Source of the DNA: Parvibaculum sedimenti
GTDB lineage: Bacteria; Pseudomonadota; Alphaproteobacteria; Parvibaculales; Parvibaculaceae
DNA length: 64,000 bases
Assembly (NCBI RefSeq): GCF_009184905.1
Contig: NZ_WESC01000011.1
Span: 1-64,000, forward strand
Direction of reading: 5' to 3'
The translations under genes were made by a program, and so were the position numbers. Numbering within the stretch: position 1 is the stretch's first letter; each line of letters opens with the position of its first letter. Of this stretch, positions 1-64,000 are shown piece after piece. The notes beneath the pieces were generated by a model. It saw nothing but the letters and a program-made list of their open reading frames with translations, had not been told where the DNA came from and ran no database searches.

Positions 1-52
1 CAAACCTTCCCATCAGGAGGCCATCCAAGCCAACACACACGCCAGTCCCGCG

Positions 53-601
53 TCAGCGGGTTCGTTCAATCCGCTTTTCTATTCTCTCTTTGATGAGGTG
101 AAATTGTGGTTTCTTTTTATATTGAAGTTGAATTGCGGGCCGAAAATTTGAGTGCCTGTCTATTAATTCTATTGGTCCAAGGGCGATAAAACTATCTTGT
201 CCCTGTAGATCGGTCCTGTTGACAACCAGAAGCTTTTTTCGGAGTTCTTCGTTTTTTGCGAAATATCCGAGTTCGGCATATGAGCCGGGGCTTTCAGGAA
301 ATAGAACTACGCAGTCAGAAACCTCGCCGATGATATCTTCGAATTCTGCAATATTGTGGAACGCGGGTTCAGGGTGGGTGATGTAATCTTTTTGAGCTAC
401 TTCTGCCAGAAATGTACGTAGATGAGGCAGCTCTTCGGTGGCGTAGCTGAGAAATCGTGGGCGCATGTCTTTGGCAGCGGAACCGCCGCATACAAACACG
501 ATATGGCTGTTCCGCTGAACAAACGTATTTCCGTTTGTGAATTGCTGAGCCACCCGCTTTAGCAATTCCTTACTACTGGTTTGCGTAAAGGGGTGGCTCA
601 T
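53..601 (-). CDS. Retron Ec86/St85-type effector (nucleoside deoxyribosyltransferase-like)
   Basis: This 182-residue protein resembles the effectors of Ec86/St85 retrons (RcaT type), toxins held in check by the reverse transcriptase-msDNA complex and released on phage attack. Seen: a VFVCGG strand near residues 35-40, the hallmark FPESPGSYAELGYF at 101-114 with Glu103 and Glu110, then RRK-like RKKLLVVN and the SFIALGPIELI segment, all in the order known for the Ec86 effector. That effector is about 300 residues with a C-terminal DNA-binding-like region; this one stops right after the catalytic-like domain, so it is a compact form or a truncation. The start follows an AAGAGG ribosome site inside the retron a2 repeat. 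The reverse transcriptase is expected downstream, left of base 1. GC is visibly lower than in the neighbours, suggesting transfer. Family assignment is from remembered sequence, not a search. Confidence 0.82.
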   Translation of the reverse strand: MSHPFTQTSSKELLKRVAQQFTNGNTFVQRNSHIVFVCGGSAAKDMRPRFLSYATEELPHLRTFLAEVAQKDYITHPEPAFHNIAEFEDIIGEVSDCVVLFPESPGSYAELGYFAKNEELRKKLLVVNRTDLQGQDSFIALGPIELIDRHSNFRPAIQLQYKKKPQFHLIKERIEKRIERTR

Positions 602-604
602 CTA

Positions 605-780
605 GCCTCTTACTTCGAGCAAGCCGAACTTCCAAGGGAGTCCGGATCGAGCGACTAAGCCGATCCGGACTCCCTTGGAAGTTCGGCGGCGAATGTCGCG
701 CAATTAAATTCAGCCTGGCTATACACCCGGCATTGAGTGAGCTTGATGGCGGATTAGTCAAGCAAACCCAGCTAAGAGAC
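605..780 (-). ncRNA. Retron msr-msd RNA
   Basis: The about 176-nt element lies directly upstream of the effector. Read on the minus strand it begins with an a1 segment (773-780) that pairs with an a2 segment (605-612) over 8 bp including one U-G wobble. Right after a1 comes UUAGC, the context of the branching guanosine in known retrons, which would be G772. An msr stem-loop follows (GCTTGA, 758-763 with 741-746, 11-nt loop). The msd part is a perfect 27-bp hairpin at 623-687. This order a1, AGC, msr stem, long msd stem, a2, effector matches Ec86-type retrons. The reverse transcriptase needed to make msDNA is not in the window. Confidence 0.82.
623..687 (-). repeat. msd long hairpin (perfect 27-bp inverted repeat)
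   Basis: Bases 623-649 and 661-687 are exact reverse complements, separated by the 11-base loop 650-660. Two further G-C pairs (651-660, 652-659) can extend the stem past a bulged A650. There is no T-tract on either side, so it is not a terminator; its position marks it as the template for the retron DNA hairpin. Confidence 0.9.
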
Positions 781-786
781 AATGCA

Positions 787-815
787 AAGTTAGCGGTGAT
801 TCACGCGTTTAGCAA
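787..815 (-). promoter_or_regulatory. Retron promoter (sigma70-like)
   Basis: On the minus strand a -35 TTGCTA (810-815) and a -10 TAACTT (787-792) are separated by 17 bases. The predicted start is about base 780, exactly the first base of the a1 repeat, which supports both the promoter and the RNA boundary. Confidence 0.55.
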
Positions 816-831
816 CGTGGTGCATTCTGCA

Positions 832-859
832 TTGGCGACTCGCGCATGGCGGCTATAGT
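832..859 (+). promoter_or_regulatory. nnr promoter, probably giving a leaderless transcript
   Basis: TTGGCG (832-837), 16 bases, then TATAGT (854-859). Seven bases past the -10 falls on the A of the ATG at 866, and there is no Shine-Dalgarno before that ATG, so the message may begin at its start codon. It overlaps the region behind the divergent retron promoter. Confidence 0.4.
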
Positions 860-865
860 GGCCGC

Positions 866-2359
866 ATGTTCGATACTCGTTTTGCACTTCTCTCCGTCGA
901 GGAAATGGCGCGCTCCGATCGGTTGACGATCGAGGGTGGCAAGCCCGGCATTGAACTTATGGAAAATGCCGGGCGGCTGGTTGCCGAGGCGGTGGCAGCG
1001 CGGTTTCCGCGCGGGCCCGTCTCGGTTCTCTGCGGGCCGGGCAATAATGGTGGCGACGGCTTCATTGCGGCCCGGTTGCTGCGCGACTGGGGATGGGGCG
1101 TCACGCTCTTTCTGCTCGGCGAGCGCGAGCGGCTGACGGGCGACGCGGCCGAGGCTGCGCATCGCTGGGCGGGGCCGGTTCATCCGCTGACCGCCGACGC
1201 GGCGCAGGGCGCGAGTTTTGTCGTGGACGGGATTTTCGGCGCAGGGCTCTCGCGCGAGGTCGCCGGCGCCGTGGCCGAACTGATCGGCCGCGTCAACGAG
1301 GCGAAGCTGCCCGTGGCGGCGATCGACGTGCCGACCGGCCTCGACGGCGATACGGGCGAGGTGCGCGGAGCCGCTTTCGAGGCGAAGCTCACCGTGACCT
1401 TTTTCCGCAAGAAGCCGGGCCACATGGTTTTTCCGGGCCGCCGGCTTTGTGGTGAGCTGGTCGTGGGCGAGATCGGTACGGCGGAAGGTGTTCTCGATGA
1501 GATCAAGCCGACGACCTTCGAGAATGCGCCGGAGGTCTGGGCAGAGGCCTTTCCCCGGCCGAGCGTCGAAGGACACAAATATTCGCGCGGTCACGCCGTC
1601 GTGGTGTCGGGTGGGCCGTCCAGCACGGGCGCGGCGCGGCTCGGTGCGCGCGGGGCGCTGAGAGCGGGGGCGGGGCTCGTCACCGTCGCTTCGCCGCCCA
1701 ATGCAGTGGCCATCAATGCGGCGCAGCTCACTTCCATCATGCTGAAGCCTTTCGCGGGGGCGGATTCGCTCACACGGCTGCTCGAAGACAAGCGCATGAA
1801 TGCCTGCCTCATCGGGCCGGGCTGCGGCATCGGCCCCTCGACTCGCGAGAATGTGCTGGCGGCGCTTCTGTCGGGCGCATCCATGGTGCTTGACGCCGAC
1901 GCTCTGACCTCCTTCATGGAAATTCCCCGCGACCTCTTCGTCGCCATCCAGGGCTATTTCGCGGGGCCTACCGTGCTGACCCCCCATGAGGGTGAGTTCC
2001 GGCGCCTCTTCCCGAACAATGTGGCAGGCGGCAGGCTCGCGCGTGCCCGGGCCGCGGCGGTGGAATCGGGCGCGGTGGTGGTGCTCAAGGGGCCGGATAC
2101 GATCGTGGCTGCGCCGGACGGGCGGGCGGTGGTCAATGCCAATGCCGGGCCGGAACTGGCCACGGCGGGCAGTGGGGACGTGCTTGGGGGGATCATTCTT
2201 GGCCTCCTCGCGCAGGGCGTGCCCGCCTTCGAGGCGGCCTCCATGGGCGTCTGGCTCCACGGCGAGGCAGGGCGATGCTACGGCATGGGCCTTATTTCCG
2301 AGGACTTGCCCGAAATGCTGCCATCGGTCTATCGCGACCTCGTCCAGAAGCTTGGTTGA
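866..2359 (+). CDS. nnr: Bifunctional NAD(P)HX epimerase / ADP-dependent dehydratase
   Basis: This 497-residue cytosolic enzyme repairs hydrated NADH and NADPH. The N-terminal half is the YjeF-type epimerase (GPGNNGGDG at 57-65, then VDGIFGAGLSREV and DVPTGLDGDTG), which interconverts the two hydrate forms. The C-terminal half is the ribokinase-fold dehydratase: GPGCGIG, VLDADALT, LTPHEGEF and the GSGDVLGG motif with the likely catalytic Asp438. The length is usual for the fused bacterial form. No ribosome site precedes the ATG, which fits the predicted leaderless start. It is divergent from the retron and stands alone before tRNA-Leu. Confidence 0.95.
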   Translation: MFDTRFALLSVEEMARSDRLTIEGGKPGIELMENAGRLVAEAVAARFPRGPVSVLCGPGNNGGDGFIAARLLRDWGWGVTLFLLGERERLTGDAAEAAHRWAGPVHPLTADAAQGASFVVDGIFGAGLSREVAGAVAELIGRVNEAKLPVAAIDVPTGLDGDTGEVRGAAFEAKLTVTFFRKKPGHMVFPGRRLCGELVVGEIGTAEGVLDEIKPTTFENAPEVWAEAFPRPSVEGHKYSRGHAVVVSGGPSSTGAARLGARGALRAGAGLVTVASPPNAVAINAAQLTSIMLKPFAGADSLTRLLEDKRMNACLIGPGCGIGPSTRENVLAALLSGASMVLDADALTSFMEIPRDLFVAIQGYFAGPTVLTPHEGEFRRLFPNNVAGGRLARARAAAVESGAVVVLKGPDTIVAAPDGRAVVNANAGPELATAGSGDVLGGIILGLLAQGVPAFEAASMGVWLHGEAGRCYGMGLISEDLPEMLPSVYRDLVQKLG

Positions 2360-2488
2360 GGGACATCGCCGGGCCTTGACTTCTCCCTGAAGAAGCCGCT
2401 CTTTCGCTGGCGTTCCGGGGGTACCCTTGCTATAGAAGGCCCCGATTTGGACGTGGGCCTGCCTTCCGCGGCGTGCCTGCGCGGCCTT

Positions 2489-2571
2489 GCGGGCGTGGCG
2501 GAATTGGTAGACGCACCAGATTTAGGTTCTGGCGGGCAACCGTGGGGGTTCGAGTCCCTCCGCCCGCACCA
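2489..2571 (+). tRNA. tRNA-Leu (anticodon TAG)
   Basis: Acceptor stem GCGGGCG (2489-2495) pairs with CGCCCGC (2561-2567). The anticodon loop TTTAGGT (2521-2527) gives anticodon TAG. An extra arm is present and CCA is encoded (2569-2571). The length of 83 nt fits a class II tRNA. Confidence 0.97.
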
Positions 2572-2639
2572 GGCCGAAAAGCCAGCAATTACAATGGCCG
2601 GGACGATAAATAGGCCAAGCTGAAAGAACGGATTGCAAG

Positions 2640-4175
2640 ATGCAGGTTACGGTAACGAGCGCGGACGGTCTGAAGCGCGAACTCTCGGTTCAGGTTCCGG
2701 CGAGCGATCTCGAGGCGCGTGTGAACGCGAAGCTCGATGAGATGAAGAATTCGGTCCGCCTCAAGGGCTTCCGCCCCGGCAAGGTTCCGGTTGCCCATCT
2801 TCGCAAGACCTTCGGCAAGCAGGTCATGAGCGAAGTCATTCAGGAGGCCGTCGGCACGACCAGCCAGCAGGCGCTTGATGAGCAGGCGCTGCGCCCGGCC
2901 CAGCAGCCCGAGATCAACCTTGAGGGCGAGATCGCCCCGGTGGTCGAAGGCAAGGCTGACCTCACCTACAAGATGACGTTCGAGATCATCCCGCCCTTCG
3001 AGATGACCGACTTCGCCAAGCTCGAGGTCGAGCGTCCGGTTGCCGAGGTGGCTGAGGGCGATGTCGAGGAAGCGCTGCAGCGCCTCGCCGAGAACCAGAA
3101 GAACTATGAGCCGAAGGCTGAAGGCGCAGCGGCGGAAGAGGGCGACCTCCTCACCATCGACTTCATCGGCCGTATCGACGGCGTCGCCTTCGAGGGCGGC
3201 ACGGCGGCGGACGCCAAGCTTGAAATCGGCTCGGGCCGCTTCATCCCCGGCTTCGAAGACCAGCTCAAGGGTGCCAAGGCCGGCGACAAGCTCGAGGTGA
3301 AGGTGACCTTCCCGGCCGATTACGGCGCGGAGAACCTCGCCGGCAAGGATGCCGTGTTCGAAGTCACCGTGAAGGAAGTCCAGTGCCCGGCGGAAGCCAA
3401 GGTCGATGACGAGTTCGCCAAGCGCTTCGGTTTCGATGCGCTGGACAAGCTCCGCGATGCGATGCGCGAGCAGATCAAGTCGGACTTCACGCGCATGTCG
3501 CGCATGCACCTGAAGCGCGCCCTTCTCGATGCGCTGGACGCGGCCCACAGCTTCGAGCTGCCGCCGTCCATGGTCGAGCAGGAGTTCACCCAGATCTGGT
3601 CGCAGTTCGAGCATGAGCTGCAGCACCAGGGCAAGACGGCCGCCGATCTGGAAGAGCCGGAAGAGAAGATCCGCGACGAGTACCGCAAGATCGCCGAGCG
3701 CCGCGTGCGCCTCGGCCTCGTGCTCGCGGAAGTCGGCGAGAAGAACAAGATCTCCGTCACCGAGCAGGAACTGAGCCAGTCGCTCGCCGAGCGCGCCCGC
3801 CAGTTCCCCGGCCAGGAACGTCAGGTCTATGAGTTCTACCAGCGCAACCCGCAGGCGATTGCCGAGCTGCGCGCGCCGATCTTCGAAGAGAAGGTCATAG
3901 ACTTCATCACCGAGCTGGCCAAGATCACCGACAAGACCGTGTCGCGCGACGAGCTCTTCGCCGATCCCGATGCGGATGAGCATGATCACGACCACGATCA
4001 TGGTCACCACCACCACGATCATGACCATGATCATGACCACGGCCACGACCACAATCACGATCACGGCGAGGCGACGCCGGCCAAGAAGAAGGCCGCAGCC
4101 AAGCCCAAGGCAGAGGGCGAGGAGAAGAAGCCCGCCGCCAAGAAGGCAGCGCCCAAGAAGAAAAAGGAAGACTGA
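2640..4175 (+). CDS. tig: Trigger factor, with histidine-rich and lysine-rich C-terminal tail
   Basis: Ribosome-bound chaperone and prolyl isomerase that meets nascent chains at the exit tunnel. The N-terminal ribosome-binding signature GFRPGKVP is present near residues 42-50, followed by the FKBP-type isomerase domain (DFIGRIDGVAFEGG, then FIPGFEDQLKG) and the helical chaperone arms. At 511 residues it is about 70 longer than the usual 430-450: residues 448-476 hold 16 histidines alternating with Asp and Gly, and 477-511 are Lys/Ala-rich. The histidine tract resembles the metal-binding tail of SlyD. It sits upstream of the protease genes clpP, clpX and lon, the usual tig neighbourhood, here interrupted by the decarboxylase pair. 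A strong terminator follows. Confidence 0.96.
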   Translation: MQVTVTSADGLKRELSVQVPASDLEARVNAKLDEMKNSVRLKGFRPGKVPVAHLRKTFGKQVMSEVIQEAVGTTSQQALDEQALRPAQQPEINLEGEIAPVVEGKADLTYKMTFEIIPPFEMTDFAKLEVERPVAEVAEGDVEEALQRLAENQKNYEPKAEGAAAEEGDLLTIDFIGRIDGVAFEGGTAADAKLEIGSGRFIPGFEDQLKGAKAGDKLEVKVTFPADYGAENLAGKDAVFEVTVKEVQCPAEAKVDDEFAKRFGFDALDKLRDAMREQIKSDFTRMSRMHLKRALLDALDAAHSFELPPSMVEQEFTQIWSQFEHELQHQGKTAADLEEPEEKIRDEYRKIAERRVRLGLVLAEVGEKNKISVTEQELSQSLAERARQFPGQERQVYEFYQRNPQAIAELRAPIFEEKVIDFITELAKITDKTVSRDELFADPDADEHDHDHDHGHHHHDHDHDHDHGHDHNHDHGEATPAKKKAAAKPKAEGEEKKPAAKKAAPKKKKED

Positions 4176-4197
4176 GCCGAGGCTCGGTTATCGGATG

Positions 4198-4227
4198 AAA
4201 GGCCCGGATCATCTCCGGGCCTTTTTC
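4198..4227 (+). terminator. Rho-independent terminator of tig
   Basis: AGGCCCGGA (4200-4208) pairs with TCCGGGCCT (4214-4222) around a 5-base loop, followed by TTTTT and CTT. It ends the tig transcript. Confidence 0.9.
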
Positions 4228-4389
4228 TTGGCCAGATCGTCCTTGTTCAGCGTTTTGGCGAGCCGCTGGAGGGGGCGGGAGAGGGCACTCCCGGATTGTG
4301 ACGAAACGGTGGCGGAGACCCTGGCGCCACAGAGCGAAAAAACTTTAGGCACGCTGCAAAAAACTATTGCACGGACTCGGTGATGTCCC

Positions 4390-4507
4390 TATGTGTGCGC
4401 CCACATGACGCACACGCACGTGCCGCTGGCCCTTAGTTGGTTTATGCAACGACGGAAGCGTCCTTTTTGATCACACCGGCATTGCCGGGTCTTAAAGGGT
4501 GTTGACG
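4390..4507 (+). promoter_or_regulatory. Structured leader of the decarboxylase gene, possible speF motif RNA
   Basis: Three hairpins lie in a row before the decarboxylase: GTGTGCG/CGCACAC (4393-4399 with 4409-4415), GACG/CGTC around GAAG near 4448-4459, and CCGGC/GCCGG around ATT near 4476-4488. They are followed by the AAAGGG ribosome site (4494-4499). A conserved RNA named the speF motif is known upstream of ornithine decarboxylase genes in alphaproteobacteria; position and gene match, but I cannot run the covariance model. The stretch 4228-4389 shows nothing else I recognise. Confidence 0.5.
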
Positions 4508-5812
4508 ATGTTCGCTTCCGAGCCGGGCCGCCGTGCCCGTTCGCGCCTCTCCACGAAATCCGAAATTGTGACCAAGCCGATCGGCGAGGCTTCGCATGCC
4601 GCGACGAAGCCGGCGCCCCGCCGCAAGGCGAAGCTCGCGCTCGTTCCCCGCGATGCCGAAATGCCGGCAGAGCGCGGCGGCATGCCGCCCAAGATCGCGC
4701 GCTTCCTCGAGACGGCCGAGCTTCCCTCGCCGTGCCTCGTGGTCGATGTCGACATTGTCGCGCATAACTGGACGGAGCTTGCCCGCTCGCTTCCGCAGGC
4801 GCGCATCTTCTATGCCGTGAAGGCGAACCCGGCGAACGAGATCGTCTCGCGGCTGGCGCGCCTCGGCTCCTGCTTCGACACGGCCAGCATGGGTGAGATC
4901 GATCTCTGCTTGCGCCACCGCGTCTCGCCGGACCGCATCTCTTTCGGCAACACCATCAAGAAGGAACGCGACATCGCGTCCGCCTTCGCGAAGGGCGTGC
5001 GCCTATACGCCTTCGACTCGGAAGCGGAACTCGAGAAGATCGCCCGTTCGGCGCCCGGCTCGAAGGTTTATTGCCGTGTACTGATGGAATGCGAAGGCGC
5101 CGAATGGCCGCTGTCGCGCAAGTTCGGTTGCGAGCCCGAGATGGCCGCCGACCTGCTGGTGCGTGCCCGCGAACTGGGCCTCGACGCCTATGGTGTATCC
5201 TTCCATGTTGGCTCGCAGCAGACGGACCTGACCCAGTACGACAAGGCGCTGGTGCAGGCCTCCGCGCTCTTCGATGCGCTGGCCGAACGCGGCATCGAAC
5301 TCAAACTCGTCAACATGGGTGGCGGTTTCCCGTCGCGCTACCGCACCGACGTGCCGTCGATCGAGGCCTATGGCGCTGCGATCCGTGAGGCTCTGGCCCG
5401 CCGCTTCGGCGACCGGCAGCCCGACGTGATCGTCGAGCCGGGCCGCGGCATCGTGGGCGATGCTGGCGTCATCCAGTCGGAAGTCGTGCTCGTCTCGGAG
5501 AAGGGCGGCAATGACCAGCGACGATGGGTGTATCTCGACGTGGGCAAGTTCCACGGTCTCGCCGAGACGATGGACGAGGCGATCAAGTACCGGCTCCTCA
5601 CGCCGCATGACGGTGGCGAGACGGCGCCGGTGGTTCTCGCCGGCCCCACCTGCGACAGCGCCGATATCCTTTACGAGAAGGCGGATTACCGTCTTCCGAC
5701 GGCGCTGAAGGCCGGCGACAAGGTCTGCATCCTCGCCACGGGCGCCTATACGACGACCTATTCGGCCGTCGCGTTCAACGGTTTCCCGCCGCTCGCCAGC
5801 ATCTGCATCTGA
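4508..5812 (+). CDS. odc: Ornithine/lysine decarboxylase (alanine racemase fold, PLP enzyme)
   Basis: Makes putrescine (or cadaverine) by decarboxylating ornithine (or lysine) in the cytosol. It is the eukaryote-like fold III type common in alphaproteobacteria. Seen: YAVKANP with the PLP-binding lysine, HVGSQ, MGGGFPSRY, the phosphate-binding EPGRG, and GPTCDSAD with the active-site Cys and Asp near the C-terminus. The ATG at 4508 is preceded by AAAGGG at good spacing, giving 434 residues; family members usually begin near the MPPKIARF segment at 4682, so this start adds a basic extension of about 58 residues. GTG 4499 is a less likely start. A structured leader precedes it and an acetyltransferase follows, perhaps acting in the same polyamine context. 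Confidence 0.92.
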   Translation: MFASEPGRRARSRLSTKSEIVTKPIGEASHAATKPAPRRKAKLALVPRDAEMPAERGGMPPKIARFLETAELPSPCLVVDVDIVAHNWTELARSLPQARIFYAVKANPANEIVSRLARLGSCFDTASMGEIDLCLRHRVSPDRISFGNTIKKERDIASAFAKGVRLYAFDSEAELEKIARSAPGSKVYCRVLMECEGAEWPLSRKFGCEPEMAADLLVRARELGLDAYGVSFHVGSQQTDLTQYDKALVQASALFDALAERGIELKLVNMGGGFPSRYRTDVPSIEAYGAAIREALARRFGDRQPDVIVEPGRGIVGDAGVIQSEVVLVSEKGGNDQRRWVYLDVGKFHGLAETMDEAIKYRLLTPHDGGETAPVVLAGPTCDSADILYEKADYRLPTALKAGDKVCILATGAYTTTYSAVAFNGFPPLASICI

Positions 5813-5893
5813 GCGACGGGCCTCATCACAGCAATCGGACTTGAGGGGCAGGGCGCGCGGAAAGCCGCGCCGCCCGCCCGGATGGAGTCGTCC

Positions 5894-6409
5894 ATGAATA
5901 TCGTCGTCGAAACTTCCGCCCATGAGGCGGCAGTGGAAAAGATGGTCGCCGAGGCTTTCGGCCCCGATCGCTTCGCGAAGACGGTTTACCGGCTGCGCGA
6001 CGGCGTGGCGCCGATCCCGTCGCTTTCGCTCGTCATGCTCGACGGTGAGGAAGTGGTCGGCACGCTGCGCTTCTGGCCAATCTCGATCGGCGGCACGACG
6101 CCCGCGCTTCTGCTCGGGCCGCTCGTCGCGGCCATCGACCGGCAGGGGCAGGGCATCGGCAGCCGTTTGATGGAAGAAGGGCTCGCCCGCGCCGAGGCCG
6201 ACGGACACCAGATTGTCGTGCTGGTGGGCGATGAGCCTTATTACGCCCGCTTCGGCTTCACCGGGGCGCTCGCCCGGCGGCTGAAACTGCCTGGCTGGGT
6301 GGACCGCAAGCGCTTCCTCGCGCGGGAACTGGTCGCGGGCGCCATGAGGGGCGTCGGCGGCATGATCGGCCGCCCCGACGAGACGGCCGCAGGGCTTATA
6401 GCTGCCTGA
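5894..6409 (+). CDS. GNAT family N-acetyltransferase
   Basis: A 171-residue GNAT-fold protein that should transfer an acetyl group from acetyl-CoA to an amine or amino group. The acetyl-CoA-binding segment is visible as LGPLVAAIDRQGQGIGSRLM, with the R/Q-x-x-G-x-G/A pattern QGQGIG, followed by VVLVGDEPYYARFGF, typical of YhbS-like members. The ATG at 5894 is chosen because GGAG lies 6 bases upstream; ATG 5882 lacks a ribosome site. It lies 81 bases after the decarboxylase on the same strand, so a polyamine-type substrate is possible but only an inference. Confidence 0.85.
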   Translation: MNIVVETSAHEAAVEKMVAEAFGPDRFAKTVYRLRDGVAPIPSLSLVMLDGEEVVGTLRFWPISIGGTTPALLLGPLVAAIDRQGQGIGSRLMEEGLARAEADGHQIVVLVGDEPYYARFGFTGALARRLKLPGWVDRKRFLARELVAGAMRGVGGMIGRPDETAAGLIAA

Positions 6410-6465
6410 TATCGCAGCCTCCGCCCCGGTGGCCCAACGGCCCCGGTGTGGCGGAGCTGCCGAGT

Positions 6466-6502
6466 GTGCGCGGGGAATGGGCCGAAATCCTTCCCCGCGC
6501 AC
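6466..6502 (+). terminator. Strong hairpin after the acetyltransferase gene, terminator-like
   Basis: A perfect 12-bp stem (6466-6477 with 6491-6502) has a 13-base loop. The following CTCTTGT is only weakly T-rich. A second hairpin (CTCCGCC 6419-6425 with GGCGGAG 6450-6456) stands just before it. The rest of the 282-base gap before clpP shows no further gene. Confidence 0.45.
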
Positions 6503-6691
6503 CTCTTGTCCCACCTTTGCGGGGGGTGAAATGCGGAGAGGCTCGCCTTATATGGGCTCTACGCTATTATGAATGCACCAGCCATTTACCGAATCCCGTT
6601 ATGCCCTTATGAGCAATATGGCGGTGACATACCCCCGCCGGCGAAGGCGATGACGTGGCTTCGACCGGTCCGCTGACCTTCAGGAGAGAGA

Positions 6692-7315
6692 ATGAGAGAT
6701 CCCCTCGATACCTACATGAATCTCGTGCCGATGGTGGTCGAGCAGACCAACAGGGGTGAGCGCGCTTACGATATCTTTTCGCGCCTGCTGAAAGAGCGCA
6801 TCGTCTTCATCGCCGGTCCATTCGAAGACGGCATGGCGACACTGGTGACGGCGCAGCTTCTCTTCCTCGAAGCCGAGAACCCGAAAAAAGAAATCTGGAT
6901 GTACATCAACTCGCCCGGCGGCATCGTGACGTCCGGCCTCGCGATTTACGACACCATCCAGCATATCCGTCCGCCGGTTGCGACGGTCTGCCTCGGTCAG
7001 GCAGCGTCGATGGGCTCGCTCATCCTTGCCGCCGGCGCGAAGGACATGCGCTATGCGCTGCCTCATTCGCGCATCATGGTTCACCAGCCTTCTGGCGGTT
7101 TCCAGGGTCAGGCGACGGATATCGAAATCCACGCCCGCGAAACTCTTGCGATCCGCGAGAAGCTGAACAACATCTATGTGAAGCACACGGGCCGGAGCCT
7201 GAAGGAAGTTCAGGACGCGCTGGAACGCGACAATTTCATGAGCCCCGAACGGGCCCAGGAGTTCGGCATCGTCGACCATGTCGGCGTACCGCGCAGCGAC
7301 GAAGCTCCAAAATAA
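6692..7315 (+). CDS. clpP: ATP-dependent Clp protease proteolytic subunit
   Basis: Serine peptidase of the ClpXP/ClpAP machines, forming two stacked heptameric rings in the cytosol. The catalytic triad is seen as Ser106 (GQAASMG), His131 (MVHQPSGG) and Asp180 (LERDNFMSP). The INSPGG oxyanion segment is at 72-77. The length of 207 is usual. The ATG is preceded by AGGAGAGAG at 6682-6690. clpX, its ATPase partner, follows after 330 bases and lon after that, so this is a protein-turnover cluster. Confidence 0.98.
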
Positions 7316-7521
7316 CACCGAAGCGGAGCGGGCCGGGCGTTACGGGTCTTTTTGCCGCAACGCCTGGCTCATTCGGCGTCTTATATAGATAGCTGAAAAT
7401 AGCCACTAACTGCCTGTTTCGTGGGCAGTTTGGGGCTTTTGCGTCCTGCAAATTGTAATGAAATCTTGATCCCTCGGCGAATAACATGTTCGTATGTCGA
7501 CGAGGTGACGGGTCCAGTATC

Positions 7522-7551
7522 CGTTTGAGTCTCTCAAACGTAATGAGAGAC
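7522..7551 (+). other. Two mutually exclusive hairpins in the clpP-clpX gap
   Basis: CGTTTGAG (7522-7529) pairs with CTCAAACG (7533-7540) around TCT, a perfect 8-bp stem. GTCTCTC (7529-7535) can instead pair with GAGAGAC (7545-7551) around 9 bases. The two stems share 7529-7535 and cannot form together. There is no T-tract. The remainder of the 330-base gap 7316-7645 holds no gene I can support. Confidence 0.5.
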
Positions 7552-7645
7552 AAGGGTTTAATGATCCGGCACCGCCGGCAGGCATGAACGATGCAGGGAT
7601 CGCGGCGATCCGGTTCGACTGCCGGCAGAAGCCTAAGGAGTTCCT

Positions 7646-8911
7646 ATGAGCAAGGTGAGCGGCGGCGACTCCAAGAATACGCTTTACTGTTCCTTCTGCG
7701 GCAAGAGCCAGCATGAGGTCCGGAAGCTTATTGCGGGGCCGACCGTTTTTATCTGCGATGAGTGTGTCGAGCTGTGCATGGACATCATTCGCGAGGAAAA
7801 CAAATCCTCGCTCGTGAAGTCGCGTGACGGCGTTCCCACGCCGCAGGAGATCTGCAAGGTTCTCGACGACTATGTGATCGGGCAGTCCCACGCCAAGCGT
7901 GTGCTGGCTGTGGCGGTGCATAACCACTACAAGCGCCTGAACCACGCGGCGAAGAACAACGACGTCGAACTGGCCAAGTCCAACATCCTGCTCATCGGCC
8001 CGACCGGTTGCGGCAAGACGCTGCTCGCGCAGACGCTTGCCCGCATTCTCGACGTGCCCTTCACGATGGCCGACGCGACCACGCTCACCGAAGCCGGCTA
8101 TGTCGGCGAGGACGTCGAAAACATCATTCTGAAGCTGCTCCAGTCCGCCGACTACAACGTCGAACGGGCGCAGCGCGGCATTGTCTATATCGACGAGGTC
8201 GACAAGATCAGCCGCAAGTCCGACAATCCGTCGATCACCCGCGACGTGTCGGGCGAAGGTGTGCAGCAGGCGCTTCTGAAGATTATGGAAGGCACGGTTG
8301 CCTCCGTTCCGCCGCAGGGCGGGCGCAAGCATCCGCAGCAGGAATTCCTCCAGGTCGACACGACGAACATCCTCTTCATCTGTGGCGGCGCTTTCGCCGG
8401 GCTGGAGAAGATCATCGCCGGGCGCGGCAAGGGGCAGGGAATCGGTTTCGGTGCGACGGTGCGTTCGGTCGAAGACCGCCGGACGGGCGACGTGCTGAAG
8501 GAACTCGAACCCGAGGATCTGCTGAAGTTCGGCCTGATCCCGGAATTCGTGGGCCGCATGCCCGTGCTCGCAACGCTTGAGGATCTCGACGAAGCGGCGC
8601 TCATGCAGATCCTGATCGAGCCGAAGAACGCGCTCGTGAAGCAGTATGAGCGGCTCTTCGAGATGGAGAATGTGAAGCTCACCTTCTCCGACGAAGCGCT
8701 GCGCTCGATCTCCCGCAAGGCTATCGAGCGCAAGACGGGCGCCCGCGGTCTTCGCTCCATCATGGAATCGATCCTGCTTGACACGATGTTCGAACTGCCG
8801 ACGCTGGAAGGCGTGGGCGAGGTCGTCATCAGTGCCGAAGTGGTCGAGGGCAAGGCGCGTCCGCTCTACATCTATGCCGAGCGCAAGGGGGACGTTGGGA
8901 CAAGCGCCTGA
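7646..8911 (+). CDS. clpX: ATP-dependent Clp protease ATP-binding subunit ClpX
   Basis: AAA+ unfoldase that recognises tagged substrates and feeds them to ClpP. The N-terminal zinc-binding domain has Cys15, Cys18, Cys37 and Cys40. Walker A GPTGCGKT is at 118-125, Walker B YIDE at 181-184, the pore loop GYVG at 151-154, the RKH loop at 227-229 and the ClpP-docking IGF tripeptide at 266-268. The length of 421 is normal. The ribosome site AAGGAG lies just before the ATG. It is the expected partner of the upstream clpP. Confidence 0.98.
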
Positions 8912-8978
8912 CCGCTTCGTTCCGTTGCGTGACCCATGTGAACAGCCGATTTGGAGCCGTTCAAAAAGCGAATTGGGG

Positions 8979-9013
8979 TGGCCTTGAAAGCTGATGCTTT
9001 CAGGGCCATTTTC
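8979..9013 (+). terminator. Terminator after clpX
   Basis: A 12-bp RNA stem with one G-U pair (8980-8991 with 8996-9007) closes a TGAT loop and is followed by ATTTTCCTTTC. It separates clpX from lon. Confidence 0.8.
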
Positions 9014-9151
9014 CTTTCAACAAGGCCAATTCCGGCCGCGCCAGGTGGCGCCGGGACCAGGCCTTCCAGTGAAACCGGTCAAGGCTCCGCTGCAGCGATT
9101 GCAGGCGCTTCAAACCCGAATCTGGTTATCTTGGACATGGTCCCGTCGCTC

Positions 9152-9175
9152 AGCATTCGTTCAGTTTCGAATGCT
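9152..9175 (+). other. Dyad in the lon upstream region
   Basis: AGCATTCG (9152-9159) and CGAATGCT (9168-9175) form a perfect 8-bp inverted repeat with an 8-base loop, 47 bases before lon. It may be an operator or leader hairpin. CTTGGA at 9130-9135 upstream resembles the first half of a heat-shock promoter, but I find no convincing second half. Nothing else is evident in 9014-9221. Confidence 0.35.
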
Positions 9176-9221
9176 AGGGTCGAGCGTCGCCACGGGCGTT
9201 TTCTGAAAGCAGGTACCGCGA

Positions 9222-11660
9222 ATGACCGATAAGAACGAGCAGACAACCGAGACCGGAGAGCAGGGCGGAAAGCTTGTGCTGCCGGTGTTGCCGCTGCGCG
9301 ATATCGTTGTCTTCCCGCATATGATCGTGCCGCTCTTCGTCGGACGCGAGAAGTCCGTGCGCGCGCTCGAGAATGTCATGCAGGATGACAAGCAGATTCT
9401 GCTCGTCGCGCAGAAGAACGCCGCCGACGACAATCCGGAGATCGCCGACATCTACGACGTGGGCACCATCGGCTCCGTGTTGCAGCTTCTGAAGCTGCCG
9501 GACGGGACGGTGAAGGTTCTCGTCGAAGGCGTCCGGCGCGCCCGCGTTTCGGACTACACCGACAACGACCAGTTCTTCGAAGCCAATGTCGAACCCATCG
9601 AAGAGGCCGAGACCGATGGCGAGCAGCTTGAAGCGCTGTCGCGCTCCGTCGTGTCGCAGTTCGAAGGCTATGTGAAGCTCAACAAGAAGGTGCCGCCCGA
9701 GGTGCTCGGTTCGGTCACCCAGATCGACGAGCCTGCAAAGCTTGCCGACACTATTGCGAGCCACATCAACATCAAGATCGCCGAGAAGCAGGAGCTTCTC
9801 GAGCTGCCGTCGGTCGCCGATCGGCTGGAGCGCGTCTACTCGCTGATGGAAGGCGAGATCAGCGTGCTGCAGGCGGAGAAGCGCATCCGCTCGCGCGTGA
9901 AGCGCCAGATGGAGAAGACGCAGCGCGAGTACTATCTGAACGAGCAGCTCAAGGCCATTCAGAAGGAACTCGGCGACGGCGAGGACGGCAAGGACGACCT
10001 GCGCGAACTCGACGAACGCATCCAGAAGACGAAGCTGTCCAAGGATGCGCGCGAGAAGGCGCTGGCCGAGCTGAAGAAGCTGAAGCAGATGAGCCCGATG
10101 TCGGCGGAAGCCACCGTCGTGCGCAACTATCTCGACTGGCTGCTCTCGGTTCCGTGGAACAAGAAGAGCCGCGTCAAGAAGGACCTCGTCAACGCGCAGG
10201 AGATCCTCGATGCCGATCACTTCGGTCTCGACAAGGTCAAGGAGCGCATCGTCGAGTACCTTGCCGTGCAAAGCCGTGCGAACAAGCTGAAGGGGCCGAT
10301 CCTCTGCCTCGTCGGCCCGCCCGGCGTCGGCAAGACCTCGCTCGGCAAGTCGATCGCCAAGGCGACGGGCCGCGACTTCGTGCGTATGTCGCTGGGCGGC
10401 GTTCGCGACGAGGCCGAGATCCGCGGTCACCGCCGCACCTATATCGGTTCGATGCCCGGCAAGGTCATCCAGTCGATGAAAAAGGTGAAGCACACGAACC
10501 CGCTCTTCCTGCTCGACGAGATCGACAAGATGGGCGCGGACTTCCGTGGCGATCCTTCGGCGGCGCTACTCGAGGTGCTCGATCCCGAGCAGAACAACGC
10601 CTTTGCGGACCACTATCTTGAAGTCGATTACGACCTTTCGGATGTGATGTTCGTGACGACGGCGAATACGCTGAACATCCCCGGGCCGCTGATGGATCGT
10701 ATGGAGATCATCCGCATCGCCGGCTACACCGAGGATGAGAAGGTGGAAATCGCGCGGCGTCACCTGATCTCCAAGGCTCTCGAAGGCCATGGACTCAGGA
10801 GCGGCGAATGGTCGATCGACGATGCGGCGCTGCGTCAGCTCATCCGCGTCTACACGCGGGAGGCAGGCGTGCGCAGCCTTGAGCGGGAGATCAACAATCT
10901 TGCCCGCAAGGCGGTGAAGGAGATCCTGACTTCGGACAAGAAGTCGATCGCCGTCACGCTCGACAACATTGAGCAGTATGCCGGTGTGCCGAAGTATCGC
11001 TATGGCGAGGCGGAAGGCGAAGATCAGGTCGGCGTGGTTACGGGGCTTGCCTGGACTGAAGTCGGCGGCGAATTGCTGACGATCGAAGGCGTCATGATGC
11101 CCGGAAAGGGCCGCATGACGGTCACGGGCAACCTGCGCGACGTGATGAAGGAATCGATCTCCGCCGCGAACTCCTATGTTCGCTCGCGGGCGACGCATTT
11201 CGGCATCGAGCCGCCCATGTTCGAACGCAAGGACATCCATGTGCATGTGCCGGAAGGCGCGACGCCCAAGGACGGTCCGTCGGCCGGCGTCGCCATGACG
11301 ACGGCGATCGTCTCGGTCATGACCGGCATTCCTGTTCGTAAGGACGTGGCGATGACGGGTGAGATCACGCTGCGCGGTCGGGTTCTTCCGATCGGCGGGC
11401 TGAAGGAGAAACTCCTGGCGGCGCTCCGCGGCGGCATCAAGAAGGTGCTGATCCCGCAGGACAATGCCAAGGATCTGGCCGACATCCCGGATAACGTGAA
11501 GAACGCGCTTGAAATCGTGCCGGTTTCAACCGCCGACGAGGTGCTGAAGAACGCGCTCACGCGTATACCGGAGCCCATCGAGTGGGACGAGGCGGCCTAT
11601 GCCGCCCAGCAGGCGGCAGAGCGGCGTGGCGAGGCCAGCGAGCCGGTCGTGGCGCACTGA
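9222..11660 (+). CDS. lon: ATP-dependent Lon protease
   Basis: Homo-oligomeric AAA+ serine protease that removes damaged and regulatory proteins in the cytosol. The N-terminal LON substrate domain starts at [15 protein letters not shown]. Walker A GPPGVGKT is at 365-372. The C-terminal protease domain has the catalytic dyad Ser687 (DGPSAG) and Lys730 (GLKEK), with the same 43-residue spacing as the E. coli enzyme. The length of 812 is usual. It follows clpX and precedes the HU gene, as in many proteobacteria. Confidence 0.98.
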
Positions 11661-11691
11661 CCTGCTCCGTAAAGGAGCAATGCAAATCGAG

Positions 11692-11715
11692 CGGGGGCCT
11701 TCGGGCCCCCGTTTT
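11692..11715 (+). terminator. Terminator of lon
   Basis: CGGGGGCC (11692-11699) pairs with GGCCCCCG (11704-11711) around a UUCG tetraloop, followed by TTTT. Confidence 0.92.
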
Positions 11716-11844
11716 CGTATGGCGCAGGTCGAAAATATCGCAGATTTCCGCAGTTTTTACTTTGACCCCGTCTTTGGACGGCGGGTAAAGTCGCGAATAT
11801 CGCGCCGGAGCATTTCCGCGCGATCGCATCCAAAGGGGCCTGAC

Positions 11845-12120
11845 GTGAATAAGAACGATCTCATTGCAGAAGTGGCGGACCGGACCGGTCTCTCCAGGGC
11901 CGATGCGACCAAGGCCGTCGATTACGTTTTCGACACGATTACGGACGCGCTGAAAAAGGGCGACGAAGTGCGCCTGGTCGGATTCGGTACCTTCACCGTG
12001 TCGGCTCGCGCCGCCACCGAGGGCCGCAACCCGCGCACCGGCGAAACGATCAAGATCCCGGCCTCCAAGCAGCCGAAGTTCAAGGCGGGCAAGGGTCTCA
12101 AGGACGCCGTGAACAGCTGA
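11845..12120 (+). CDS. hupB: Histone-like DNA-binding protein HU
   Basis: A 91-residue nucleoid protein that bends and compacts DNA as a dimer. Seen: MNKNDLIAEVADRTGLS at the start and the GFGTFTVSARAATEGRNP region leading to the DNA-contacting beta arm, with the RNPRTGE signature. The start is GTG at 11845, 6 bases after AAAGGGG; the reading frame stays open upstream but the family N-terminus begins here. It lies downstream of lon with its own terminator, a common arrangement. Confidence 0.96.
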   Translation: MNKNDLIAEVADRTGLSRADATKAVDYVFDTITDALKKGDEVRLVGFGTFTVSARAATEGRNPRTGETIKIPASKQPKFKAGKGLKDAVNS

Positions 12121-12153
12121 TCGGCATCCGCCGACGAAGCTCTAGCGAGTTTC

Positions 12154-12191
12154 GAGGCCGGTCATCCCCAAAAGGGGTGGCCGGCCTCTTT
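12154..12191 (+). terminator. Terminator of the HU gene
   Basis: GAGGCCGG (12154-12161) pairs with CCGGCCTC (12181-12188). The stem continues through a G-U pair and one bulge to TCCCC/GGGG around AAAA. It is followed by TTT. Confidence 0.85.
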
Positions 12192-12204
12192 CATTTCGTG
12201 CTGC

Positions 12205-13437
12205 TCAATCGGCCTTGCGCGAGTCGAGCTCCGGTGGCACGGGCTTCGTCGACGGGAAGGTCATTGCGGTGAACCCGCCGCGCCGGGATGCGCCGCGCGA
12301 GGCGGTGGCCATGCGAATCATCGTGAACGCCGCGAAGATGATGTGGATCGCAGCGGCGAACATGAAGATGAAGGACATGCCCCAGCGCTCCGTGCCCATG
12401 GAAGCTGCGTAGGGCCCCACGACCGCGCCGATCGCGTAGGCGAGCAACAGCGCACTCGAAATGCCGACAAAACTTTCCTTGCCTGCGTGGTCGTTGGTAT
12501 GCGCGACGCAGACCGAATAGAGCGTCAGCGCAAAGCAGCCGAACATGAATCCGGCAAGCAGCAGCATCCATTCGACGCCGATTCCCCGCGCCGCGATGAG
12601 CCCTGCCTCCGCAACGGCGGAGCCCAGGCTGAGCGTCAGGATGATTCGCCGCCGGTCCATCTTGTCGGAGTATCGGCCGATGGGGAGCTGCGCCACCGCT
12701 CCGCCGAGAATCGCTGCCGTCATGAAGAACGACACACCCTCGACATCGAGGCCGCTGTCATGCGCGAAGACTGGCCCGAGGGTCCAGAAGGGCGCATTGG
12801 TGAGCCCGACGACCAGGCAGCCGAGGAGGCCTACTGGCGACAGCCGGAAAACGGCGCCAATGTCGATGCGCGTCGAGGCAATGGGCGCGGGCTGGTCCGA
12901 CGTCGTCATGGAGATCGGCACGAGCGCCAGCGAAGTGAGAATCGAGCAGAGGGCGAAAAGCGTGAATTCCGCGGGACTGGCCATGTTGAGCATCAACTGG
13001 CCGAGGGTCAGCGAGGCGAAATTGACGACGAGATAGACCGCGAACAAGCGGCCTCTCGTTGCGTTGGTGGCGCGCTCGTTGATCCAGCTTTCGATGACCA
13101 TGTAGAGGCCCGCGAAACAGAAGCCCGTCAGGCCGCGCATAAGGGCCCAGGCGACGGGATTGACCGTCAGCGCGTGAACCAGTGGCGCAACGGCTGCAAG
13201 TGCGCCCAGGGCCGCGAAACTGCGAATATGGCCCGCCCGGCGCACGAGGAAGGGCCCGAGCACACAGCCCGCCATGAAGCCCGCGAAATAGACGCTGCCG
13301 ATGAAGCCGACCGTCGTGGTGGCGAAGTGCTCGATATTGGCCCGGATGGGAATCAGGGTACCCAGCAGCCCGTTTCCGATCAGCAGAATCGAGGTTGCAA
13401 GAAGCAATGAGAAGACGGGGGCGATGGTCCGGTTCAA
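12205..13437 (-). CDS. MFS transporter (YcaD-like)
   Basis: A 410-residue inner-membrane protein of the major facilitator superfamily with about 12 hydrophobic segments. The first half has FAGFMAGCVLGPFLVRRAGHIRSF, with the loop 2-3 type basic motif, and VIESWINERATNATRGRLFAVY, which is typical of the YcaD/sugar-efflux-like group; the second half has GRYSDKMDRRRI. The substrate cannot be told. It is the only minus-strand gene in the first 14 kb apart from the retron, lies tail to tail with the HU gene, and no partner genes adjoin it. Confidence 0.88.
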   Translation of the reverse strand: MNRTIAPVFSLLLATSILLIGNGLLGTLIPIRANIEHFATTTVGFIGSVYFAGFMAGCVLGPFLVRRAGHIRSFAALGALAAVAPLVHALTVNPVAWALMRGLTGFCFAGLYMVIESWINERATNATRGRLFAVYLVVNFASLTLGQLMLNMASPAEFTLFALCSILTSLALVPISMTTSDQPAPIASTRIDIGAVFRLSPVGLLGCLVVGLTNAPFWTLGPVFAHDSGLDVEGVSFFMTAAILGGAVAQLPIGRYSDKMDRRRIILTLSLGSAVAEAGLIAARGIGVEWMLLLAGFMFGCFALTLYSVCVAHTNDHAGKESFVGISSALLLAYAIGAVVGPYAASMGTERWGMSFIFMFAAAIHIIFAAFTMIRMATASRGASRRGGFTAMTFPSTKPVPPELDSRKAD

Positions 13438-13550
13438 TTTTGCACCAGGGGGCGTTATGGCGCCCTGATTTGCGGGCGGGAGTGTCCCTCAACAATCGTG
13501 CCTCGCTGGCCGGAAAGCAATGTGCCGGAATGGCTATCGCGCGGCAGGGA

Positions 13551-13579
13551 TTGAAATGCTTCTAGCCATCCGATAGGAC
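13551..13579 (+). promoter_or_regulatory. Promoter of tRNA-Val
   Basis: TTGAAA (13551-13556), 17 bases, then TAGGAC (13574-13579). The tRNA starts 18 bases later. Confidence 0.45.
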
Positions 13580-13596
13580 TGCGCACGAGCCGGACA

Positions 13597-13669
13597 GGGC
13601 GGTTAGCTCAGTTGGTAGAGCGCCTCGTTTACACCGAGGATGTCGGGAGTTCGAGTCTCTCACCGCCCA
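13597..13669 (+). tRNA. tRNA-Val (anticodon TAC)
   Basis: Acceptor GGGCGGT (13597-13603) pairs with ACCGCCC (13662-13668), discriminator A13669. Anticodon loop TTTACAC (13628-13634) gives TAC. The next bases are CCG, so CCA is not fully encoded, unlike the tRNA-Leu and tRNA-Asp genes here. Confidence 0.95.
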
Positions 13670-13671
13670 CC

Positions 13672-14048
13672 GGCTTCTCTCCCCGTTTTCAATGACTTGG
13701 CGCCAAGCCCCGCCTATGCGGAGATGGCTTGCGGGCGAGTCGCGGGCGCAACGGGCCGCTTGGCTCGTGCTCAGCTATCTAGCCTCGGTCGGGACAGGCT
13801 TACACATGCGCGACCCGTCGCCCACTCGGCGCTGCTCGGGGCTACCTGCTTCCGGTCCTTTCAGAATGGACCAACCGGCAATTCCCGGCATCTTGTTTCG
13901 ATATTCAGATGGCGGAATATGGGGCGATTATTTTAACGCTCTGGGAAATGCGGCAGTGTAAAGCGGACAAGCATCCTACCAGCTCTGCCCGATCGGCTCG
14001 ATTCATTGATGTGATATTGCGGCGATTGTTAAGTGGCCGGGGTTTTCC
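13672..14048 (+). other. Gap between tRNA-Val and the glycosyltransferase gene
   Basis: It has a perfect 12-bp palindrome CTTGGCGCCAAG (13696-13707) and a drop in GC towards the next gene. Short open frames are present but none looks like a known protein. No copy of the tRNA 3' end was seen, so I find no attachment site. Confidence 0.4.
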
Positions 14049-14882
14049 GTGAACGATAATCAAATAACTTACATCACGACGTGCAAGGGACGGCTGCATC
14101 ATCTCAAACAATCATTGCCCGTTGTCGCCAGTCAGCCGAACCTGAAAGTAATCGTGGTCGATTACGATTGTCCGGATCGCGCGGGGGATTGGGTAACGGC
14201 CAACTTTCCGTCTGTCGAAGTCGTTAAGGTATCGAACGCGCCGTTTTTTCAATTGTCGCATGCGCGCAATGTTGGCGCGCGCGCGGCGACAACACGGTGG
14301 CTGGCTTTTTTCGATGCCGACGTGGTTCTGGGGGATGGCTTCTTCTCCCGAATTTCCAGAACTCTGTCACCCGGCGCATTCTTCCTTGCCAGGTCGGAGA
14401 TGCCGAATTTGTGGGGATCGGTCATCGTCGAACGCGAGGTATTCCTGAAAGCCGGCGGATATGACGAGGCGATCACTCATTGGGGCGGGGAGGACATCGC
14501 TCTCTATAGCGACCTGTCTTTTCTTGGTTATGCCCTCAGGACCTATGACGCCCCTGACATGAGGGCCATTGAACATGGCGATGACGAGCGGGTGAAATTT
14601 GGATCGGAGAAGGATCTCTCACGCGCCAAGCAATTGTCGCATGTCTATGAAGTGGTGAGGGTGGATCTGACGAAGTTCCTGGGTCGCCTGCTCAACAAGC
14701 AAGAGCGTAATGTGCTTCGTGCCCGCATTACGCAGGCATTGAATCTTCTGGAGAAGAACAAGAGCGCCAGCGAAAATGTCATACTCGAACTGCCGAGCGT
14801 CACCTGGAAACGGCCGACTCTGGGCAGCAAAACGCCGATCATTCAGAGGGCCATATCCTACAAAATTGAGATACCAAGATAA
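14049..14882 (+). CDS. Glycosyltransferase family 2-like protein
   Basis: A 277-residue protein with a GT-A fold. Seen: the N-terminal ITYITTCKGR strand, VVDYDCPD, the acceptor-nucleotide segment LSHARNVGARAATTRWLAFFDADV with the metal-binding DAD motif, and the later HWGGEDIALYSDL segment typical of galactosyltransferase-like GT2/GT27 enzymes. It should transfer a sugar from a nucleotide donor in polysaccharide synthesis; donor and acceptor are unknown. The start is GTG, with GGGG 5-8 bases upstream. Base composition is visibly lower in GC than the housekeeping genes around it, and it faces a pyruvyltransferase-like gene, so the pair looks acquired. Confidence 0.85.
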   Translation: MNDNQITYITTCKGRLHHLKQSLPVVASQPNLKVIVVDYDCPDRAGDWVTANFPSVEVVKVSNAPFFQLSHARNVGARAATTRWLAFFDADVVLGDGFFSRISRTLSPGAFFLARSEMPNLWGSVIVEREVFLKAGGYDEAITHWGGEDIALYSDLSFLGYALRTYDAPDMRAIEHGDDERVKFGSEKDLSRAKQLSHVYEVVRVDLTKFLGRLLNKQERNVLRARITQALNLLEKNKSASENVILELPSVTWKRPTLGSKTPIIQRAISYKIEIPR

Positions 14883-14937
14883 GCCGTATACAAATGAAAC
14901 GCATTTCATTGAGCGAGCGTCCTGGGGCGTTCCGGCT

Positions 14938-15861
14938 TCAAATATAGTTCAGAATTTTTGTCACGCTCATTTCCAGGGCATCTCGTGAGAGTTCAATCAG
15001 CTTCTGTCGCTGTGCGACGGAGGGACGAATGCTCTCTCCACGAGAGGAAATTGCGTCGCGTAAGACATTCAATAAACGCGGGCCGACATCGTTCGAGACC
15101 TGAATTGTATCGATCCCGACTTTCGTGTTTAGCCGCGTGACCTTGGCGCCGCCTTCGATCTGGTCGACGGAAATGACGGGAAGGCGATGAAATACCGAGA
15201 GTAGGGTCGCGTGCATTCTGGTTGTCACCAGAATTTGGCGGCTCTGCAGCTCCATCTCGGCGCAATAGATGTTCGGGCGCGCTGGGTAGATCAGCGTATT
15301 GAGCCCGATCGACGGCAGCCGAAGCTCTGACTTTAGCTTTTCAATCGTTGCCGCGACAGCGTCGCTCTTGTCGGAGGCGAAATACTCAGCCTGCGGGCCG
15401 ACCAGGCACACGCCGAGGCCGGGCGCCTGGTGGCGTTGGTCGACATACAAATGGGGCCAGCCGACATCGGCAACCGCCAGGTCGAAAGTCGAATAAGCCG
15501 CGCTGTCGCGGGGAACCACCGCGTCGAAGAGCCTCTCCGTCCCCAGTCGCTCGATCACGCTGACGCCGACGGCTATCTTCTTGGCCTTTTCGAACCTGTT
15601 GCAGAGCGTGCCGATAAATTTGGCCAGCGGGCCGCAGACGAAGACCAGGCAATCGACCGCGTCGGGCGGAACCGCCCTTATGTCCACGCGCAGAGGGTCC
15701 AGTTCGAAGAGGTTCCCTCCCCAGGCAATGCGCGGCCTGAGCCCTTGCTGAACAAGGCGCGTCGCGACGTTGTAGAGCGCCATCACGTCGCCGACCGTGG
15801 TGTGCCTGTATTGAAAATCCATGGAACCGGCGAAGGTCAGAAGTATTCTCGGCTCAGCCAT
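14938..15861 (-). CDS. Polysaccharide pyruvyl transferase family protein
   Basis: A 307-residue protein with the C-terminal signature of this family: VTTRMHATLLSVFHRLPVIS followed by VDQIEGGAKVTRL, with the conserved R-x-H. The N-terminal half has HTTVGDVMALYNVA and GGNLF, matching the family's usual GD-N and GGG-type elements. Members add pyruvyl ketals to sugars of exopolysaccharides or related surface glycans, using phosphoenolpyruvate. It converges on the glycosyltransferase, 55 bases apart. There is no signal peptide, so it is cytosolic. The exact sugar target is unknown. Confidence 0.8.
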   Translation of the reverse strand: MAEPRILLTFAGSMDFQYRHTTVGDVMALYNVATRLVQQGLRPRIAWGGNLFELDPLRVDIRAVPPDAVDCLVFVCGPLAKFIGTLCNRFEKAKKIAVGVSVIERLGTERLFDAVVPRDSAAYSTFDLAVADVGWPHLYVDQRHQAPGLGVCLVGPQAEYFASDKSDAVAATIEKLKSELRLPSIGLNTLIYPARPNIYCAEMELQSRQILVTTRMHATLLSVFHRLPVISVDQIEGGAKVTRLNTKVGIDTIQVSNDVGPRLLNVLRDAISSRGESIRPSVAQRQKLIELSRDALEMSVTKILNYI

Positions 15862-16150
15862 GAAGAGCGTTCATCTGCAAATCTGAATTGAAAATGGGCG
15901 GTCCGAAGAGGCGGTTGGTAATGTGGGCCGCGTAATTACATGGTTCGGCGATATAGAGGCAGGGTATCCCCGACCCTGCTTCCTCCCAACTCGTTTTGGG
16001 TTCAGAAATCTGTTCGTTTTGAACCTAGGCGAGGGGGCCGCCGGCAGGCCCGATATGGGATGGAGGGCCTTTCCGGATGGCGAGGCGGGGGCGCCCCCAG
16101 CCGCTCGGCTTCGGGGCGGTGGATAAAGCGGAAAACTTCCCAAACCTTTC

Positions 16151-16179
16151 TTGACAGGGGCGGGACCTTGACGTACCAA
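16151..16179 (+). promoter_or_regulatory. Promoter of tRNA-Asp
   Basis: A consensus -35 TTGACA (16151-16156), 17 bases, then TACCAA (16174-16179). A 7-bp dyad CGAACGG/CCGTTCG (16192-16198 with 16204-16210) lies between it and the tRNA. The rest of the gap from 15862 shows no gene I can support. Confidence 0.6.
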
Positions 16180-16214
16180 CCGCGCACTCTCCGAACGGTT
16201 CAGCCGTTCGCGTC

Positions 16215-16291
<77 letters not shown>

Positions 16292-16331
16292 TTTTCTCCG
16301 AGAAATCGGATCGCCAACCGTATGGCGTTTC

Positions 16332-16359
16332 CGCATTGCACAATTGTCGCTGCAATGCG
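16332..16359 (+). other. Dyad upstream of nuoA
   Basis: CGCATTGC (16332-16339) and GCAATGCG (16352-16359) form a perfect 8-bp stem with a 12-base loop. No T-tract follows, so it is not a simple terminator of the tRNA transcript. Confidence 0.4.
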
Positions 16360-16396
16360 ATCGGCTACCGCAACATCTGATAGCATAACGGTTTTT

Positions 16397-16418
16397 CACG
16401 TTGAACATGTTCAACGTG
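16397..16418 (+). promoter_or_regulatory. Perfect 22-bp palindrome before the nuo promoter, possible operator
   Basis: The left half CACGTTGAACA is followed directly by its exact reverse complement. It ends 4 bases before the -35 of the predicted nuo promoter, a usual place for an activator or repressor site. The protein that binds is unknown. Confidence 0.55.
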
Positions 16419-16422
16419 GGGT

Positions 16423-16450
16423 TTGATTCTGCGGTTGCGAGGGATATACT
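16423..16450 (+). promoter_or_regulatory. Promoter of the nuo operon
   Basis: TTGATT (16423-16428), 16 bases, then TATACT (16445-16450), giving a leader of about 95 nt before nuoA. Confidence 0.55.
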
Positions 16451-16551
16451 GCGCGCGGATTTCGACCGCTGTTCGGCATCAAACGAGTCGGCTGGGTTTC
16501 AGCTCGTTTGCGGCCCTTTGTGCTGGGCAGGGCGATTTGTGAGGACGACCC

Positions 16552-16917
16552 ATGGAAGACCTGCTTCGCGAGTACCTGCCCATCCTGATCTTCATGGGCT
16601 TGTCTCTCGTGCTCGGTCTCGCTCTGCTCATCGCGCCTTTCCTGATCGCGCCGAGCAAGCCCGACTCGGAAAAGCTTTCCGCTTATGAATGCGGCTTCGA
16701 CGCCTTCGACGATGCGCGCATGAAGTTTGACGTGAAGTATTATCTCGTCGCCATCCTTTTCATCATCTTCGATCTCGAAGTTGCCTTCCTCTTCCCGTGG
16801 GCGGTGGCTCTCGGAGATGTCGGCATGTTCGGCTTCTGGTCGATGATCGTCTTTCTCGGCGTTCTCACCATCGGCTTCACCTATGAGTGGAAGAGGGGAG
16901 CTCTCGAATGGGAGTAG
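16552..16917 (+). CDS. nuoA: NADH-quinone oxidoreductase subunit A
   Basis: Small membrane subunit of respiratory complex I, 121 residues with three transmembrane helices. The family signature is seen as [22 protein letters not shown], carrying the loop cysteine (ECGF) that lies near the quinone site, then the [13 protein letters not shown] helix. GAGGA at 16541-16545 serves as ribosome site. First gene of the operon; its end overlaps the nuoB start by 10 bases, suggesting translational coupling. Confidence 0.97.
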
Positions 16918-17462
16918 GAACCGAGGCGGAGGCCGCGCCCGCGAGCGCCGGCGCCGTACCCACGATCAACGATCCGGTTTTCACCCAGATGTCGGACCAG
17001 CTGGCCGACAAGGGTTTTGTGCTGACCACCGTCGACGATCTCATCAACTGGTCGCGTACCGGCTCACTGATGTGGATGACCTTCGGGTTGGCATGCTGCG
17101 CCGTCGAGATGATGCATACCTCGATGCCGCGCTATGACAGCGAGCGATTTGGCTTCGCGCCCCGCGCCAGTCCGCGCCAGTCCGACGTGATGATCGTCGC
17201 GGGCACGCTGACCAACAAGATGGCGCCCGCGCTCCGGAAGGTTTACGACCAGATGCCGGAGCCGCGTTACGTGATCTCGATGGGATCATGCGCGAATGGC
17301 GGCGGCTATTATCACTATTCCTACTCCGTGGTGCGCGGCTGCGACCGGATCGTTCCGATCGACATCTACGTTCCCGGATGCCCCCCCACCGCCGAGGCGC
17401 TGCTTTACGGCATCCTCGCGCTCCAGAAGAAAATCCGCCGGACTGGAACTATAGACCGGTGA
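16908..17462 (+). CDS. nuoB: NADH-quinone oxidoreductase subunit B
   Basis: Carries cluster N2, the last iron-sulfur centre, which passes electrons to quinone. The four ligand cysteines are Cys63 and Cys64 (ACCAVEMM), Cys128 (GSCAN) and Cys158 (PGCPPT). The chosen ATG at 16908 gives 184 residues and has AGGGGAG about 8 bases upstream; an earlier ATG at 16887 would add seven residues but lacks a better site. Peripheral arm protein with a variable Ala-rich N-terminus. Confidence 0.96.
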
Positions 17463-17535
17463 TTTTCGTGAACCGGGCGGCCTTCCTGCTTCATGTGTGA
17501 AGCAGGAGCCGTTCACGAGTTTCGAGACTGCTTCG

Positions 17536-18144
17536 ATGGATGGAAGTCTGACAGACCTCGGCGATCACATCCGCGCGAAACTCGCGGGTGCGGTCCTTGA
17601 TGCCAGCACCGCATATGGTGAGCTGACGCTGACTGCGCAAGCCGCGCAGATCGTCGACGTGCTCACTTTTCTGCGCGACGATCCGGCATGCGCCTTCTCG
17701 ACGTTGATCGACATCACGGCGGTCGACTACCCGCAGCGCGAGCGGCGCTTCGATGTGGTCTACCATTTGCTGTCGATGCAGAAGAATGCGCGCATCCGCA
17801 TCAAGATCGAAACCGATGAGGAGACGCCGGTGCCGAGCACGGTGGGCGTCTATCCGGCGTCGAACTGGTTCGAGCGCGAAGCCTTCGACATGTATGGCGT
17901 GCTCTTCTCGGATCACCCGGACCTGCGCCGCATCCTGACCGACTATGGCTTTTCCGGTTATCCGCTGCGCAAGGATTTCCCGCTGACGGGCTATGTCGAG
18001 GTGCGCTATGACGACGACCAGAAACGAGTCGTCTACGAGCCGGTGAAACTCGTTCAGGAATTCCGTAGCTTCGACTTCCTGAGCCCGTGGGAAGGCACCG
18101 ATTACGTGCTGCCGGGCGACGAGAAGGCGGAGACGAAGTCATGA
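17536..18144 (+). CDS. nuoC: NADH-quinone oxidoreductase subunit C
   Basis: The 30-kDa-type subunit of the peripheral arm, 202 residues from the ATG at 17536. Seen: [15 protein letters not shown] and the signature [14 protein letters not shown] with [13 protein letters not shown], then [12 protein letters not shown]-like [19 protein letters not shown] at 17497 would add 13 residues, but the family N-terminus (short, then LGDHI) starts at the ATG. Neither start has a strong ribosome site. The stop overlaps nuoD as ATGA. nuoC and nuoD are separate genes, unlike the fused E. coli form. Confidence 0.94.
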
Positions 18145-19319
18145 CCGAACAGCAGCTTCGCAATTTCAACCTGAATTTTGGCCCGCAGCATCCTGCGGCC
18201 CATGGCGTGCTTCGTCTCGTCCTCGAACTCGAGGGCGAGATCGTCGAGCGCGTCGATCCGCATATCGGCCTTCTGCATCGCGGCACCGAGAAGCTGATCG
18301 AAGCGAAGACCTATCTGCAGGCGCTGCCCTATTTCGACCGGCTCGATTACGTCGCGCCGATGAACCAGGAACATGCGTACTCGCTCGCCGTGGAGAAGCT
18401 CCTCGGCATCGAGGTTCCGCGTCGCGGCCAGTTCATTCGCGTCATCTACTCCGAGATCGGCCGTCTTCTTTCCCATCTCCTCAACGTCACCACGCAGGCC
18501 ATGGACGTCGGCGCGCTGACGCCGCCGCTCTGGGGCTTTGAAGAGCGCGAGAAGATGATGATCTTCTATGAGCGCGCATCGGGCGCCCGCATGCATGCGG
18601 CCTATTTCCGTCCGGGCGGCGTGCATCAGGACCTGCCGCCGAAGCTCGTTCAGGACATCTACGACTTCTGCGACCCTTGCGAGAAAGTGCTCGACGATCT
18701 CGAGACGCTGCTCACCGGCAACCGCATCTTCATGCAGCGCAATGCCGATATCGGCATCGTGTCGAAGGAAGACGCGCTGGCCTGGGGCTTCTCCGGCGTG
18801 ATGGTGCGCGGCTCGGGCATGGCCTGGGATCTTCGCCGCTCGCAGCCCTATGAAGTCTATTCCGAACTCGACTTCGACATTCCGGTCGGCAAGAACGGCG
18901 ACTGCTACGACCGCTACCTTGTCCGCATGGACGAAATGCGCCAGTCGCTCCGCATCATCAAGCAGGCGATCGAGAAGATGCCTGAGGGGCCGGTGCATAC
19001 GACCGACGGCAAGATGTTCCCGCCTTCGCGCGCAGAGATGAAGCGTACGATGGAAGCACTCATCCATCACTTCAAGCTCTATACCGAGGGCTATCACGTT
19101 CCCGCCGGAGAGGTTTATGCCGCCGTCGAAGCGCCCAAGGGCGAATTCGGCGTCTACCTCGTCTCCGACGGCACCAACCGGCCTTACAAGTGCAAGATCC
19201 GCGCGCCGGGTTTCGCGCATCTGCAGGCCATGGATTATCTCTGTCGCGGCCATATGCTCGCGGACGTTTCCGCTGTGCTGGGCTCGCTCGACATCGTGTT
19301 CGGCGAGGTGGATCGATGA
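18141..19319 (+). CDS. nuoD: NADH-quinone oxidoreductase subunit D
   Basis: The 49-kDa-type subunit, 392 residues, which with NuoB forms the quinone pocket. It descends from the large subunit of NiFe hydrogenases. Seen: [14 protein letters not shown] near the N-terminus with the conserved His residues lining the pocket, HRGTEKLIE, and the C-terminal [12 protein letters not shown]. Start ATG 18141 overlaps the nuoC stop, and the nuoE start overlaps its own stop as ATGA. Confidence 0.97.
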
Positions 19320-19924
19320 GTGTGCGCCGTTTGGCTGCAAACCAGCCCGAGAGCTTTGCTTTCACGCCTGAAAATCTCGAATGGGCGAATGGGCAGATCG
19401 CGAAATATCCGTCGGGCCGACAGGCTTCCGCGATCATTCCGCTGTTCTGGCGCGCACAGAAGCAGGCGGGCGGCTGGCTGCCCGAGCCGGCGATCCGGCA
19501 CGTCGCGGATCTGCTGGGCATGGACTATATCCGCGCCCTCGAAGTCGCGACCTTCTACACCATGTTCAACCTCTCTCCGGTCGGCGAGCATTTCGTGCAG
19601 CTTTGCGGCACGACGCCCTGCTGGTTGCGCGGCGCGGACGAACTGAAGGACGCCTGCCGCAAGCATATCGGCCCCGAAGGGCAGGTGAGCGCGGATGGCA
19701 AGCTTTCCTGGCTCGAGGTGGAATGCCTCGGCGCCTGCGCCAATGCGCCGATGGTTCAGATCAACGATGACTTCTTCGAGGATCTCGACGCGGCGAAGCT
19801 CGGCGAAATTCTGGAATCCCTGCGCGCTGGACGCGCGGTGAAGCCGGGCCCGCAGAACGGCCGGCACTCGTCGGAGCCGCTTGGCGGCCCGACGACCCTG
19901 ACGTCATTCACGGAGACCAAGTGA
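19316..19924 (+). CDS. nuoE: NADH-quinone oxidoreductase subunit E
   Basis: The 24-kDa-type subunit with a thioredoxin-fold [2Fe-2S] cluster (N1a) in the NADH module, 202 residues. The four cysteines are Cys97 and Cys102 ([11 protein letters not shown]) and Cys137 and Cys141 ([10 protein letters not shown]). The ATG at 19316 overlaps the nuoD stop; a longer open frame upstream lies inside nuoD and is rejected. The last 30 residues are a variable tail. Confidence 0.96.
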
Positions 19925-21216
19925 TGCTTCAGGACAAGGATCGCATTTTCACCAATCTCTACGGCCTCGGCGAAAAAGGGCTCGCGGGCGCACGCAAGCG
20001 TGGCGACTGGGATGGCACCGCCGGGATCATCGCCAAGGGCCGCGACTGGATCATCGATGAGATGAAGAAGTCGGGTCTGCGCGGCCGCGGCGGCGCGGGC
20101 TTCCCGACCGGTCTCAAATGGTCCTTCATGCCGAAGGATTCGGGCGGGCGTCCGCATTACCTCGTCGTCAATGCCGACGAGTCCGAGCCCGGCACCTGCA
20201 AAGACCGCGAGATCATGCGCCACGATCCGCAGAAGCTGATCGAGGGCTGCCTGATCGCGAGCTTCGCGATGGGTGCGCATGTTTGCTACATCTATGTGCG
20301 CGGCGAATTCATCCGCGAGCGCGAGGCGCTTCAGGCCGCAGTTGACGAAGCCTATGCGGCTGGTCTGCTCGGCAAGAACGCGGCTGGCTCGGGCTGGGAT
20401 TTCGATCTCTATGTCCATCACGGCGCCGGCGCCTATATCTGCGGCGAAGAAACGGCCTTGCTCGAAAGCCTCGAAGGCAAAAAGGGCATGCCGCGTCTGA
20501 AGCCGCCGTTCCCGGCCAATATGGGCCTCTACGGCGCGCCGACGACGGTGAACAATGTCGAATCGATCGCCGTTGCGCCGACCATTCTGCGTCGCGGCTC
20601 CGACTGGTTCGCAGGACTCGGCCGTCCCAACAATACGGGTACGAAGATTTTCTCGATCTCGGGGCATGTGAATAATCCGTGCAACGTCGAGGAAGAGATG
20701 GGCATTCCGCTTCGCGAGCTCATCGAGAAGCATGCCGGTGGCGTGCGCGGCGGATGGGACAATCTGCTCGCAATTATCCCCGGCGGCTCCTCCGTCCCTA
20801 TGATCCCGAAAGCGGTCTGCGACGAGATTCTGATGGATTTCGACTCGCTGAAGGCCGCGCAAACGGGTCTTGGCACGGCGGCGGTCATCGTCATGGACAA
20901 ATCGACCGATCTCATCAAGGCGATCGCGCGCATCTCGGCTTTCTACAAGCATGAGAGTTGCGGTCAGTGCACGCCCTGCCGCGAAGGCACGGGCTGGATG
21001 TGGCGCATGATGGAGCGCATGGCGTCGGGCGAGGCACAGGTTTCGGAAATCGACATGCTTCTCGATGTGACGAAGCGCGTCGAAGGACACACGATCTGCG
21101 CGCTTGGCGACGCGGCGGCCTGGCCGATCCAGGGGCTGATGCGCCATTTCCGGCATGTGGTTGAAGAGCGGCTGACGACCCACAAGGGTGCCAGCACTCA
21201 AGTGGCGGCGGAGTAG
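19924..21216 (+). CDS. nuoF: NADH-quinone oxidoreductase subunit F
   Basis: NADH-binding, FMN-containing subunit, 430 residues, where hydride transfer takes place. Seen: the glycine-rich [16 protein letters not shown] for [22 protein letters not shown], the [10 protein letters not shown] segment, and [12 protein letters not shown] providing three ligands of the N3 [4Fe-4S] cluster with a fourth Cys downstream in HTICALGD. The ATG at 19924 overlaps the nuoE stop; the GTG just before it is less likely. Confidence 0.97.
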
Positions 21217-21220
21217 GGGC

Positions 21221-23254
21221 ATGCCCAAGGTTACAGTCGACGGCATCGAGGTCGAGGTCGAAGCGGGCGCAACGCTGTTGCAGGCCTGCGAGGCGGCGGG
21301 CGTCGAAATTCCGCGCTTCTGCTATCATGAGCGCCTTTCCATCGCCGGCAACTGCCGCATGTGCCTGGTCGAGGTCGAGAAATCGCCGAAGCCCGTGGCG
21401 AGCTGCGCCATGCCGGCCGCCGATGGCGCGGTTGTCCGCACCACGACGGAAGTCGTGAAGCGTGCCCGCGAAGGCGTGATGGAATTCCTGCTCATCAATC
21501 ATCCGCTCGACTGCCCGATCTGCGATCAGGGCGGAGAATGCGATCTGCAGGATCAGGCCGTTGCCTATGGCACCGACGGTTCGCGCTATCACGAAAACAA
21601 GCGCGCCGTCGAAGAGAAGTATATGGGCCCGCTGGTCAAGACCGTGATGACGCGCTGCATCCAGTGCACGCGCTGCGTCCGCTTTGCCACTGAGGTCGCT
21701 GGCACACCGGAAATCGGCGCCATCGGCCGCGGCGAGGACATGGAGATCACGACCTATCTCGAGCACACGCTGACGTCGGAGCTTTCGGCCAATGTGGTCG
21801 ATCTCTGCCCGGTCGGCGCGTTGACCTTCCGGCCCTTCGCCTTCACGGCGCGGCCTTGGGAGCTGCGCAAAACTGAATCCGTCGACGTGATGGATGCGGT
21901 CGGTTCGAACATCCGCGTCGATACGCGCGGCCGCGAAGTGATGCGCATTCTTCCGCGCCTCAACGAGGACGTGAACGAGGAGTGGATCTCGGACAAGACC
22001 CGCTTCATCTGGGACGGCCTCAAGACACAGCGTCTCGACCGGCCCTACATCCGCGAGGATGGCAAGCTCCGTGAAGCGAGCTGGGACGAGGCCTTCGCCG
22101 CCGTGGCCGCGAAGCTCAAGGACGCCAGGGCTGAGCGCATCGGCGCCATCGTCGGCGATCTTGCTGCCGCCGAAGAAATGAAGGCGCTGAAGGATCTCTG
22201 GGCGAAGCTTGGCTCCGCCAATATCGATTGCCGTCAGGATGGCGCGAAGCTCGGTGGCGCCCGTTCGAGCTACATCTTCAATTCGACGATCGCCGGCATC
22301 GAGCAGGCGGACGTCATCCTCATCATCGGCTCCGATCCGCGCCGCGAAGCGCCGGTTCTCAATGCGCGTATCCGCAAGCGCTTCCGTGCGGGCGGGCTGA
22401 AGGTTGGTGTCATAGGTCCGCGCCACGACCTGACCTATCCTTACGAGCATCTGGGCGCCGGCACGCAGACGCTCGGCGAGCTTGTCGCGGGCAAGGGTTT
22501 TGCCGAGGCGCTGAAGAGCGCCAAGAATGCCATGATCATCGTCGGGCAGGGCGCGCTGACGCGGAAGGACGGCGCCGCCGTTCTCGCCGCTTCCATCGCG
22601 CTGGCGAAGTCGACGGGCGCTGCCTTCAACGTGCTCCACACCGCGGCGGCGCGTGTCGGTGGCCTCGATCTCGGCCTCGTGCCGGGCGCAGGCGGCCGCG
22701 ACGTCGCCGGCATTCTCGATGGCGCCTCGAAGGGCGAGATTGACGTGGTCTATCTTCTTGGCGCCGACGAGATTGACATGGAGAAGCTCGGTTCCGCCTT
22801 CGTCATCTATCAGGGTACGCATGGCGATGCGGGCGCGCATCGCGCCGACGTGATCCTGCCGGGCGCTGCCTACACCGAAAAGGCCGGCCTTTATGCCAAT
22901 ACCGAAGGCCGTGTGCAGCGCGGTCAGCGCGCGGCGTTCCCGCCCGGCGATGCCCGGGAGGACTGGACGATCCTGCGCGCGCTGTCGGGTGCTCTCGGCG
23001 CGACGCTCGCTTACGACAATCTCGAGCAGATTCGCGCGGCGATCGTTGCGGATGCGCCGCAGTTTGCGGAGATCGACATGGTGGTTGCGGCGGGCGACTT
23101 GCCGGATCTGCCTGCAGGCGAACTCGACGCGGCGCCTTTCGAGACGCCGGTGAAGGATTTCTATCTGACGAACCCGATCGCAAGGGCGAGCAAGGTCATG
23201 GCCGAATGCTCGGCACGGGTCGCCGCGACGAAACGCGTTCAGGCGGCGGAGTAA
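21221..23254 (+). CDS. nuoG: NADH-quinone oxidoreductase subunit G
   Basis: Largest peripheral subunit, 677 residues, carrying several clusters. The N-terminal ferredoxin-like domain has FCYHERL and GNCRMCLVEV for a [2Fe-2S] cluster. CPICDQGGECDLQD includes the His/Cys-type N5 region together with upstream residues, and CIQCTRCVRF with DLCPVGAL binds N4. The rest is a molybdopterin-oxidoreductase-like domain without a cofactor role known here. The start is ATG 21221, four bases after the nuoF stop, with GGAGTAGGGG upstream. Confidence 0.96.
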   Translation: MPKVTVDGIEVEVEAGATLLQACEAAGVEIPRFCYHERLSIAGNCRMCLVEVEKSPKPVASCAMPAADGAVVRTTTEVVKRAREGVMEFLLINHPLDCPICDQGGECDLQDQAVAYGTDGSRYHENKRAVEEKYMGPLVKTVMTRCIQCTRCVRFATEVAGTPEIGAIGRGEDMEITTYLEHTLTSELSANVVDLCPVGALTFRPFAFTARPWELRKTESVDVMDAVGSNIRVDTRGREVMRILPRLNEDVNEEWISDKTRFIWDGLKTQRLDRPYIREDGKLREASWDEAFAAVAAKLKDARAERIGAIVGDLAAAEEMKALKDLWAKLGSANIDCRQDGAKLGGARSSYIFNSTIAGIEQADVILIIGSDPRREAPVLNARIRKRFRAGGLKVGVIGPRHDLTYPYEHLGAGTQTLGELVAGKGFAEALKSAKNAMIIVGQGALTRKDGAAVLAASIALAKSTGAAFNVLHTAAARVGGLDLGLVPGAGGRDVAGILDGASKGEIDVVYLLGADEIDMEKLGSAFVIYQGTHGDAGAHRADVILPGAAYTEKAGLYANTEGRVQRGQRAAFPPGDAREDWTILRALSGALGATLAYDNLEQIRAAIVADAPQFAEIDMVVAAGDLPDLPAGELDAAPFETPVKDFYLTNPIARASKVMAECSARVAATKRVQAAE

Positions 23255-23260
23255 GGGCAC

Positions 23261-24292
23261 ATGGGCGATATTCTGACCACTTACGGCATCCCCCTCGCAA
23301 TCATCGTTGCGCAGAGCCTCGGCCTGCTGATCGCGCTTCTGCTTTTCACCGCCTATATCCTGCTTGCCGACCGCAAGATCTGGGCGGCGGTGCAGCTTCG
23401 CCGTGGCCCCAACGTCGTTGGCGCCTTCGGCCTCTTCCAGTCTTTTGCCGACCTTCTGAAGTTCGTCTTCAAGGAAGTCGTGATCCCGTCGGGCGCGAAC
23501 AAGGGCGTGTTCCTGCTCGCGCCGCTCGTCACCGTGGTGCTCGCGCTTTCGGCCTGGGCAGTCGTGCCGCTTGCCGACGGCTGGGTCGTGTCGAACATCA
23601 ATATCGGCATTCTCTACATCCTCGCCATCTCGTCGCTTGGCGTTTACGGCGTCATCATGGCTGGCTGGGCGTCGAACTCGAAGTATCCGTTCCTCTCCGC
23701 GCTCCGTTCGGCCGCGCAGATGGTGTCCTACGAAGTCTCCATCGGCTTCGTGCTCATCACCGTGCTGATGACGGCGGGCTCGCTCAATCTTTCGGACATC
23801 GTGCGCGCGCAGGAAGGGCACTACGGCCTGCTCAACTGGTTCTGGCTGCCGCATCTGCCGATGTTCGTGATCTTCTTCATCTCGGCGCTGGCGGAAACCA
23901 ACCGCCCGCCTTTCGACCTCGTCGAAGCGGAATCGGAACTCGTCGCCGGCTTCATGGTCGAGTATTCCTCGACCCCCTACATGATGTTCATGCTCGGCGA
24001 ATATGTGTCGATCATCCTCATGTGCGCGATGACGACGATCCTCTTCCTTGGCGGCTGGCTGCCGCCGGTGAACGTTCTTCCCTTCACGCTGGTGCCGGGC
24101 GTCATCTGGTTTCTCATCAAGCTTTGCCTTGTCTTCTTCATGTTCGCCATGGTGAAGGCATTCGTGCCGCGCTACCGCTACGACCAGCTGATGCGCCTGG
24201 GATGGAAGGTCTTCCTTCCGATCTCGCTCTTCTGGGTCGTGCTCACGGCGGGCGTGCTCGTCGGCTTCGGCCTCGTGCCGCATCACGGTTGA
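23261..24292 (+). CDS. nuoH: NADH-quinone oxidoreductase subunit H
   Basis: Membrane subunit of 343 residues with about eight transmembrane helices that joins the quinone chamber to the proton path. Seen: [18 protein letters not shown] near the first cytoplasmic loop and the acidic signature [20 protein letters not shown], followed by GFMVEYSS. It starts six bases after nuoG. The composition and length match the family. Confidence 0.97.
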
Positions 24293-24309
24293 TCGGAAAG
24301 GACTGACAA

Positions 24310-24801
24310 ATGGCTTCGGTCAATCAAGTAGCCCGGTCGCTCTTTCTGACGGAGTTCGTGACGAGCTTCTTCCTCGCCATGCGCTACTTCTTCAAGCCCA
24401 AGGCGACGGTGAACTATCCCTTCGAAAAGGGGCCGCTTTCTCCGCGCTTTCGCGGCGAACATGCGCTGCGCCGCTATCCGAACGGCGAAGAGCGCTGCAT
24501 CGCCTGCAAGCTCTGCGAAGCGATTTGTCCGGCTCAGGCGATCACCATCGAGGCGGGCCCGCGCCGCAATGATGGTACGCGCCGCACGACGCGCTACGAC
24601 ATCGATATGACGAAGTGCATCTATTGCGGCTTCTGTCAGGAAGCCTGCCCGGTGGATGCCATTGTCGAAGGCCCGAATTTCGAGTTCTCCGTGGAGACGC
24701 GCGAAGAGCTCATGTACGACAAGGAACGGTTGCTCGCGAATGGCGATCGCTGGGAACGCGAGATCGCAAAGAACATCGCGCTCGATGCGCCCTACCGCTG
24801 A
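24310..24801 (+). CDS. nuoI: NADH-quinone oxidoreductase subunit I
   Basis: Ferredoxin-like subunit with clusters N6a and N6b, 163 residues. The two CxxCxxCxxxC(P) motifs are Cys63, Cys66, Cys69, Cys73 ([12 protein letters not shown]) and Cys103, Cys106, Cys109, Cys113 ([12 protein letters not shown]). The short N-terminal amphipathic stretch helps it sit on the membrane arm. GGAAAGGA at 24295-24302 is the ribosome site. Confidence 0.97.
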
Positions 24802-24864
24802 ACCGAGAAACAGACAGAAGGCCGGACTTGAGGTTCGGCAAGGAATGAAGGACGAGGGGTCCAG

Positions 24865-25479
24865 ATGATTGTTTCCGCCATCGCATTTTACGTCTTCGCG
24901 GCCATGGCCGTGGCGGCGGGGTTCATGGTGATCGCGGCGCGGAACCCCGTGCATTCGGTGCTGTTCCTGATCCTGACCTTCTTCAACGCGGCTGCGCTCT
25001 TCGTGCTGATGGGAGCGGAGTTCATCGCGCTGATCCTCGTCATCGTCTATGTCGGCGCGGTGGCGGTGCTCTTCCTTTTCGTCGTCATGATGCTCGACAT
25101 CGACTTCGCGCAGCTGCGCCAGGGTTTCCTGCAATATCTGCCGATCGGCGGCCTTGTCGGCCTGATCCTGCTGATCGAGCTTCTGCTCGTCGCGGGTGCC
25201 TGGGTCATCACGCCGGAAGCGATGCAGGTTGCGGCGTCGCCGGCGCCTGCGCTCGAGCAGGCGGCGAACACCCGCGCGCTCGGCCAGATCCTCTATACGC
25301 AATATGCCTATCTCTTCCAGGCGGCGGGGCTCATCCTGCTCGTCGCCATGATCGGCGCCATCGTTCTCACGCTGCGTCACCGCGTCGATATCAAGCGGCA
25401 GGTGATCTCGCGTCAGGTCGGCCGCAAGCGGCATGAAGGCGTCGAGCTCAAGGACGTGAAGCCGGGCCAGGGAATTTAA
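24865..25479 (+). CDS. nuoJ: NADH-quinone oxidoreductase subunit J
   Basis: Membrane subunit of 204 residues with about five transmembrane helices. Seen: the ARNPVHSVLFLILTFFNAA segment and the third-helix region VIVYVGAVAVLFLFVVMML, whose glycine allows the helix distortion known in complex I. The C-terminal 35 residues are hydrophilic. It begins 63 bases after nuoI behind an AGGGG site, the widest gap inside the operon, and no extra gene fits there. Confidence 0.96.
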   Translation: MIVSAIAFYVFAAMAVAAGFMVIAARNPVHSVLFLILTFFNAAALFVLMGAEFIALILVIVYVGAVAVLFLFVVMMLDIDFAQLRQGFLQYLPIGGLVGLILLIELLLVAGAWVITPEAMQVAASPAPALEQAANTRALGQILYTQYAYLFQAAGLILLVAMIGAIVLTLRHRVDIKRQVISRQVGRKRHEGVELKDVKPGQGI

Positions 25480-25497
25480 GGGAAGCGGAACCTAACC

Positions 25498-25806
25498 ATG
25501 GAAATCGGGCTCGGACATTATCTCACCGTCGCGGCGATCCTCTTCACGATCGGCGTCTTCGGTATCTTCCTCAACCGGAAGAACGTGATCGTCATTCTCA
25601 TGTCGATCGAACTGATGCTGCTTGCGGTGAACGTCAATCTCGTTGCCTTCTCCGTCTTCCTGCACGACCTGACCGGTCAGGTCTTCGCGATCTTCGTGCT
25701 GACGGTTGCCGCGGCCGAGGCAGCCATCGGCCTTGCCATTCTTGTGACCTACTTCCGCAACCGCGGCTCCATCGCGGTTGAGGATGTCAATCTGATGAAG
25801 GGGTAG
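25498..25806 (+). CDS. nuoK: NADH-quinone oxidoreductase subunit K
   Basis: MrpC-like membrane subunit of 102 residues with three helices. Seen: [21 protein letters not shown], then [18 protein letters not shown] carrying the conserved membrane glutamate, and a second glutamate in the [10 protein letters not shown] helix. These carboxylates belong to the central hydrophilic axis of complex I. Confidence 0.97.
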
Positions 25807-25811
25807 GGGAC

Positions 25812-27743
25812 ATGTACTCCGCCATTGTCTTCCTGCCGCTCGTCGGCTTCCTGACCGCAGGTCTGTTCGGCCGCTGGATCGGCGTTCGCGGGTCCCAGCT
25901 CGTGACCTCCGGTCTGCTTGTCGCCTCGGCAGCACTCTCGGTCGCGGCCTTTGTGAATGTCGCGCTTGGCGGCGTGACGGAACACGTGCAGATCCTGACC
26001 TGGATCGACAGCGGCTCCTTCGAGACCGACTGGCGCCTCAGGATCGACACGCTGACCTCCGTCATGCTCGTCGTGGTGACCTCGGTTTCGGCGCTCGTGC
26101 ACATCTATTCGATCGGCTATATGAGCCACGATCCGCAGCAGCCGCGGTTTTTCGCCTATCTCTCGCTCTTCACCTTCGCCATGCTCGCGCTGGTGACGGC
26201 GGACAATTTCGTCCAGCTCTTCTTTGGCTGGGAAGGCGTGGGCCTCGCGTCCTACCTGCTGATCGGCTTCTGGTACCAGAAGCCGAGCGCGAACGCGGCA
26301 GCGATCAAGGCCTTTGTCGTCAACCGCGTCGGCGACTTCGGCCTCATCCTCGGCATCGCGACGATCTTCCTGATGGTCGGCTCGGTCGAGTTCGACACGG
26401 TGTTCAAGGCGATTCCCGGCCTGGCCAACAAGAGCTTCCTCTTCCTCGGCCATGAAGTGCCAGTGGTGACGACGATCTGCCTGTTGCTCTTCATGGGCGC
26501 CATGGGCAAGTCGGCGCAGTTCATGCTGCACACCTGGCTGCCGGACGCGATGGAAGGCCCGACGCCGGTCTCCGCGCTGATCCATGCCGCCACCATGGTG
26601 ACGGCAGGCGTCTTCCTCGTCGCGCGCTGTTCGCCGATCTTCGAGTATTCGGAAACGGCACTCACCGTTGTGACCTTCATCGGCGCGACCACCGCCTTCT
26701 TCGCGGCGACGATCGGCCTCGTCCAGAACGACATCAAGCGTGTAATCGCCTATTCGACCTGTTCGCAGCTCGGCTACATGTTCGCAGCGCTCGGCGTCGG
26801 CGCTTATGAAGTGGCGATGTTCCACCTCTTCACGCATGCCTTCTTCAAGGCGCTGCTGTTCCTTGGTTCGGGCTCCGTCATCCATGCGATGGATGGCGAG
26901 CAGGACATGCGCAAGATGGGCGGGCTCTACAAGCTCGTGCCGGCGACCTATGCAATGATGCTCATCGGCACACTGGCGCTGACGGGCTTCCCGCTCACGG
27001 CGGGCTATTTCTCGAAGGATGCGATCATCGAGGCGACCTTTGCGGGCCACAACCCGGTGCATATGTACGCCTTCGGCATGACCGTTTTCGCCGCCTTCCT
27101 GACGTCTTTCTATTCCTGGCGTCTGGTGTTCATGACGTTCCACGGCACGTCGCGCGCGGACCATCACACGCTCGAGCATGCGCATGAATCGCCGCTCGTC
27201 ATGCTCGTGCCGCTCATCGTGCTCGCCATCGGCGCGCTCGGTGCCGGCATTGTCTTCAAGCATTACTTCATCGGCGAGGGGCACGAGGCTTTCTGGCTGG
27301 AAGCCATCTATCGCGGCACGTCGAACCACATCATGCATGCGATGCACGAAGTGCCGGAATGGGCGGCCAATCTGCCCACGGTGATGATGGCGCTCGGCTT
27401 CGGTCTCTCCTGGTACTTCTATATCGCGCGTCCGGACCTGCCGGTCGAACTCGCCCGCACACAGGCGCCGCTCTACAAGTTCCTGCTGAACAAGTGGTAT
27501 TTCGACGAGCTCTACGACTGGATTTTGGTGAAGCCGGCCTTCTGGATCGGCCGCACCTTCTGGAAGTTCGGCGACGGGCGGATCATCGACGGGATCGGAC
27601 CTGACGGCGTGGCGGCCCGCGTTATCGACGTGACGCGCGGTGTCGTCCGGCTCCAGACCGGTTACGTCTATCATTACGCCTTCGCAATGCTGCTCGGCGT
27701 CGCGGCGTTGGCGACCTACTTCATGCTCGGGGGCGTCCACTGA
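25812..27743 (+). CDS. nuoL: NADH-quinone oxidoreductase subunit L
   Basis: Distal antiporter-like subunit of 643 residues, with about 16 transmembrane helices and the long lateral helix near the C-terminus. Seen: [15 protein letters not shown] with the helix 5 glutamate, [21 protein letters not shown] with the helix 7 lysine, and [14 protein letters not shown]. Its stop overlaps the nuoM start. It is predicted to pump protons together with NuoM and NuoN. Confidence 0.97.
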
Positions 27744-29296
27744 TGTCGATGATCAACGACGGAAACATCCTGTCGCTCGTTACGTTCCTGCCGGTGGTGG
27801 GCGCGCTGCTCATCCTCCTGTTCAGGGGCGACGAGGCGACTGTCGCGCGCAACGCGCGTTATGCGGCCCTCTGGACCACGCTCGCGACGTTCGTGCTGTC
27901 GCTCTACATCTGGTGGAACTTCGACGCCTCGACCGCGTCGTTCCAATTCGTGCAGAAGGTCGACTGGCTCGGCGGCGCGATCAGCTATCACATGGGCGTC
28001 GACGGCATTTCGGTGCTCTTCGTCATCCTGACGACCTTCCTGATGCCGGCCTGCATTCTTGCGAGCTGGAATTCGATCACCACGCGCGTGCGCGAATACA
28101 TGATCGCGTTCCTTATTCTCGAAACGCTGATGATCGGCGTCTTCTGCGCGCTCGATCTGGTCCTCTTCTATCTCTTCTTCGAGGGCGGCCTGATCCCGAT
28201 GTTCCTCATCATCGGCGTCTGGGGCGGCAAGCGCCGCATCTATGCGAGCTTCAAGTTCTTCCTCTATACGCTGCTTGGCTCGGTGCTGATGCTGCTCGCC
28301 ATCATGGCGATGTATTGGGACGCGGGCACGACCGACATCCCGGCACTGCTCGCGCATGACTTTTCCTCGAGCATGCAGACATGGCTGTGGCTGGCCTTCT
28401 TCGCGTCCTTCGCAGTGAAGATGCCGATGTGGCCCGTGCACACCTGGCTGCCGGATGCGCACGTCGAAGCGCCGACCGCCGGCTCGGTCATCCTCGCGGG
28501 CATCATGCTGAAGATGGGCGGCTACGGCTTCCTGCGCTTCTCGCTGCCGATGTTCCCGGTGGCCTCGGCCGATTTCGCGCCGCTGATCTTCGCCCTGAGC
28601 GTCATCGCCGTCGTCTACACCTCGCTTGTCGCGCTGGTGCAGGAGGATATCAAGAAGCTCATCGCCTATTCGTCGATTGCGCATATGGGCTTCGTGACCA
28701 TGGGCATCTTCGCGGCGACGCAGCAGGGCGTGCAAGGCGGCATCTTCCAGATGCTGTCGCATGGCTGGGTTTCGGGCGCGCTCTTTCTCTGCGTCGGTGT
28801 GATCTATGACCGCCTGCATACGCGCGAGATCGCGGCCTATGGCGGCCTCGTCAATCGCATGCCGCTCTATGCCGTCGCCTTCATGATCTTCACCATGGCC
28901 AATGTCGGCCTGCCGGGCACCAGCGGTTTTGTCGGTGAGTTCCTGACGCTTGTGGGGACATTCAAGGTCAACACCTGGGTGGCGTTCATCGCGTCCACGG
29001 GCGTGATCCTGTCGGCAGCTTATGCGCTCTTCCTCTATCGCCGCGTCATCTTCGGCGCGCTGGAGAAAGACACGCTCAAGAATATTCTCGACCTCAACAT
29101 GCGCGAGGTCGTGACGCTGGCGCCGCTCATCGCAGCGACCATCTTCTTCGGCGTCTATCCGTCGCCCGTCTTCAACGTGACGTCGGTTTCCGTCGAGCAC
29201 CTCATTGCCAACTACACCGCCGCTGTCGAGGCGCATCGGGTGGCTGAAGCGGGCCGAACGGCGCTCGACGCCCTGCACCTTATCGCTACGCGCTAG
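27743..29296 (+). CDS. nuoM: NADH-quinone oxidoreductase subunit M
   Basis: Middle antiporter-like subunit, 517 residues and about 14 helices. Seen: [18 protein letters not shown] with the helix 5 glutamate, [20 protein letters not shown] with the helix 7 lysine, and [14 protein letters not shown]. The start codon shares its A with the nuoL stop. Confidence 0.97.
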
Positions 29297-29311
29297 AACG
29301 GGATCACTTCG

Positions 29312-30763
29312 ATGGAAACCGCCGCTTCGACACTTCCGGCCTTCGGACCCGCTCTGCCAGAGATCGTGCTGGCGGTCGGCACGCTGTTCCTGCTTCTCGT
29401 CGGCGCCTTCCGCAAGGTAAGCCCGACGCGCGGCATCTCCTGGGCGGTGGTTGCGCTCTTTGCGCTCGTCGCGGTGCTGGTGACCGGGCAGGGCGACATT
29501 CATGCGGCTACCTTTGGCGGCATGTTCCTCATCGATCCGTTCACGCGCTTTATCAAGTTGCTGGTGCTGCTGGCCGCCGCGCTCTCGGTCATCATGTCGG
29601 TGACCTATATCCGCCGCGAGAACATGGACCGGTTCGAGTTCCCGATCCTGATCGCGCTGGCCGCGCTCGGCATGATCATGATGGTCTCGTCGAACAGCCT
29701 GATCGCGCTTTATCTCGGCCTCGAGCTTCAGAGCCTCAGCATCTATGTGATCGCCGCCTTTAACCGCGACAGCGCGCGGTCGAGCGAAGCGGGCCTCAAA
29801 TATTTCGTTCTGGGCGCGCTCTCGTCGGGCATGCTGCTCTATGGCAGCTCGCTGGTTTATGGTTTCACCGGCAGCGTGGACTATCCGACGATCGCCGCAG
29901 CGATCAGCACGGGCCATGCCTCGGTTGGCCTCATCTTCGGCCTCGTCTTTATCCTGGCCGCGCTTGCCTTCAAGATTTCGGCGGTGCCGTTTCACATGTG
30001 GACGCCGGACGTTTATGAAGGCGCGCCGACGCCTGTGACCGCTCTCATGGCGAGCGCGCCGAAGGTGGCCGCCATGGCGTTGCTCATCCGTGTGCTGTTC
30101 ACGGCCTTTCCCGGAATCACGCCGGAGTGGAAGCAGATTATCGTCTTCGTTTCGATCGCCTCGATGGTACTCGGCGCCTTCGCTGCCATCGGCCAGCGCA
30201 ACATCAAACGCCTGATGGCCTACAGCTCCATCGGCCATATGGGCTATGTGCTGGTCGGTGTCGCCGCCGGAACGGTGGAAGGCCTGCGCGGCGTTCTGAT
30301 CTATCTCGCCATCTATGTCGTGATGAATGCGGGCGTCTTCTGCGTTATCCTCGCCATGCGCCGCAGCGGCGAGCAGGTCGAGAGTATCGAGGACCTCGCC
30401 GGGCTTTCGCGTAGCCGTCCGATGGTGTCGTTCCTGCTCGCCATGCTGATGTTCTCGCTCGCGGGCATTCCGCCGCTGGCCGGCTTCTTCGCGAAGTTCT
30501 ACGTCTTCATGGCGGCGATCAAGGCGGACCTCTATCTGCTCTCCGTCATCGGCGTTCTGTCGAGTGTGGTCGGCGCGTATTACTATCTGCGCATCGTCAA
30601 GGTGATGTATTTCGACGAACCGGTGCAGGCTCTCGATGCGCCCATGTCGCGCGAGCTGAGCATCGTGCTCGGCCTGTCCGGCCTCTTCACGCTTTTCTTC
30701 TTCGTCTACCCCGCGCCGCTGATCGCAAGCGCGGAAGCCGCCGCCGCCGCGCTGCTGCCCTGA
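29312..30763 (+). CDS. nuoN: NADH-quinone oxidoreductase subunit N
   Basis: Third antiporter-like subunit, 483 residues, the last nuo gene. Seen: YLGLELQSLSIYVIAAFNRD with the helix 5 glutamate, SAVPFHMWTPDVYEGAPTPV with KIS just before it providing the helix 7 lysine, and YSSIGHMGYVLVGVAAG. All 14 subunits are present in standard order. birA follows after three bases and is likely cotranscribed. Confidence 0.97.
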   Translation: METAASTLPAFGPALPEIVLAVGTLFLLLVGAFRKVSPTRGISWAVVALFALVAVLVTGQGDIHAATFGGMFLIDPFTRFIKLLVLLAAALSVIMSVTYIRRENMDRFEFPILIALAALGMIMMVSSNSLIALYLGLELQSLSIYVIAAFNRDSARSSEAGLKYFVLGALSSGMLLYGSSLVYGFTGSVDYPTIAAAISTGHASVGLIFGLVFILAALAFKISAVPFHMWTPDVYEGAPTPVTALMASAPKVAAMALLIRVLFTAFPGITPEWKQIIVFVSIASMVLGAFAAIGQRNIKRLMAYSSIGHMGYVLVGVAAGTVEGLRGVLIYLAIYVVMNAGVFCVILAMRRSGEQVESIEDLAGLSRSRPMVSFLLAMLMFSLAGIPPLAGFFAKFYVFMAAIKADLYLLSVIGVLSSVVGAYYYLRIVKVMYFDEPVQALDAPMSRELSIVLGLSGLFTLFFFVYPAPLIASAEAAAAALLP

Positions 30764-30766
30764 TCC

Positions 30767-31537
30767 ATGGCCCCCTTGCTTCCAACGGGCATTTCGCTCC
30801 GCGCCTTCGCGGAAATCGACAGCACCAATGAGGAAGCGAAGCGCCTCGGCGAGGCGGGTGAGCCCGGTCCTATCTGGATCACGGCAGAGCGTCAGACGGC
30901 GGGCCGCGGACGGCGCGGCCGCGAATGGGTGTCACCCAGCGGCAATTTCATGGGAACGCTCCTGCTGCGTCCGCAGGCAAATCCGCGCAAGGCGGCGGAG
31001 CTTTCCTTTGTCGCGGCGCTCGCGGTGCATGACGCTGTCGACGGGTTGCTGTCGCCTGCGCTGAGGCCGGACCTCAAGCTCAAATGGCCGAACGACCTTC
31101 TGCATGGTGGGAAGAAGCTCGCGGGCATCCTGCTCGAATCCTCCGGCATCGCAGGCGGGGAACTCGCCTGGCTGGCCATCGGCATCGGCATCAATCTCGC
31201 TCAATATCCTGAAGGCGTGGAATATCCCGCGACCTCGCTTGCAGCCCTCGGCGTCACCGATGTTACGCCCGACGACGCGCTCGAGCGTCTTGCCGCCGCT
31301 TTCGACCGGCGCATCCGGCAGTGGCGCGATGTGCAGGGCTTTGCCGCGATCCGCGAGGCCTGGCTCGCCCGGGCGGCGGGGCTCGGCGGTTCCATTACAG
31401 TAAGGCTGGCGGATGAGACGTTCGACGGGGTGTTTGCCGGGCTCGCGCCGGACGGGGCGCTGGAAGTGCGGACGGCTTCGGGCGAGACGCGCCAGATTTC
31501 TGCGGGAGATGTGTTCTTTCGGACCGGCCCGCGCTAG
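30767..31537 (+). CDS. birA: Biotin-[acetyl-CoA-carboxylase] ligase
   Basis: Activates biotin as biotinyl-AMP and attaches it to the carboxyl carrier protein. Seen: DSTNEEAKR, the ATP/biotin loop AGRGRRGREWVSP, KWPNDLL with the conserved lysine, GKKLAGILLE and the GIGINLA strand, then a C-terminal SH3-like part. At 256 residues it has no N-terminal helix-turn-helix, so it is the ligase-only type, without the repressor role of the E. coli protein. Its place behind nuoN and before rnj is a conserved alphaproteobacterial arrangement. Confidence 0.95.
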   Translation: MAPLLPTGISLRAFAEIDSTNEEAKRLGEAGEPGPIWITAERQTAGRGRRGREWVSPSGNFMGTLLLRPQANPRKAAELSFVAALAVHDAVDGLLSPALRPDLKLKWPNDLLHGGKKLAGILLESSGIAGGELAWLAIGIGINLAQYPEGVEYPATSLAALGVTDVTPDDALERLAAAFDRRIRQWRDVQGFAAIREAWLARAAGLGGSITVRLADETFDGVFAGLAPDGALEVRTASGETRQISAGDVFFRTGPR

Positions 31538-31546
31538 CTTGTGGTC

Positions 31547-33232
31547 ATGACTTCAAAAGTGAGCGCGAAAGCAACAGACGAACTCGTCTTCCTGCCGCTT
31601 GGCGGATCGGGCGAGATCGGCATGAATCTCAACGTCTATGGCTATGGGCCGGCGGATGACCGCCAGTGGATCGTCGTCGATCTCGGCGTGACGTTCGGCG
31701 ATGAGCGCACACCGGGCGTCGACCTCATCATGCCGGACCCCACCTTTCTCGAAGATCGCCGCGACGAGATCATCGCCATCGTGCTCACACATGCGCATGA
31801 GGACCATATCGGCGCTGTGGCGCATCTCTGGCCGCGGCTCCGTTGCCCGGTCTATGCGACGCCCTTCACTGCCAATCTGGTCAAGGCAAAGCTGATCGAG
31901 GCGGGTATCGAGCATCAGGTGCCGCTTAATATCGTGCCGCTCGGCAGCCGTTTCTCGCTCGGACCTTTCGACATCGAGCTGGTCACGCTCACGCATTCGA
32001 TCCCGGAGCCGAACGCGCTGGCCATCCGCACACCGCTCGGTCTTGTGCTGCACACGGGCGACTGGAAGATCGACCCCGAGCCGCTGGTCGGCGACGACAT
32101 GGATGTGAAACGGCTGAAGGAGATCGGCGACGAAGGTGTGCGTGCCATCGTTTGCGACTCCACCAATGTCTTCTCGCCTGGAACGTCCGGCTCGGAAGCC
32201 GATGTCGCGAAGAGCCTTATCGAGGTCATCCGCCAATGCGAGCAGCGCGTGGCCGTGACGACCTTTGCGTCGAATGTTGCGCGGCTTGAAAGCATCGCCA
32301 AGGCGGCAGAGGCTTGCGACCGGCATGTGGTGCTGGTCGGCCGCGCCATGTTCCGCATCGTCAGCGCGGCGCGGGATGCTGGCTATCTGACCGGCCTGCC
32401 GCCGTTCCTGACAGAGCACGACATCGGCTATCTGCCGCGCGACAAGGTGCTGCTGCTCTGCACCGGCAGCCAGGGCGAGCCGCGCGCGGCGCTGGCCCGC
32501 ATCGTCGAAGACACGCATCCAAACATCGCGCTGTCGGAAGGCGATACGGTAATTTTCTCTTCCCGCATCATTCCGGGTAACGAGTCCTCGATCTTCGATC
32601 TGCAGAACAGACTGGCGGAGCGCGGCATTCGCGTCATCACCGAGAAGGACCATTTTGTCCATGTCTCCGGTCATCCGTGTAGGGACGAACTTGCTCGCAT
32701 GTATCAGTGGATCAGGCCGGAGGTTGCCGTGCCGGTGCATGGCGAGGCGCGGCATCTGGCCGAGCATGCGGTGCTCGCCCGGGAGCTTCAGGTGCCGGAG
32801 ACGATTGTCATCCGCAACGGGCTCATGGTGCGGCTCGCGCCGGGACCGGCGCAGATCATCGACGAGGCGCCTGCCGGCCGCATCTATCTCGATGGCGATG
32901 TCCTGATCGATGCGGATGAGGGGGCGGTGCAGGAACGCCGCAAGCTCTCCTATTCAGGTTCTGTCTTTGTCAGCCTCGTGCTCGACAAGGACGGCAAGGT
33001 GCGCGGCGATCCCCAGGTGGTGCTCATGGGCCTGCCGGAGGAGGATTCGCGGGGCGTCAGCTTCGATGACCGCGCGCTCGACGCCATCGACGAGGCGCTG
33101 GAGCGCCTGCCGCCGAAACGCCGCGGCGACGACGATGCCGTAGCGGAGCTCTTGCGCCGCGCGGTACGCGGCGCGCTTCGGCGGGAGTGGGGCAAGAAGG
33201 CCCAGGTCGCGGTGGTTGTGACGCGGATTTGA
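31547..33232 (+). CDS. rnj: Ribonuclease J
   Basis: Beta-CASP metallo-beta-lactamase RNase with 5'-exo and endonuclease activity in mRNA decay and rRNA maturation. Seen: GGSGEIGMNLNVY, the zinc-binding HAHEDHIGAV, HSIPEP, HTGDWKID, CDSTNV, and the beta-CASP region CTGSQGEPRAAL and HVSGHPCRDELARM. The ATG at 31547 gives 561 residues; GTG 31541 is an alternative adding two. It lies 9 bases behind birA. Alphaproteobacteria commonly carry one RNase J next to RNase E. Confidence 0.95.
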   Translation: MTSKVSAKATDELVFLPLGGSGEIGMNLNVYGYGPADDRQWIVVDLGVTFGDERTPGVDLIMPDPTFLEDRRDEIIAIVLTHAHEDHIGAVAHLWPRLRCPVYATPFTANLVKAKLIEAGIEHQVPLNIVPLGSRFSLGPFDIELVTLTHSIPEPNALAIRTPLGLVLHTGDWKIDPEPLVGDDMDVKRLKEIGDEGVRAIVCDSTNVFSPGTSGSEADVAKSLIEVIRQCEQRVAVTTFASNVARLESIAKAAEACDRHVVLVGRAMFRIVSAARDAGYLTGLPPFLTEHDIGYLPRDKVLLLCTGSQGEPRAALARIVEDTHPNIALSEGDTVIFSSRIIPGNESSIFDLQNRLAERGIRVITEKDHFVHVSGHPCRDELARMYQWIRPEVAVPVHGEARHLAEHAVLARELQVPETIVIRNGLMVRLAPGPAQIIDEAPAGRIYLDGDVLIDADEGAVQERRKLSYSGSVFVSLVLDKDGKVRGDPQVVLMGLPEEDSRGVSFDDRALDAIDEALERLPPKRRGDDDAVAELLRRAVRGALRREWGKKAQVAVVVTRI

Positions 33233-33301
33233 GGCGGCTTGCCCGCCCACGGGAAGCCCATTAAACATGGGCAATTGATATTCAAAGGCAGCGAGGCTCA
33301 G

Positions 33302-33706
33302 ATGCTTGGACAGCTCAATCACGTAGCGATCGCCGTTCCCAATGTGCGGGAAGCGGGCGAGATGTATCGCACAAAATTCGGCGCCAAGGTTTCCGATGCC
33401 GTGCCGCAGCCGGACCACGGCGTGACCACGGTTTTCGTCGATCTCGGTAACACCAAGCTCGAACTGCTTGAGCCTTTGGGCGAGAACTCGCCGATTGCCG
33501 GTTTTCTTGCGAAGAACCCCAGGGGCGGCATCCACCATGTTTGTATCGAGGTGGATGACATCGACGCCGCTTGCGAGCAGGTGACCTCCGAGGGCATCAC
33601 GATCACCGGCACAGGCAAGCCCCGCGTCGGCGCGCATGGGAAGCCGGTCGTTTTCCTGCATCCGAAAGATCTTTACGGAACGCTGGTCGAACTCGAGCAG
33701 GCCTGA
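33302..33706 (+). CDS. mce: Methylmalonyl-CoA epimerase
   Basis: A 134-residue vicinal-oxygen-chelate protein converting the R and S forms of methylmalonyl-CoA, used in propionate breakdown. Seen: LNHVAIAVPNV with the first metal His, ELLEPLGENSPIAGFL, GGIHHVCIEVDDI with the second metal His, and the C-terminal GTLVELEQA with the metal Glu. The ATG at 33302 follows a GAGG site; the frame stays open upstream but the family start is here. Confidence 0.93.
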   Translation: MLGQLNHVAIAVPNVREAGEMYRTKFGAKVSDAVPQPDHGVTTVFVDLGNTKLELLEPLGENSPIAGFLAKNPRGGIHHVCIEVDDIDAACEQVTSEGITITGTGKPRVGAHGKPVVFLHPKDLYGTLVELEQA

Positions 33707-33731
33707 GCCTCTTTCCGAAAGGGATAGACTG

Positions 33732-34037
33732 ATGACCTGGACCGCAGGCATTGCCATCTACCTTGTGGTCTGGTGGACCATCCTTTTCCTGGTGCTGCCT
33801 TTTGGCGTGCGCTCGCAGCATGAGGAAACTACGCCGTCGGTGGAAGGCACCGATCCGGGGGCGCCGGTGGCGCCCATGCTGGTGCGCAAGGCGCTGGTGA
33901 CCACGGTGATCGCCGCTCTGGTCTGGCTCCTCGTCGCTTATATCTACATCTATCAGCCGATCAGCTTCGACAGCATTCCCTTCATGCCGAAGTTGCATGA
34001 TTGGTATGGGGACGGGCAGCCCCAGACCGCCAGTTGA
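33732..34037 (+). CDS. DUF1467 family membrane protein
   Basis: A 101-residue protein with two hydrophobic segments (about 6-24 and 55-76) separated by a polar loop with the LPFGVRSQHE motif typical of this uncharacterised alphaproteobacterial family. The function is unknown. It follows mce by 25 bases and is probably in the same transcript; the mce-DUF1467-proS order is common in alphaproteobacteria, though here about 3 kb of other sequence separates it from proS. Confidence 0.85.
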   Translation: MTWTAGIAIYLVVWWTILFLVLPFGVRSQHEETTPSVEGTDPGAPVAPMLVRKALVTTVIAALVWLLVAYIYIYQPISFDSIPFMPKLHDWYGDGQPQTAS

Positions 34038-34087
34038 TCTGATCAGAAAAGCGGCGCGCCTAAAAAATAAGCAATTCTCTCGTTGTC

Positions 34088-34107
34088 ATCCCGGCGAAAG
34101 CCGGGAT
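34088..34107. repeat. REP-like hairpin repeat core
   Basis: ATCCCGGC, a GAAA loop, then GCCGGGAT, preceded by GTC. This matches the dispersed REP-type palindrome found between genes in many alphaproteobacteria. Only one copy is seen in this window. Confidence 0.55.
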
Positions 34108-34194
34108 ACATCAGCCGCGAACTCAACGCTTGCGACTGCGACGCCGGCTTTTATCGGCGGCTTGATTTGGGGTGAGGCAAGGGGCCGTGAGGGC

Positions 34195-34227
34195 AAAAAA
34201 AAGCAAGGTCCACTTTCGTGGCCTTGC
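34195..34227 (-). terminator. Rho-independent terminator of the small RNA
   Basis: On the minus strand GCAAGGCCAC, the loop GAAA, then GTGG, one bulged A and CCTTGC, directly followed by eight T. The T-tract exists only on this strand, which fixes the direction. Confidence 0.88.
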
Positions 34228-34336
34228 TCAATAGTGTTCCCTCTTTTTATCGCGCCATCGAGGGACTTGCAGTCCCCGACGTCGGCGTTCCCTCCCTAAA
34301 CTTGGGCCGCGCTTTCCGCGCTGTCCCTCTTTATGT
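34195..34336 (-). ncRNA. Candidate small RNA with four AGGGA motifs
   Basis: A consensus-like minus-strand promoter (34342-34370) and a textbook terminator (34195-34227) frame a transcript of about 142 nt without a credible reading frame. It folds into three stem-loops: GCGC/GCGC around GGAAA (34309-34321), a long one at 34253-34287 with GGGACT/AGTCCC at its tip, and the terminator. The motif AGGGA occurs four times (34324-34328, 34293-34297, 34289-34293, 34238-34242), always in the unpaired linkers. Such A-N-GGA repeats resemble CsrA-binding RNAs, but I recognise no known family; 6S, tmRNA, 4.5S and RNase P features are absent. Confidence 0.68.
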
Positions 34337-34341
34337 CTAAA

Positions 34342-34370
34342 AATATAGCGAGCCTGCGTAGGGCTGTCAC
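34342..34370 (-). promoter_or_regulatory. Promoter of the small RNA
   Basis: GTGACA (34365-34370), 17 bases, then TATATT (34342-34347) on the minus strand, each five of six to consensus. The predicted start is at about 34336. Confidence 0.75.
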
Positions 34371-34926
34371 GCAATTTTATCCTGTCCTGAAGCCAAAACG
34401 CGCAATTTCCCGAACAGAAAATGTCCGTATGGGCAAGGAATGCGTAGTGCCGATTCAGCGGGGCGCAAGTTCGATACCGAGGAGTCCGGCAGTGCGCCCT
34501 TGGTCTCGCGTCAGCGCTCCGGGATGGGCCAATCGCCGCGCGGGAGATGAGGCCGACTCCGCCTGCGATGCAGAGGGTGAGTGCCATTGGCGGTGACGGC
34601 GGCGGGAGCGGATTTATCGGATCGCTCCGCTCAATTTCGGCAAATCTCTGGATCATCAGGCGAGCGACAAAAAGAAGGGCAGGCGCTGGCGCATAAAGCG
34701 GCATTGCTGATGGGCAGGCGGGCGCGCCGCCAACGATGGTGTCCGAACCCGGCGCAAGCATCATGGAGCGGCCGGGCCTGAGGAAGTAATCTGTAGGCTG
34801 ATTTATTGGTGGAGCGGATGATGTGAAGACCGTTTCGGATTCCGTCTCTGGGGGCGCCCGCACATTCCTGTCGAGAAGGGGCCTTGGCGAAACACATCTT
34901 TAAGGTGAATTGTCGAGGATGGGCGC
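34371..34926. other. Long gap without a supported gene
   Basis: Both strands have open frames, including a 211-codon minus-strand one (34228-34863) that runs across the small RNA and its promoter. Its product is low-complexity and unlike any family I know. The stretch contains a 7-bp dyad near 34460-34500 but no tRNA-like or repeat structure that I recognise. Confidence 0.4.
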
Positions 34927-35358
34927 ATGAGCGCAGGGAGACATATCGCCTGGTGGTTGACCGTCGCATGGTTGGCGGCGCCTGCTACGGCGTATGCCGG
35001 GGACGGGGCGGTCGGCTTTGAGCCGGTCGAGGTCAGCGCCGAGCTTTGCGCACATATCGCGACCTATGTCCCGGGCGGCGAGGCGGACTACAAGCCGGGC
35101 ATTGCCGCCGACGGAAGTGCGGTCGTCCCCGCCGACATCGACCCGCCGCTTGAGACGCGCGAACTTTACAGCTTCCCGGTCAAGATCGCGCCCTTGAACG
35201 GCAGCGGGAAATACGCCGCCGACTCCACGCTCGAGGTTGCAACCGTCACATTCGATCCGAAGACGGGCATCGTGCTTGTGGACGGACAGCAGGTGACGGG
35301 CGCAGAGCGCGCGCTTGCTGATGCATGCGCGCATCGCTCGGAAAAATCCGGCGACTGA
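34927..35358 (+). CDS. Secreted hypothetical protein, 143 residues
   Basis: Not recognised. The N-terminus is a clear Sec signal (basic start, WWLTVAWLAA core, cleavage likely after AYA at residue 24). The mature part is small, acidic to neutral, and has only two cysteines (in ELCAHIA and ADACAHR), which may pair in the periplasm. The ELYSFPVKIAPLNGSGKYAADSTLEVATV segment looks like beta strands. It ends 88 bases before the next secreted protein gene on the same strand. Confidence 0.65.
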   Translation: MSAGRHIAWWLTVAWLAAPATAYAGDGAVGFEPVEVSAELCAHIATYVPGGEADYKPGIAADGSAVVPADIDPPLETRELYSFPVKIAPLNGSGKYAADSTLEVATVTFDPKTGIVLVDGQQVTGAERALADACAHRSEKSGD

Positions 35359-35393
35359 ATACTTCGTTAACCATGTTTTCGCGCGCCGCTTTC

Positions 35394-35421
35394 TTGACAG
35401 GCAGGCCACTCGCCATAACCT
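35394..35421 (+). promoter_or_regulatory. Promoter before the 555-residue secreted protein gene
   Basis: A perfect -35 TTGACA (35394-35399), 16 bases, then TAACCT (35416-35421), 26 bases before the ATG at 35447. Confidence 0.5.
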
Positions 35422-35446
35422 TTGTGCTGGGCATCGCGGGGGTCTC

Positions 35447-37114
35447 ATGCGTTCGAAAGTGGTCAGGGCGGCCTTCGCTGCCGTCTGCCTGTTGGCATTC
35501 TGTGTCGGGAGTTTGCCTGCGACGGCAGGCGTCTCGACCATGTGGCGGATCACCAAGGATCATTGGGACCCGTCCGACGAGAAGGGCTATGAGGACTTCG
35601 TCGCCGCGCTCGGTGCGGAAGATTGCTGGACCCTCGACGCCTGCCTGAAGAGCCCGGCAAACCCCTATCGGCATACGGACCCCAGGGTCACATTCTTCGT
35701 CGACTGCGCCGACGTGCCTTATCTCCTGCGCGGCTATTACGCCTGGAAGAACGGGCTGCCCTTCGCGTGGCAGAGCGCGATGCAGTCTTCCGATGGGCCG
35801 CGCGGCGATATCCGCTATTCATCAGGGGGCAACAGGGTGGTGGGGCGAGAGTCTGTGCCCGCAACGACTTCGGGCGTGCCCGCGATTCCGCTTCTTTTCG
35901 AGGTCGCCAATACGGTTTCGACGGCGATGTTTCGCCACGATGCGACGTCGGACAGTCCGACGCTCTTCACCGATATGTATTCGCCGCGTCTCGACCGCGA
36001 GGCGATCCGCCCCGGCACCGTCGCCTATGACGTCAACGGCCATGTCGCGCTGGTGTGGAAGGTGGAGCCGAGCGGGCGGATCATGATCTTCTCGTCTCAC
36101 CCCGACAACACGCTCGACCGCACATTCGTGGGGCGCGAATTCCTGCGCACCGGGCCGGAGCTCGGCTCGATCTTCCAGAACTGGCGGCCGATCCGTCTTG
36201 TTGGCGCAAGGCAGCTGGCCAGCGGAACCTATGTCGGCGGGCGCATCGTCGGTACACCGAACGAAGAGATCCCGGAATTTTCACTTGAGCAATATGTCGG
36301 CAATCCGCCGGTCGATCCGAGCCTCTGGGCCGTCGCGAAATTCGTGAAGGACAATGAAGGCATGGATTTCTACACCTATCTCCGCGCCCGCCTTTCCATC
36401 GGCGACCTCGAATACAAGCCAGTCGAGGAAATGCATGTGATGATGCAGACGCTTTGCCAGGACCTGCGGGCGCGGGATCGCGCCATCGATATCTCCCGCA
36501 TTGAGGGGCACACGCAGGACATGCCGCAACCCGACAGGCTGCCGCGCAACATCTATGGCACCGATGGCGTCTGGGAACTCTATTCGACGCCTTCGCGCGA
36601 CGCGCGGCTCAAGACCGCCTTCAAGGAGATGTACGACCAGACCCGCGAATTCATCCAGATGAAGGAGATCGACGCGCCGCGCCTTCGATATACGGGGGCC
36701 GATCTGCCGCGGGATCTGCTGCGTGCTTTCGACGAGGAAAACGCAGCCTGTCCCATCGCCTACCGCAAGACGGACGGGACGAAGGTGCGGCTCACGATCG
36801 ACGATGTGATTCATCGCCTCTTCAAACTCTCCTTCGATCCCTATCACTGTGTGGAGCGGCGATGGGGGGCGACAGAACCCGGCGAACTCGCCTCCTGTCC
36901 GGACGGAGCGAAAAAGACCCGCTGGTACGAGGCCGAACAGGGGCTTCGCAACCAGATCGACCGGACCTATGACATCGAGATGGACTCGACAGTCGAGGAA
37001 CTGGAGCAGGGACCATATGGGCTCGAATCGGGTCGGGGCGTCGCGCAGGCGCCCGAGGTTGATGTCCGGGCCTTCCTCATCTCGCATATGGAAAGCCGTT
37101 CGGCCCAGAGATAG
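35447..37114 (+). CDS. Secreted protein with possible cysteine-hydrolase core, unknown function
   Basis: Not assigned to a family. A Sec signal is evident (VVRAAFAAVCLLAFCVG, cleavage near residue 27). In the mature part FVDCADVPYLLRGYYAW puts Cys87 at the start of a helix, and GTVAYDVNGHVALVWKV puts His199 on a strand, with His218 in FSSHPDN; this Cys-helix then His-strand layout resembles NlpC/P60 or other papain-like hydrolases. The C-terminal 300 residues are polar and contain further cysteines. The ATG at 35447 is chosen because the signal peptide begins there and a promoter lies just upstream; the open frame extends further back. Length 555. Confidence 0.7.
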   Translation: MRSKVVRAAFAAVCLLAFCVGSLPATAGVSTMWRITKDHWDPSDEKGYEDFVAALGAEDCWTLDACLKSPANPYRHTDPRVTFFVDCADVPYLLRGYYAWKNGLPFAWQSAMQSSDGPRGDIRYSSGGNRVVGRESVPATTSGVPAIPLLFEVANTVSTAMFRHDATSDSPTLFTDMYSPRLDREAIRPGTVAYDVNGHVALVWKVEPSGRIMIFSSHPDNTLDRTFVGREFLRTGPELGSIFQNWRPIRLVGARQLASGTYVGGRIVGTPNEEIPEFSLEQYVGNPPVDPSLWAVAKFVKDNEGMDFYTYLRARLSIGDLEYKPVEEMHVMMQTLCQDLRARDRAIDISRIEGHTQDMPQPDRLPRNIYGTDGVWELYSTPSRDARLKTAFKEMYDQTREFIQMKEIDAPRLRYTGADLPRDLLRAFDEENAACPIAYRKTDGTKVRLTIDDVIHRLFKLSFDPYHCVERRWGATEPGELASCPDGAKKTRWYEAEQGLRNQIDRTYDIEMDSTVEELEQGPYGLESGRGVAQAPEVDVRAFLISHMESRSAQR

Positions 37115-37235
37115 CCAAAATCGGCGTCAAATGGCCTGCTTTTAAGGCGCTGGCGCGTTGCCAATCCCGCGCCTAGCCCCTAATACTTGAGCCCGTATCA
37201 GCCCCCCAGACGGCCCCTCGCGGCCACGGTCCCCC

Positions 37236-38555
37236 ATGCGCCTTTCCCGATATTTTCTGCCCACGCTCAAGGAAAACCCCGCCGAGGCGCAAATCGTCTC
37301 GCATCGCCTCATGCTGCGCTCCGGCATGATCCGGCAGGAGGCCGCCGGCATCTATGCCTGGCTGCCGCTCGGCTTCCGGGTGTTGCAGAACATCGAGCAG
37401 ATCGTGCGCGAGGAAATGGACCGGGCAGGCGCCATCGAGCTTCTGATGCCGACGCTTCAGCTCGCCGATCTGTGGCGCGAAAGCGGTCGCTACGACGCCT
37501 ATGGCCCCGAGATGCTGCGCATCAAGGACCGCCACGAGCGCGAGTTGCTTTACGGACCGACCAACGAGGAAATGATCACGGAAATCTTCCGTTCCTACGT
37601 GAAGTCCTACCGCAACCTGCCGGTGAACCTCTATCACACGCAGTGGAAGTTCCGCGACGAGCAGCGCCCCCGCTTCGGTGTCATGCGCGGTCGCGAATTC
37701 CTGATGAAGGATGCCTATTCCTTCGACCTCGACGAGGCAGGCGCGCGACTTTCCTATAACCGCATGTTCGTCGCCTATCTGCGCATCTTCGCGCGGCTTG
37801 GTCTGAAGGCGATCCCGATGCGCGCCGAGACGGGCCCCATCGGCGGCGACCTTAGCCATGAATTCATCATCCTCGCCGAGACGGGCGAGTCCGGCGTCTT
37901 CATCGACAAGAACGTGCTTGATCTCCCGGTGCCCGGCGAAGATGTCGATTATGATGGCGACCTTACGCCGATCATCAAGCAGTGGACCGATCTCTACGCG
38001 GCGACCGAAGACGTTCATGATGCCGAGCGCTTCGCGCGCGAAGTGCCGGAAGAGCGCCGCGTCGCCACGCGCGGCATCGAGGTCGGCCAGATCTTCTATT
38101 TCGGCACCAAATATTCGCAGGCGATGAAGGCCGTGGTTTCGGGCCCCGATGGCGTCGAGCGGCCGGTGCATGGCGGTTCCTATGGCGTCGGCGTGTCGCG
38201 CCTCGTCGGCGGCATCATCGAGGCGAGCCATGACGACAATGGCATCATCTGGCCGGAGGGCGTCGCGCCCTTCAAGGTCGGTCTCGTCAATCTGAAGGTC
38301 GGCGACGCGGAAGCGGACGCGGCTTGCAACGAGCTTTATGAGAAGCTCACCAAGGCCGGCGTCAGCGTTCTCTATGACGATACGGATGAACGCGCGGGCG
38401 CGAAGTTCTCGAACATGGACCTCATCGGCCTGCCTTGGCAGCTCGTAGTCGGTCCGCGCGGGCTGAAGTCCGGTGTCGTCGAATTGAAGAACCGCGCGAC
38501 GGGCGAGCGCATCGAGCTTTCGCCGGAAGCCGCGCTCAACAAGCTGACAAACTGA
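37236..38555 (+). CDS. proS: Prolyl-tRNA synthetase (short type without editing insert)
   Basis: Class II aminoacyl-tRNA synthetase charging tRNA-Pro, 439 residues. Seen: the N-terminal [15 protein letters not shown], motif 1 near [33 protein letters not shown], motif 2 in [21 protein letters not shown], and motif 3 with [16 protein letters not shown]. The long INS editing domain of the E. coli enzyme is absent, as is usual in alphaproteobacteria; editing of Ala-tRNA-Pro would then need a separate protein. lolC follows after 31 bases. Confidence 0.96.
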
Positions 38556-38586
38556 AATCGGGACCGGGGCGCGACAGGAACCAAAC

Positions 38587-39888
38587 ATGACAGATGCCGC
38601 AAGCGCCGAAGATGTGAAAGTGCAGGGGAAAGGTAAGAGCCTGCCTTTCGGCGCCTTCGAGTGGTTGCTTGCCATGCGCTATCTCCGCGCGCGGCGGCGA
38701 GAGGGCTTCATCTCGGTCATAGCCGGGTTCTCCTTTGTCGGCATCCTGCTCGGCGTGGCCACGCTCATCATCGTCATGTCGGTGATGAACGGGTTTCGCA
38801 CTGAGCTTCTCGGGCGGATTCTGGGGCTCAACGGGCATATGTTCGTGCGCGGCGTGACCTCCTTCGTTCCCGATTACGATTACCTTTCCGAGACCATCGA
38901 GAAAATTCCCGGCGTCGTCAGCGCCACGCCCATTGTCGAGGGGCAGGCGATGGCATCGAGCCGCTCCAATGCGCTGGGCGCGCTCGTTCGCGGCATACAC
39001 GAAAAGGATCTGCGGCGGCTGAAAGTCGTTTCCGATCATTTGCTGATGGGGACGCTCGACGGTTTCGATGGCGGCGAAGGTGTTGCCATCGGCTCCCGGC
39101 TTGCCCGCAGCCTCGGATTGACGCTGGGCGACAACATTACGCTTCTCTCGCCACGGGGTGCGATCACGCCTTTCGGAACTGCGCCGCGCGTGAAGTCCTA
39201 TCGCGTCGCCGCGATCTTCGAGATCGGCATGTCGGAATATGACTCGAGCTTCGTCTTCATGCCTCTCGACGAAGCGAAGCAGTATTTCCGGACAGGCGAT
39301 GGCGTCACCGCGCTCGAGGTGAAGATCAAGGATCCGGACCGCGTCAACGAGTTCGTTGGGCCGGTGGGACAAAAGGCCGGCTCCTGCTGCGACGTGCTGA
39401 CATGGCAGCAGACGAACCAGAGCTTTTTCAGCGCGCTTCAGGTGGAGCGCAACGTCATGTTCCTGATCCTGACGCTGATCCTCATCGTCGCCGCGCTCAA
39501 CATCGTGTCGGGCCTCATCATGCTGGTGAAGGACAAGGGGCGCGACATCGCCGTGCTCAGGACCATGGGCGCGACGCGCGGCTCCGTAATGCGGATTTTC
39601 TTCATTTCCGGCGCTTCGATTGGTGTCGTCGGCACGCTCGCCGGCTTCGCGCTCGGCACGATTTTCTGCCTCAACATCGAGACGCTGCGCGTCTGGCTTT
39701 CGGAGCTTTCGGGCACGGAACTCTTTTCGCCCGAAATCTATTTCCTGAGCCACATGCCCGCCGAGATCGACACGGGCGAGGTCGTCTCCGTCGTTGGTAT
39801 GGCGTTGTTCCTGTCCTTCGCCGCGACGCTTTACCCTGCGTGGCGGGCGGCGTCGCTCGATCCGGTCGAAGCGCTGAGGTACGAATGA
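38587..39888 (+). CDS. lolC: Lipoprotein-releasing ABC transporter permease LolC/LolE family
   Basis: Inner-membrane permease that extracts lipoproteins and hands them to LolA. At 433 residues it has one N-terminal helix ([20 protein letters not shown]), a large periplasmic domain, and three C-terminal helices, the FtsX-like topology. One gene of this type is present next to lolD, so the complex is probably a LolC-type homodimer (sometimes called LolF) with LolD, as in many alphaproteobacteria. The stop overlaps the lolD start. Confidence 0.94.
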
Positions 39889-40598
39889 TGGAGAATCCCG
39901 TTCTCAGCCTGCGGGGCATTCGCCGCGTCTACACCCAAGGCGAAGAAGAGCTGCGCATCTTCGAGGATGCCTCGCTCGACATCAGGGCAGGAGAGATGGT
40001 GGCGCTGGTCGGTCCTTCCGGTTCCGGCAAGTCGTCGCTTCTCCATATCGCAGGCTTGCTCGAAGCGCCGCAGGCAGGCCAGGTTGTCATTTCGGGCCGC
40101 GATTGCGTCAGTCTTGATGACGGTCAGCGCACGGAGGTCCGGCGCAACGAGGTTGGCTTCGTCTATCAGTTTCACAATCTTCTGCCTGAATTCTCGGCGG
40201 TGGAAAACGTCGTTCTGCCGCAGATGATCGCGGGCGTACCACGCCGCAAGGCGGAGGAATTCGCGCTTTATCTGCTGGGCCGAATGGGGCTTGCAGCGCG
40301 GGCGAAGCATCGTCCCGCCGAGCTTTCCGGCGGTGAGCAGCAGCGCGTGGCGATTGCCCGCGCGCTTGCCAACAATCCCCATGTCCTTCTCGCGGACGAG
40401 CCGACGGGAAACCTCGATCCCAAGACTTCCCACATGGTCTTCAGCGAGTTGCTGGAGGTTTGCCGGACACAGGGCGTCGCCGCTCTCGTCGCGACGCATA
40501 ATCTCGATCTCGCCAGCCATATGGATCGGGTCGTGCTGCTGCATGATGGCAAGCTTCTGGAAGGTTCGGAAGTCGTTTCGACCTATCAGAGCCTCTGA
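39885..40598 (+). CDS. lolD: Lipoprotein-releasing ABC transporter ATPase
   Basis: ATP-binding subunit that powers lipoprotein release, 237 residues. Seen: Walker [10 protein letters not shown]-loop [12 protein letters not shown], signature [15 protein letters not shown], Walker [13 protein letters not shown] and the H-loop THNLDLA. The ATG at 39885 overlaps the lolC stop; ATG 39888 right after it is nearly as good. A longer open frame upstream is inside lolC and rejected. Confidence 0.96.
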
Positions 40599-40706
40599 TC
40601 TCCGCAATCAATCGATTTTATCGAACGAAACGTCCGGAGCTATGCGTTGGACCCCGGCGGGCCCACCGGCGATCCTTGCCGCAGTCAGTGATCCAGGGAG
40701 ATCCAA

Positions 40707-41750
40707 ATGTCTGCGAGCGAGACTCCGGCGGCCGCCATCCTTCCCCATGAGCATGAGGCATCGCGCAACTGGCTGGCGCGAACGCTGCCGGGCATACTGC
40801 TGACGGCGATCATTGCGGTTGTTGCGACGGCGCTCCACCATGTTCCCGGACTCGGCAGCTTCAGTTCGCTCATCCTGTCAATTCTCATCGGCATGGCGTT
40901 TCACAATTTTGTCGGCACGCCGAGGCGGGCGAAGGCGGGCGTCACGTTTTCCCTGCGCCGTGTCCTCCGGGCGGCAATCATCCTGCTGGGACTTCAATTG
41001 ACCGTGACCCAGATCGCAACGGTTGGCGTCGCCGGTGTGGCGGGTACTGTTCTCACGCTCGGTGCCACCTTCCTCTTTACGCTCTGGGCAGGTAGGCGGC
41101 TTGGTGTAGATCGTGCGCTTTCGACGCTGATCGCGACGGGCACCTCGATCTGCGGCGCGTCGGCGGTGGTTGCCGCTAACGCCGTGGTCGATGGCGGCGA
41201 CGAGGATGTGGCCTATGCCATTGCCACGGTGACGGTCTTCGGATCGCTGTCCATGGTGCTTTTTCCCGCGCTCGACTCGGTGCTGCATCTTGCGCCGCAT
41301 GTCTATGGATTGTGGAGCGGCGCCTCCATACACGAGATCGCGCAGGTGGTGGCTGCCGCCTTTCAGGAAGGCCAGGATGCCGGGCATTTCGGCACCATCG
41401 TCAAGCTGACCCGCGTGCTGATGCTAGCGCCCGTCGTGCTGCTGCTCGCCTGGTTCTGGGACCGCGGCCGCGGGAAGAGCGGCGGTCGGCGCAAGGGCAC
41501 GACGCCGTGGTTTGCCTTCGGCTTTCTGCTGATGGTCGGCGTGAACAGCTTTGTGCCGATTTCGGCCAGCCTGCATGACGGTGCGGCGGAGGTCACCACC
41601 TTCATGCTGGCGATGGCGCTGGCCGCCATGGGTCTGGAGACGGATATCGCCAAGCTGAGGGCGAAGGGCCTGCGCCCGCTGGCCCTCGGCGCCTCGGCCT
41701 GGGTGTTCATTACGTCCTTCGGTCTGGCGATGGCGGTGCTTGCCATGTAA
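40707..41750 (+). CDS. YeiH/UPF0324 family membrane protein (putative sulfate exporter family)
   Basis: A 347-residue inner-membrane protein with about ten hydrophobic segments. Seen: LSILIGMAFHN, RRVLRAAIILLGLQLT, and the characteristic TGTSICGASAVVAANAVV and AMGLETDIAKL segments of this family. Its transport substrate is not established; the family name as sulfate exporter is only by annotation tradition. A LysR-type regulator gene follows directly on the same strand, an arrangement often seen for yeiH and its regulator yeiE, suggesting regulation of this gene. Confidence 0.88.
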   Translation: MSASETPAAAILPHEHEASRNWLARTLPGILLTAIIAVVATALHHVPGLGSFSSLILSILIGMAFHNFVGTPRRAKAGVTFSLRRVLRAAIILLGLQLTVTQIATVGVAGVAGTVLTLGATFLFTLWAGRRLGVDRALSTLIATGTSICGASAVVAANAVVDGGDEDVAYAIATVTVFGSLSMVLFPALDSVLHLAPHVYGLWSGASIHEIAQVVAAAFQEGQDAGHFGTIVKLTRVLMLAPVVLLLAWFWDRGRGKSGGRRKGTTPWFAFGFLLMVGVNSFVPISASLHDGAAEVTTFMLAMALAAMGLETDIAKLRAKGLRPLALGASAWVFITSFGLAMAVLAM

Positions 41751-41796
41751 TGCTGCGAACGATCGTTTCGTTCAATGGAAAGCGCGGGCCCGCCTC

Positions 41797-42693
41797 TTGA
41801 CCCTCGAACAGTTGCGCATATTCGTCGCCGTGGCGGAGCGGGAGCATGTGACCCGCGCCGCCGCGGCGTTGGGGCTTACGCAATCAGCCGTCAGCTCCGC
41901 CATCGCGGTGCTTGAGACGCAGCACGACACGCGGCTTTTCGATCGCGTCGGCCGGCATATTGAGTTGACGAATGCCGGTCGCGACTTTCTCGTCGAAGCG
42001 CGCGCCGTGCTCGCGCGCGCGCATGCGGCCGAGCTTGTCCTGAGCGAGCTTGGCACGCTTGGCCGTGGTACTCTCAACGTGCAGGCCAGCCAGACCATTG
42101 CCAGCTACTGGCTTCCCTCGCGACTTGTCCGCTTTCGTCAGGCCTATCCGAAAATTGAGGTGCGCCTCTCCGCCGGTAACACGGAGACTGTCGCGCGCGC
42201 GGTTCTCGAAGGCGATGCCGATCTTGGTTTTGTCGAAGGCGCTGTGCGCGTCCCGGCGTTGGCGTCGAGCGAAGTCGGCGGCGATCAGCTCGTGCTGGCG
42301 GTCGGTAGCGATCATCCGCTGGCAAAGCGGCGCAATGTCGGCCTTGCGGACCTTGCCGATGTTCCCTGGGTCGTGCGCGAAGCAGGTTCCGGCACACGTT
42401 CCGAAATGGAGGCGGCGCTCATTGCGATGAAGATGCCGATCCATGCTCGGGACATCGCACTTGAATTACCGTCGAACGAGGCTGTGCGGGCGGCGCTGGA
42501 GGCGGGCGCCGGTGTCGGTGGCATGTCGGAGCTTGTCGCGGCGCCGGGAATACAGGCGGGCAGGCTGAAGCGTCTCGATATCGACCTGCCACGCAGGCCC
42601 TTCCTTGCGCTTCGTCACCGCGAGCGCCGTCTCAGCAAGGCCGGGGAGGCTTTGTTGGCATTGTGCATAGAGAAGCCCGGTCGGCGGAAATAG
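41797..42693 (+). CDS. LysR-type transcriptional regulator
   Basis: About 298 residues. The N-terminal winged helix-turn-helix is seen as LEQLRIFVAVAEREHVTRAAAALGLTQSAVSSAI, followed by the linker helix and a substrate-binding domain of the PBP2 type (LNVQASQTIASYWLP onwards). No ATG starts this frame: TTG at 41797 matches the family N-terminus, while TTG 41740 inside the previous gene would add 19 residues. It resembles CysB/YeiE-like regulators and probably controls the adjacent YeiH-type gene. Confidence 0.88.
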   Translation: MTLEQLRIFVAVAEREHVTRAAAALGLTQSAVSSAIAVLETQHDTRLFDRVGRHIELTNAGRDFLVEARAVLARAHAAELVLSELGTLGRGTLNVQASQTIASYWLPSRLVRFRQAYPKIEVRLSAGNTETVARAVLEGDADLGFVEGAVRVPALASSEVGGDQLVLAVGSDHPLAKRRNVGLADLADVPWVVREAGSGTRSEMEAALIAMKMPIHARDIALELPSNEAVRAALEAGAGVGGMSELVAAPGIQAGRLKRLDIDLPRRPFLALRHRERRLSKAGEALLALCIEKPGRRK

Positions 42694-42752
42694 GCTCAAG
42701 CCTTCTTCTGCGGTAAGACCGTTTCGAAGCATCTGCCATCGGGGAGGGCGAT

Positions 42753-45041
42753 ATGAGATCGGGGCTGTTTTTCGTCGCCATGGCGGCGGCGCTCTTTCTT
42801 GCGGCTCTGGCGCTTCGCGCACCGGGACCGCAGCCTGCGGACATCCCAGCGCATCAGTTTTCGGCGAGCCGCGCGATGGAAGATATCCGCGTCATCGCCG
42901 CTCGGCCTCATCCCATAGGCGCGGTGGACGCTGCCCGCGTCCGTGCCTATCTCTTTTCGCGCATGACGGCGCTTGGCCTCTCGCCGCGTCTAGGTTTGGG
43001 GCAGGGCACATTCTCGCTACCTGCGCGGCGGATTTTCGTCGCGGGCCGCGTCGTCAATTTCGTCGGCCTGTTGTCCGGCACGCAGGGAGATCTGCCCGCG
43101 ATCCTCATCATGGCGCATTACGACACGGTGCCGAACTCGCCGGGCGCTGCCGACGACACGGCGGGCGTCGCTTCGGCGCTCGAGATTGTCGCCAATCTCA
43201 ACGCCGCAGGGCCGCGCCTGCGCGATGTGATCGTTCTCTTCACCGATGGCGAGGAGGCGGGGCTTCTCGGGTCCGACGCATTCTTTGCAAGGGATCCGCT
43301 GGCGCGCCGCGTCGGTCTCGTCATCAATCTCGAAGCGCGCGGCGGAGGCGGCCGCGCGATGATGTTCGAGACGAATGGTAAGGTCGGCGGCATCGTTTCG
43401 GCCTATGGCCGCGCCGCGCCGCTGCCGAGCGCGAATTCGCTGGCGGCTTTTGTCTATCGTCACATGCCGAACGGCACCGACTTCACCAATGCCGCGCGGC
43501 GAGGATTGGCGGGGCTCAATTTTGCCTATATCGGCGACGAGCTCGATTATCACACAGCCCATGCGACGCCGGAGAACATCGATCCCGGTAGCGTGCAGCA
43601 CATGGGCGACAGCGTTCTGGGCCTCGTGGCGCAGCTCTCCCATGCGCGGGAATATCCGAACGGCGCGAGCGAGCGCGTCTATGCCGATATTCTGGGGCAT
43701 GGCTTCGTCGCCTATCCGGTGTGGGGCGGCTGGCTCATCATTGGCGCGTCGATCGTTCTTATTGCCCTTGCCGCCATCCGCTGGCGGCGGGAGGGCGCAC
43801 TTCGCGCGGGCGATGTGCTGCGTGGTGTCGGTCTCTTTCTCTGCGTGACGGTGGGCGTCGGCGCGGGGCTCGGGCTCATCGGCTGGTTGATGCTCGGCTT
43901 CAGCGACGTGCAGATGAAATACACGCTGCTGGCGCGATATGGATTTGTGCTCGGCGGCTATGTCGCGCTGGCGACGGGCCTCGCGCTCAGCGTCGTCGCC
44001 GCATTTCTCGGCGTGTCGTTTCTGGGCCGCACAGCGACGCCCGAGGCGCTCTGGTGCGGCGGGCTTTTATTGCTCGTCGTGGCGGCGGCGGGGCTTCAGG
44101 TGGTGGCGCCGACGACCGCGTTCATGGTGGCCTGGCCGTTGCTCGTCGGATCGTTGGCCGCTGCGGCGCCGCTCGCGCCTTTCGTGGGGCAGGGGGCGAG
44201 AGCATTCATCGTCGCGACGGTCATCGGAGCGCTCGGTGCGGGCCAGGCGGCGGAGTGGGGCGGACAGATATTCGGCGCGCTTGGCGTCAATGTGCCGGCG
44301 CTGCTGACAGTGCAGGCCGCCATAATCTCGATTCTTCTCTGGCCCTCGGTCTTTGCGCTCGCGCGGGCGTCGCGGGCATGGGCTGCGCCTGCGGCGCTGA
44401 TCACGCTTGGCGGCATTGCCGTTCTCTATGCCCGCTTCGCGCCTGCCGATGCCGCGCATCCGCGCCTGACGGAGGCCTTCTACACCGCCGGGCCCGGCCC
44501 ACAGGATTTCAACCGCATTGCCGATTTTCCCCGCCTCGATGAGTGGTCCATGGCGGCCCTTGAGGCCGATGGCGGCGAGGTTCAGCGAGATGAATTCCAG
44601 CCTTTCCTGCCCATGAAGGTCTGGGCGGTGGCGGCGAAGCCCGCATCCGTCGCGCAGCCGGAAATTGCCGTGGTGAGGGCGGAGACGAGAGGCGGCCGCC
44701 GGTTCATCACGCTGCGGCTTACGCCGACGCGTGGTGGGCGGGAGTTGCGGCTCTTCCTCAAGCCGAACGTCGATCTCGGCGATGCGGTTCTGAATGGCCA
44801 GCCGCTGTCCGCTTCCGTGGCGGCTGGCGTCTGGACGGGCTTCGGCTATGCCGCTCCGCCGGGCGAGGGCGTTACGCTATCCTTCTCCGCCGCCGCACCC
44901 GGGCGGATCGAGGCGAAGCTTGCCGAGGTTGCCGATGGTTGGCCCGAGGGTGCCAAGGTGCCGCCGAAGCCCGCGGGGTTCATGCCCTGGCGCTATTCCG
45001 ACGTGACGGTCGGCCTCACGGATTTTTCCACAGCCTGGTAA
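42753..45041 (+). CDS. Membrane-anchored M28 family zinc peptidase
   Basis: A 762-residue protein. An N-terminal membrane segment (FFVAMAAALFLAALAL) leads to an M28 aminopeptidase-like domain outside the inner membrane: zinc ligands are suggested by His122 (IMAHYDTVP), Asp135 (GAADDTAGVA), Glu167/Glu168 (DGEEAGLLGS), Glu194 (NLEARG) and His267 (DYHTAH). About seven to nine further hydrophobic segments follow between roughly 330 and 570, then a soluble C-terminal beta-rich region. This layout is like the eukaryotic ER metallopeptidase group. The substrate is unknown. Confidence 0.88.
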   Translation: MRSGLFFVAMAAALFLAALALRAPGPQPADIPAHQFSASRAMEDIRVIAARPHPIGAVDAARVRAYLFSRMTALGLSPRLGLGQGTFSLPARRIFVAGRVVNFVGLLSGTQGDLPAILIMAHYDTVPNSPGAADDTAGVASALEIVANLNAAGPRLRDVIVLFTDGEEAGLLGSDAFFARDPLARRVGLVINLEARGGGGRAMMFETNGKVGGIVSAYGRAAPLPSANSLAAFVYRHMPNGTDFTNAARRGLAGLNFAYIGDELDYHTAHATPENIDPGSVQHMGDSVLGLVAQLSHAREYPNGASERVYADILGHGFVAYPVWGGWLIIGASIVLIALAAIRWRREGALRAGDVLRGVGLFLCVTVGVGAGLGLIGWLMLGFSDVQMKYTLLARYGFVLGGYVALATGLALSVVAAFLGVSFLGRTATPEALWCGGLLLLVVAAAGLQVVAPTTAFMVAWPLLVGSLAAAAPLAPFVGQGARAFIVATVIGALGAGQAAEWGGQIFGALGVNVPALLTVQAAIISILLWPSVFALARASRAWAAPAALITLGGIAVLYARFAPADAAHPRLTEAFYTAGPGPQDFNRIADFPRLDEWSMAALEADGGEVQRDEFQPFLPMKVWAVAAKPASVAQPEIAVVRAETRGGRRFITLRLTPTRGGRELRLFLKPNVDLGDAVLNGQPLSASVAAGVWTGFGYAAPPGEGVTLSFSAAAPGRIEAKLAEVADGWPEGAKVPPKPAGFMPWRYSDVTVGLTDFSTAW

Positions 45042-45112
45042 TCGATCGCTTGACAGGAAAGAACGAAAAGGGAACACTTCGAAACAGAACAATCCATGAA
45101 CGGAGTTTCGAT

Positions 45113-45253
45113 ATGAGCAAGTTCATCGCTACGGCTTCCAAATCGACCGCTCGCTACTGGCTCAAGGATGTGGCGGCGCTTGCCTCCATTGGAGGTTTCG
45201 TCTGGGTGGCAGGTACCTGGGCGCAGATCGCACACGGATTTATGGCCGGTTGA
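45113..45253 (+). CDS. 46-residue single-pass membrane peptide, unknown
   Basis: Not recognised. The ATG is 7 bases after GGAG (45102-45105), a clear ribosome site. A polar N-terminus (MSKFIATASKSTARYW) precedes one hydrophobic helix (about residues 20-42, VAALASIGGFVWVAGTWAQI). It lies between the M28 peptidase and dnaE on the same strand with separate spacing, so it may be its own unit. Confidence 0.65.
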   Translation: MSKFIATASKSTARYWLKDVAALASIGGFVWVAGTWAQIAHGFMAG

Positions 45254-45320
45254 TTCTGTCCACAGTTTTGGGGGCCCGCAGGACCCCCGGCAGGTGACAT
45301 GAGGGAGGCGGAGACGGACA

Positions 45321-48300
45321 ATGTCTCGCATGGCCGACTCGCTCCCCCGCTTCATTCATCTGCGCCTCCATTCCGCTTTCTCGCTTCTTGAAGGCGCGAT
45401 CCGGGTCAAGGACCTCGTCAAGCTCTGCAAGGCGAATGACATGCCCGCCGTCGCGCTGACGGACACGACCAATCTCTTCGGGGCGCTGGAGTTCTCGGAG
45501 ACCATGGCCGGGGCGGGCATTCAGCCCATCGTCGGCTGTACGCTCCCCATCATGCTGGACGAGAGCGATGAACCGGGGCGCGGGCCCCGGCGCGAAGTGG
45601 CTGGCACACTGGTGCTGCTCGTCAAGAACGAGACGGGCTATCTCAATCTGATGAAGCTTTCGAGTCGGGCCTATCTGGGCCCGGAAGCGGGCGAAGCGCC
45701 TCATGTCACGCTCGATCTCGTGGCGGCGCATGGCGAAGGGCTCATCTGCCTCACCGGCGGGCCGGGCGGCATCGTCAACCGGCTGCTGGCGGCCGGTCAG
45801 CGTCCTGCCGCCGAGGAACTCCTGCTGCGGCTGAAGTCGATCTTCGGCGATCGGCTCTATGTTGAGCTTCAGCGCCACGACCTTCCCGTTGAGCGCCAGA
45901 CGGAGCTGGCGCTGATCGACCTCGCTTATGAGCATGCGTTGCCGCTGGTCGCGACCAACGAGCCCTATTTCGCCAAGGAAGAGGAATATGAAGCGCATGA
46001 CGCGATGATCTGCATCGCGGAAGGCGCCTATGTCGTGCAGGGCGACAGGCGGCGGCTCACGCCCGAGCATCGTTTCAAGTCGCAAGACGAGATGGTCGCA
46101 CTGTTCGACGATCTGCCCGAGGCAACGGAGAACACGATCGAGATCGCGCGGCGCTGCTCCTATCGCCCGCGTACACGCAAGCCGATCCTTCCGAAATTCA
46201 GCCTCGACATCGCGGAAGCAGACGAGCTTCGCCGTCAGGCGGAAGAAGGCCTCACCGCGCGTCTCGCGCAGGTCGAGGCTGTGACCTCGGAGGAGGATTA
46301 TCGCGCGCGGTTGCGTTTCGAGCTCGATGTCATCATCAAGATGGACTTCCCGGGCTACTTCCTCATCGTGTCCGACTTCATCAAATGGGCGAAGGCGCAT
46401 GGCATTCCGGTGGGACCGGGCCGTGGTTCGGGCGCGGGCTCGGTCGTCGCATGGGCGCTCACCATCACCGACCTCGATCCGCTTCGCTTCGGGTTGCTCT
46501 TCGAGCGCTTTCTCAATCCCGAACGCGTCTCGATGCCTGACTTCGATATCGACTTCTGTCAGGACCGGCGCGACGAGGTGATCCGCTATGTGCAGGATCG
46601 CTACGGCTACGATCAGGTCGCGCAGATCATCACCTTCGGAAAGCTGCAGGCGCGCGCCGTATTGCGCGACGTGGGCCGCGTGCTGCAATTGCCCTATGGG
46701 CAGGTGGACCGGCTCTGCAAGCTGGTGCCGAACAATCCCGCCAATCCGGTGACGCTCGCCGAAGCCATTCAGGGCGAGCCGCGTCTGCAGGAGGCGCGCG
46801 ATTCCGAAGAGGCGGTGGCGAAGCTGCTCGAAATCGGCCAGCGCCTCGAAGGGCTCTATCGCCACGCCTCGACCCATGCGGCCGGCGTCGTGATCGGCGA
46901 CCGCCCGCTTGATGAGCTGGTGCCGCTCTATCGCGATCCGCGTTCCGACATGCCGGTGACGCAGTTCAACATGAAATGGGTCGAGCCCGCCGGTCTCGTG
47001 AAGTTCGACTTTCTCGGCCTCAAGACGCTCACCGTGCTCGATCAGGCCGTGAAACTCATCGCGCGGCGTGGCATCGAGGTCGATCTTCTCAATCTGCCGC
47101 TTGCCGACGAAATGACTTACGCCATGCTCGGGCGCGGCGAAACGGTCGGCGTGTTCCAGCTTGAAAGTTCGGGCATGCGCGACGTGCTCCGCAAGCTCAA
47201 TGCGGACCGTTTCGAGGACATCATCGCTCTCGTGGCGCTCTATCGCCCCGGCCCGATGGACAACATCCCGAAATACATCAGCTGCAAGCATGGCCGCGAG
47301 GAGCCGGACTATCTGCATCCGCTGCTCGAACCGGTGCTGAAGGAGACGAACGGCGTCATCATCTACCAGGAGCAGGTGATGCAGATCGCGCAGATCCTCT
47401 CCGGCTATTCGCTCGGCGAAGCCGATCTTCTGCGCCGCGCCATGGGCAAGAAGATCAAGGCGGAAATGGAGGCGCAGAAGGAGCGCTTCGTCACCGGCGC
47501 CGTCGCGAAGAATATCGACAAGGGGCAAGCCTCGACGATCTTCGAACTCGTCGACAAGTTCGCGGGCTACGGCTTCAACAAGTCGCATGCCGCCGCCTAT
47601 GCGCTCGTCGCCTATCAGACGGCATGGCTGAAGGCGAACCATCCGGTCGAGTTCCTCGCGGCGTCCATGAGCCTCGATCTCGGCAATACCGACAAGCTCA
47701 ACATCTTCAAGCAGGACGCGCAGCGCCTTGGCATCAGGATCAGGCCGCCAAGCGTCAACGAGTCCGAAGCCGTCTTCGCGGTGAAGGACGGCGAGGTGCT
47801 TTACGCGCTGTCGGCGATCAAGAATGTCGGCCGGCAGGCGATGGAGCATCTGGTCGAAGTGCGCGAGGAGGGCGGGCCCTTCCGCGATCTTTTCGATTTC
47901 GCGCGCCGCATAAATCCGCGCTTCGTCAACAAGCGTGCCTTTGAAAACCTCGCCCGGGCGGGCGCCTTCGACTGCCTGAACCCGCACCGCGCGCAGGTGC
48001 TCGCCGCCGTCGACCTCGTGCTCGGCACGGCGAATGCGTCGGCGCAGGAGCGCGAGTCGAACCAGGTGAGCCTCTTCGGCGAGGCGACGGGCGCCAAGGT
48101 CGCCAACCCAGCGCTGCCGAATGTCGAACCCTGGACGGCGATCGAACGCCTTAACGAGGAGTTCAATGCCATCGGCTTCTATCTCTCCGGCCACCCGCTC
48201 GATGACTATCAGACGGCGCTGCGCCGCGCGAATGTCGTCACCTGGGCGGAAGTGGGGCCGCGCGGCAATCAGGCGGAGCTCGTCGCAGGCACCGTGACGG

Positions 48301-48746
48301 CCAAGCAGGAGCGGAAATCGAAGAAGGGCAATCCCTTCGCCTTTCTCAGCCTTTCGGACCCGAGTGGCCAGTTCGAGATCGTCGTCTTCTCCGAAGTCCT
48401 CAACCGCTCGCGCGAGTTGATGGAGCCGGGCAAGTCGATCGTCATCTCGGTCGAGATCGACCGCACGAGCGACGAGGTGAAGCTCCGCGCCCAGTCGGTG
48501 CGCTCGGTGGACGAGGTGGTGGCGAATGCGGCAGCGGGCATGAAGATATTCCTCGAAACGCCCGAGCCGCTCGCCGTCCTCAAGTCGCGGCTCGGCGAAA
48601 AGGGTCGGGGCCTCGTCTCGCTGGTGCTGATGGGCGAAGGCGGCCGAGAGGTCGAATTGAAGCTCCCCGGCGGCTACCGCGTGACCCCGCAGATTCGCGG
48701 CGCGATCAAATCCATGCCGGGCGTCATCGAGGTGCAGGAGATTTAG
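45321..48746 (+). CDS. dnaE: DNA polymerase III alpha subunit
   Basis: Catalytic subunit of the replicative polymerase, 1141 residues. The N-terminal PHP domain begins with FIHLRLHSAFSLLEGA. The polymerase palm has GPGRGSGAGSVVAWAL and the catalytic aspartates in MPDFDIDFCQDRRDEVI. Further on are the FVNKRAFENLARAGAF helix-hairpin-helix part and an OB-fold (FAFLSLSDPSGQFEIVVFSE). The length and domain order are those of DnaE1, not the error-prone DnaE2. Confidence 0.97.
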   Translation: MSRMADSLPRFIHLRLHSAFSLLEGAIRVKDLVKLCKANDMPAVALTDTTNLFGALEFSETMAGAGIQPIVGCTLPIMLDESDEPGRGPRREVAGTLVLLVKNETGYLNLMKLSSRAYLGPEAGEAPHVTLDLVAAHGEGLICLTGGPGGIVNRLLAAGQRPAAEELLLRLKSIFGDRLYVELQRHDLPVERQTELALIDLAYEHALPLVATNEPYFAKEEEYEAHDAMICIAEGAYVVQGDRRRLTPEHRFKSQDEMVALFDDLPEATENTIEIARRCSYRPRTRKPILPKFSLDIAEADELRRQAEEGLTARLAQVEAVTSEEDYRARLRFELDVIIKMDFPGYFLIVSDFIKWAKAHGIPVGPGRGSGAGSVVAWALTITDLDPLRFGLLFERFLNPERVSMPDFDIDFCQDRRDEVIRYVQDRYGYDQVAQIITFGKLQARAVLRDVGRVLQLPYGQVDRLCKLVPNNPANPVTLAEAIQGEPRLQEARDSEEAVAKLLEIGQRLEGLYRHASTHAAGVVIGDRPLDELVPLYRDPRSDMPVTQFNMKWVEPAGLVKFDFLGLKTLTVLDQAVKLIARRGIEVDLLNLPLADEMTYAMLGRGETVGVFQLESSGMRDVLRKLNADRFEDIIALVALYRPGPMDNIPKYISCKHGREEPDYLHPLLEPVLKETNGVIIYQEQVMQIAQILSGYSLGEADLLRRAMGKKIKAEMEAQKERFVTGAVAKNIDKGQASTIFELVDKFAGYGFNKSHAAAYALVAYQTAWLKANHPVEFLAASMSLDLGNTDKLNIFKQDAQRLGIRIRPPSVNESEAVFAVKDGEVLYALSAIKNVGRQAMEHLVEVREEGGPFRDLFDFARRINPRFVNKRAFENLARAGAFDCLNPHRAQVLAAVDLVLGTANASAQERESNQVSLFGEATGAKVANPALPNVEPWTAIERLNEEFNAIGFYLSGHPLDDYQTALRRANVVTWAEVGPRGNQAELVAGTVTAKQERKSKKGNPFAFLSLSDPSGQFEIVVFSEVLNRSRELMEPGKSIVISVEIDRTSDEVKLRAQSVRSVDEVVANAAAGMKIFLETPEPLAVLKSRLGEKGRGLVSLVLMGEGGREVELKLPGGYRVTPQIRGAIKSMPGVIEVQEI

Positions 48747-48797
48747 GCCGGAGATAGCTCTTTTTTGGCCTCCTTTCCGCCTAAAGCCCCATGAGAC

Positions 48798-48826
48798 TTG
48801 CCTTTTTGACTTTTTCCTCCTATACC
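48798..48826 (+). promoter_or_regulatory. rpsB: Promoter and leader of rpsB-tsf
   Basis: TTGCCT (48798-48803), 17 bases, then TATACC (48821-48826). This leaves a leader of about 150 nt before rpsB, long enough for the S2 autoregulation known in other proteobacteria, though I cannot confirm a matching structure. Confidence 0.5.
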
Positions 48827-48984
48827 CGCGCCATTCCACACGCGGGGTTCGGCACTCCCACGCCTGTTGGCGCGTCCTTCAAAGGGGCGTCATAAAGGCA
48901 ACATAGGGTTTGTCGGTCCGGTGCGGCCTTTAAAAGCCGTTCTTTCCCCCGCGGAGGTCCAACCGGAAAAGGAGTATGGGTGTC

Positions 48985-49752
48985 ATGGCACTCCCCGATT
49001 TCTCTATGCGTTCTCTGCTGGAAGCCGGCGTTCATTTCGGCCACCAGACCCACCGCTGGAACCCGAAGATGGCCCCGTTCCTCTTCGGCGACCGCAACAA
49101 TATCCACATCATCGATCTGGCGCAGACCGTTCCGCTGCTCCACCAGGCGCTCGTCGCGGTTCGTGACGTCATCGCCGGCGGTGGCCGCGTTCTCTTCGTC
49201 GGCACGAAGCGTCAGGCTTCCGAGCCGGTCGCCGCTGCCGCGAAGCAGTGCGCCCAGTACTACATCAACCATCGTTGGCTCGGCGGCACGCTGACCAACT
49301 GGAAGACCATTTCGAACTCGATCCGCCGTCTCCGTCAGCTCGACGAGATGCTCGCGGGTGAGGCGCGCGGTCTGACGAAGAAGGAAGTCCTGAACCTGAG
49401 CCGTGAGCGCGACAAGCTTGAGCGCGCCATCGGCGGCATCAAGGACATGGGCGGCCTGCCGGACATCATCTTCGTGATCGACACCAACAAGGAAACGATC
49501 GCGATCGAGGAAGCCCGCAAGCTCGGCATTCCGGTCGTCGCCATCCTCGACTCGAACTCGAACCCGGACGGCATCGCCTATCCGGTTCCGGGCAATGACG
49601 ACGCGGCCCGCGCGATCCAGATGTATTGCGATCTCGTCTCGCGCGCCGTCATCGACGGCATCTCGCAGAGCCACATCGCGTCCGGCGTCGATGTGGGTGC
49701 GGAAGTCGAGCCCACGGCCGATATCCCGGCCGGCGAGGCCGTTGCGGGCTAA
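48985..49752 (+). CDS. rpsB: 30S ribosomal protein S2
   Basis: Ribosomal protein of the small subunit, 255 residues. Seen: [41 protein letters not shown], the coiled helical arm, and [11 protein letters not shown] with [10 protein letters not shown]. The ATG at 48985 lies 10 bases after AGGAG; the ATG at 48976 would leave only one base of spacing. C-terminal extension of about 20 residues is common in alphaproteobacteria. tsf follows, as usual. Confidence 0.97.
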
Positions 49753-49780
49753 TTCCCCGCTACTGCCTGAACGAAAAACT

Positions 49781-49821
49781 GCCCCGGCAGCCCAAAGGCT
49801 TGCCGGGGCCTGCTCATTTTT
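49781..49821 (+). terminator. Hairpin between rpsB and tsf, attenuator-like
   Basis: GCCCCGGCA (49781-49789) pairs with TGCCGGGGC (49801-49809), with an inner GCC/GGC pair around CAAA. TTTTT follows after seven bases, so it may reduce rather than stop read-through into tsf. Confidence 0.6.
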
Positions 49822-49841
49822 AAGCTTGAGAGGATATGGCA

Positions 49842-50768
49842 ATGGCTGAAGTCACCGCCGGCATGGTGAAAGAACTCCGCGAGAAGACCGGCGCGGGCAT
49901 GATGGATTGCAAGTCGGCCCTGAACGAGACCCAGGGCGACATGGAAGCGGCCATCGACTGGCTGCGCACGAAGGGCCTTGCCAAGGCCGCGAAGAAGTCC
50001 GGCCGCGTGGCGGCTGAAGGCCTTGTCGGCGTCGTCGCCGAGGGCACGCGTGGTGCGCTGGTCGAGGTCAACTCCGAGACCGACTTCGTTGCCCGCAACG
50101 AACAGTTCCAGAAGATGGTGACGGACATCGCCAAGGCGGCGCTCGCCGCCGAAGGCGACCTCGACAAGCTGCTGGCCTCGACCTATCCGGGCTCCGACAA
50201 GTCGGTGCAGGACTTCGTCACCGAGCAGGTCGGCACGATCGGCGAGAACATGAATGTCCGCCGCACCGCCTCGATCGTCGTTTCGGATGGCGTCGTTGCG
50301 GCCTACACGCATAACCAGGTCGTTCCCGGCCTCGGCAAGATCGGCGTTCTCGTCGGCCTCGAGTCGACGGGCGACAAGGCGAAGCTTGCCGAACTTGGCA
50401 AGCAGATCGCCATGCACATCGCGGCGACCGGCCCGCTTGCCACGCGCCGCGAAGATCTGGACCCCGCCGTCGTCGAGCGTGAGCGCGCCGTGCTCATCGC
50501 TGAAGCGAAGGAATCGGGCCGTCCGGAGAACATCATCGAGAAGATGGTCGAAGGCCGTATCCGCAAGTTCTACGAGGAGGTCGTCCTCCTGTCGCAGGCC
50601 TTCGTGATCGATCCGGACAACACGGTCGAAAAAGCGGTCAAGAATGCGGAAGCCGGTATCGGCGCCCCGATCAACGTCGTCGGCTTCGTCCGCTTCGGCC
50701 TTGGCGAAGGCATCGAGAAGACCGAGACGGACTTCGCTGCCGAAGTGGCTGCCGCCGCCCGCGGCTAA
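49842..50768 (+). CDS. tsf: Elongation factor Ts
   Basis: Guanine nucleotide exchange factor that recycles EF-Tu, 308 residues. Seen: the N-terminal [20 protein letters not shown] with the conserved MMDCK, then [13 protein letters not shown], followed by paired core subdomains. The ATG at 49842 is 7 bases after GAGAGGA; ATG 49836 is too close to that site. Confidence 0.97.
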
Positions 50769-50788
50769 GCCTTTCTGGCCTGCAATCA

Positions 50789-50822
50789 AACGCCCCCTTC
50801 GCCAACCGGCGTTGGGGGCGTT
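50789..50822 (+). terminator. Hairpin after tsf, terminator-like
   Basis: AACGCCCCC (50789-50797) pairs with GGGGGCGTT (50814-50822) with an inner GCC/GGC. Only ATTGTG follows, so the T-tract is weak. Confidence 0.6.
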
Positions 50823-50917
50823 ATTGTGACCGCCACGGGACGGGGATTCGTCCGTCCTGCCGCCAGCGATCCCGCCTGCGCCCGCCGCCGCCTGAACCGA
50901 CCCAGAAAAGAGCCAGC

Positions 50918-51643
50918 ATGACAAAAAAGCCCCTCTACAAACGCGTCCTGCTCAAGGTTTCTGGCGAAGCCCTGATGGGCGACCAGCAATATGGCATCAA
51001 TGTCGAGACGGTCGACCGCATCGCGCGGGAGATCAAGCAGGCGACTGATATCGGCGTCGAGGTCTGCCTCGTCATCGGCGGCGGCAACATCTTCCGCGGC
51101 CTCTCGGGCGCGGCCAAGGGCATGGAACGGGCGAGCGCCGACTATATGGGCATGCTTGCCACTGTAATGAACGCGCTTGCCATGCAGAACGCACTGGAAC
51201 GCTTCGGCGTGCCGACGCGGGTGCTTTCCGCCATCCCCATGATGACCGTCTGCGAGCCCTATGTGCGGCGCCGCGCGGTCAGGCACATGGAAAAGGGCCG
51301 GGTGGTGATCTTCGCCGCCGGCACCGGCAACCCTTTCTTCACCACCGACACGGCGGCGGCGCTGCGCGCGACGGAAATGGGTTGCGACGCGCTCCTGAAG
51401 GGGACGCAGGTCGATGGCGTATATTCCGCCGATCCCCACAAGGTGAAGGATGCGGAGCGCTACGACCACCTCACTTACATGGATGTGCTCGCCAAGGATC
51501 TGCAGGTGATGGATACCTCCGCCATTGCGCTGGCGCGGGAGAACGGCATCCCGATCATCGTCTTCTCAATCCATAATGATGGCGGCTTCGTCAATGTTCT
51601 GACAGGCGACGGTCGCTGCACTATCATCAGCGACGCCGCCTGA
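50918..51643 (+). CDS. pyrH: UMP kinase
   Basis: Hexameric bacterial UMP kinase making UDP from UMP, 241 residues, amino-acid-kinase fold. Seen: [51 protein letters not shown] and the VDGVYSADP segment. It is part of the rpsB-tsf-pyrH-frr set, which supplies both translation and nucleotide functions. It starts 150 bases after tsf with its own AAAAGAG site. Confidence 0.97.
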
Positions 51644-51770
51644 ATCTGATGCATCGCAGAAGGTTGAAAATCCTTCATGCGAATATTGCAGCGAATTCAA
51701 TTACTAAGCGCGACTGGCTCATCTGAAAGCTGATTGTTTGCCATCGCGCTCTTAAGACGGAAGGAAGAAA

Positions 51771-52337
51771 ATGGCTGACCAAAAGACTCTGGATATCGAG
51801 GATGTCGAGCGCCGCATGCGCGGTGCGCTCCAGGCCCTGAAGCAGGAATTCTCCGGACTCCGCACGGGGCGTGCCTCGGCCGGTCTTCTGGATCCGATCA
51901 TGGTGGAAGCCTACGGCCAGACCATGCCGCTCAATCAGGTCGGCACGGTCGGCGTTCCCGAGCCGCGCATGATTACGGTGCAGGTGTGGGACAAGGGCAT
52001 GGTGTCCGCCGTCGACAAGGCAATCCGCAGCTCGGGCCTCGGCCTTAATCCGAATGTAGACGGCACGCTGATCCGTCTGCCGATCCCGGAGCTTAACCAG
52101 GAGCGCCGCACCGAGCTGACCAAGATCGCCGCCAAATATACTGAGCAGGCCCGCGTCGCCATCCGCAATGTCCGTCGCGACGCCATGGATGAGCTGAAGC
52201 GCCTCGAAAAAGATGGCCATATGAGCCAGGACGACCACAAGGTTGCCGCAGACAAGGTGCAGAAGGTTACGGATAAGGTGATCGGCGAAGTCGACGCCGC
52301 GCTGGCGCACAAGGAAGGCGAGATCATGCAGGTGTGA
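51771..52337 (+). CDS. frr: Ribosome recycling factor
   Basis: With EF-G it splits the post-termination ribosome. The 188 residues fit the family. Seen: [20 protein letters not shown], the [14 protein letters not shown] strand, and the helical arm with [34 protein letters not shown]-type charge pattern and SQDDHK. The ATG follows GGAAGGAAG. Confidence 0.97.
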
Positions 52338-52404
52338 GGTTATACCTCGCATCCTGCATCAGGATATATGTCTAACATTTTGTTTTTAACGGAATATTCA
52401 ACCC

Positions 52405-53157
<753 letters not shown>

Positions 53158-53158
53158 C

Positions 53159-54001
53159 ATGAGCCTGTCCCCGGAACCGCCTGCACCGAACAGCAATCTC
53201 AGGACACGGATTCTCTCCGCCCTTGTCCTGGCGCCTGCCGCGCTGGCTCTGGCCTGGCTGGGTGGCTGGCCTTTCGCCGGGCTCATCGCTGCCGCCTCCA
53301 TTGCCATGGCAGTCGAACTCGCGGCGCTCCTGCCGGGCAACAGCCTCGCCGAGCGGGTTCTGCTGGCGGGCGTTGCGCTGGCCGCGGTTGCCATGACGGC
53401 GGTTGGCCTGCCGGTTGTCGCGCTGATCGCTGGCGTGGCCGGGCTCTGCTTCTCGCTGGCTTTTCGCATGTGGCGCGGCGAGCCGCTCTGGGTGCCGTTC
53501 CTTGCCTTTCCCTATCTGGTCCTGCCATTGGTCGCGATACTTTGGCTTCGGCTCGATCCCTTGCTCGGACGGGCGGCAGTCTTCTGGCTGCTGGGTGTCG
53601 TCTGGGCGACGGATAGCTGCGCCTATTTTGCGGGCCGGGGGATCGGCGGGCCGAAGATTGCCCCGAGCCTCTCGCCCAAGAAGACATGGGCCGGGCTTAT
53701 CGGGGGCATGCTGGGGGCGGGTGCCGTCGGCTTCGTTACGTCGCTTTGGCTCGGCATGGGATCACCCGCCATTCTCGGCGGCCTCAGCGCATTGCTGGCC
53801 GTTGTGGCCCAAGCTGGCGATTTCCTCGAATCCGGGCTCAAGCGGCATGCCGGCGTCAAGGATTCGGGTAAGCTTATTCCCGGTCACGGGGGCATACTGG
53901 ACCGCGTCGATGGTCTGGTCGCAGCAGCGGTTGGCGCTGGCCTGCTGGCGCTGTTTCACGGGGCGGCAAGCACCGGCGCGGGAGTTCTGATTTGGCCCTG
54001 A
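53159..54001 (+). CDS. cdsA: Phosphatidate cytidylyltransferase
   Basis: Inner-membrane enzyme making CDP-diacylglycerol from phosphatidate and CTP, the branch point of phospholipid synthesis. At 280 residues it has about eight hydrophobic segments. The C-terminal signature is seen in [12 protein letters not shown] and [20 protein letters not shown], with the metal-binding acidic residues. Its last 10 bases overlap the dxr start. Confidence 0.95.
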
Positions 54002-55221
54002 CGGCAGAAATAAGCGATCTCGAACGCGACCGCGCGGAAGCGACCCGGACGGGTCGTCCGCGCAGCGTCACTGTGCTCGGCTCGACGGGCTCCATCGGCT
54101 GCTCGACGCTCGACCTGATCGAGCGGGAGCGGGACCGCTTTGAACTCGTGGCGCTGACGGCGCACAAGAATGTCGATGCGCTGATCGAGCAGGCCCGCCG
54201 CCTGAAGCCGCAATTCGCCGTTATCGCCGACGCTCTGCTTTATGAGGATCTCAAGGCCGGGCTCGAAGCCACCGGCATCGAGGTGGGCGCCGGGCGCGAC
54301 GCTGTGGTCGAGGCGGCACTCAGGCCTGCGGACTGGGTGATGGCGGGCATCGTCGGTGCGGCCGGGCTTGCCCCGACGCTTGCGGCCGTGAGGCGCGGGG
54401 CCTGCGTCGCGCTGGCCAACAAGGAATGCCTCGTCTCCGCGGGGCCGCTCTTCCTGGCCGAGGTCGCGCGCTCGGGCACCGTGCTGCTGCCGGTCGATTC
54501 GGAACATAACGCGATCTTTCAGGTTCTCGACCAGACGCGCCTCGGCTCGGTCGACAAGATCATCCTGACGGCCTCCGGAGGGCCCTTCCGCACATGGTCG
54601 CTTGCCGAGATGGCGCAGGCGACGCCGGAGCAGGCTGTTGCTCATCCGCGCTGGAGCATGGGCGCCAAGATCTCGGTCGACTCGGCCACATTGATGAACA
54701 AGGGGCTTGAGCTCATCGAGGCGCATTACCTGTTTCCCGTCGGCGAGGAACGGCTCGATATCGTCATCCACCCGGAATCGATCATTCACAGCATGGTCGG
54801 TTATGTGGATGGCTCGGTCCTCGCGCAGCTCGGCTCGCCGGATATGCGGACACCGATCTCCTACGCACTGGCCTGGCCGGACAGGATGGCAACGCCCTGC
54901 GCGAGGCTGAATCTTGCCGAAATCGGCAAACTGACCTTCGAGGCGCCCGATCCGGTTCGCTTTCCCGCCATAAGGCTGGCGCGGGCGGCAGTGAAGGCGG
55001 GCGGCCTGGTTCCGACCATCCTCAACGCTGCCAATGAGGTGGCGGTCGCCTCCTTTCTCGAGCGCCGGATCGGCTTCCTCGACATCGCGGGCACGGTGGA
55101 ATCGGTATTGTCGGCCATGGGCCACGAGAGCGGCGAGCCGGACAATCTCGAACATATTTACGAAATTGACGGATTGGCCCGGATTCGTGCCGAGGAGTTG
55201 GTGCAATTGGCCAGCCGCTGA
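53992..55221 (+). CDS. dxr: 1-deoxy-D-xylulose 5-phosphate reductoisomerase
   Basis: Second step of the MEP isoprenoid pathway, making methylerythritol 4-phosphate with NADPH. Seen: the nucleotide-binding [27 protein letters not shown], the metal-site VDSEHNA, TASGGPF, and the [22 protein letters not shown] segment. The frame has no ATG before the GSTGSIG motif; TTG at 53992 gives 409 residues and overlaps cdsA, suggesting coupled translation. It provides precursors for the upstream uppS product. Confidence 0.93.
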
Positions 55222-55320
55222 CGTAGTCTCTCTGCGGCTCGTCGCCGGCAGGCGACGCCGGGCGGGGGCTTATTTTGCGAACCGGGACCTTCAGGGCGTG
55301 TCGAACGTCCCGGCGGGCGC

Positions 55321-56490
55321 ATGACACGAGAACGGAATTTGAGCGTGGTGGACCTACTCGCAGGCATTGGTGGCTTCGGAGAATCGCTCTGGGGCTATTT
55401 GTTGCCTTTCCTGTTCGTTCTGACCGTCGTCGTCTTCTTCCATGAGCTCGGGCACTTTCTGGTCGCGCGGCTTTGCGGCGTGAAGGTCGAGACCTTTTCG
55501 ATCGGTTTCGGTAAGGAGATTTTTGGGTGGAACGACCGGCGCGGTACGCGCTGGAAGGTCAGCTGGATACCGCTTGGCGGCTATGTGAAGTTTCTGGGCG
55601 ACGAGTCCGCGGCGAGCACGCCGGATCGCCACCGTCTCGCTCAAATTCCACCCGAGCAGCGCGGCGGGCTTTTCTATTTCAAGCCTGTGTATCAGCGGGC
55701 GGCGGTGGTGGTTGCGGGGCCTCTTGCCAACTTTGTGCTGGCCATCGTCATTTTCGCCGGGCTTTACACCGTAGTTGGGCAAGTCATCGTCAAGCCGGTG
55801 ATCAAGACCGTGGTGGAAAACAGCGCTGCGGCAGAGGCCGGTTTTCAGCCGGGCGATCGCGTGCTCTCCATTGACGGCAAGACGATCGACAGCTTCGAGG
55901 ACATGAAGCGCATCGTCAGCATCAGCAGCGACGTCAAGCTGACCTTCGTGGTCGAACGTGGCGAGGCGGATGTGACCCTCATTGCGACGCCGCGCCGGCA
56001 GGAGGTCAAGGACCCTTTCGGCAATGTGCAGCGCATGGGCATTCTGGGCCTGGTGCCCGATGCGAGCGAAGCGAACTGGCATGTCACCCGCACGGATCCG
56101 GTGACCAGCCTCGGGCTCGGAGTCAAGGAGACGTGGTTCCTTGTTTCCCAGACCTTCACCTATATCGGGCGCGTGGTTTCGGGTGCTGAAGACGCCAGCC
56201 AGATCGGCGGTCCGTTGACCATTGCACGGGTTTCGGGGCAGGTTGCGTCGGTCGGATTCTCGGCGCTGCTGAATCTGACGGCGATCCTTTCCGTAAGTAT
56301 CGGCCTGCTTAATCTTTTCCCGGTGCCGATGCTTGATGGCGGGCATCTTCTGTATTATGCGGTCGAGGTTCTCCGGGGCCGCCCGCTGGGCGAGCAGGCC
56401 CAGGAATTCGGCTTCAGAATCGGGCTCGCGCTCGTCATGATGCTCATGGTTTTTGCGACGTGGAACGATTTGGTCCATCTGTTCAGCTGA
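55321..56490 (+). CDS. rseP: Site-2 protease RseP
   Basis: Membrane zinc protease that cuts membrane-bound regulators such as anti-sigma factors. Seen: FFHELGHFLVAR with His41, Glu42 and His45, a central PDZ domain (near AAEAGFQPGDRVLSIDGK) and the C-terminal NLFPVPMLDGGHLL with the third metal ligand Asp. The 389 residues include about four membrane helices. GTG 55345 is an alternative start. It precedes bamA, matching a role in envelope homeostasis. Confidence 0.95.
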   Translation: MTRERNLSVVDLLAGIGGFGESLWGYLLPFLFVLTVVVFFHELGHFLVARLCGVKVETFSIGFGKEIFGWNDRRGTRWKVSWIPLGGYVKFLGDESAASTPDRHRLAQIPPEQRGGLFYFKPVYQRAAVVVAGPLANFVLAIVIFAGLYTVVGQVIVKPVIKTVVENSAAAEAGFQPGDRVLSIDGKTIDSFEDMKRIVSISSDVKLTFVVERGEADVTLIATPRRQEVKDPFGNVQRMGILGLVPDASEANWHVTRTDPVTSLGLGVKETWFLVSQTFTYIGRVVSGAEDASQIGGPLTIARVSGQVASVGFSALLNLTAILSVSIGLLNLFPVPMLDGGHLLYYAVEVLRGRPLGEQAQEFGFRIGLALVMMLMVFATWNDLVHLFS

Positions 56491-56573
56491 TCGTCTCGAT
56501 GCCTGCGGGCAGAGGCAACCTGGCGATAAACAACAGGGTCCCGTGGGACTCGAGCGATTGAGGTAGGTAGGGG

Positions 56574-58937
56574 ATGGGGCGACTGGTGAGTTCGATGGCC
56601 CGAGTGGCGCGGTTCGGCAGCGTCTGCGCGCTGCTTCTCGCTGTGTGGTGCCTTGCCGCATCCCTGCCGGGCAGTGTGTCGGTCGGTGGATCGGTTTGGG
56701 GTATCGCGCGGGCGGAAGCCGCAGAGGCGGAAGGTCCGGTGATCCGGAAGATTGACGTCGAGGGCAATCAGCGCATCGAGCGCGATACCGTCGTCTCCTA
56801 CATGGCCATTCAGGAAGGTGACACCTACAGCGCGTCGAAGGTCGACACCTCGCTGAAGCATCTCTTCGACACAGGCCTCTTTGCCGACGTCAATATTCGC
56901 CGCGATGGCGATACGCTCGTCGTTTCCGTCGTCGAGAATCCGATCGTCAACCGCGTCGCATATGAAGGCATCAGCGCGGTCAAGGAAGATGACCTCAACA
57001 ACGAAGTCCAGCTGAAGCCGCGCACGATCTATACGCGCGCCAAGGTTCAGGCCGACGTCACGCGCATTATCGAGCTCTATCGCCGTGGCGGCCGCTTCGC
57101 CGCGACCGTCGAGCCGAAGGTCATCCGTCTGCCGCAGAATCGCGTCGACCTCGTCTTTGAAATCAACGAGGGCCAGAAGACGAAGATCGCCGCCATCAAT
57201 TTCCTTGGTAACAAGAATTTCAGCGACGGCGATCTGCGCGAAGTCATCTCGACCAGCGAGTCCGCCTGGTGGAAGTTCTTTTCCTCGTCCGACAGCTACG
57301 ATCCTGACCGACTGACCTATGATCGCGAGCTTCTCCGCCGCTTCTATCTGTCGAAGGGTTATGCGGACTTCCGCGTCGTTTCCGCCGTGGCTGACCTCAG
57401 CCGCGACGATGCCTCCTTCCACATCACCTTCACAGTCGAGGAAGGTGAGGTCTACAATTTCGGCAAGGTCGACATCAAAACGAACCTCGAAAAGCTCAAC
57501 AAGGGCGAGCTTATGGAGCTCGTTCAGACAAAGACCGGCGAGACGTACAACGCCAATCTCATCGACAAGACGGTCGATGCGCTGACCTTCGCGGCTGGTT
57601 CCAAGGGCTATGCCTTCGCCGAAGTGCGCCCCCGTGTGCACCGCGACCGCAAGAACCACGTCGTCGATATCACCTACAACATCGCCGAGGGCCCACGCGT
57701 CTATGTCGAGCGGATCGACATCGTCGGCAACCAGCGCACGCTGGACCGCGTTATTCGCCGGCAGATGAAGCTTGCCGAAGGCGACGCTTTCAACAAGGTG
57801 CTGCTCGACAAGTCCGAAAAGAACATTCGCGGCTTGCAATATTTCGCCAAGGTCGATGTGAAGCAGCAACCGGGTTCGGCTCCTGACAAGACGATCATCA
57901 ATGTGGCCGTGCAGGAGCAGTCAACGGGTTCGCTGTCGCTGAGCTTCGGTTTCTCGTCGCTCGACAATCTGGTTGCAGGCGCTGGCCTCAGCGAGCGCAA
58001 CTTCCTCGGCCGCGGATTGCAGGTTGGCACGAACGTGTCGCTGGCCAAGCGGCAGCAGCTCATCGAGTTCCACTATACGGATCCGTACTTCCTGGACCGG
58101 GATCTGGTCGGCGGTATCGACATCTTCGGCAGCGAAACCAACTATCAGAGCGAAGCCTCGTTCGACTCGCGTACTCAGGGCGGTGGTTTCCGCTTCGGCT
58201 TTCCGCTTTCCGACAACAGCCGGTTGCTGACGCGTTATCAGCTGCGCTTCGAGAGCATCTTCAACGTCACCAGCACATCGCCCGTCATTCTTGACGCTGC
58301 CGGTTCACAGGTTCGGTCGACCGTCGGTTACGACTACTATCTTGACGAGCGTAACGATCCCGTCATTCCGACCGGCGGCTGGGACTTCCTGTTCAGTCAG
58401 GACTTTGCCGGTGTTGGCGGTTCGGTGCGCTACCTGTCGAGCCAGATACTCGTCCATAACTACTATCAGCTGGCGGAAGGCTATACTCTGACCTTGCGCG
58501 CCGACCTTGGCTACATTCAGGGTATCGGGCAGAACATCAAGCTGAATGACCGCTTCTTCAAGGGCGGTCAGGATTTCCGCGGCTTCAAGTCTGCGGGCCT
58601 CGGTCCGCGCGACATCACCACGGACGATGCCATCGGCGCCAATGGCTATGCGTTCGGTACGGCGGAAATCAGCTTTCCGAACGGTCTGCCCGAAGCGCTC
58701 GGTATTACGACGAGCCTGTTCAGCGACTTTGGTATCGTCGGCGGTGCCGATATCAACAGCGCTACGGCGGGTACGGACGTTTATAAGACCGGTTATGCGC
58801 CGCGCGTTTCGGCTGGCCTCAGCCTCAACTGGAAGTCGCCTTTCGGCCCAGTCCGTCTCGATTTCGGTCAGCCTTTCGTGAAGGAAGACTACGACAAGAC
58901 CGAAATCTTCCGCTTCAGCGCGGGTACACAGTTCTAG
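56574..58937 (+). CDS. bamA: Outer membrane protein assembly factor BamA
   Basis: Central component of the beta-barrel assembly machine, 787 residues. A Sec signal is present (VARFGSVCALLLAVWCLAASLPG). Five POTRA repeats follow from about residue 55 (IRKIDVEGNQRIERDTV) to 430, each with the VEGN/VEG-type start, and then the 16-strand barrel. The barrel has the conserved VRGF-type loop here as DFRGFKSAGLGPRD. The protein ends in Phe, the usual outer-membrane signature. A later ATG at 56595 would shorten the signal region by seven residues. Confidence 0.96.
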   Translation: MGRLVSSMARVARFGSVCALLLAVWCLAASLPGSVSVGGSVWGIARAEAAEAEGPVIRKIDVEGNQRIERDTVVSYMAIQEGDTYSASKVDTSLKHLFDTGLFADVNIRRDGDTLVVSVVENPIVNRVAYEGISAVKEDDLNNEVQLKPRTIYTRAKVQADVTRIIELYRRGGRFAATVEPKVIRLPQNRVDLVFEINEGQKTKIAAINFLGNKNFSDGDLREVISTSESAWWKFFSSSDSYDPDRLTYDRELLRRFYLSKGYADFRVVSAVADLSRDDASFHITFTVEEGEVYNFGKVDIKTNLEKLNKGELMELVQTKTGETYNANLIDKTVDALTFAAGSKGYAFAEVRPRVHRDRKNHVVDITYNIAEGPRVYVERIDIVGNQRTLDRVIRRQMKLAEGDAFNKVLLDKSEKNIRGLQYFAKVDVKQQPGSAPDKTIINVAVQEQSTGSLSLSFGFSSLDNLVAGAGLSERNFLGRGLQVGTNVSLAKRQQLIEFHYTDPYFLDRDLVGGIDIFGSETNYQSEASFDSRTQGGGFRFGFPLSDNSRLLTRYQLRFESIFNVTSTSPVILDAAGSQVRSTVGYDYYLDERNDPVIPTGGWDFLFSQDFAGVGGSVRYLSSQILVHNYYQLAEGYTLTLRADLGYIQGIGQNIKLNDRFFKGGQDFRGFKSAGLGPRDITTDDAIGANGYAFGTAEISFPNGLPEALGITTSLFSDFGIVGGADINSATAGTDVYKTGYAPRVSAGLSLNWKSPFGPVRLDFGQPFVKEDYDKTEIFRFSAGTQF

Positions 58938-58948
58938 TGCGAGTCAGG

Positions 58949-58986
58949 AGCGCGATCCCGACACCCCGTCGAGATCGCGCTTTTTC
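58949..58986 (+). terminator. Terminator between bamA and the Skp gene
   Basis: AGCGCGATC (58949-58957) pairs with GATCGCGCT (58973-58981), with TTTTTC following. Because downstream genes are essential, it may act as a partial terminator. Confidence 0.8.
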
Positions 58987-59056
58987 TAACAAAGGCCGGG
59001 CAAAACCGGCGTCCTCAACAGTTTCGTCCCAGGATTTCAAAAGGGTATTCCGGACC

Positions 59057-59647
59057 ATGAAGTTCCATCGTTTTGCCAAGCGTATGCTTGCCGCCTTGGC
59101 GTTTGTTTCCATCGCTGCCGCAGCGACGGCGCCGGCGGCGTCGGCCGCCAATCCGGCGATCATCCTGATCGTCAACACGCAGCAGATTTTCAACGAGTCC
59201 AAGGTCGGCCAGAGCATTCGCGCTCAGCTCCAGGAGCAGGCGAAGAAACTTCAGGCCGAAGACAAGAAGGGTTCGGAAGCGCTTCAGGACGAAGCCAAGA
59301 AGCTTTCCGAGCAGCGTTCGCTTCTCGGCGCCGATGATTTCAAGAAGAAGGTCGCAGCGCTCGAAAAGAAAGAAGCCGATCGCCAGGAAAAGATGCGGGT
59401 GAAGGGCGATGCGCTTCAGCTTGGCGTCAACAAGGCTCGCGCTGACGTCGAAGCGGTCATTCGTCCGATCTTCGCCGACGTGATGAAGAAGAACGGCGCC
59501 ACGCTGCTTCTCGACCAGTCGGTCGTGCTCGCCGGCGGCGTCGATCTCGACGTCACCGCCGAAGTGCTCAAGGCGCTCGATGCGAAAGTGACAAAGATCG
59601 ACGTCAAGCCGATCTCGGCGGCGGATGCGAAGAAGGCTGCTCAGTAA
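59057..59647 (+). CDS. skp: OmpH/Skp family periplasmic chaperone
   Basis: Periplasmic chaperone that holds unfolded outer-membrane proteins on the way to BamA, 196 residues. A Sec signal ends near SAA at about residue 30. The mature part begins with the beta strand AIILIVNTQQIFNESKVG, continues as a long charged coiled coil (about 60-130), and closes with the C-terminal NGATLLLDQSVVLAGGVDLDVTAEVL strand part, as in Skp. The ATG at 59057 is set by the signal peptide; the open frame reaches back to 58937. Confidence 0.92.
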   Translation: MKFHRFAKRMLAALAFVSIAAAATAPAASAANPAIILIVNTQQIFNESKVGQSIRAQLQEQAKKLQAEDKKGSEALQDEAKKLSEQRSLLGADDFKKKVAALEKKEADRQEKMRVKGDALQLGVNKARADVEAVIRPIFADVMKKNGATLLLDQSVVLAGGVDLDVTAEVLKALDAKVTKIDVKPISAADAKKAAQ

Positions 59648-59695
59648 TTCAGTGGAGAAAGGCCTCGCCTCCTAAGGGCGGGGCATGTGGTGACA

Positions 59696-60763
59696 ATGGC
59701 GGATTCTCGTTTCTTTGCGAATAATGGACCGTTCGCACTTGGCGAGATCGCCACGCGGGTGGGGGCGGAGCTTGGATCGAATGCCGACGCGGCGCGCCGG
59801 ATCGAGGACATAGCTTCGCTCGACGCCGCGGGTCCTGCCGATCTGAGCTTCCTCGACAATCCTAAATATGCAGACGCCTTTGCTGCCACGGCGGCAGGCG
59901 CCTGCCTCGTTCATCCGCGTTTCGTGGCTCGCGCGCCGGCGGGGCTTGCATTGCTGGTAAGCAAGGAGCCCTACCGCGCCTATGCGCTGGCGTGCCAGCT
60001 CTTCTACCCCGAAGAGGCACATGGTGCAGATACTTATGGTGAGCCCACCATTGTTCATCCACGCGCCGTCGTTCATCCAAGCGCAAGCATTGGCGCAGGT
60101 GCGACGATCGAGCCAGGGGCGGTGATCGGCGCAGGTGTCGAAATCGGCAGCGGTACGGTCGTCGGCGCCAACGCCGTCGTATCGAAGGGCTGCACCATCG
60201 GGCGCAATTGCTTCGTCGGCCCTAACGTCACGATCAGCCATGCCCATATCGGTGACCGCGTGATGCTGCATCCAGGTGTCGCCATCGGGCAGGACGGTTT
60301 CGGCTTTGCGATGGGTTTCCCGCGCCACGAAAAGGTGCCGCAGCTTGGCCGTGTCATCATCCAGGATGATGTCGAGATCGGTGCCAATACTACAGTGGAC
60401 CGCGGCGCTGGTCCGGACACGGTGATCGGCGAGGGCACCAAGATTGATAATCTCGTGCAGATCGGACACAACGTTCAGACAGGGCGCGGCTGCGTGATTG
60501 TTTCGCAGACGGGTGTGTCGGGCAGCGCAAAGCTCGGCGATTTCGTGGTGCTCGCGGCGCAAGTCGGCGTGACCGGCCATCTGACGATCAATTCGGGCGT
60601 GCAGGTGGCAGCGCGCAGCGCGGTCATTCACGATGTGCCCGCGGGCCAGAAATATGGCGGCGTACCGGCAAGGCCTATTCGCGAGTGGCAGCGCGAGCTG
60701 GTGGCCATCAAGAATCTCAGCAAGCGCCGAAAGCCGGATGAACCGGCCGACGACGCAAGTTAG
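59696..60763 (+). CDS. lpxD: UDP-3-O-acylglucosamine N-acyltransferase
   Basis: Third step of lipid A synthesis: adds the N-linked hydroxyacyl chain from acyl-ACP. The N-terminal uridine-binding domain ([13 protein letters not shown], with the conserved DN) is followed by a left-handed beta helix of hexapeptide repeats from about residue 105, with [10 protein letters not shown] carrying the likely catalytic His. The ATG at 59696 gives 355 residues; two GTG codons just upstream are alternatives. Confidence 0.95.
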
Positions 60764-60808
60764 TGGCGAAGGATAAGCGGCGTCTGCCGTGCGAGAGGGA
60801 ATGAGATA

Positions 60809-61291
60809 ATGAGCGATGCGGAAACGGTAACGGAAGTTCTCGGCAGCGCGGATATAAAGCGGGTGATGGAGCTTCTTCCTCACCGCTACCCCATGCTGAT
60901 GATCGACAAGATCGTCGAGATGAAGGGCAGCGAGTCTGCGACCGGGATCAAAAACGTTTCGGCCAATGAGCCTTTCTTTCAGGGGCACTTTCCCGGCCAT
61001 CCGGTGATGCCCGGTGTTCTGATCGTTGAGGCCATGGCGCAGACGGCGGGCGCGCTGGTGCTGAGCGGGCTTGGCGCCGATGCCGAAGGCAAGATCGTCT
61101 ATTTCATGACGATTGAACGCGCCCGCTTCCGCAAGCCTGTACAGCCGGGCGATGTGCTGAAGATTCACGTCACCAAGATTCACAGCCGCGGTCCCGTCTG
61201 GAAGTTCAGCGGCGAAGCGAAGGTGGACGGCGTGCTCGTCGCGGAAGCCGACTACAGCGCCATGATCGTCGATCAGGCGTCGAACGTATGA
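60809..61291 (+). CDS. fabZ: 3-hydroxyacyl-[acyl-carrier-protein] dehydratase FabZ
   Basis: Dehydrates hydroxyacyl-ACP in fatty acid elongation and competes with LpxA/LpxD for the same substrates, which explains its place between lpxD and lpxA. The hot-dog fold is seen with [10 protein letters not shown] and the active-site pair His60 ([11 protein letters not shown]) and Glu74 (VEAMAQ), spaced as in known FabZ. The 160 residues fit. Its stop overlaps the lpxA start. Confidence 0.97.
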
Positions 61292-62076
61292 CGAATATTC
61301 ATCCGACTGCCATCGTCGATCCCAAGGCGGAACTCGACCCGAGCGTGAAGGTCGGGCCCTACAGCATCATCGGGCCGGATGTGAAACTCGGCGCGGACGT
61401 CGTACTGCATTCGCATGTTGTCATCGCCGGGCGCACGAGCATCGGTGCGCGGACGCAGATATTCCCCTTCGCGTCGATCGGCCAGCCGCCGCAGGATCTC
61501 AAATATCGCGGCGAGCCGAGCACGCTTGATGTGGGTACGGACAATCTCATCCGCGAATATGTGACGATGAATACCGGTACAGAAGGTGGCGGCATGGTCA
61601 CGCGCGTCGGTAGCCACAACACGTTCCTCGCGAGCGCACATGTCGGCCATGACTGCATCATCGGCGATCACGTCATCCTGTCGAACACGACGCTGCTCGC
61701 GGGCCATTGCCGCGTCGCGGATTACGTGATCTTCGGCGGTGGTTCCGCCGTGCATCAGTTTGTCCGTATCGGCAAGCATGCCTTTATCGGCGGTGCGAGC
61801 GCGGTCGAGAGCGACATCATTCCCTTCGGTCTGGTGGTCGGCAATCGGGCTCACCTCATGGGGCTCAATCTCGTTGGTCTCAAGCGCCGCGGATTTTCGC
61901 GCGAGCAGATCAATGGAATGCGCGATGCCTTCGGCCAGATTTTCGGCCAGGAGGGCGCGCTGCGCGATAGGGTCGCGGCCGTTGCAGAGCGATTTGCCGA
62001 AAACGCGGAAGTGATGGAGATCGTCAACTTCATCCAGGCCGATGCAGATCGTCCGCTCTGCCTGCCGCGCCATTAA
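61288..62076 (+). CDS. lpxA: UDP-N-acetylglucosamine O-acyltransferase
   Basis: First step of lipid A synthesis: transfers a hydroxyacyl chain from ACP to UDP-GlcNAc. The 262 residues form a left-handed beta helix of hexapeptide repeats from [13 protein letters not shown], with the catalytic His121 in [12 protein letters not shown], then a C-terminal helical domain ([17 protein letters not shown]). The family start follows the ATGA overlap with fabZ. Confidence 0.97.
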
Positions 62077-62100
62077 CGAGGCTTCGCTGAGGCAAGCGGC

Positions 62101-62976
62101 ATGAACTCGTCCGCCAACAGACCGCGCAAACTCGGCATCGCCGCTGGCGGCGGGCCATTGCCGCTTGCGGTCGCCGATGCGGCGCGCGCGGCCGGACGCG
62201 AAGTCTTCATCATTGGCGTCAAAGGCGCGGCGGGCCCCGACATCGAGCGCTATCCGCATGGTTGGGTGCGCGTCGGCGCAATGGGGCGCTTCCTCAAGCT
62301 CTTCAAGCGGAATGGCTGCAAGGATGTCGTCATTATTGGCCCGATGACGCGGCCAGCACTTCGCGACATCGTGCCGGATTTTCGCGGGCTTATGCTGCTG
62401 CCGCGCTTCATCAGGCGCATGAAGACGGGCGATGACGCACTTTTGCGTGGCGTTGTGGAATATCTGGAAGAAAGCGGTATCCGCGTGGTCGGCGCGGAAA
62501 CCATTTTGCCGAGCCTGCTTGCCTCGGAGGGCCTGTTGAGCAAGGCTGCGCCCACGGAGGCACAAGAGGCGGATATTGACATTGCCATTGCCGCCGCCCG
62601 CGAAATCGGTGCGCTGGATATCGGGCAGGGCGCTGTGGTCTGCCGTGGTGCGGTGCTCGCGCTTGAAGACATAAAAGGAACGGATGCGATGCTAGGCCGG
62701 GTTGCCGCCATGCCACCGGAAGGCCGGGGCTCGGAGACCGCGCGCGACGGCGTGCTGGTAAAGCTGCCGAAGCCGGCGCAGGAGCGCCGCGTCGATCTGC
62801 CGACAATTGGTGTGCGGACGGTAGAGCGGGCCGCCGCCGCGGGCCTTGCTGGCATTGCAGTCGAAGCGGGCGGGGCGATCGTCGCCGATGCGGAGGGGGT
62901 GGCGCGCAAGGCTGATGAACTCGGCCTCTTCGTGCTGTGCTTTCCGCACGCCCGCACTCCGGGCCAAAGGCCATGA
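62101..62976 (+). CDS. lpxI: UDP-2,3-diacylglucosamine pyrophosphatase LpxI
   Basis: Hydrolyses UDP-2,3-diacylglucosamine to lipid X, the step done by LpxH in E. coli; LpxI is the unrelated enzyme found in alphaproteobacteria such as Caulobacter. The 291 residues have the two-domain DUF1009 layout: GIAAGGGPLPLAVADAARA at the N-terminus, then DVVIIGPMTRPALRDI, and the C-terminal KLPKPAQERRVDLPTIGVRT with the conserved PTIG and GIAVEAGGAIVAD. Its stop overlaps the lpxB start, so substrate and product enzymes are coupled. Confidence 0.95.
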   Translation: MNSSANRPRKLGIAAGGGPLPLAVADAARAAGREVFIIGVKGAAGPDIERYPHGWVRVGAMGRFLKLFKRNGCKDVVIIGPMTRPALRDIVPDFRGLMLLPRFIRRMKTGDDALLRGVVEYLEESGIRVVGAETILPSLLASEGLLSKAAPTEAQEADIDIAIAAAREIGALDIGQGAVVCRGAVLALEDIKGTDAMLGRVAAMPPEGRGSETARDGVLVKLPKPAQERRVDLPTIGVRTVERAAAAGLAGIAVEAGGAIVADAEGVARKADELGLFVLCFPHARTPGQRP

Positions 62977-64000
62977 AGGACGACGTCAGCATTCCCCACA
63001 TCATGCTCGTCGCCGGCGAGCCTTCCGGCGATGCGCTTGGCGGCGAATTGATGGAAGCGTTGAAGGAACTGACGCATGGCGCGGTGAGGATCACCGGCGC
63101 AGGTGGCCCAAAGATGATTGCGCAAGGCCTGACGTCGATCTTTCCCATGTCGGATACTTCCGTCATGGGCCCGCGCGAGGTCATTCCGCGTCTGCCGCTG
63201 ATCCTGCGGCGCATGCGAGAGACTGCGGATTTCGCCGTGCGCGAGCGGCCCGATGTGCTTGTTATCATCGACAGTCCGGACTTCACACATATGGTGGCGA
63301 AGCGTGTCGCCAAGCGCGCGCCGGATATTCCGATTGCGAATTATGTCTCGCCGAGCGTCTGGGCCTGGCGGCGTGGCCGCGCGCGGGCCATGGCCAAATA
63401 TGTGAAGCGCGTGCTGGCGCTGCTTCCATTCGAACCGGACTTCTTCCGCGCTGAAGCCAATCTCGATTGCGTCTATGTCGGTCATCCAGCCATCGAACGT
63501 CTTCCCGCCTCGGGCAGCGGCGAGGCGTTCCGCAAGGCGCGCGGAATAGCGTCGGACCAGCCGATTCTGCTCGTCCTTCCCGGTAGCCGCACCAATGAAG
63601 TGAAGCGCCTCATTGGCGACTTTGGCGCGACGGCGGCGTTGCTGGCGCGGGATATTCCGGGCATCAAATTCGTGTTGCCGACCGTGCCGCATGTCCGCCA
63701 TCTGGTCGAAGAGGGCGTGAAGAGCTGGAGCGTTCCCGTCGAGCTGATCGAGGGCGAGGACGAGAAGCGCGCGGCGTTCGATGCGGCGACGGCGGCGCTC
63801 GCGGCCTCCGGAACCGTCTCCCTTGAGCTTGGTCTTGCGCGTGTGCCGATGGTGATCGCCTACAAGATCGATCCGGTCGCCGCCTGGGTGGTCTCCGGCC
63901 TGCTCAAGGTGCCGTCTGTTGTCGTCGTCAATCTCATTCTCGACCGGCCTTCGGTGCGCGAGTTCCTGCAATATGCGGCAAAGCCGGCGGCACTTGCCGA
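62973..64000 (+). CDS. lpxB: Lipid-A-disaccharide synthase (partial, runs off the right edge)
   Basis: GT19 glycosyltransferase joining lipid X and UDP-2,3-diacylglucosamine to the disaccharide of lipid A. 342 codons are present with an open frame to the last base. Seen: IMLVAGEPSGDALGGELM, GAGGPKM, DSPDFTHMVAKR, ANYVSPSVWAWRRGR, the sugar-nucleotide region LLVLPGSRTNEVKRL, and ASGTVSLELGLARVPMVIAYK. About 40-50 residues should be missing at the C-terminus. Confidence 0.96.
   Translation, partial: MKDDVSIPHIMLVAGEPSGDALGGELMEALKELTHGAVRITGAGGPKMIAQGLTSIFPMSDTSVMGPREVIPRLPLILRRMRETADFAVRERPDVLVIIDSPDFTHMVAKRVAKRAPDIPIANYVSPSVWAWRRGRARAMAKYVKRVLALLPFEPDFFRAEANLDCVYVGHPAIERLPASGSGEAFRKARGIASDQPILLVLPGSRTNEVKRLIGDFGATAALLARDIPGIKFVLPTVPHVRHLVEEGVKSWSVPVELIEGEDEKRAAFDAATAALAASGTVSLELGLARVPMVIAYKIDPVAAWVVSGLLKVPSVVVVNLILDRPSVREFLQYAAKPAALA

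Follow-up and report, generated by a model that had tools for sequence, protein, structure and literature searches.

The window, by which we mean the whole 64,000-nucleotide stretch of Parvibaculum sedimenti DNA analysed here, most likely encodes on its minus strand a small RNA of 141 nt that acts as a sponge of aR8, trapping this MmgR/SuhB-type small RNA by base pairing (estimated probability, about 0.85). The assignment is built from the DNA sequence, namely the anatomy of the predicted gene, its strand, its complementarity to aR8, the co-variation of the two RNAs, a recurrent gene slot, and the finding that the genome of the window (G000; 3.70 Mb, completeness rating 100%) has Hfq and lacks CsrA. 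By analogy with Caulobacter CrfA, the pairing would be driven by Hfq and lead to sequestration and decay, with release of carbon-related targets. The features of the locus are as follows.

33239-33706, plus strand: mce, methylmalonyl-CoA epimerase gene (TIGR03081)
33732-34037, plus strand: DUF1467 gene, one side of the slot
34195-34335, minus strand: predicted small RNA, 141 nt, with its start placed by the promoter and its end by the U-tract
34195-34228, minus strand: Rho-independent terminator (hairpin 34228-34203 and U8 34202-34195)
34229-34250, minus strand: linker with AAAAAGAGGGAACACTA and the fourth AGGGA; proposed Hfq contact, A-R-N-like
34251-34287, minus strand: stem-loop II (predicted fold; G·U versus A·C cells)
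34268-34341, plus strand: match to Rfam RF00519 (suhB/mmgR) on the opposite strand, 42.0 bits (cut-off, 41)
34284-34308, minus strand: core, 25 nt, complementary to the aR8/MmgR core (one G·U), containing AGGGA motifs nos. 2 and 3
34309-34321, minus strand: stem-loop I, with GGA in the loop (predicted fold)
34342-34347, minus strand: -10 element TATATT (promoter scan; TATAGT in most relatives)
34365-34370, minus strand: -35 element GTGACA (promoter scan; 17-nt spacing to -10)
34927-35358 and 35315-37114: two open reading frames between the RNA and proS, with no Pfam match at E ≤ 0.001
37236-38555, plus strand: proS, proline--tRNA ligase gene (NF008979), other side of the slot

The preliminary description had proposed a free-standing transcript of about 142 nt bounded by a near-consensus promoter and a strong terminator and containing three stem-loops, which the promoter scan, the fold, and the U8 tract bear out at the level of sequence. 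The sigma-70-type promoter GTGACA-17-TATATT (34370-34342, minus strand) shows 10 of 12 matches, and GTGACA with the 17-nt spacing is present at 25 of the 26 Parvibaculum loci, the 26th (in G019) ending at a contig edge. The terminator, whose stem is bulged, was not reported by the terminator scan and was read from the sequence and fold. The minus-strand RNA has a folding energy of -53.1 kcal/mol (z = -3.9 against 200 shuffles), the GGA previously placed in the first loop is seen there in the predicted fold, and the RNA scores 132.7 bits with its own model R1, a value that follows from how the model was constructed. Two features recur in relatives (alignment of the relatives of 34365-34410), a TTGCAAAAATTTC-like stretch located upstream of the promoter and a GTGACA..TGTCGC arrangement at it, and may mark a regulator site. 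A palindrome, CCCGGCGAAAGCCGGG, lies between DUF1467 and the RNA (34090-34105) in a single copy within the window, and a second copy of the terminator hairpin sequence is found directly 3′ of the sponge gene at three loci (L017, L011, and L020, in G012, G022, and G023).

A blast comparison of the locus with its own genome returned a 25-base stretch, 96% identical, on another contig. This stretch is the true mmgR/suhB gene, the only clear aR8 of the genome (G000:C37:84496-84569; RF00519, 79 bits; U7 terminator), and the window RNA is therefore complementary to the mmgR/suhB RNA. The core (34308-34284, minus strand) forms 25 contiguous pairs with aR8, including one G·U, as compared with a maximum run of 17 in 3,000 dinucleotide shuffles, and cofolding of the sponge with aR8 gains -33 kcal/mol in this genome and -29 to -36 kcal/mol in three others. 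In each of 28 genomes with both RNAs, the run comprises between 15 and 25 pairs and none of 100 shuffles attains the duplex energy; the pairing is interrupted, with a contiguous run of 15-17, in G016, G020, G021, and three genomes of genus g3, and in G016 and G021 the length of the run equals, but does not exceed, that of the best of 100 shuffles. The 10-mer UUUCCUCCCU, described as the pairing core of aR8 RNAs (PMC12559287), is contained within the duplex, so that the complementarity to the aR8 core of the same genome expected of an aR8 sponge is found here. Both partners appear accessible, with the 10-mer of this genome being 0.74 unpaired and the sponge core having a mean unpaired value of 0.71 in 32 sequences (lowest value, 0.29), as compared with 0.43 when the RNA is taken as a whole. 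The Shine-Dalgarno-like appearance of the core stems from its complementarity to the anti-Shine-Dalgarno core of aR8/MmgR, the most likely target of the RNA; thus the earlier suggestion that the RNA imitates ribosome-binding sites came close to the truth, the resemblance being that of an aR8 complement. An aR8 above the cut-off was missing from 2 of 40 family genomes, G027 (83% complete) and G036 (rated 100% complete). As for the partner, MmgR is described as limiting polyhydroxybutyrate in Sinorhizobium (PMC7143759), and SuhB of Sphingopyxis, which we take to be of the aR8 type by its Rfam name, as repressing thnR with Hfq (PMC6563040).

Automatic annotation would place a second mmgR at 34268-34341 on the plus strand. 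That the locus is indeed a second aR8/mmgR RNA transcribed from this strand is, in our judgement, very improbable, even though RF00519 scores it at 42.0 bits, barely above the cut-off of 41, and the plus strand folds better than its shuffles (z = -4.4 for a slightly longer stretch), as hairpins are expected to do. Among the 26 Parvibaculum sponge loci, with 88 candidates scored per genome, plus-strand matches to RF00519 at E ≤ 0.001 are limited to two, in G000 (42 bits) and G036 (30 bits), and the true mmgR of the genome lies elsewhere with 79 bits. On the plus strand, the hairpin is followed by at most three consecutive T, and the conserved aR8 structure with a U-tract terminator that characterizes an aR8/mmgR paralogue was not found on it. 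The promoter and terminator are both on the minus strand, and both are conserved in relatives. Furthermore, 25 distinct sequences contain 34 G·U cells versus 7 A·C cells in stem-loop II, and 39 versus 9 when the terminator is included; as G·U cells pair on the minus strand only, this excess favours minus-strand folding, and the minus-strand RNA is more stable than the plus-strand RNA in 24 of the 25. The conserved promoter and terminator, the G·U excess, and the greater stability together make the minus strand the likelier RNA strand. Although the opposite strand resembles aR8 (42 bits), the window RNA is instead an aR8 complement with its own promoter and terminator, and we read the plus-strand match as the mirror image of this complementarity, not as a second mmgR. 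At such genes, the strand reported by the Rfam suhB/mmgR model can be the wrong one. A wrong-strand match of RF00519 likewise lies opposite several homologues in other families.

The minus strand carries four AGGGA motifs (34328-34324, 34297-34293, 34293-34289, and 34242-34238), the middle two of which overlap by one A, and at least four such motifs occur in 0.015% of 20,000 mononucleotide shuffles; a chance cluster was ruled out by conservation. The description of all four motifs as unpaired is too strong, since the GGG of the first motif is paired in the minimum free-energy fold; the core AGGGAGGGA has an unpaired probability of 0.77-0.87. The motifs are unequally conserved across the 26 Parvibaculum sequences, the first core motif and the linker motif being kept in 26/26, the 5′ motif in 17/26, and the second core motif in 16/26. 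Mean column identity within Parvibaculum amounts to 91.5% in the core, 83% in the linker, and 89% in the terminator stem, with lower values for stem I (73%) and stem II (76.5%), in agreement with the prediction that the linkers are conserved while the stems drift. The best-conserved part outside the terminator U-tract is the aR8 complement.

Like CsrB/RsmY-type RNAs, the RNA carries several AGGGA/GGA motifs (four AGGGA, plus the GGA of the first loop), and it had been suggested that it might titrate a CsrA/RsmA protein in the same manner. We regard this as extremely improbable: the window genome, in contrast to the setting of CsrB/RsmY, is without CsrA, as no match to PF02599 was obtained in this genome of 100% rated completeness (the control search matches 3 of 14 reference genomes). 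Also, the 5′ and second core motifs are incompletely retained in Parvibaculum, and two genomes of the related genus g2 keep the core and lack the linker motif. The aR8 pairing does not account for the linker AGGGA, invariant in Parvibaculum; in genera g2 and g4 the linker site is A-rich or carries (AAU)n, which suggests an Hfq contact at this site.

Of three variable contact positions compared in the 64 genomes, out of 72, in which both partners were readable, two (X and Y) show co-variation between the sponge and aR8. Position Y comprises 46 T-A, 10 C-G, 8 T·G, and no C-A combinations, and position X comprises 50 A-U, 10 G-C, 3 G·U, and a single mismatch; position Z shows 57 Watson-Crick pairs, 4 G·U pairs, and 3 mismatches (one being the G342 candidate). 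When the sponge was paired with the aR8 of other families, mismatches rose to 20% at X and 10% at Y. Several matched states coexist within single families, namely f1 (Y), f15 (X and Y), f29 (X), and f42 (Y); in f1, two genera show C-G at position Y (G012 and G015, and genus g3). The Fisher p-values of ~3e-7 (Y) and ~2e-9 (X) overstate the evidence because phylogeny is ignored, and the matching letters could have come from a shared origin or from gene conversion between the sponge and aR8 genes.

The proposed mechanism follows that of CrfA. The sponge would be transcribed from its own minus-strand promoter, with the core GGCCCAAGUUUAGGGAGGGAACGCC exposed between its two hairpins. Hfq, whose gene is present in this genome, may bind the A-rich linker and U-tail and bring the sponge together with aR8 encoded elsewhere in the genome, whereupon the core would pair over ~25 bp with the anti-Shine-Dalgarno stretch of aR8 (UUUCCUCCCU and its flanks). 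The aR8 RNA so paired could no longer block ribosome-binding sites, one or both RNAs would probably be degraded, and the genes held down by aR8 would thereby be released. CrfA is described (PMC12559287) as a carbon-starvation-induced RNA whose pairing, on Hfq, with the four aR8 RNAs SisA-D reduces the levels of these RNAs and frees their targets; the footprint of CrfA is G49-C63, and replacement of G49-G54 abolishes the pairing. CrfA (CCNA_R0093; start listed at 3781500 in PMC5988900) is an independent gene, and its Hfq-bound RNA uses a G/A-rich segment to pair with the aR8 core UUUCCUCCCU (PMC12559287; PMC11005374). The footprint numbering fits a GGGAGG core as in the window RNA, CrfA being likened here by its published description, and CrfA faces four aR8 RNAs whereas the window RNA has one clear aR8. 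QrrX and SroC (both cited in PMC12559287) and the RoxS sponge (PMC8216469), also likened by description, trap a small RNA by pairing, although the targets differ.

Alternatively, the RNA might be an ordinary mRNA-pairing small RNA that acts through stem-loop II or the GAGGGAACACUA linker, with the aR8 pairing mainly letting aR8 control it. The linker motif, kept in 26/26 and unexplained by aR8 pairing, is in line with this idea, as are the accounts that CrfA was at first taken for an mRNA activator and that SisA overexpression lowers CrfA (PMC12559287). We nevertheless consider it unlikely, since conservation outside the terminator U-tract is highest in the aR8 complement, with the stems drifting, and since in Caulobacter an effect ascribed to mRNA pairing by CrfA is described as having gone through SisA (PMC12559287).

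The putative aR8 sponge has a wide distribution. The locus was found in 26 of 27 Parvibaculum genomes, the exception being G029 (57% complete), and the R1 search recovered a locus separate from aR8 in 39 of 40 family genomes; close relatives are present in 22 named records, 15 of Parvibaculum and the rest of Rhodobiaceae, Parvibaculaceae, Hyphomicrobiales, or Alphaproteobacteria. P. indicum DSM 25305 is among the strains with the locus. Class-wide, R1 matches 126 of 385 alphaproteobacterial genomes at E ≤ 0.01, many of these matches being plain antisense of aR8 genes mixed with likely homologues. Among 97 stretches from outside the family that were inspected by eye, homologues judged to have their own terminator came from 33 genomes, which represent 20 further families of Alphaproteobacteria. 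A scripted check, which was stricter than the eye and missed several terminators, detected no core in 4 of these 33 genomes (G097, G263, G376, and G066) and classed G067 as antisense aR8; the terminators of G046, G302, G283, and G415 are weak or imperfect. In the negative control with 398 phylum genomes, R1 matches 31, three of them outside the class with a best score of 26.4 bits, a value not exceeded by several of the class matches. A pattern search in the family of G362 matched 9 of 17 genomes.

These loci tend to share a gene slot. The order in the window is DUF1467 (plus), the RNA (minus), the two open reading frames, and proS (plus), so that the RNA lies near proS but not adjacent to it; relatives of the 599-residue open reading frame occupy the same slot in G011, G012, G015, G021, G159, G262, and G347. 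All 18 of the 33 homologue genomes with longer loci carry RNase J, mce, DUF1467, or proS genes, and slot genes accompany three of six further f15 genomes found by pattern. Overall, slot genes are present at 33 of 36 homologue loci (the misses being L277, L279, and L280), a set that takes in five Parvibaculum and six other family loci, has the window's own locus among its members, and counts one place twice. Among controls chosen as aR8 or its antisense, slot genes accompany 3 of 43, all three being the opposite strand of sponges.

Judged by its proS slot, promoter, terminator, and core, the window RNA is probably the Parvibaculum orthologue of ar9 (SmrC9, sra32, or SmelC289) of rhizobia. In Sinorhizobium, ar9 is described as lying between SMc01933 and proS and divergent from proS (PMC2573895), and its relatives adjoin proS with one exception (PMC3927594). 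The promoter is given as gaTGAC-n17-CTA.AT, with a Northern blot signal in three rhizobial species (PMC2245857), the length as 149 nt (PMC2780559), and SmrC9 is stated to bind Hfq (PMC2848018). With ar9 of Rhizobiales (RF02343), the window RNA shares the slot and the orientation divergent from proS as well as, by eye, a TGAC-n17-CTATAT-type promoter and a GCAAGG..CCTTGC terminator; the ar9 terminator GGCAAGGC..GCCUUGCC is of the same kind, and the Rfam consensus core of ar9, CAAGUCUUGGGAGGA, resembles CAAGUCUAGGGAGGA of the window RNA. On the other hand, SMc01933, the other flank of ar9, is oriented opposite to DUF1467 of the window, and when the core consensus of ar9 is set against that of aR8, 18 of 25 positions pair, with gaps and with one mismatch falling in the core itself. 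RF02343 has no match in the window (Rfam cut-off, 45 bits) and none above the cut-off in the 385 class genomes. Below the cut-off, six of the 385 match at E ≤ 0.05, two of which coincide with R1 places (G376, 35.3 bits, beside proS; G294, 27.5 bits). When compared with the homologues, RF02343 matches the sponge strand in G376, G345, G003, G154, and G294 with 26-35 bits, all under 45 and three of the five with E of 0.18 to 3, and the alignments run core to core in 3 of 4. It is on account of the shared slot and core that we call the window RNA a probable orthologue of ar9, with no RF02343 match in the window and homologue scores under the Rfam threshold. The epithet "undescribed" in the preliminary description therefore applies in part: a loose literature search found no small RNA of Parvibaculum, but the RNA appears to be orthologous to rhizobial ar9. 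In the portions of open-licence papers on ar9/SmrC9/sra32/SmelC289 that were covered, no sponge role and no sponge of MmgR was found, and the main text of the CrfA paper (PMC12559287) does not mention ar9 under the names searched.

The structure of the homologues bears on the origin of the sponge. In several other families, the sponge starts with an A-tract followed by a hairpin of the GG(G)GCCGC type, which together are reverse complementary to the terminator and U-tract of aR8, and a full-model match to RF00519 lies opposite the sponge in 10 of 20 loci with at least 34 bits. This arrangement could be accounted for by inversion of a copied aR8 gene or by selection for long pairing. In G137, G154, G257, G298, and G345, the RF00519 matches (E ≤ 0.001) are opposite the sponge or weak (~31 bits or less), and no separate aR8 above the cut-off was found there in the RF00519 search. 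In family f116 (G154, G257, and G345), RF00519 scores highest on the strand opposite the sponge (44-55 bits) and no separate aR8 passed the cut-off, so that the locus there could be an aR8 gene or make both RNAs; this fits either a recent inverted copy or an aR8 gene residing in the slot. A more far-reaching reading, which we consider less likely than not, is that the RNAs of the proS slot (ar9, the Parvibaculum RNA, their relatives, and possibly CrfA) and aR8 form an ancient alphaproteobacterial pair, in which a dedicated aR8 antagonist has co-evolved with aR8 base by base. It would have begun as an inverted aR8 copy, with the A-tract and first hairpin of the sponge being relics of the aR8 U-tract and terminator hairpin. 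The Caulobacter position 3781500, at which CrfA starts, is presumably not near proS.

The open-licence literature covered contains one published case of aR8 sponging, that of CrfA in 2025 (PMC12559287). The Parvibaculum RNA would add a second aR8 sponge, apparently far more widespread and located in a recurrent gene slot, and leads to a predicted function for the Hfq-bound RNA ar9/SmrC9/sra32, which was reported in 2007 and for which the sources covered give only predicted targets. A general antagonist is thereby suggested for the MmgR-type control of carbon storage and uptake. Similar RNA pairs are seen in many Alphaproteobacteria, and an orphan RNA family may gain a function.
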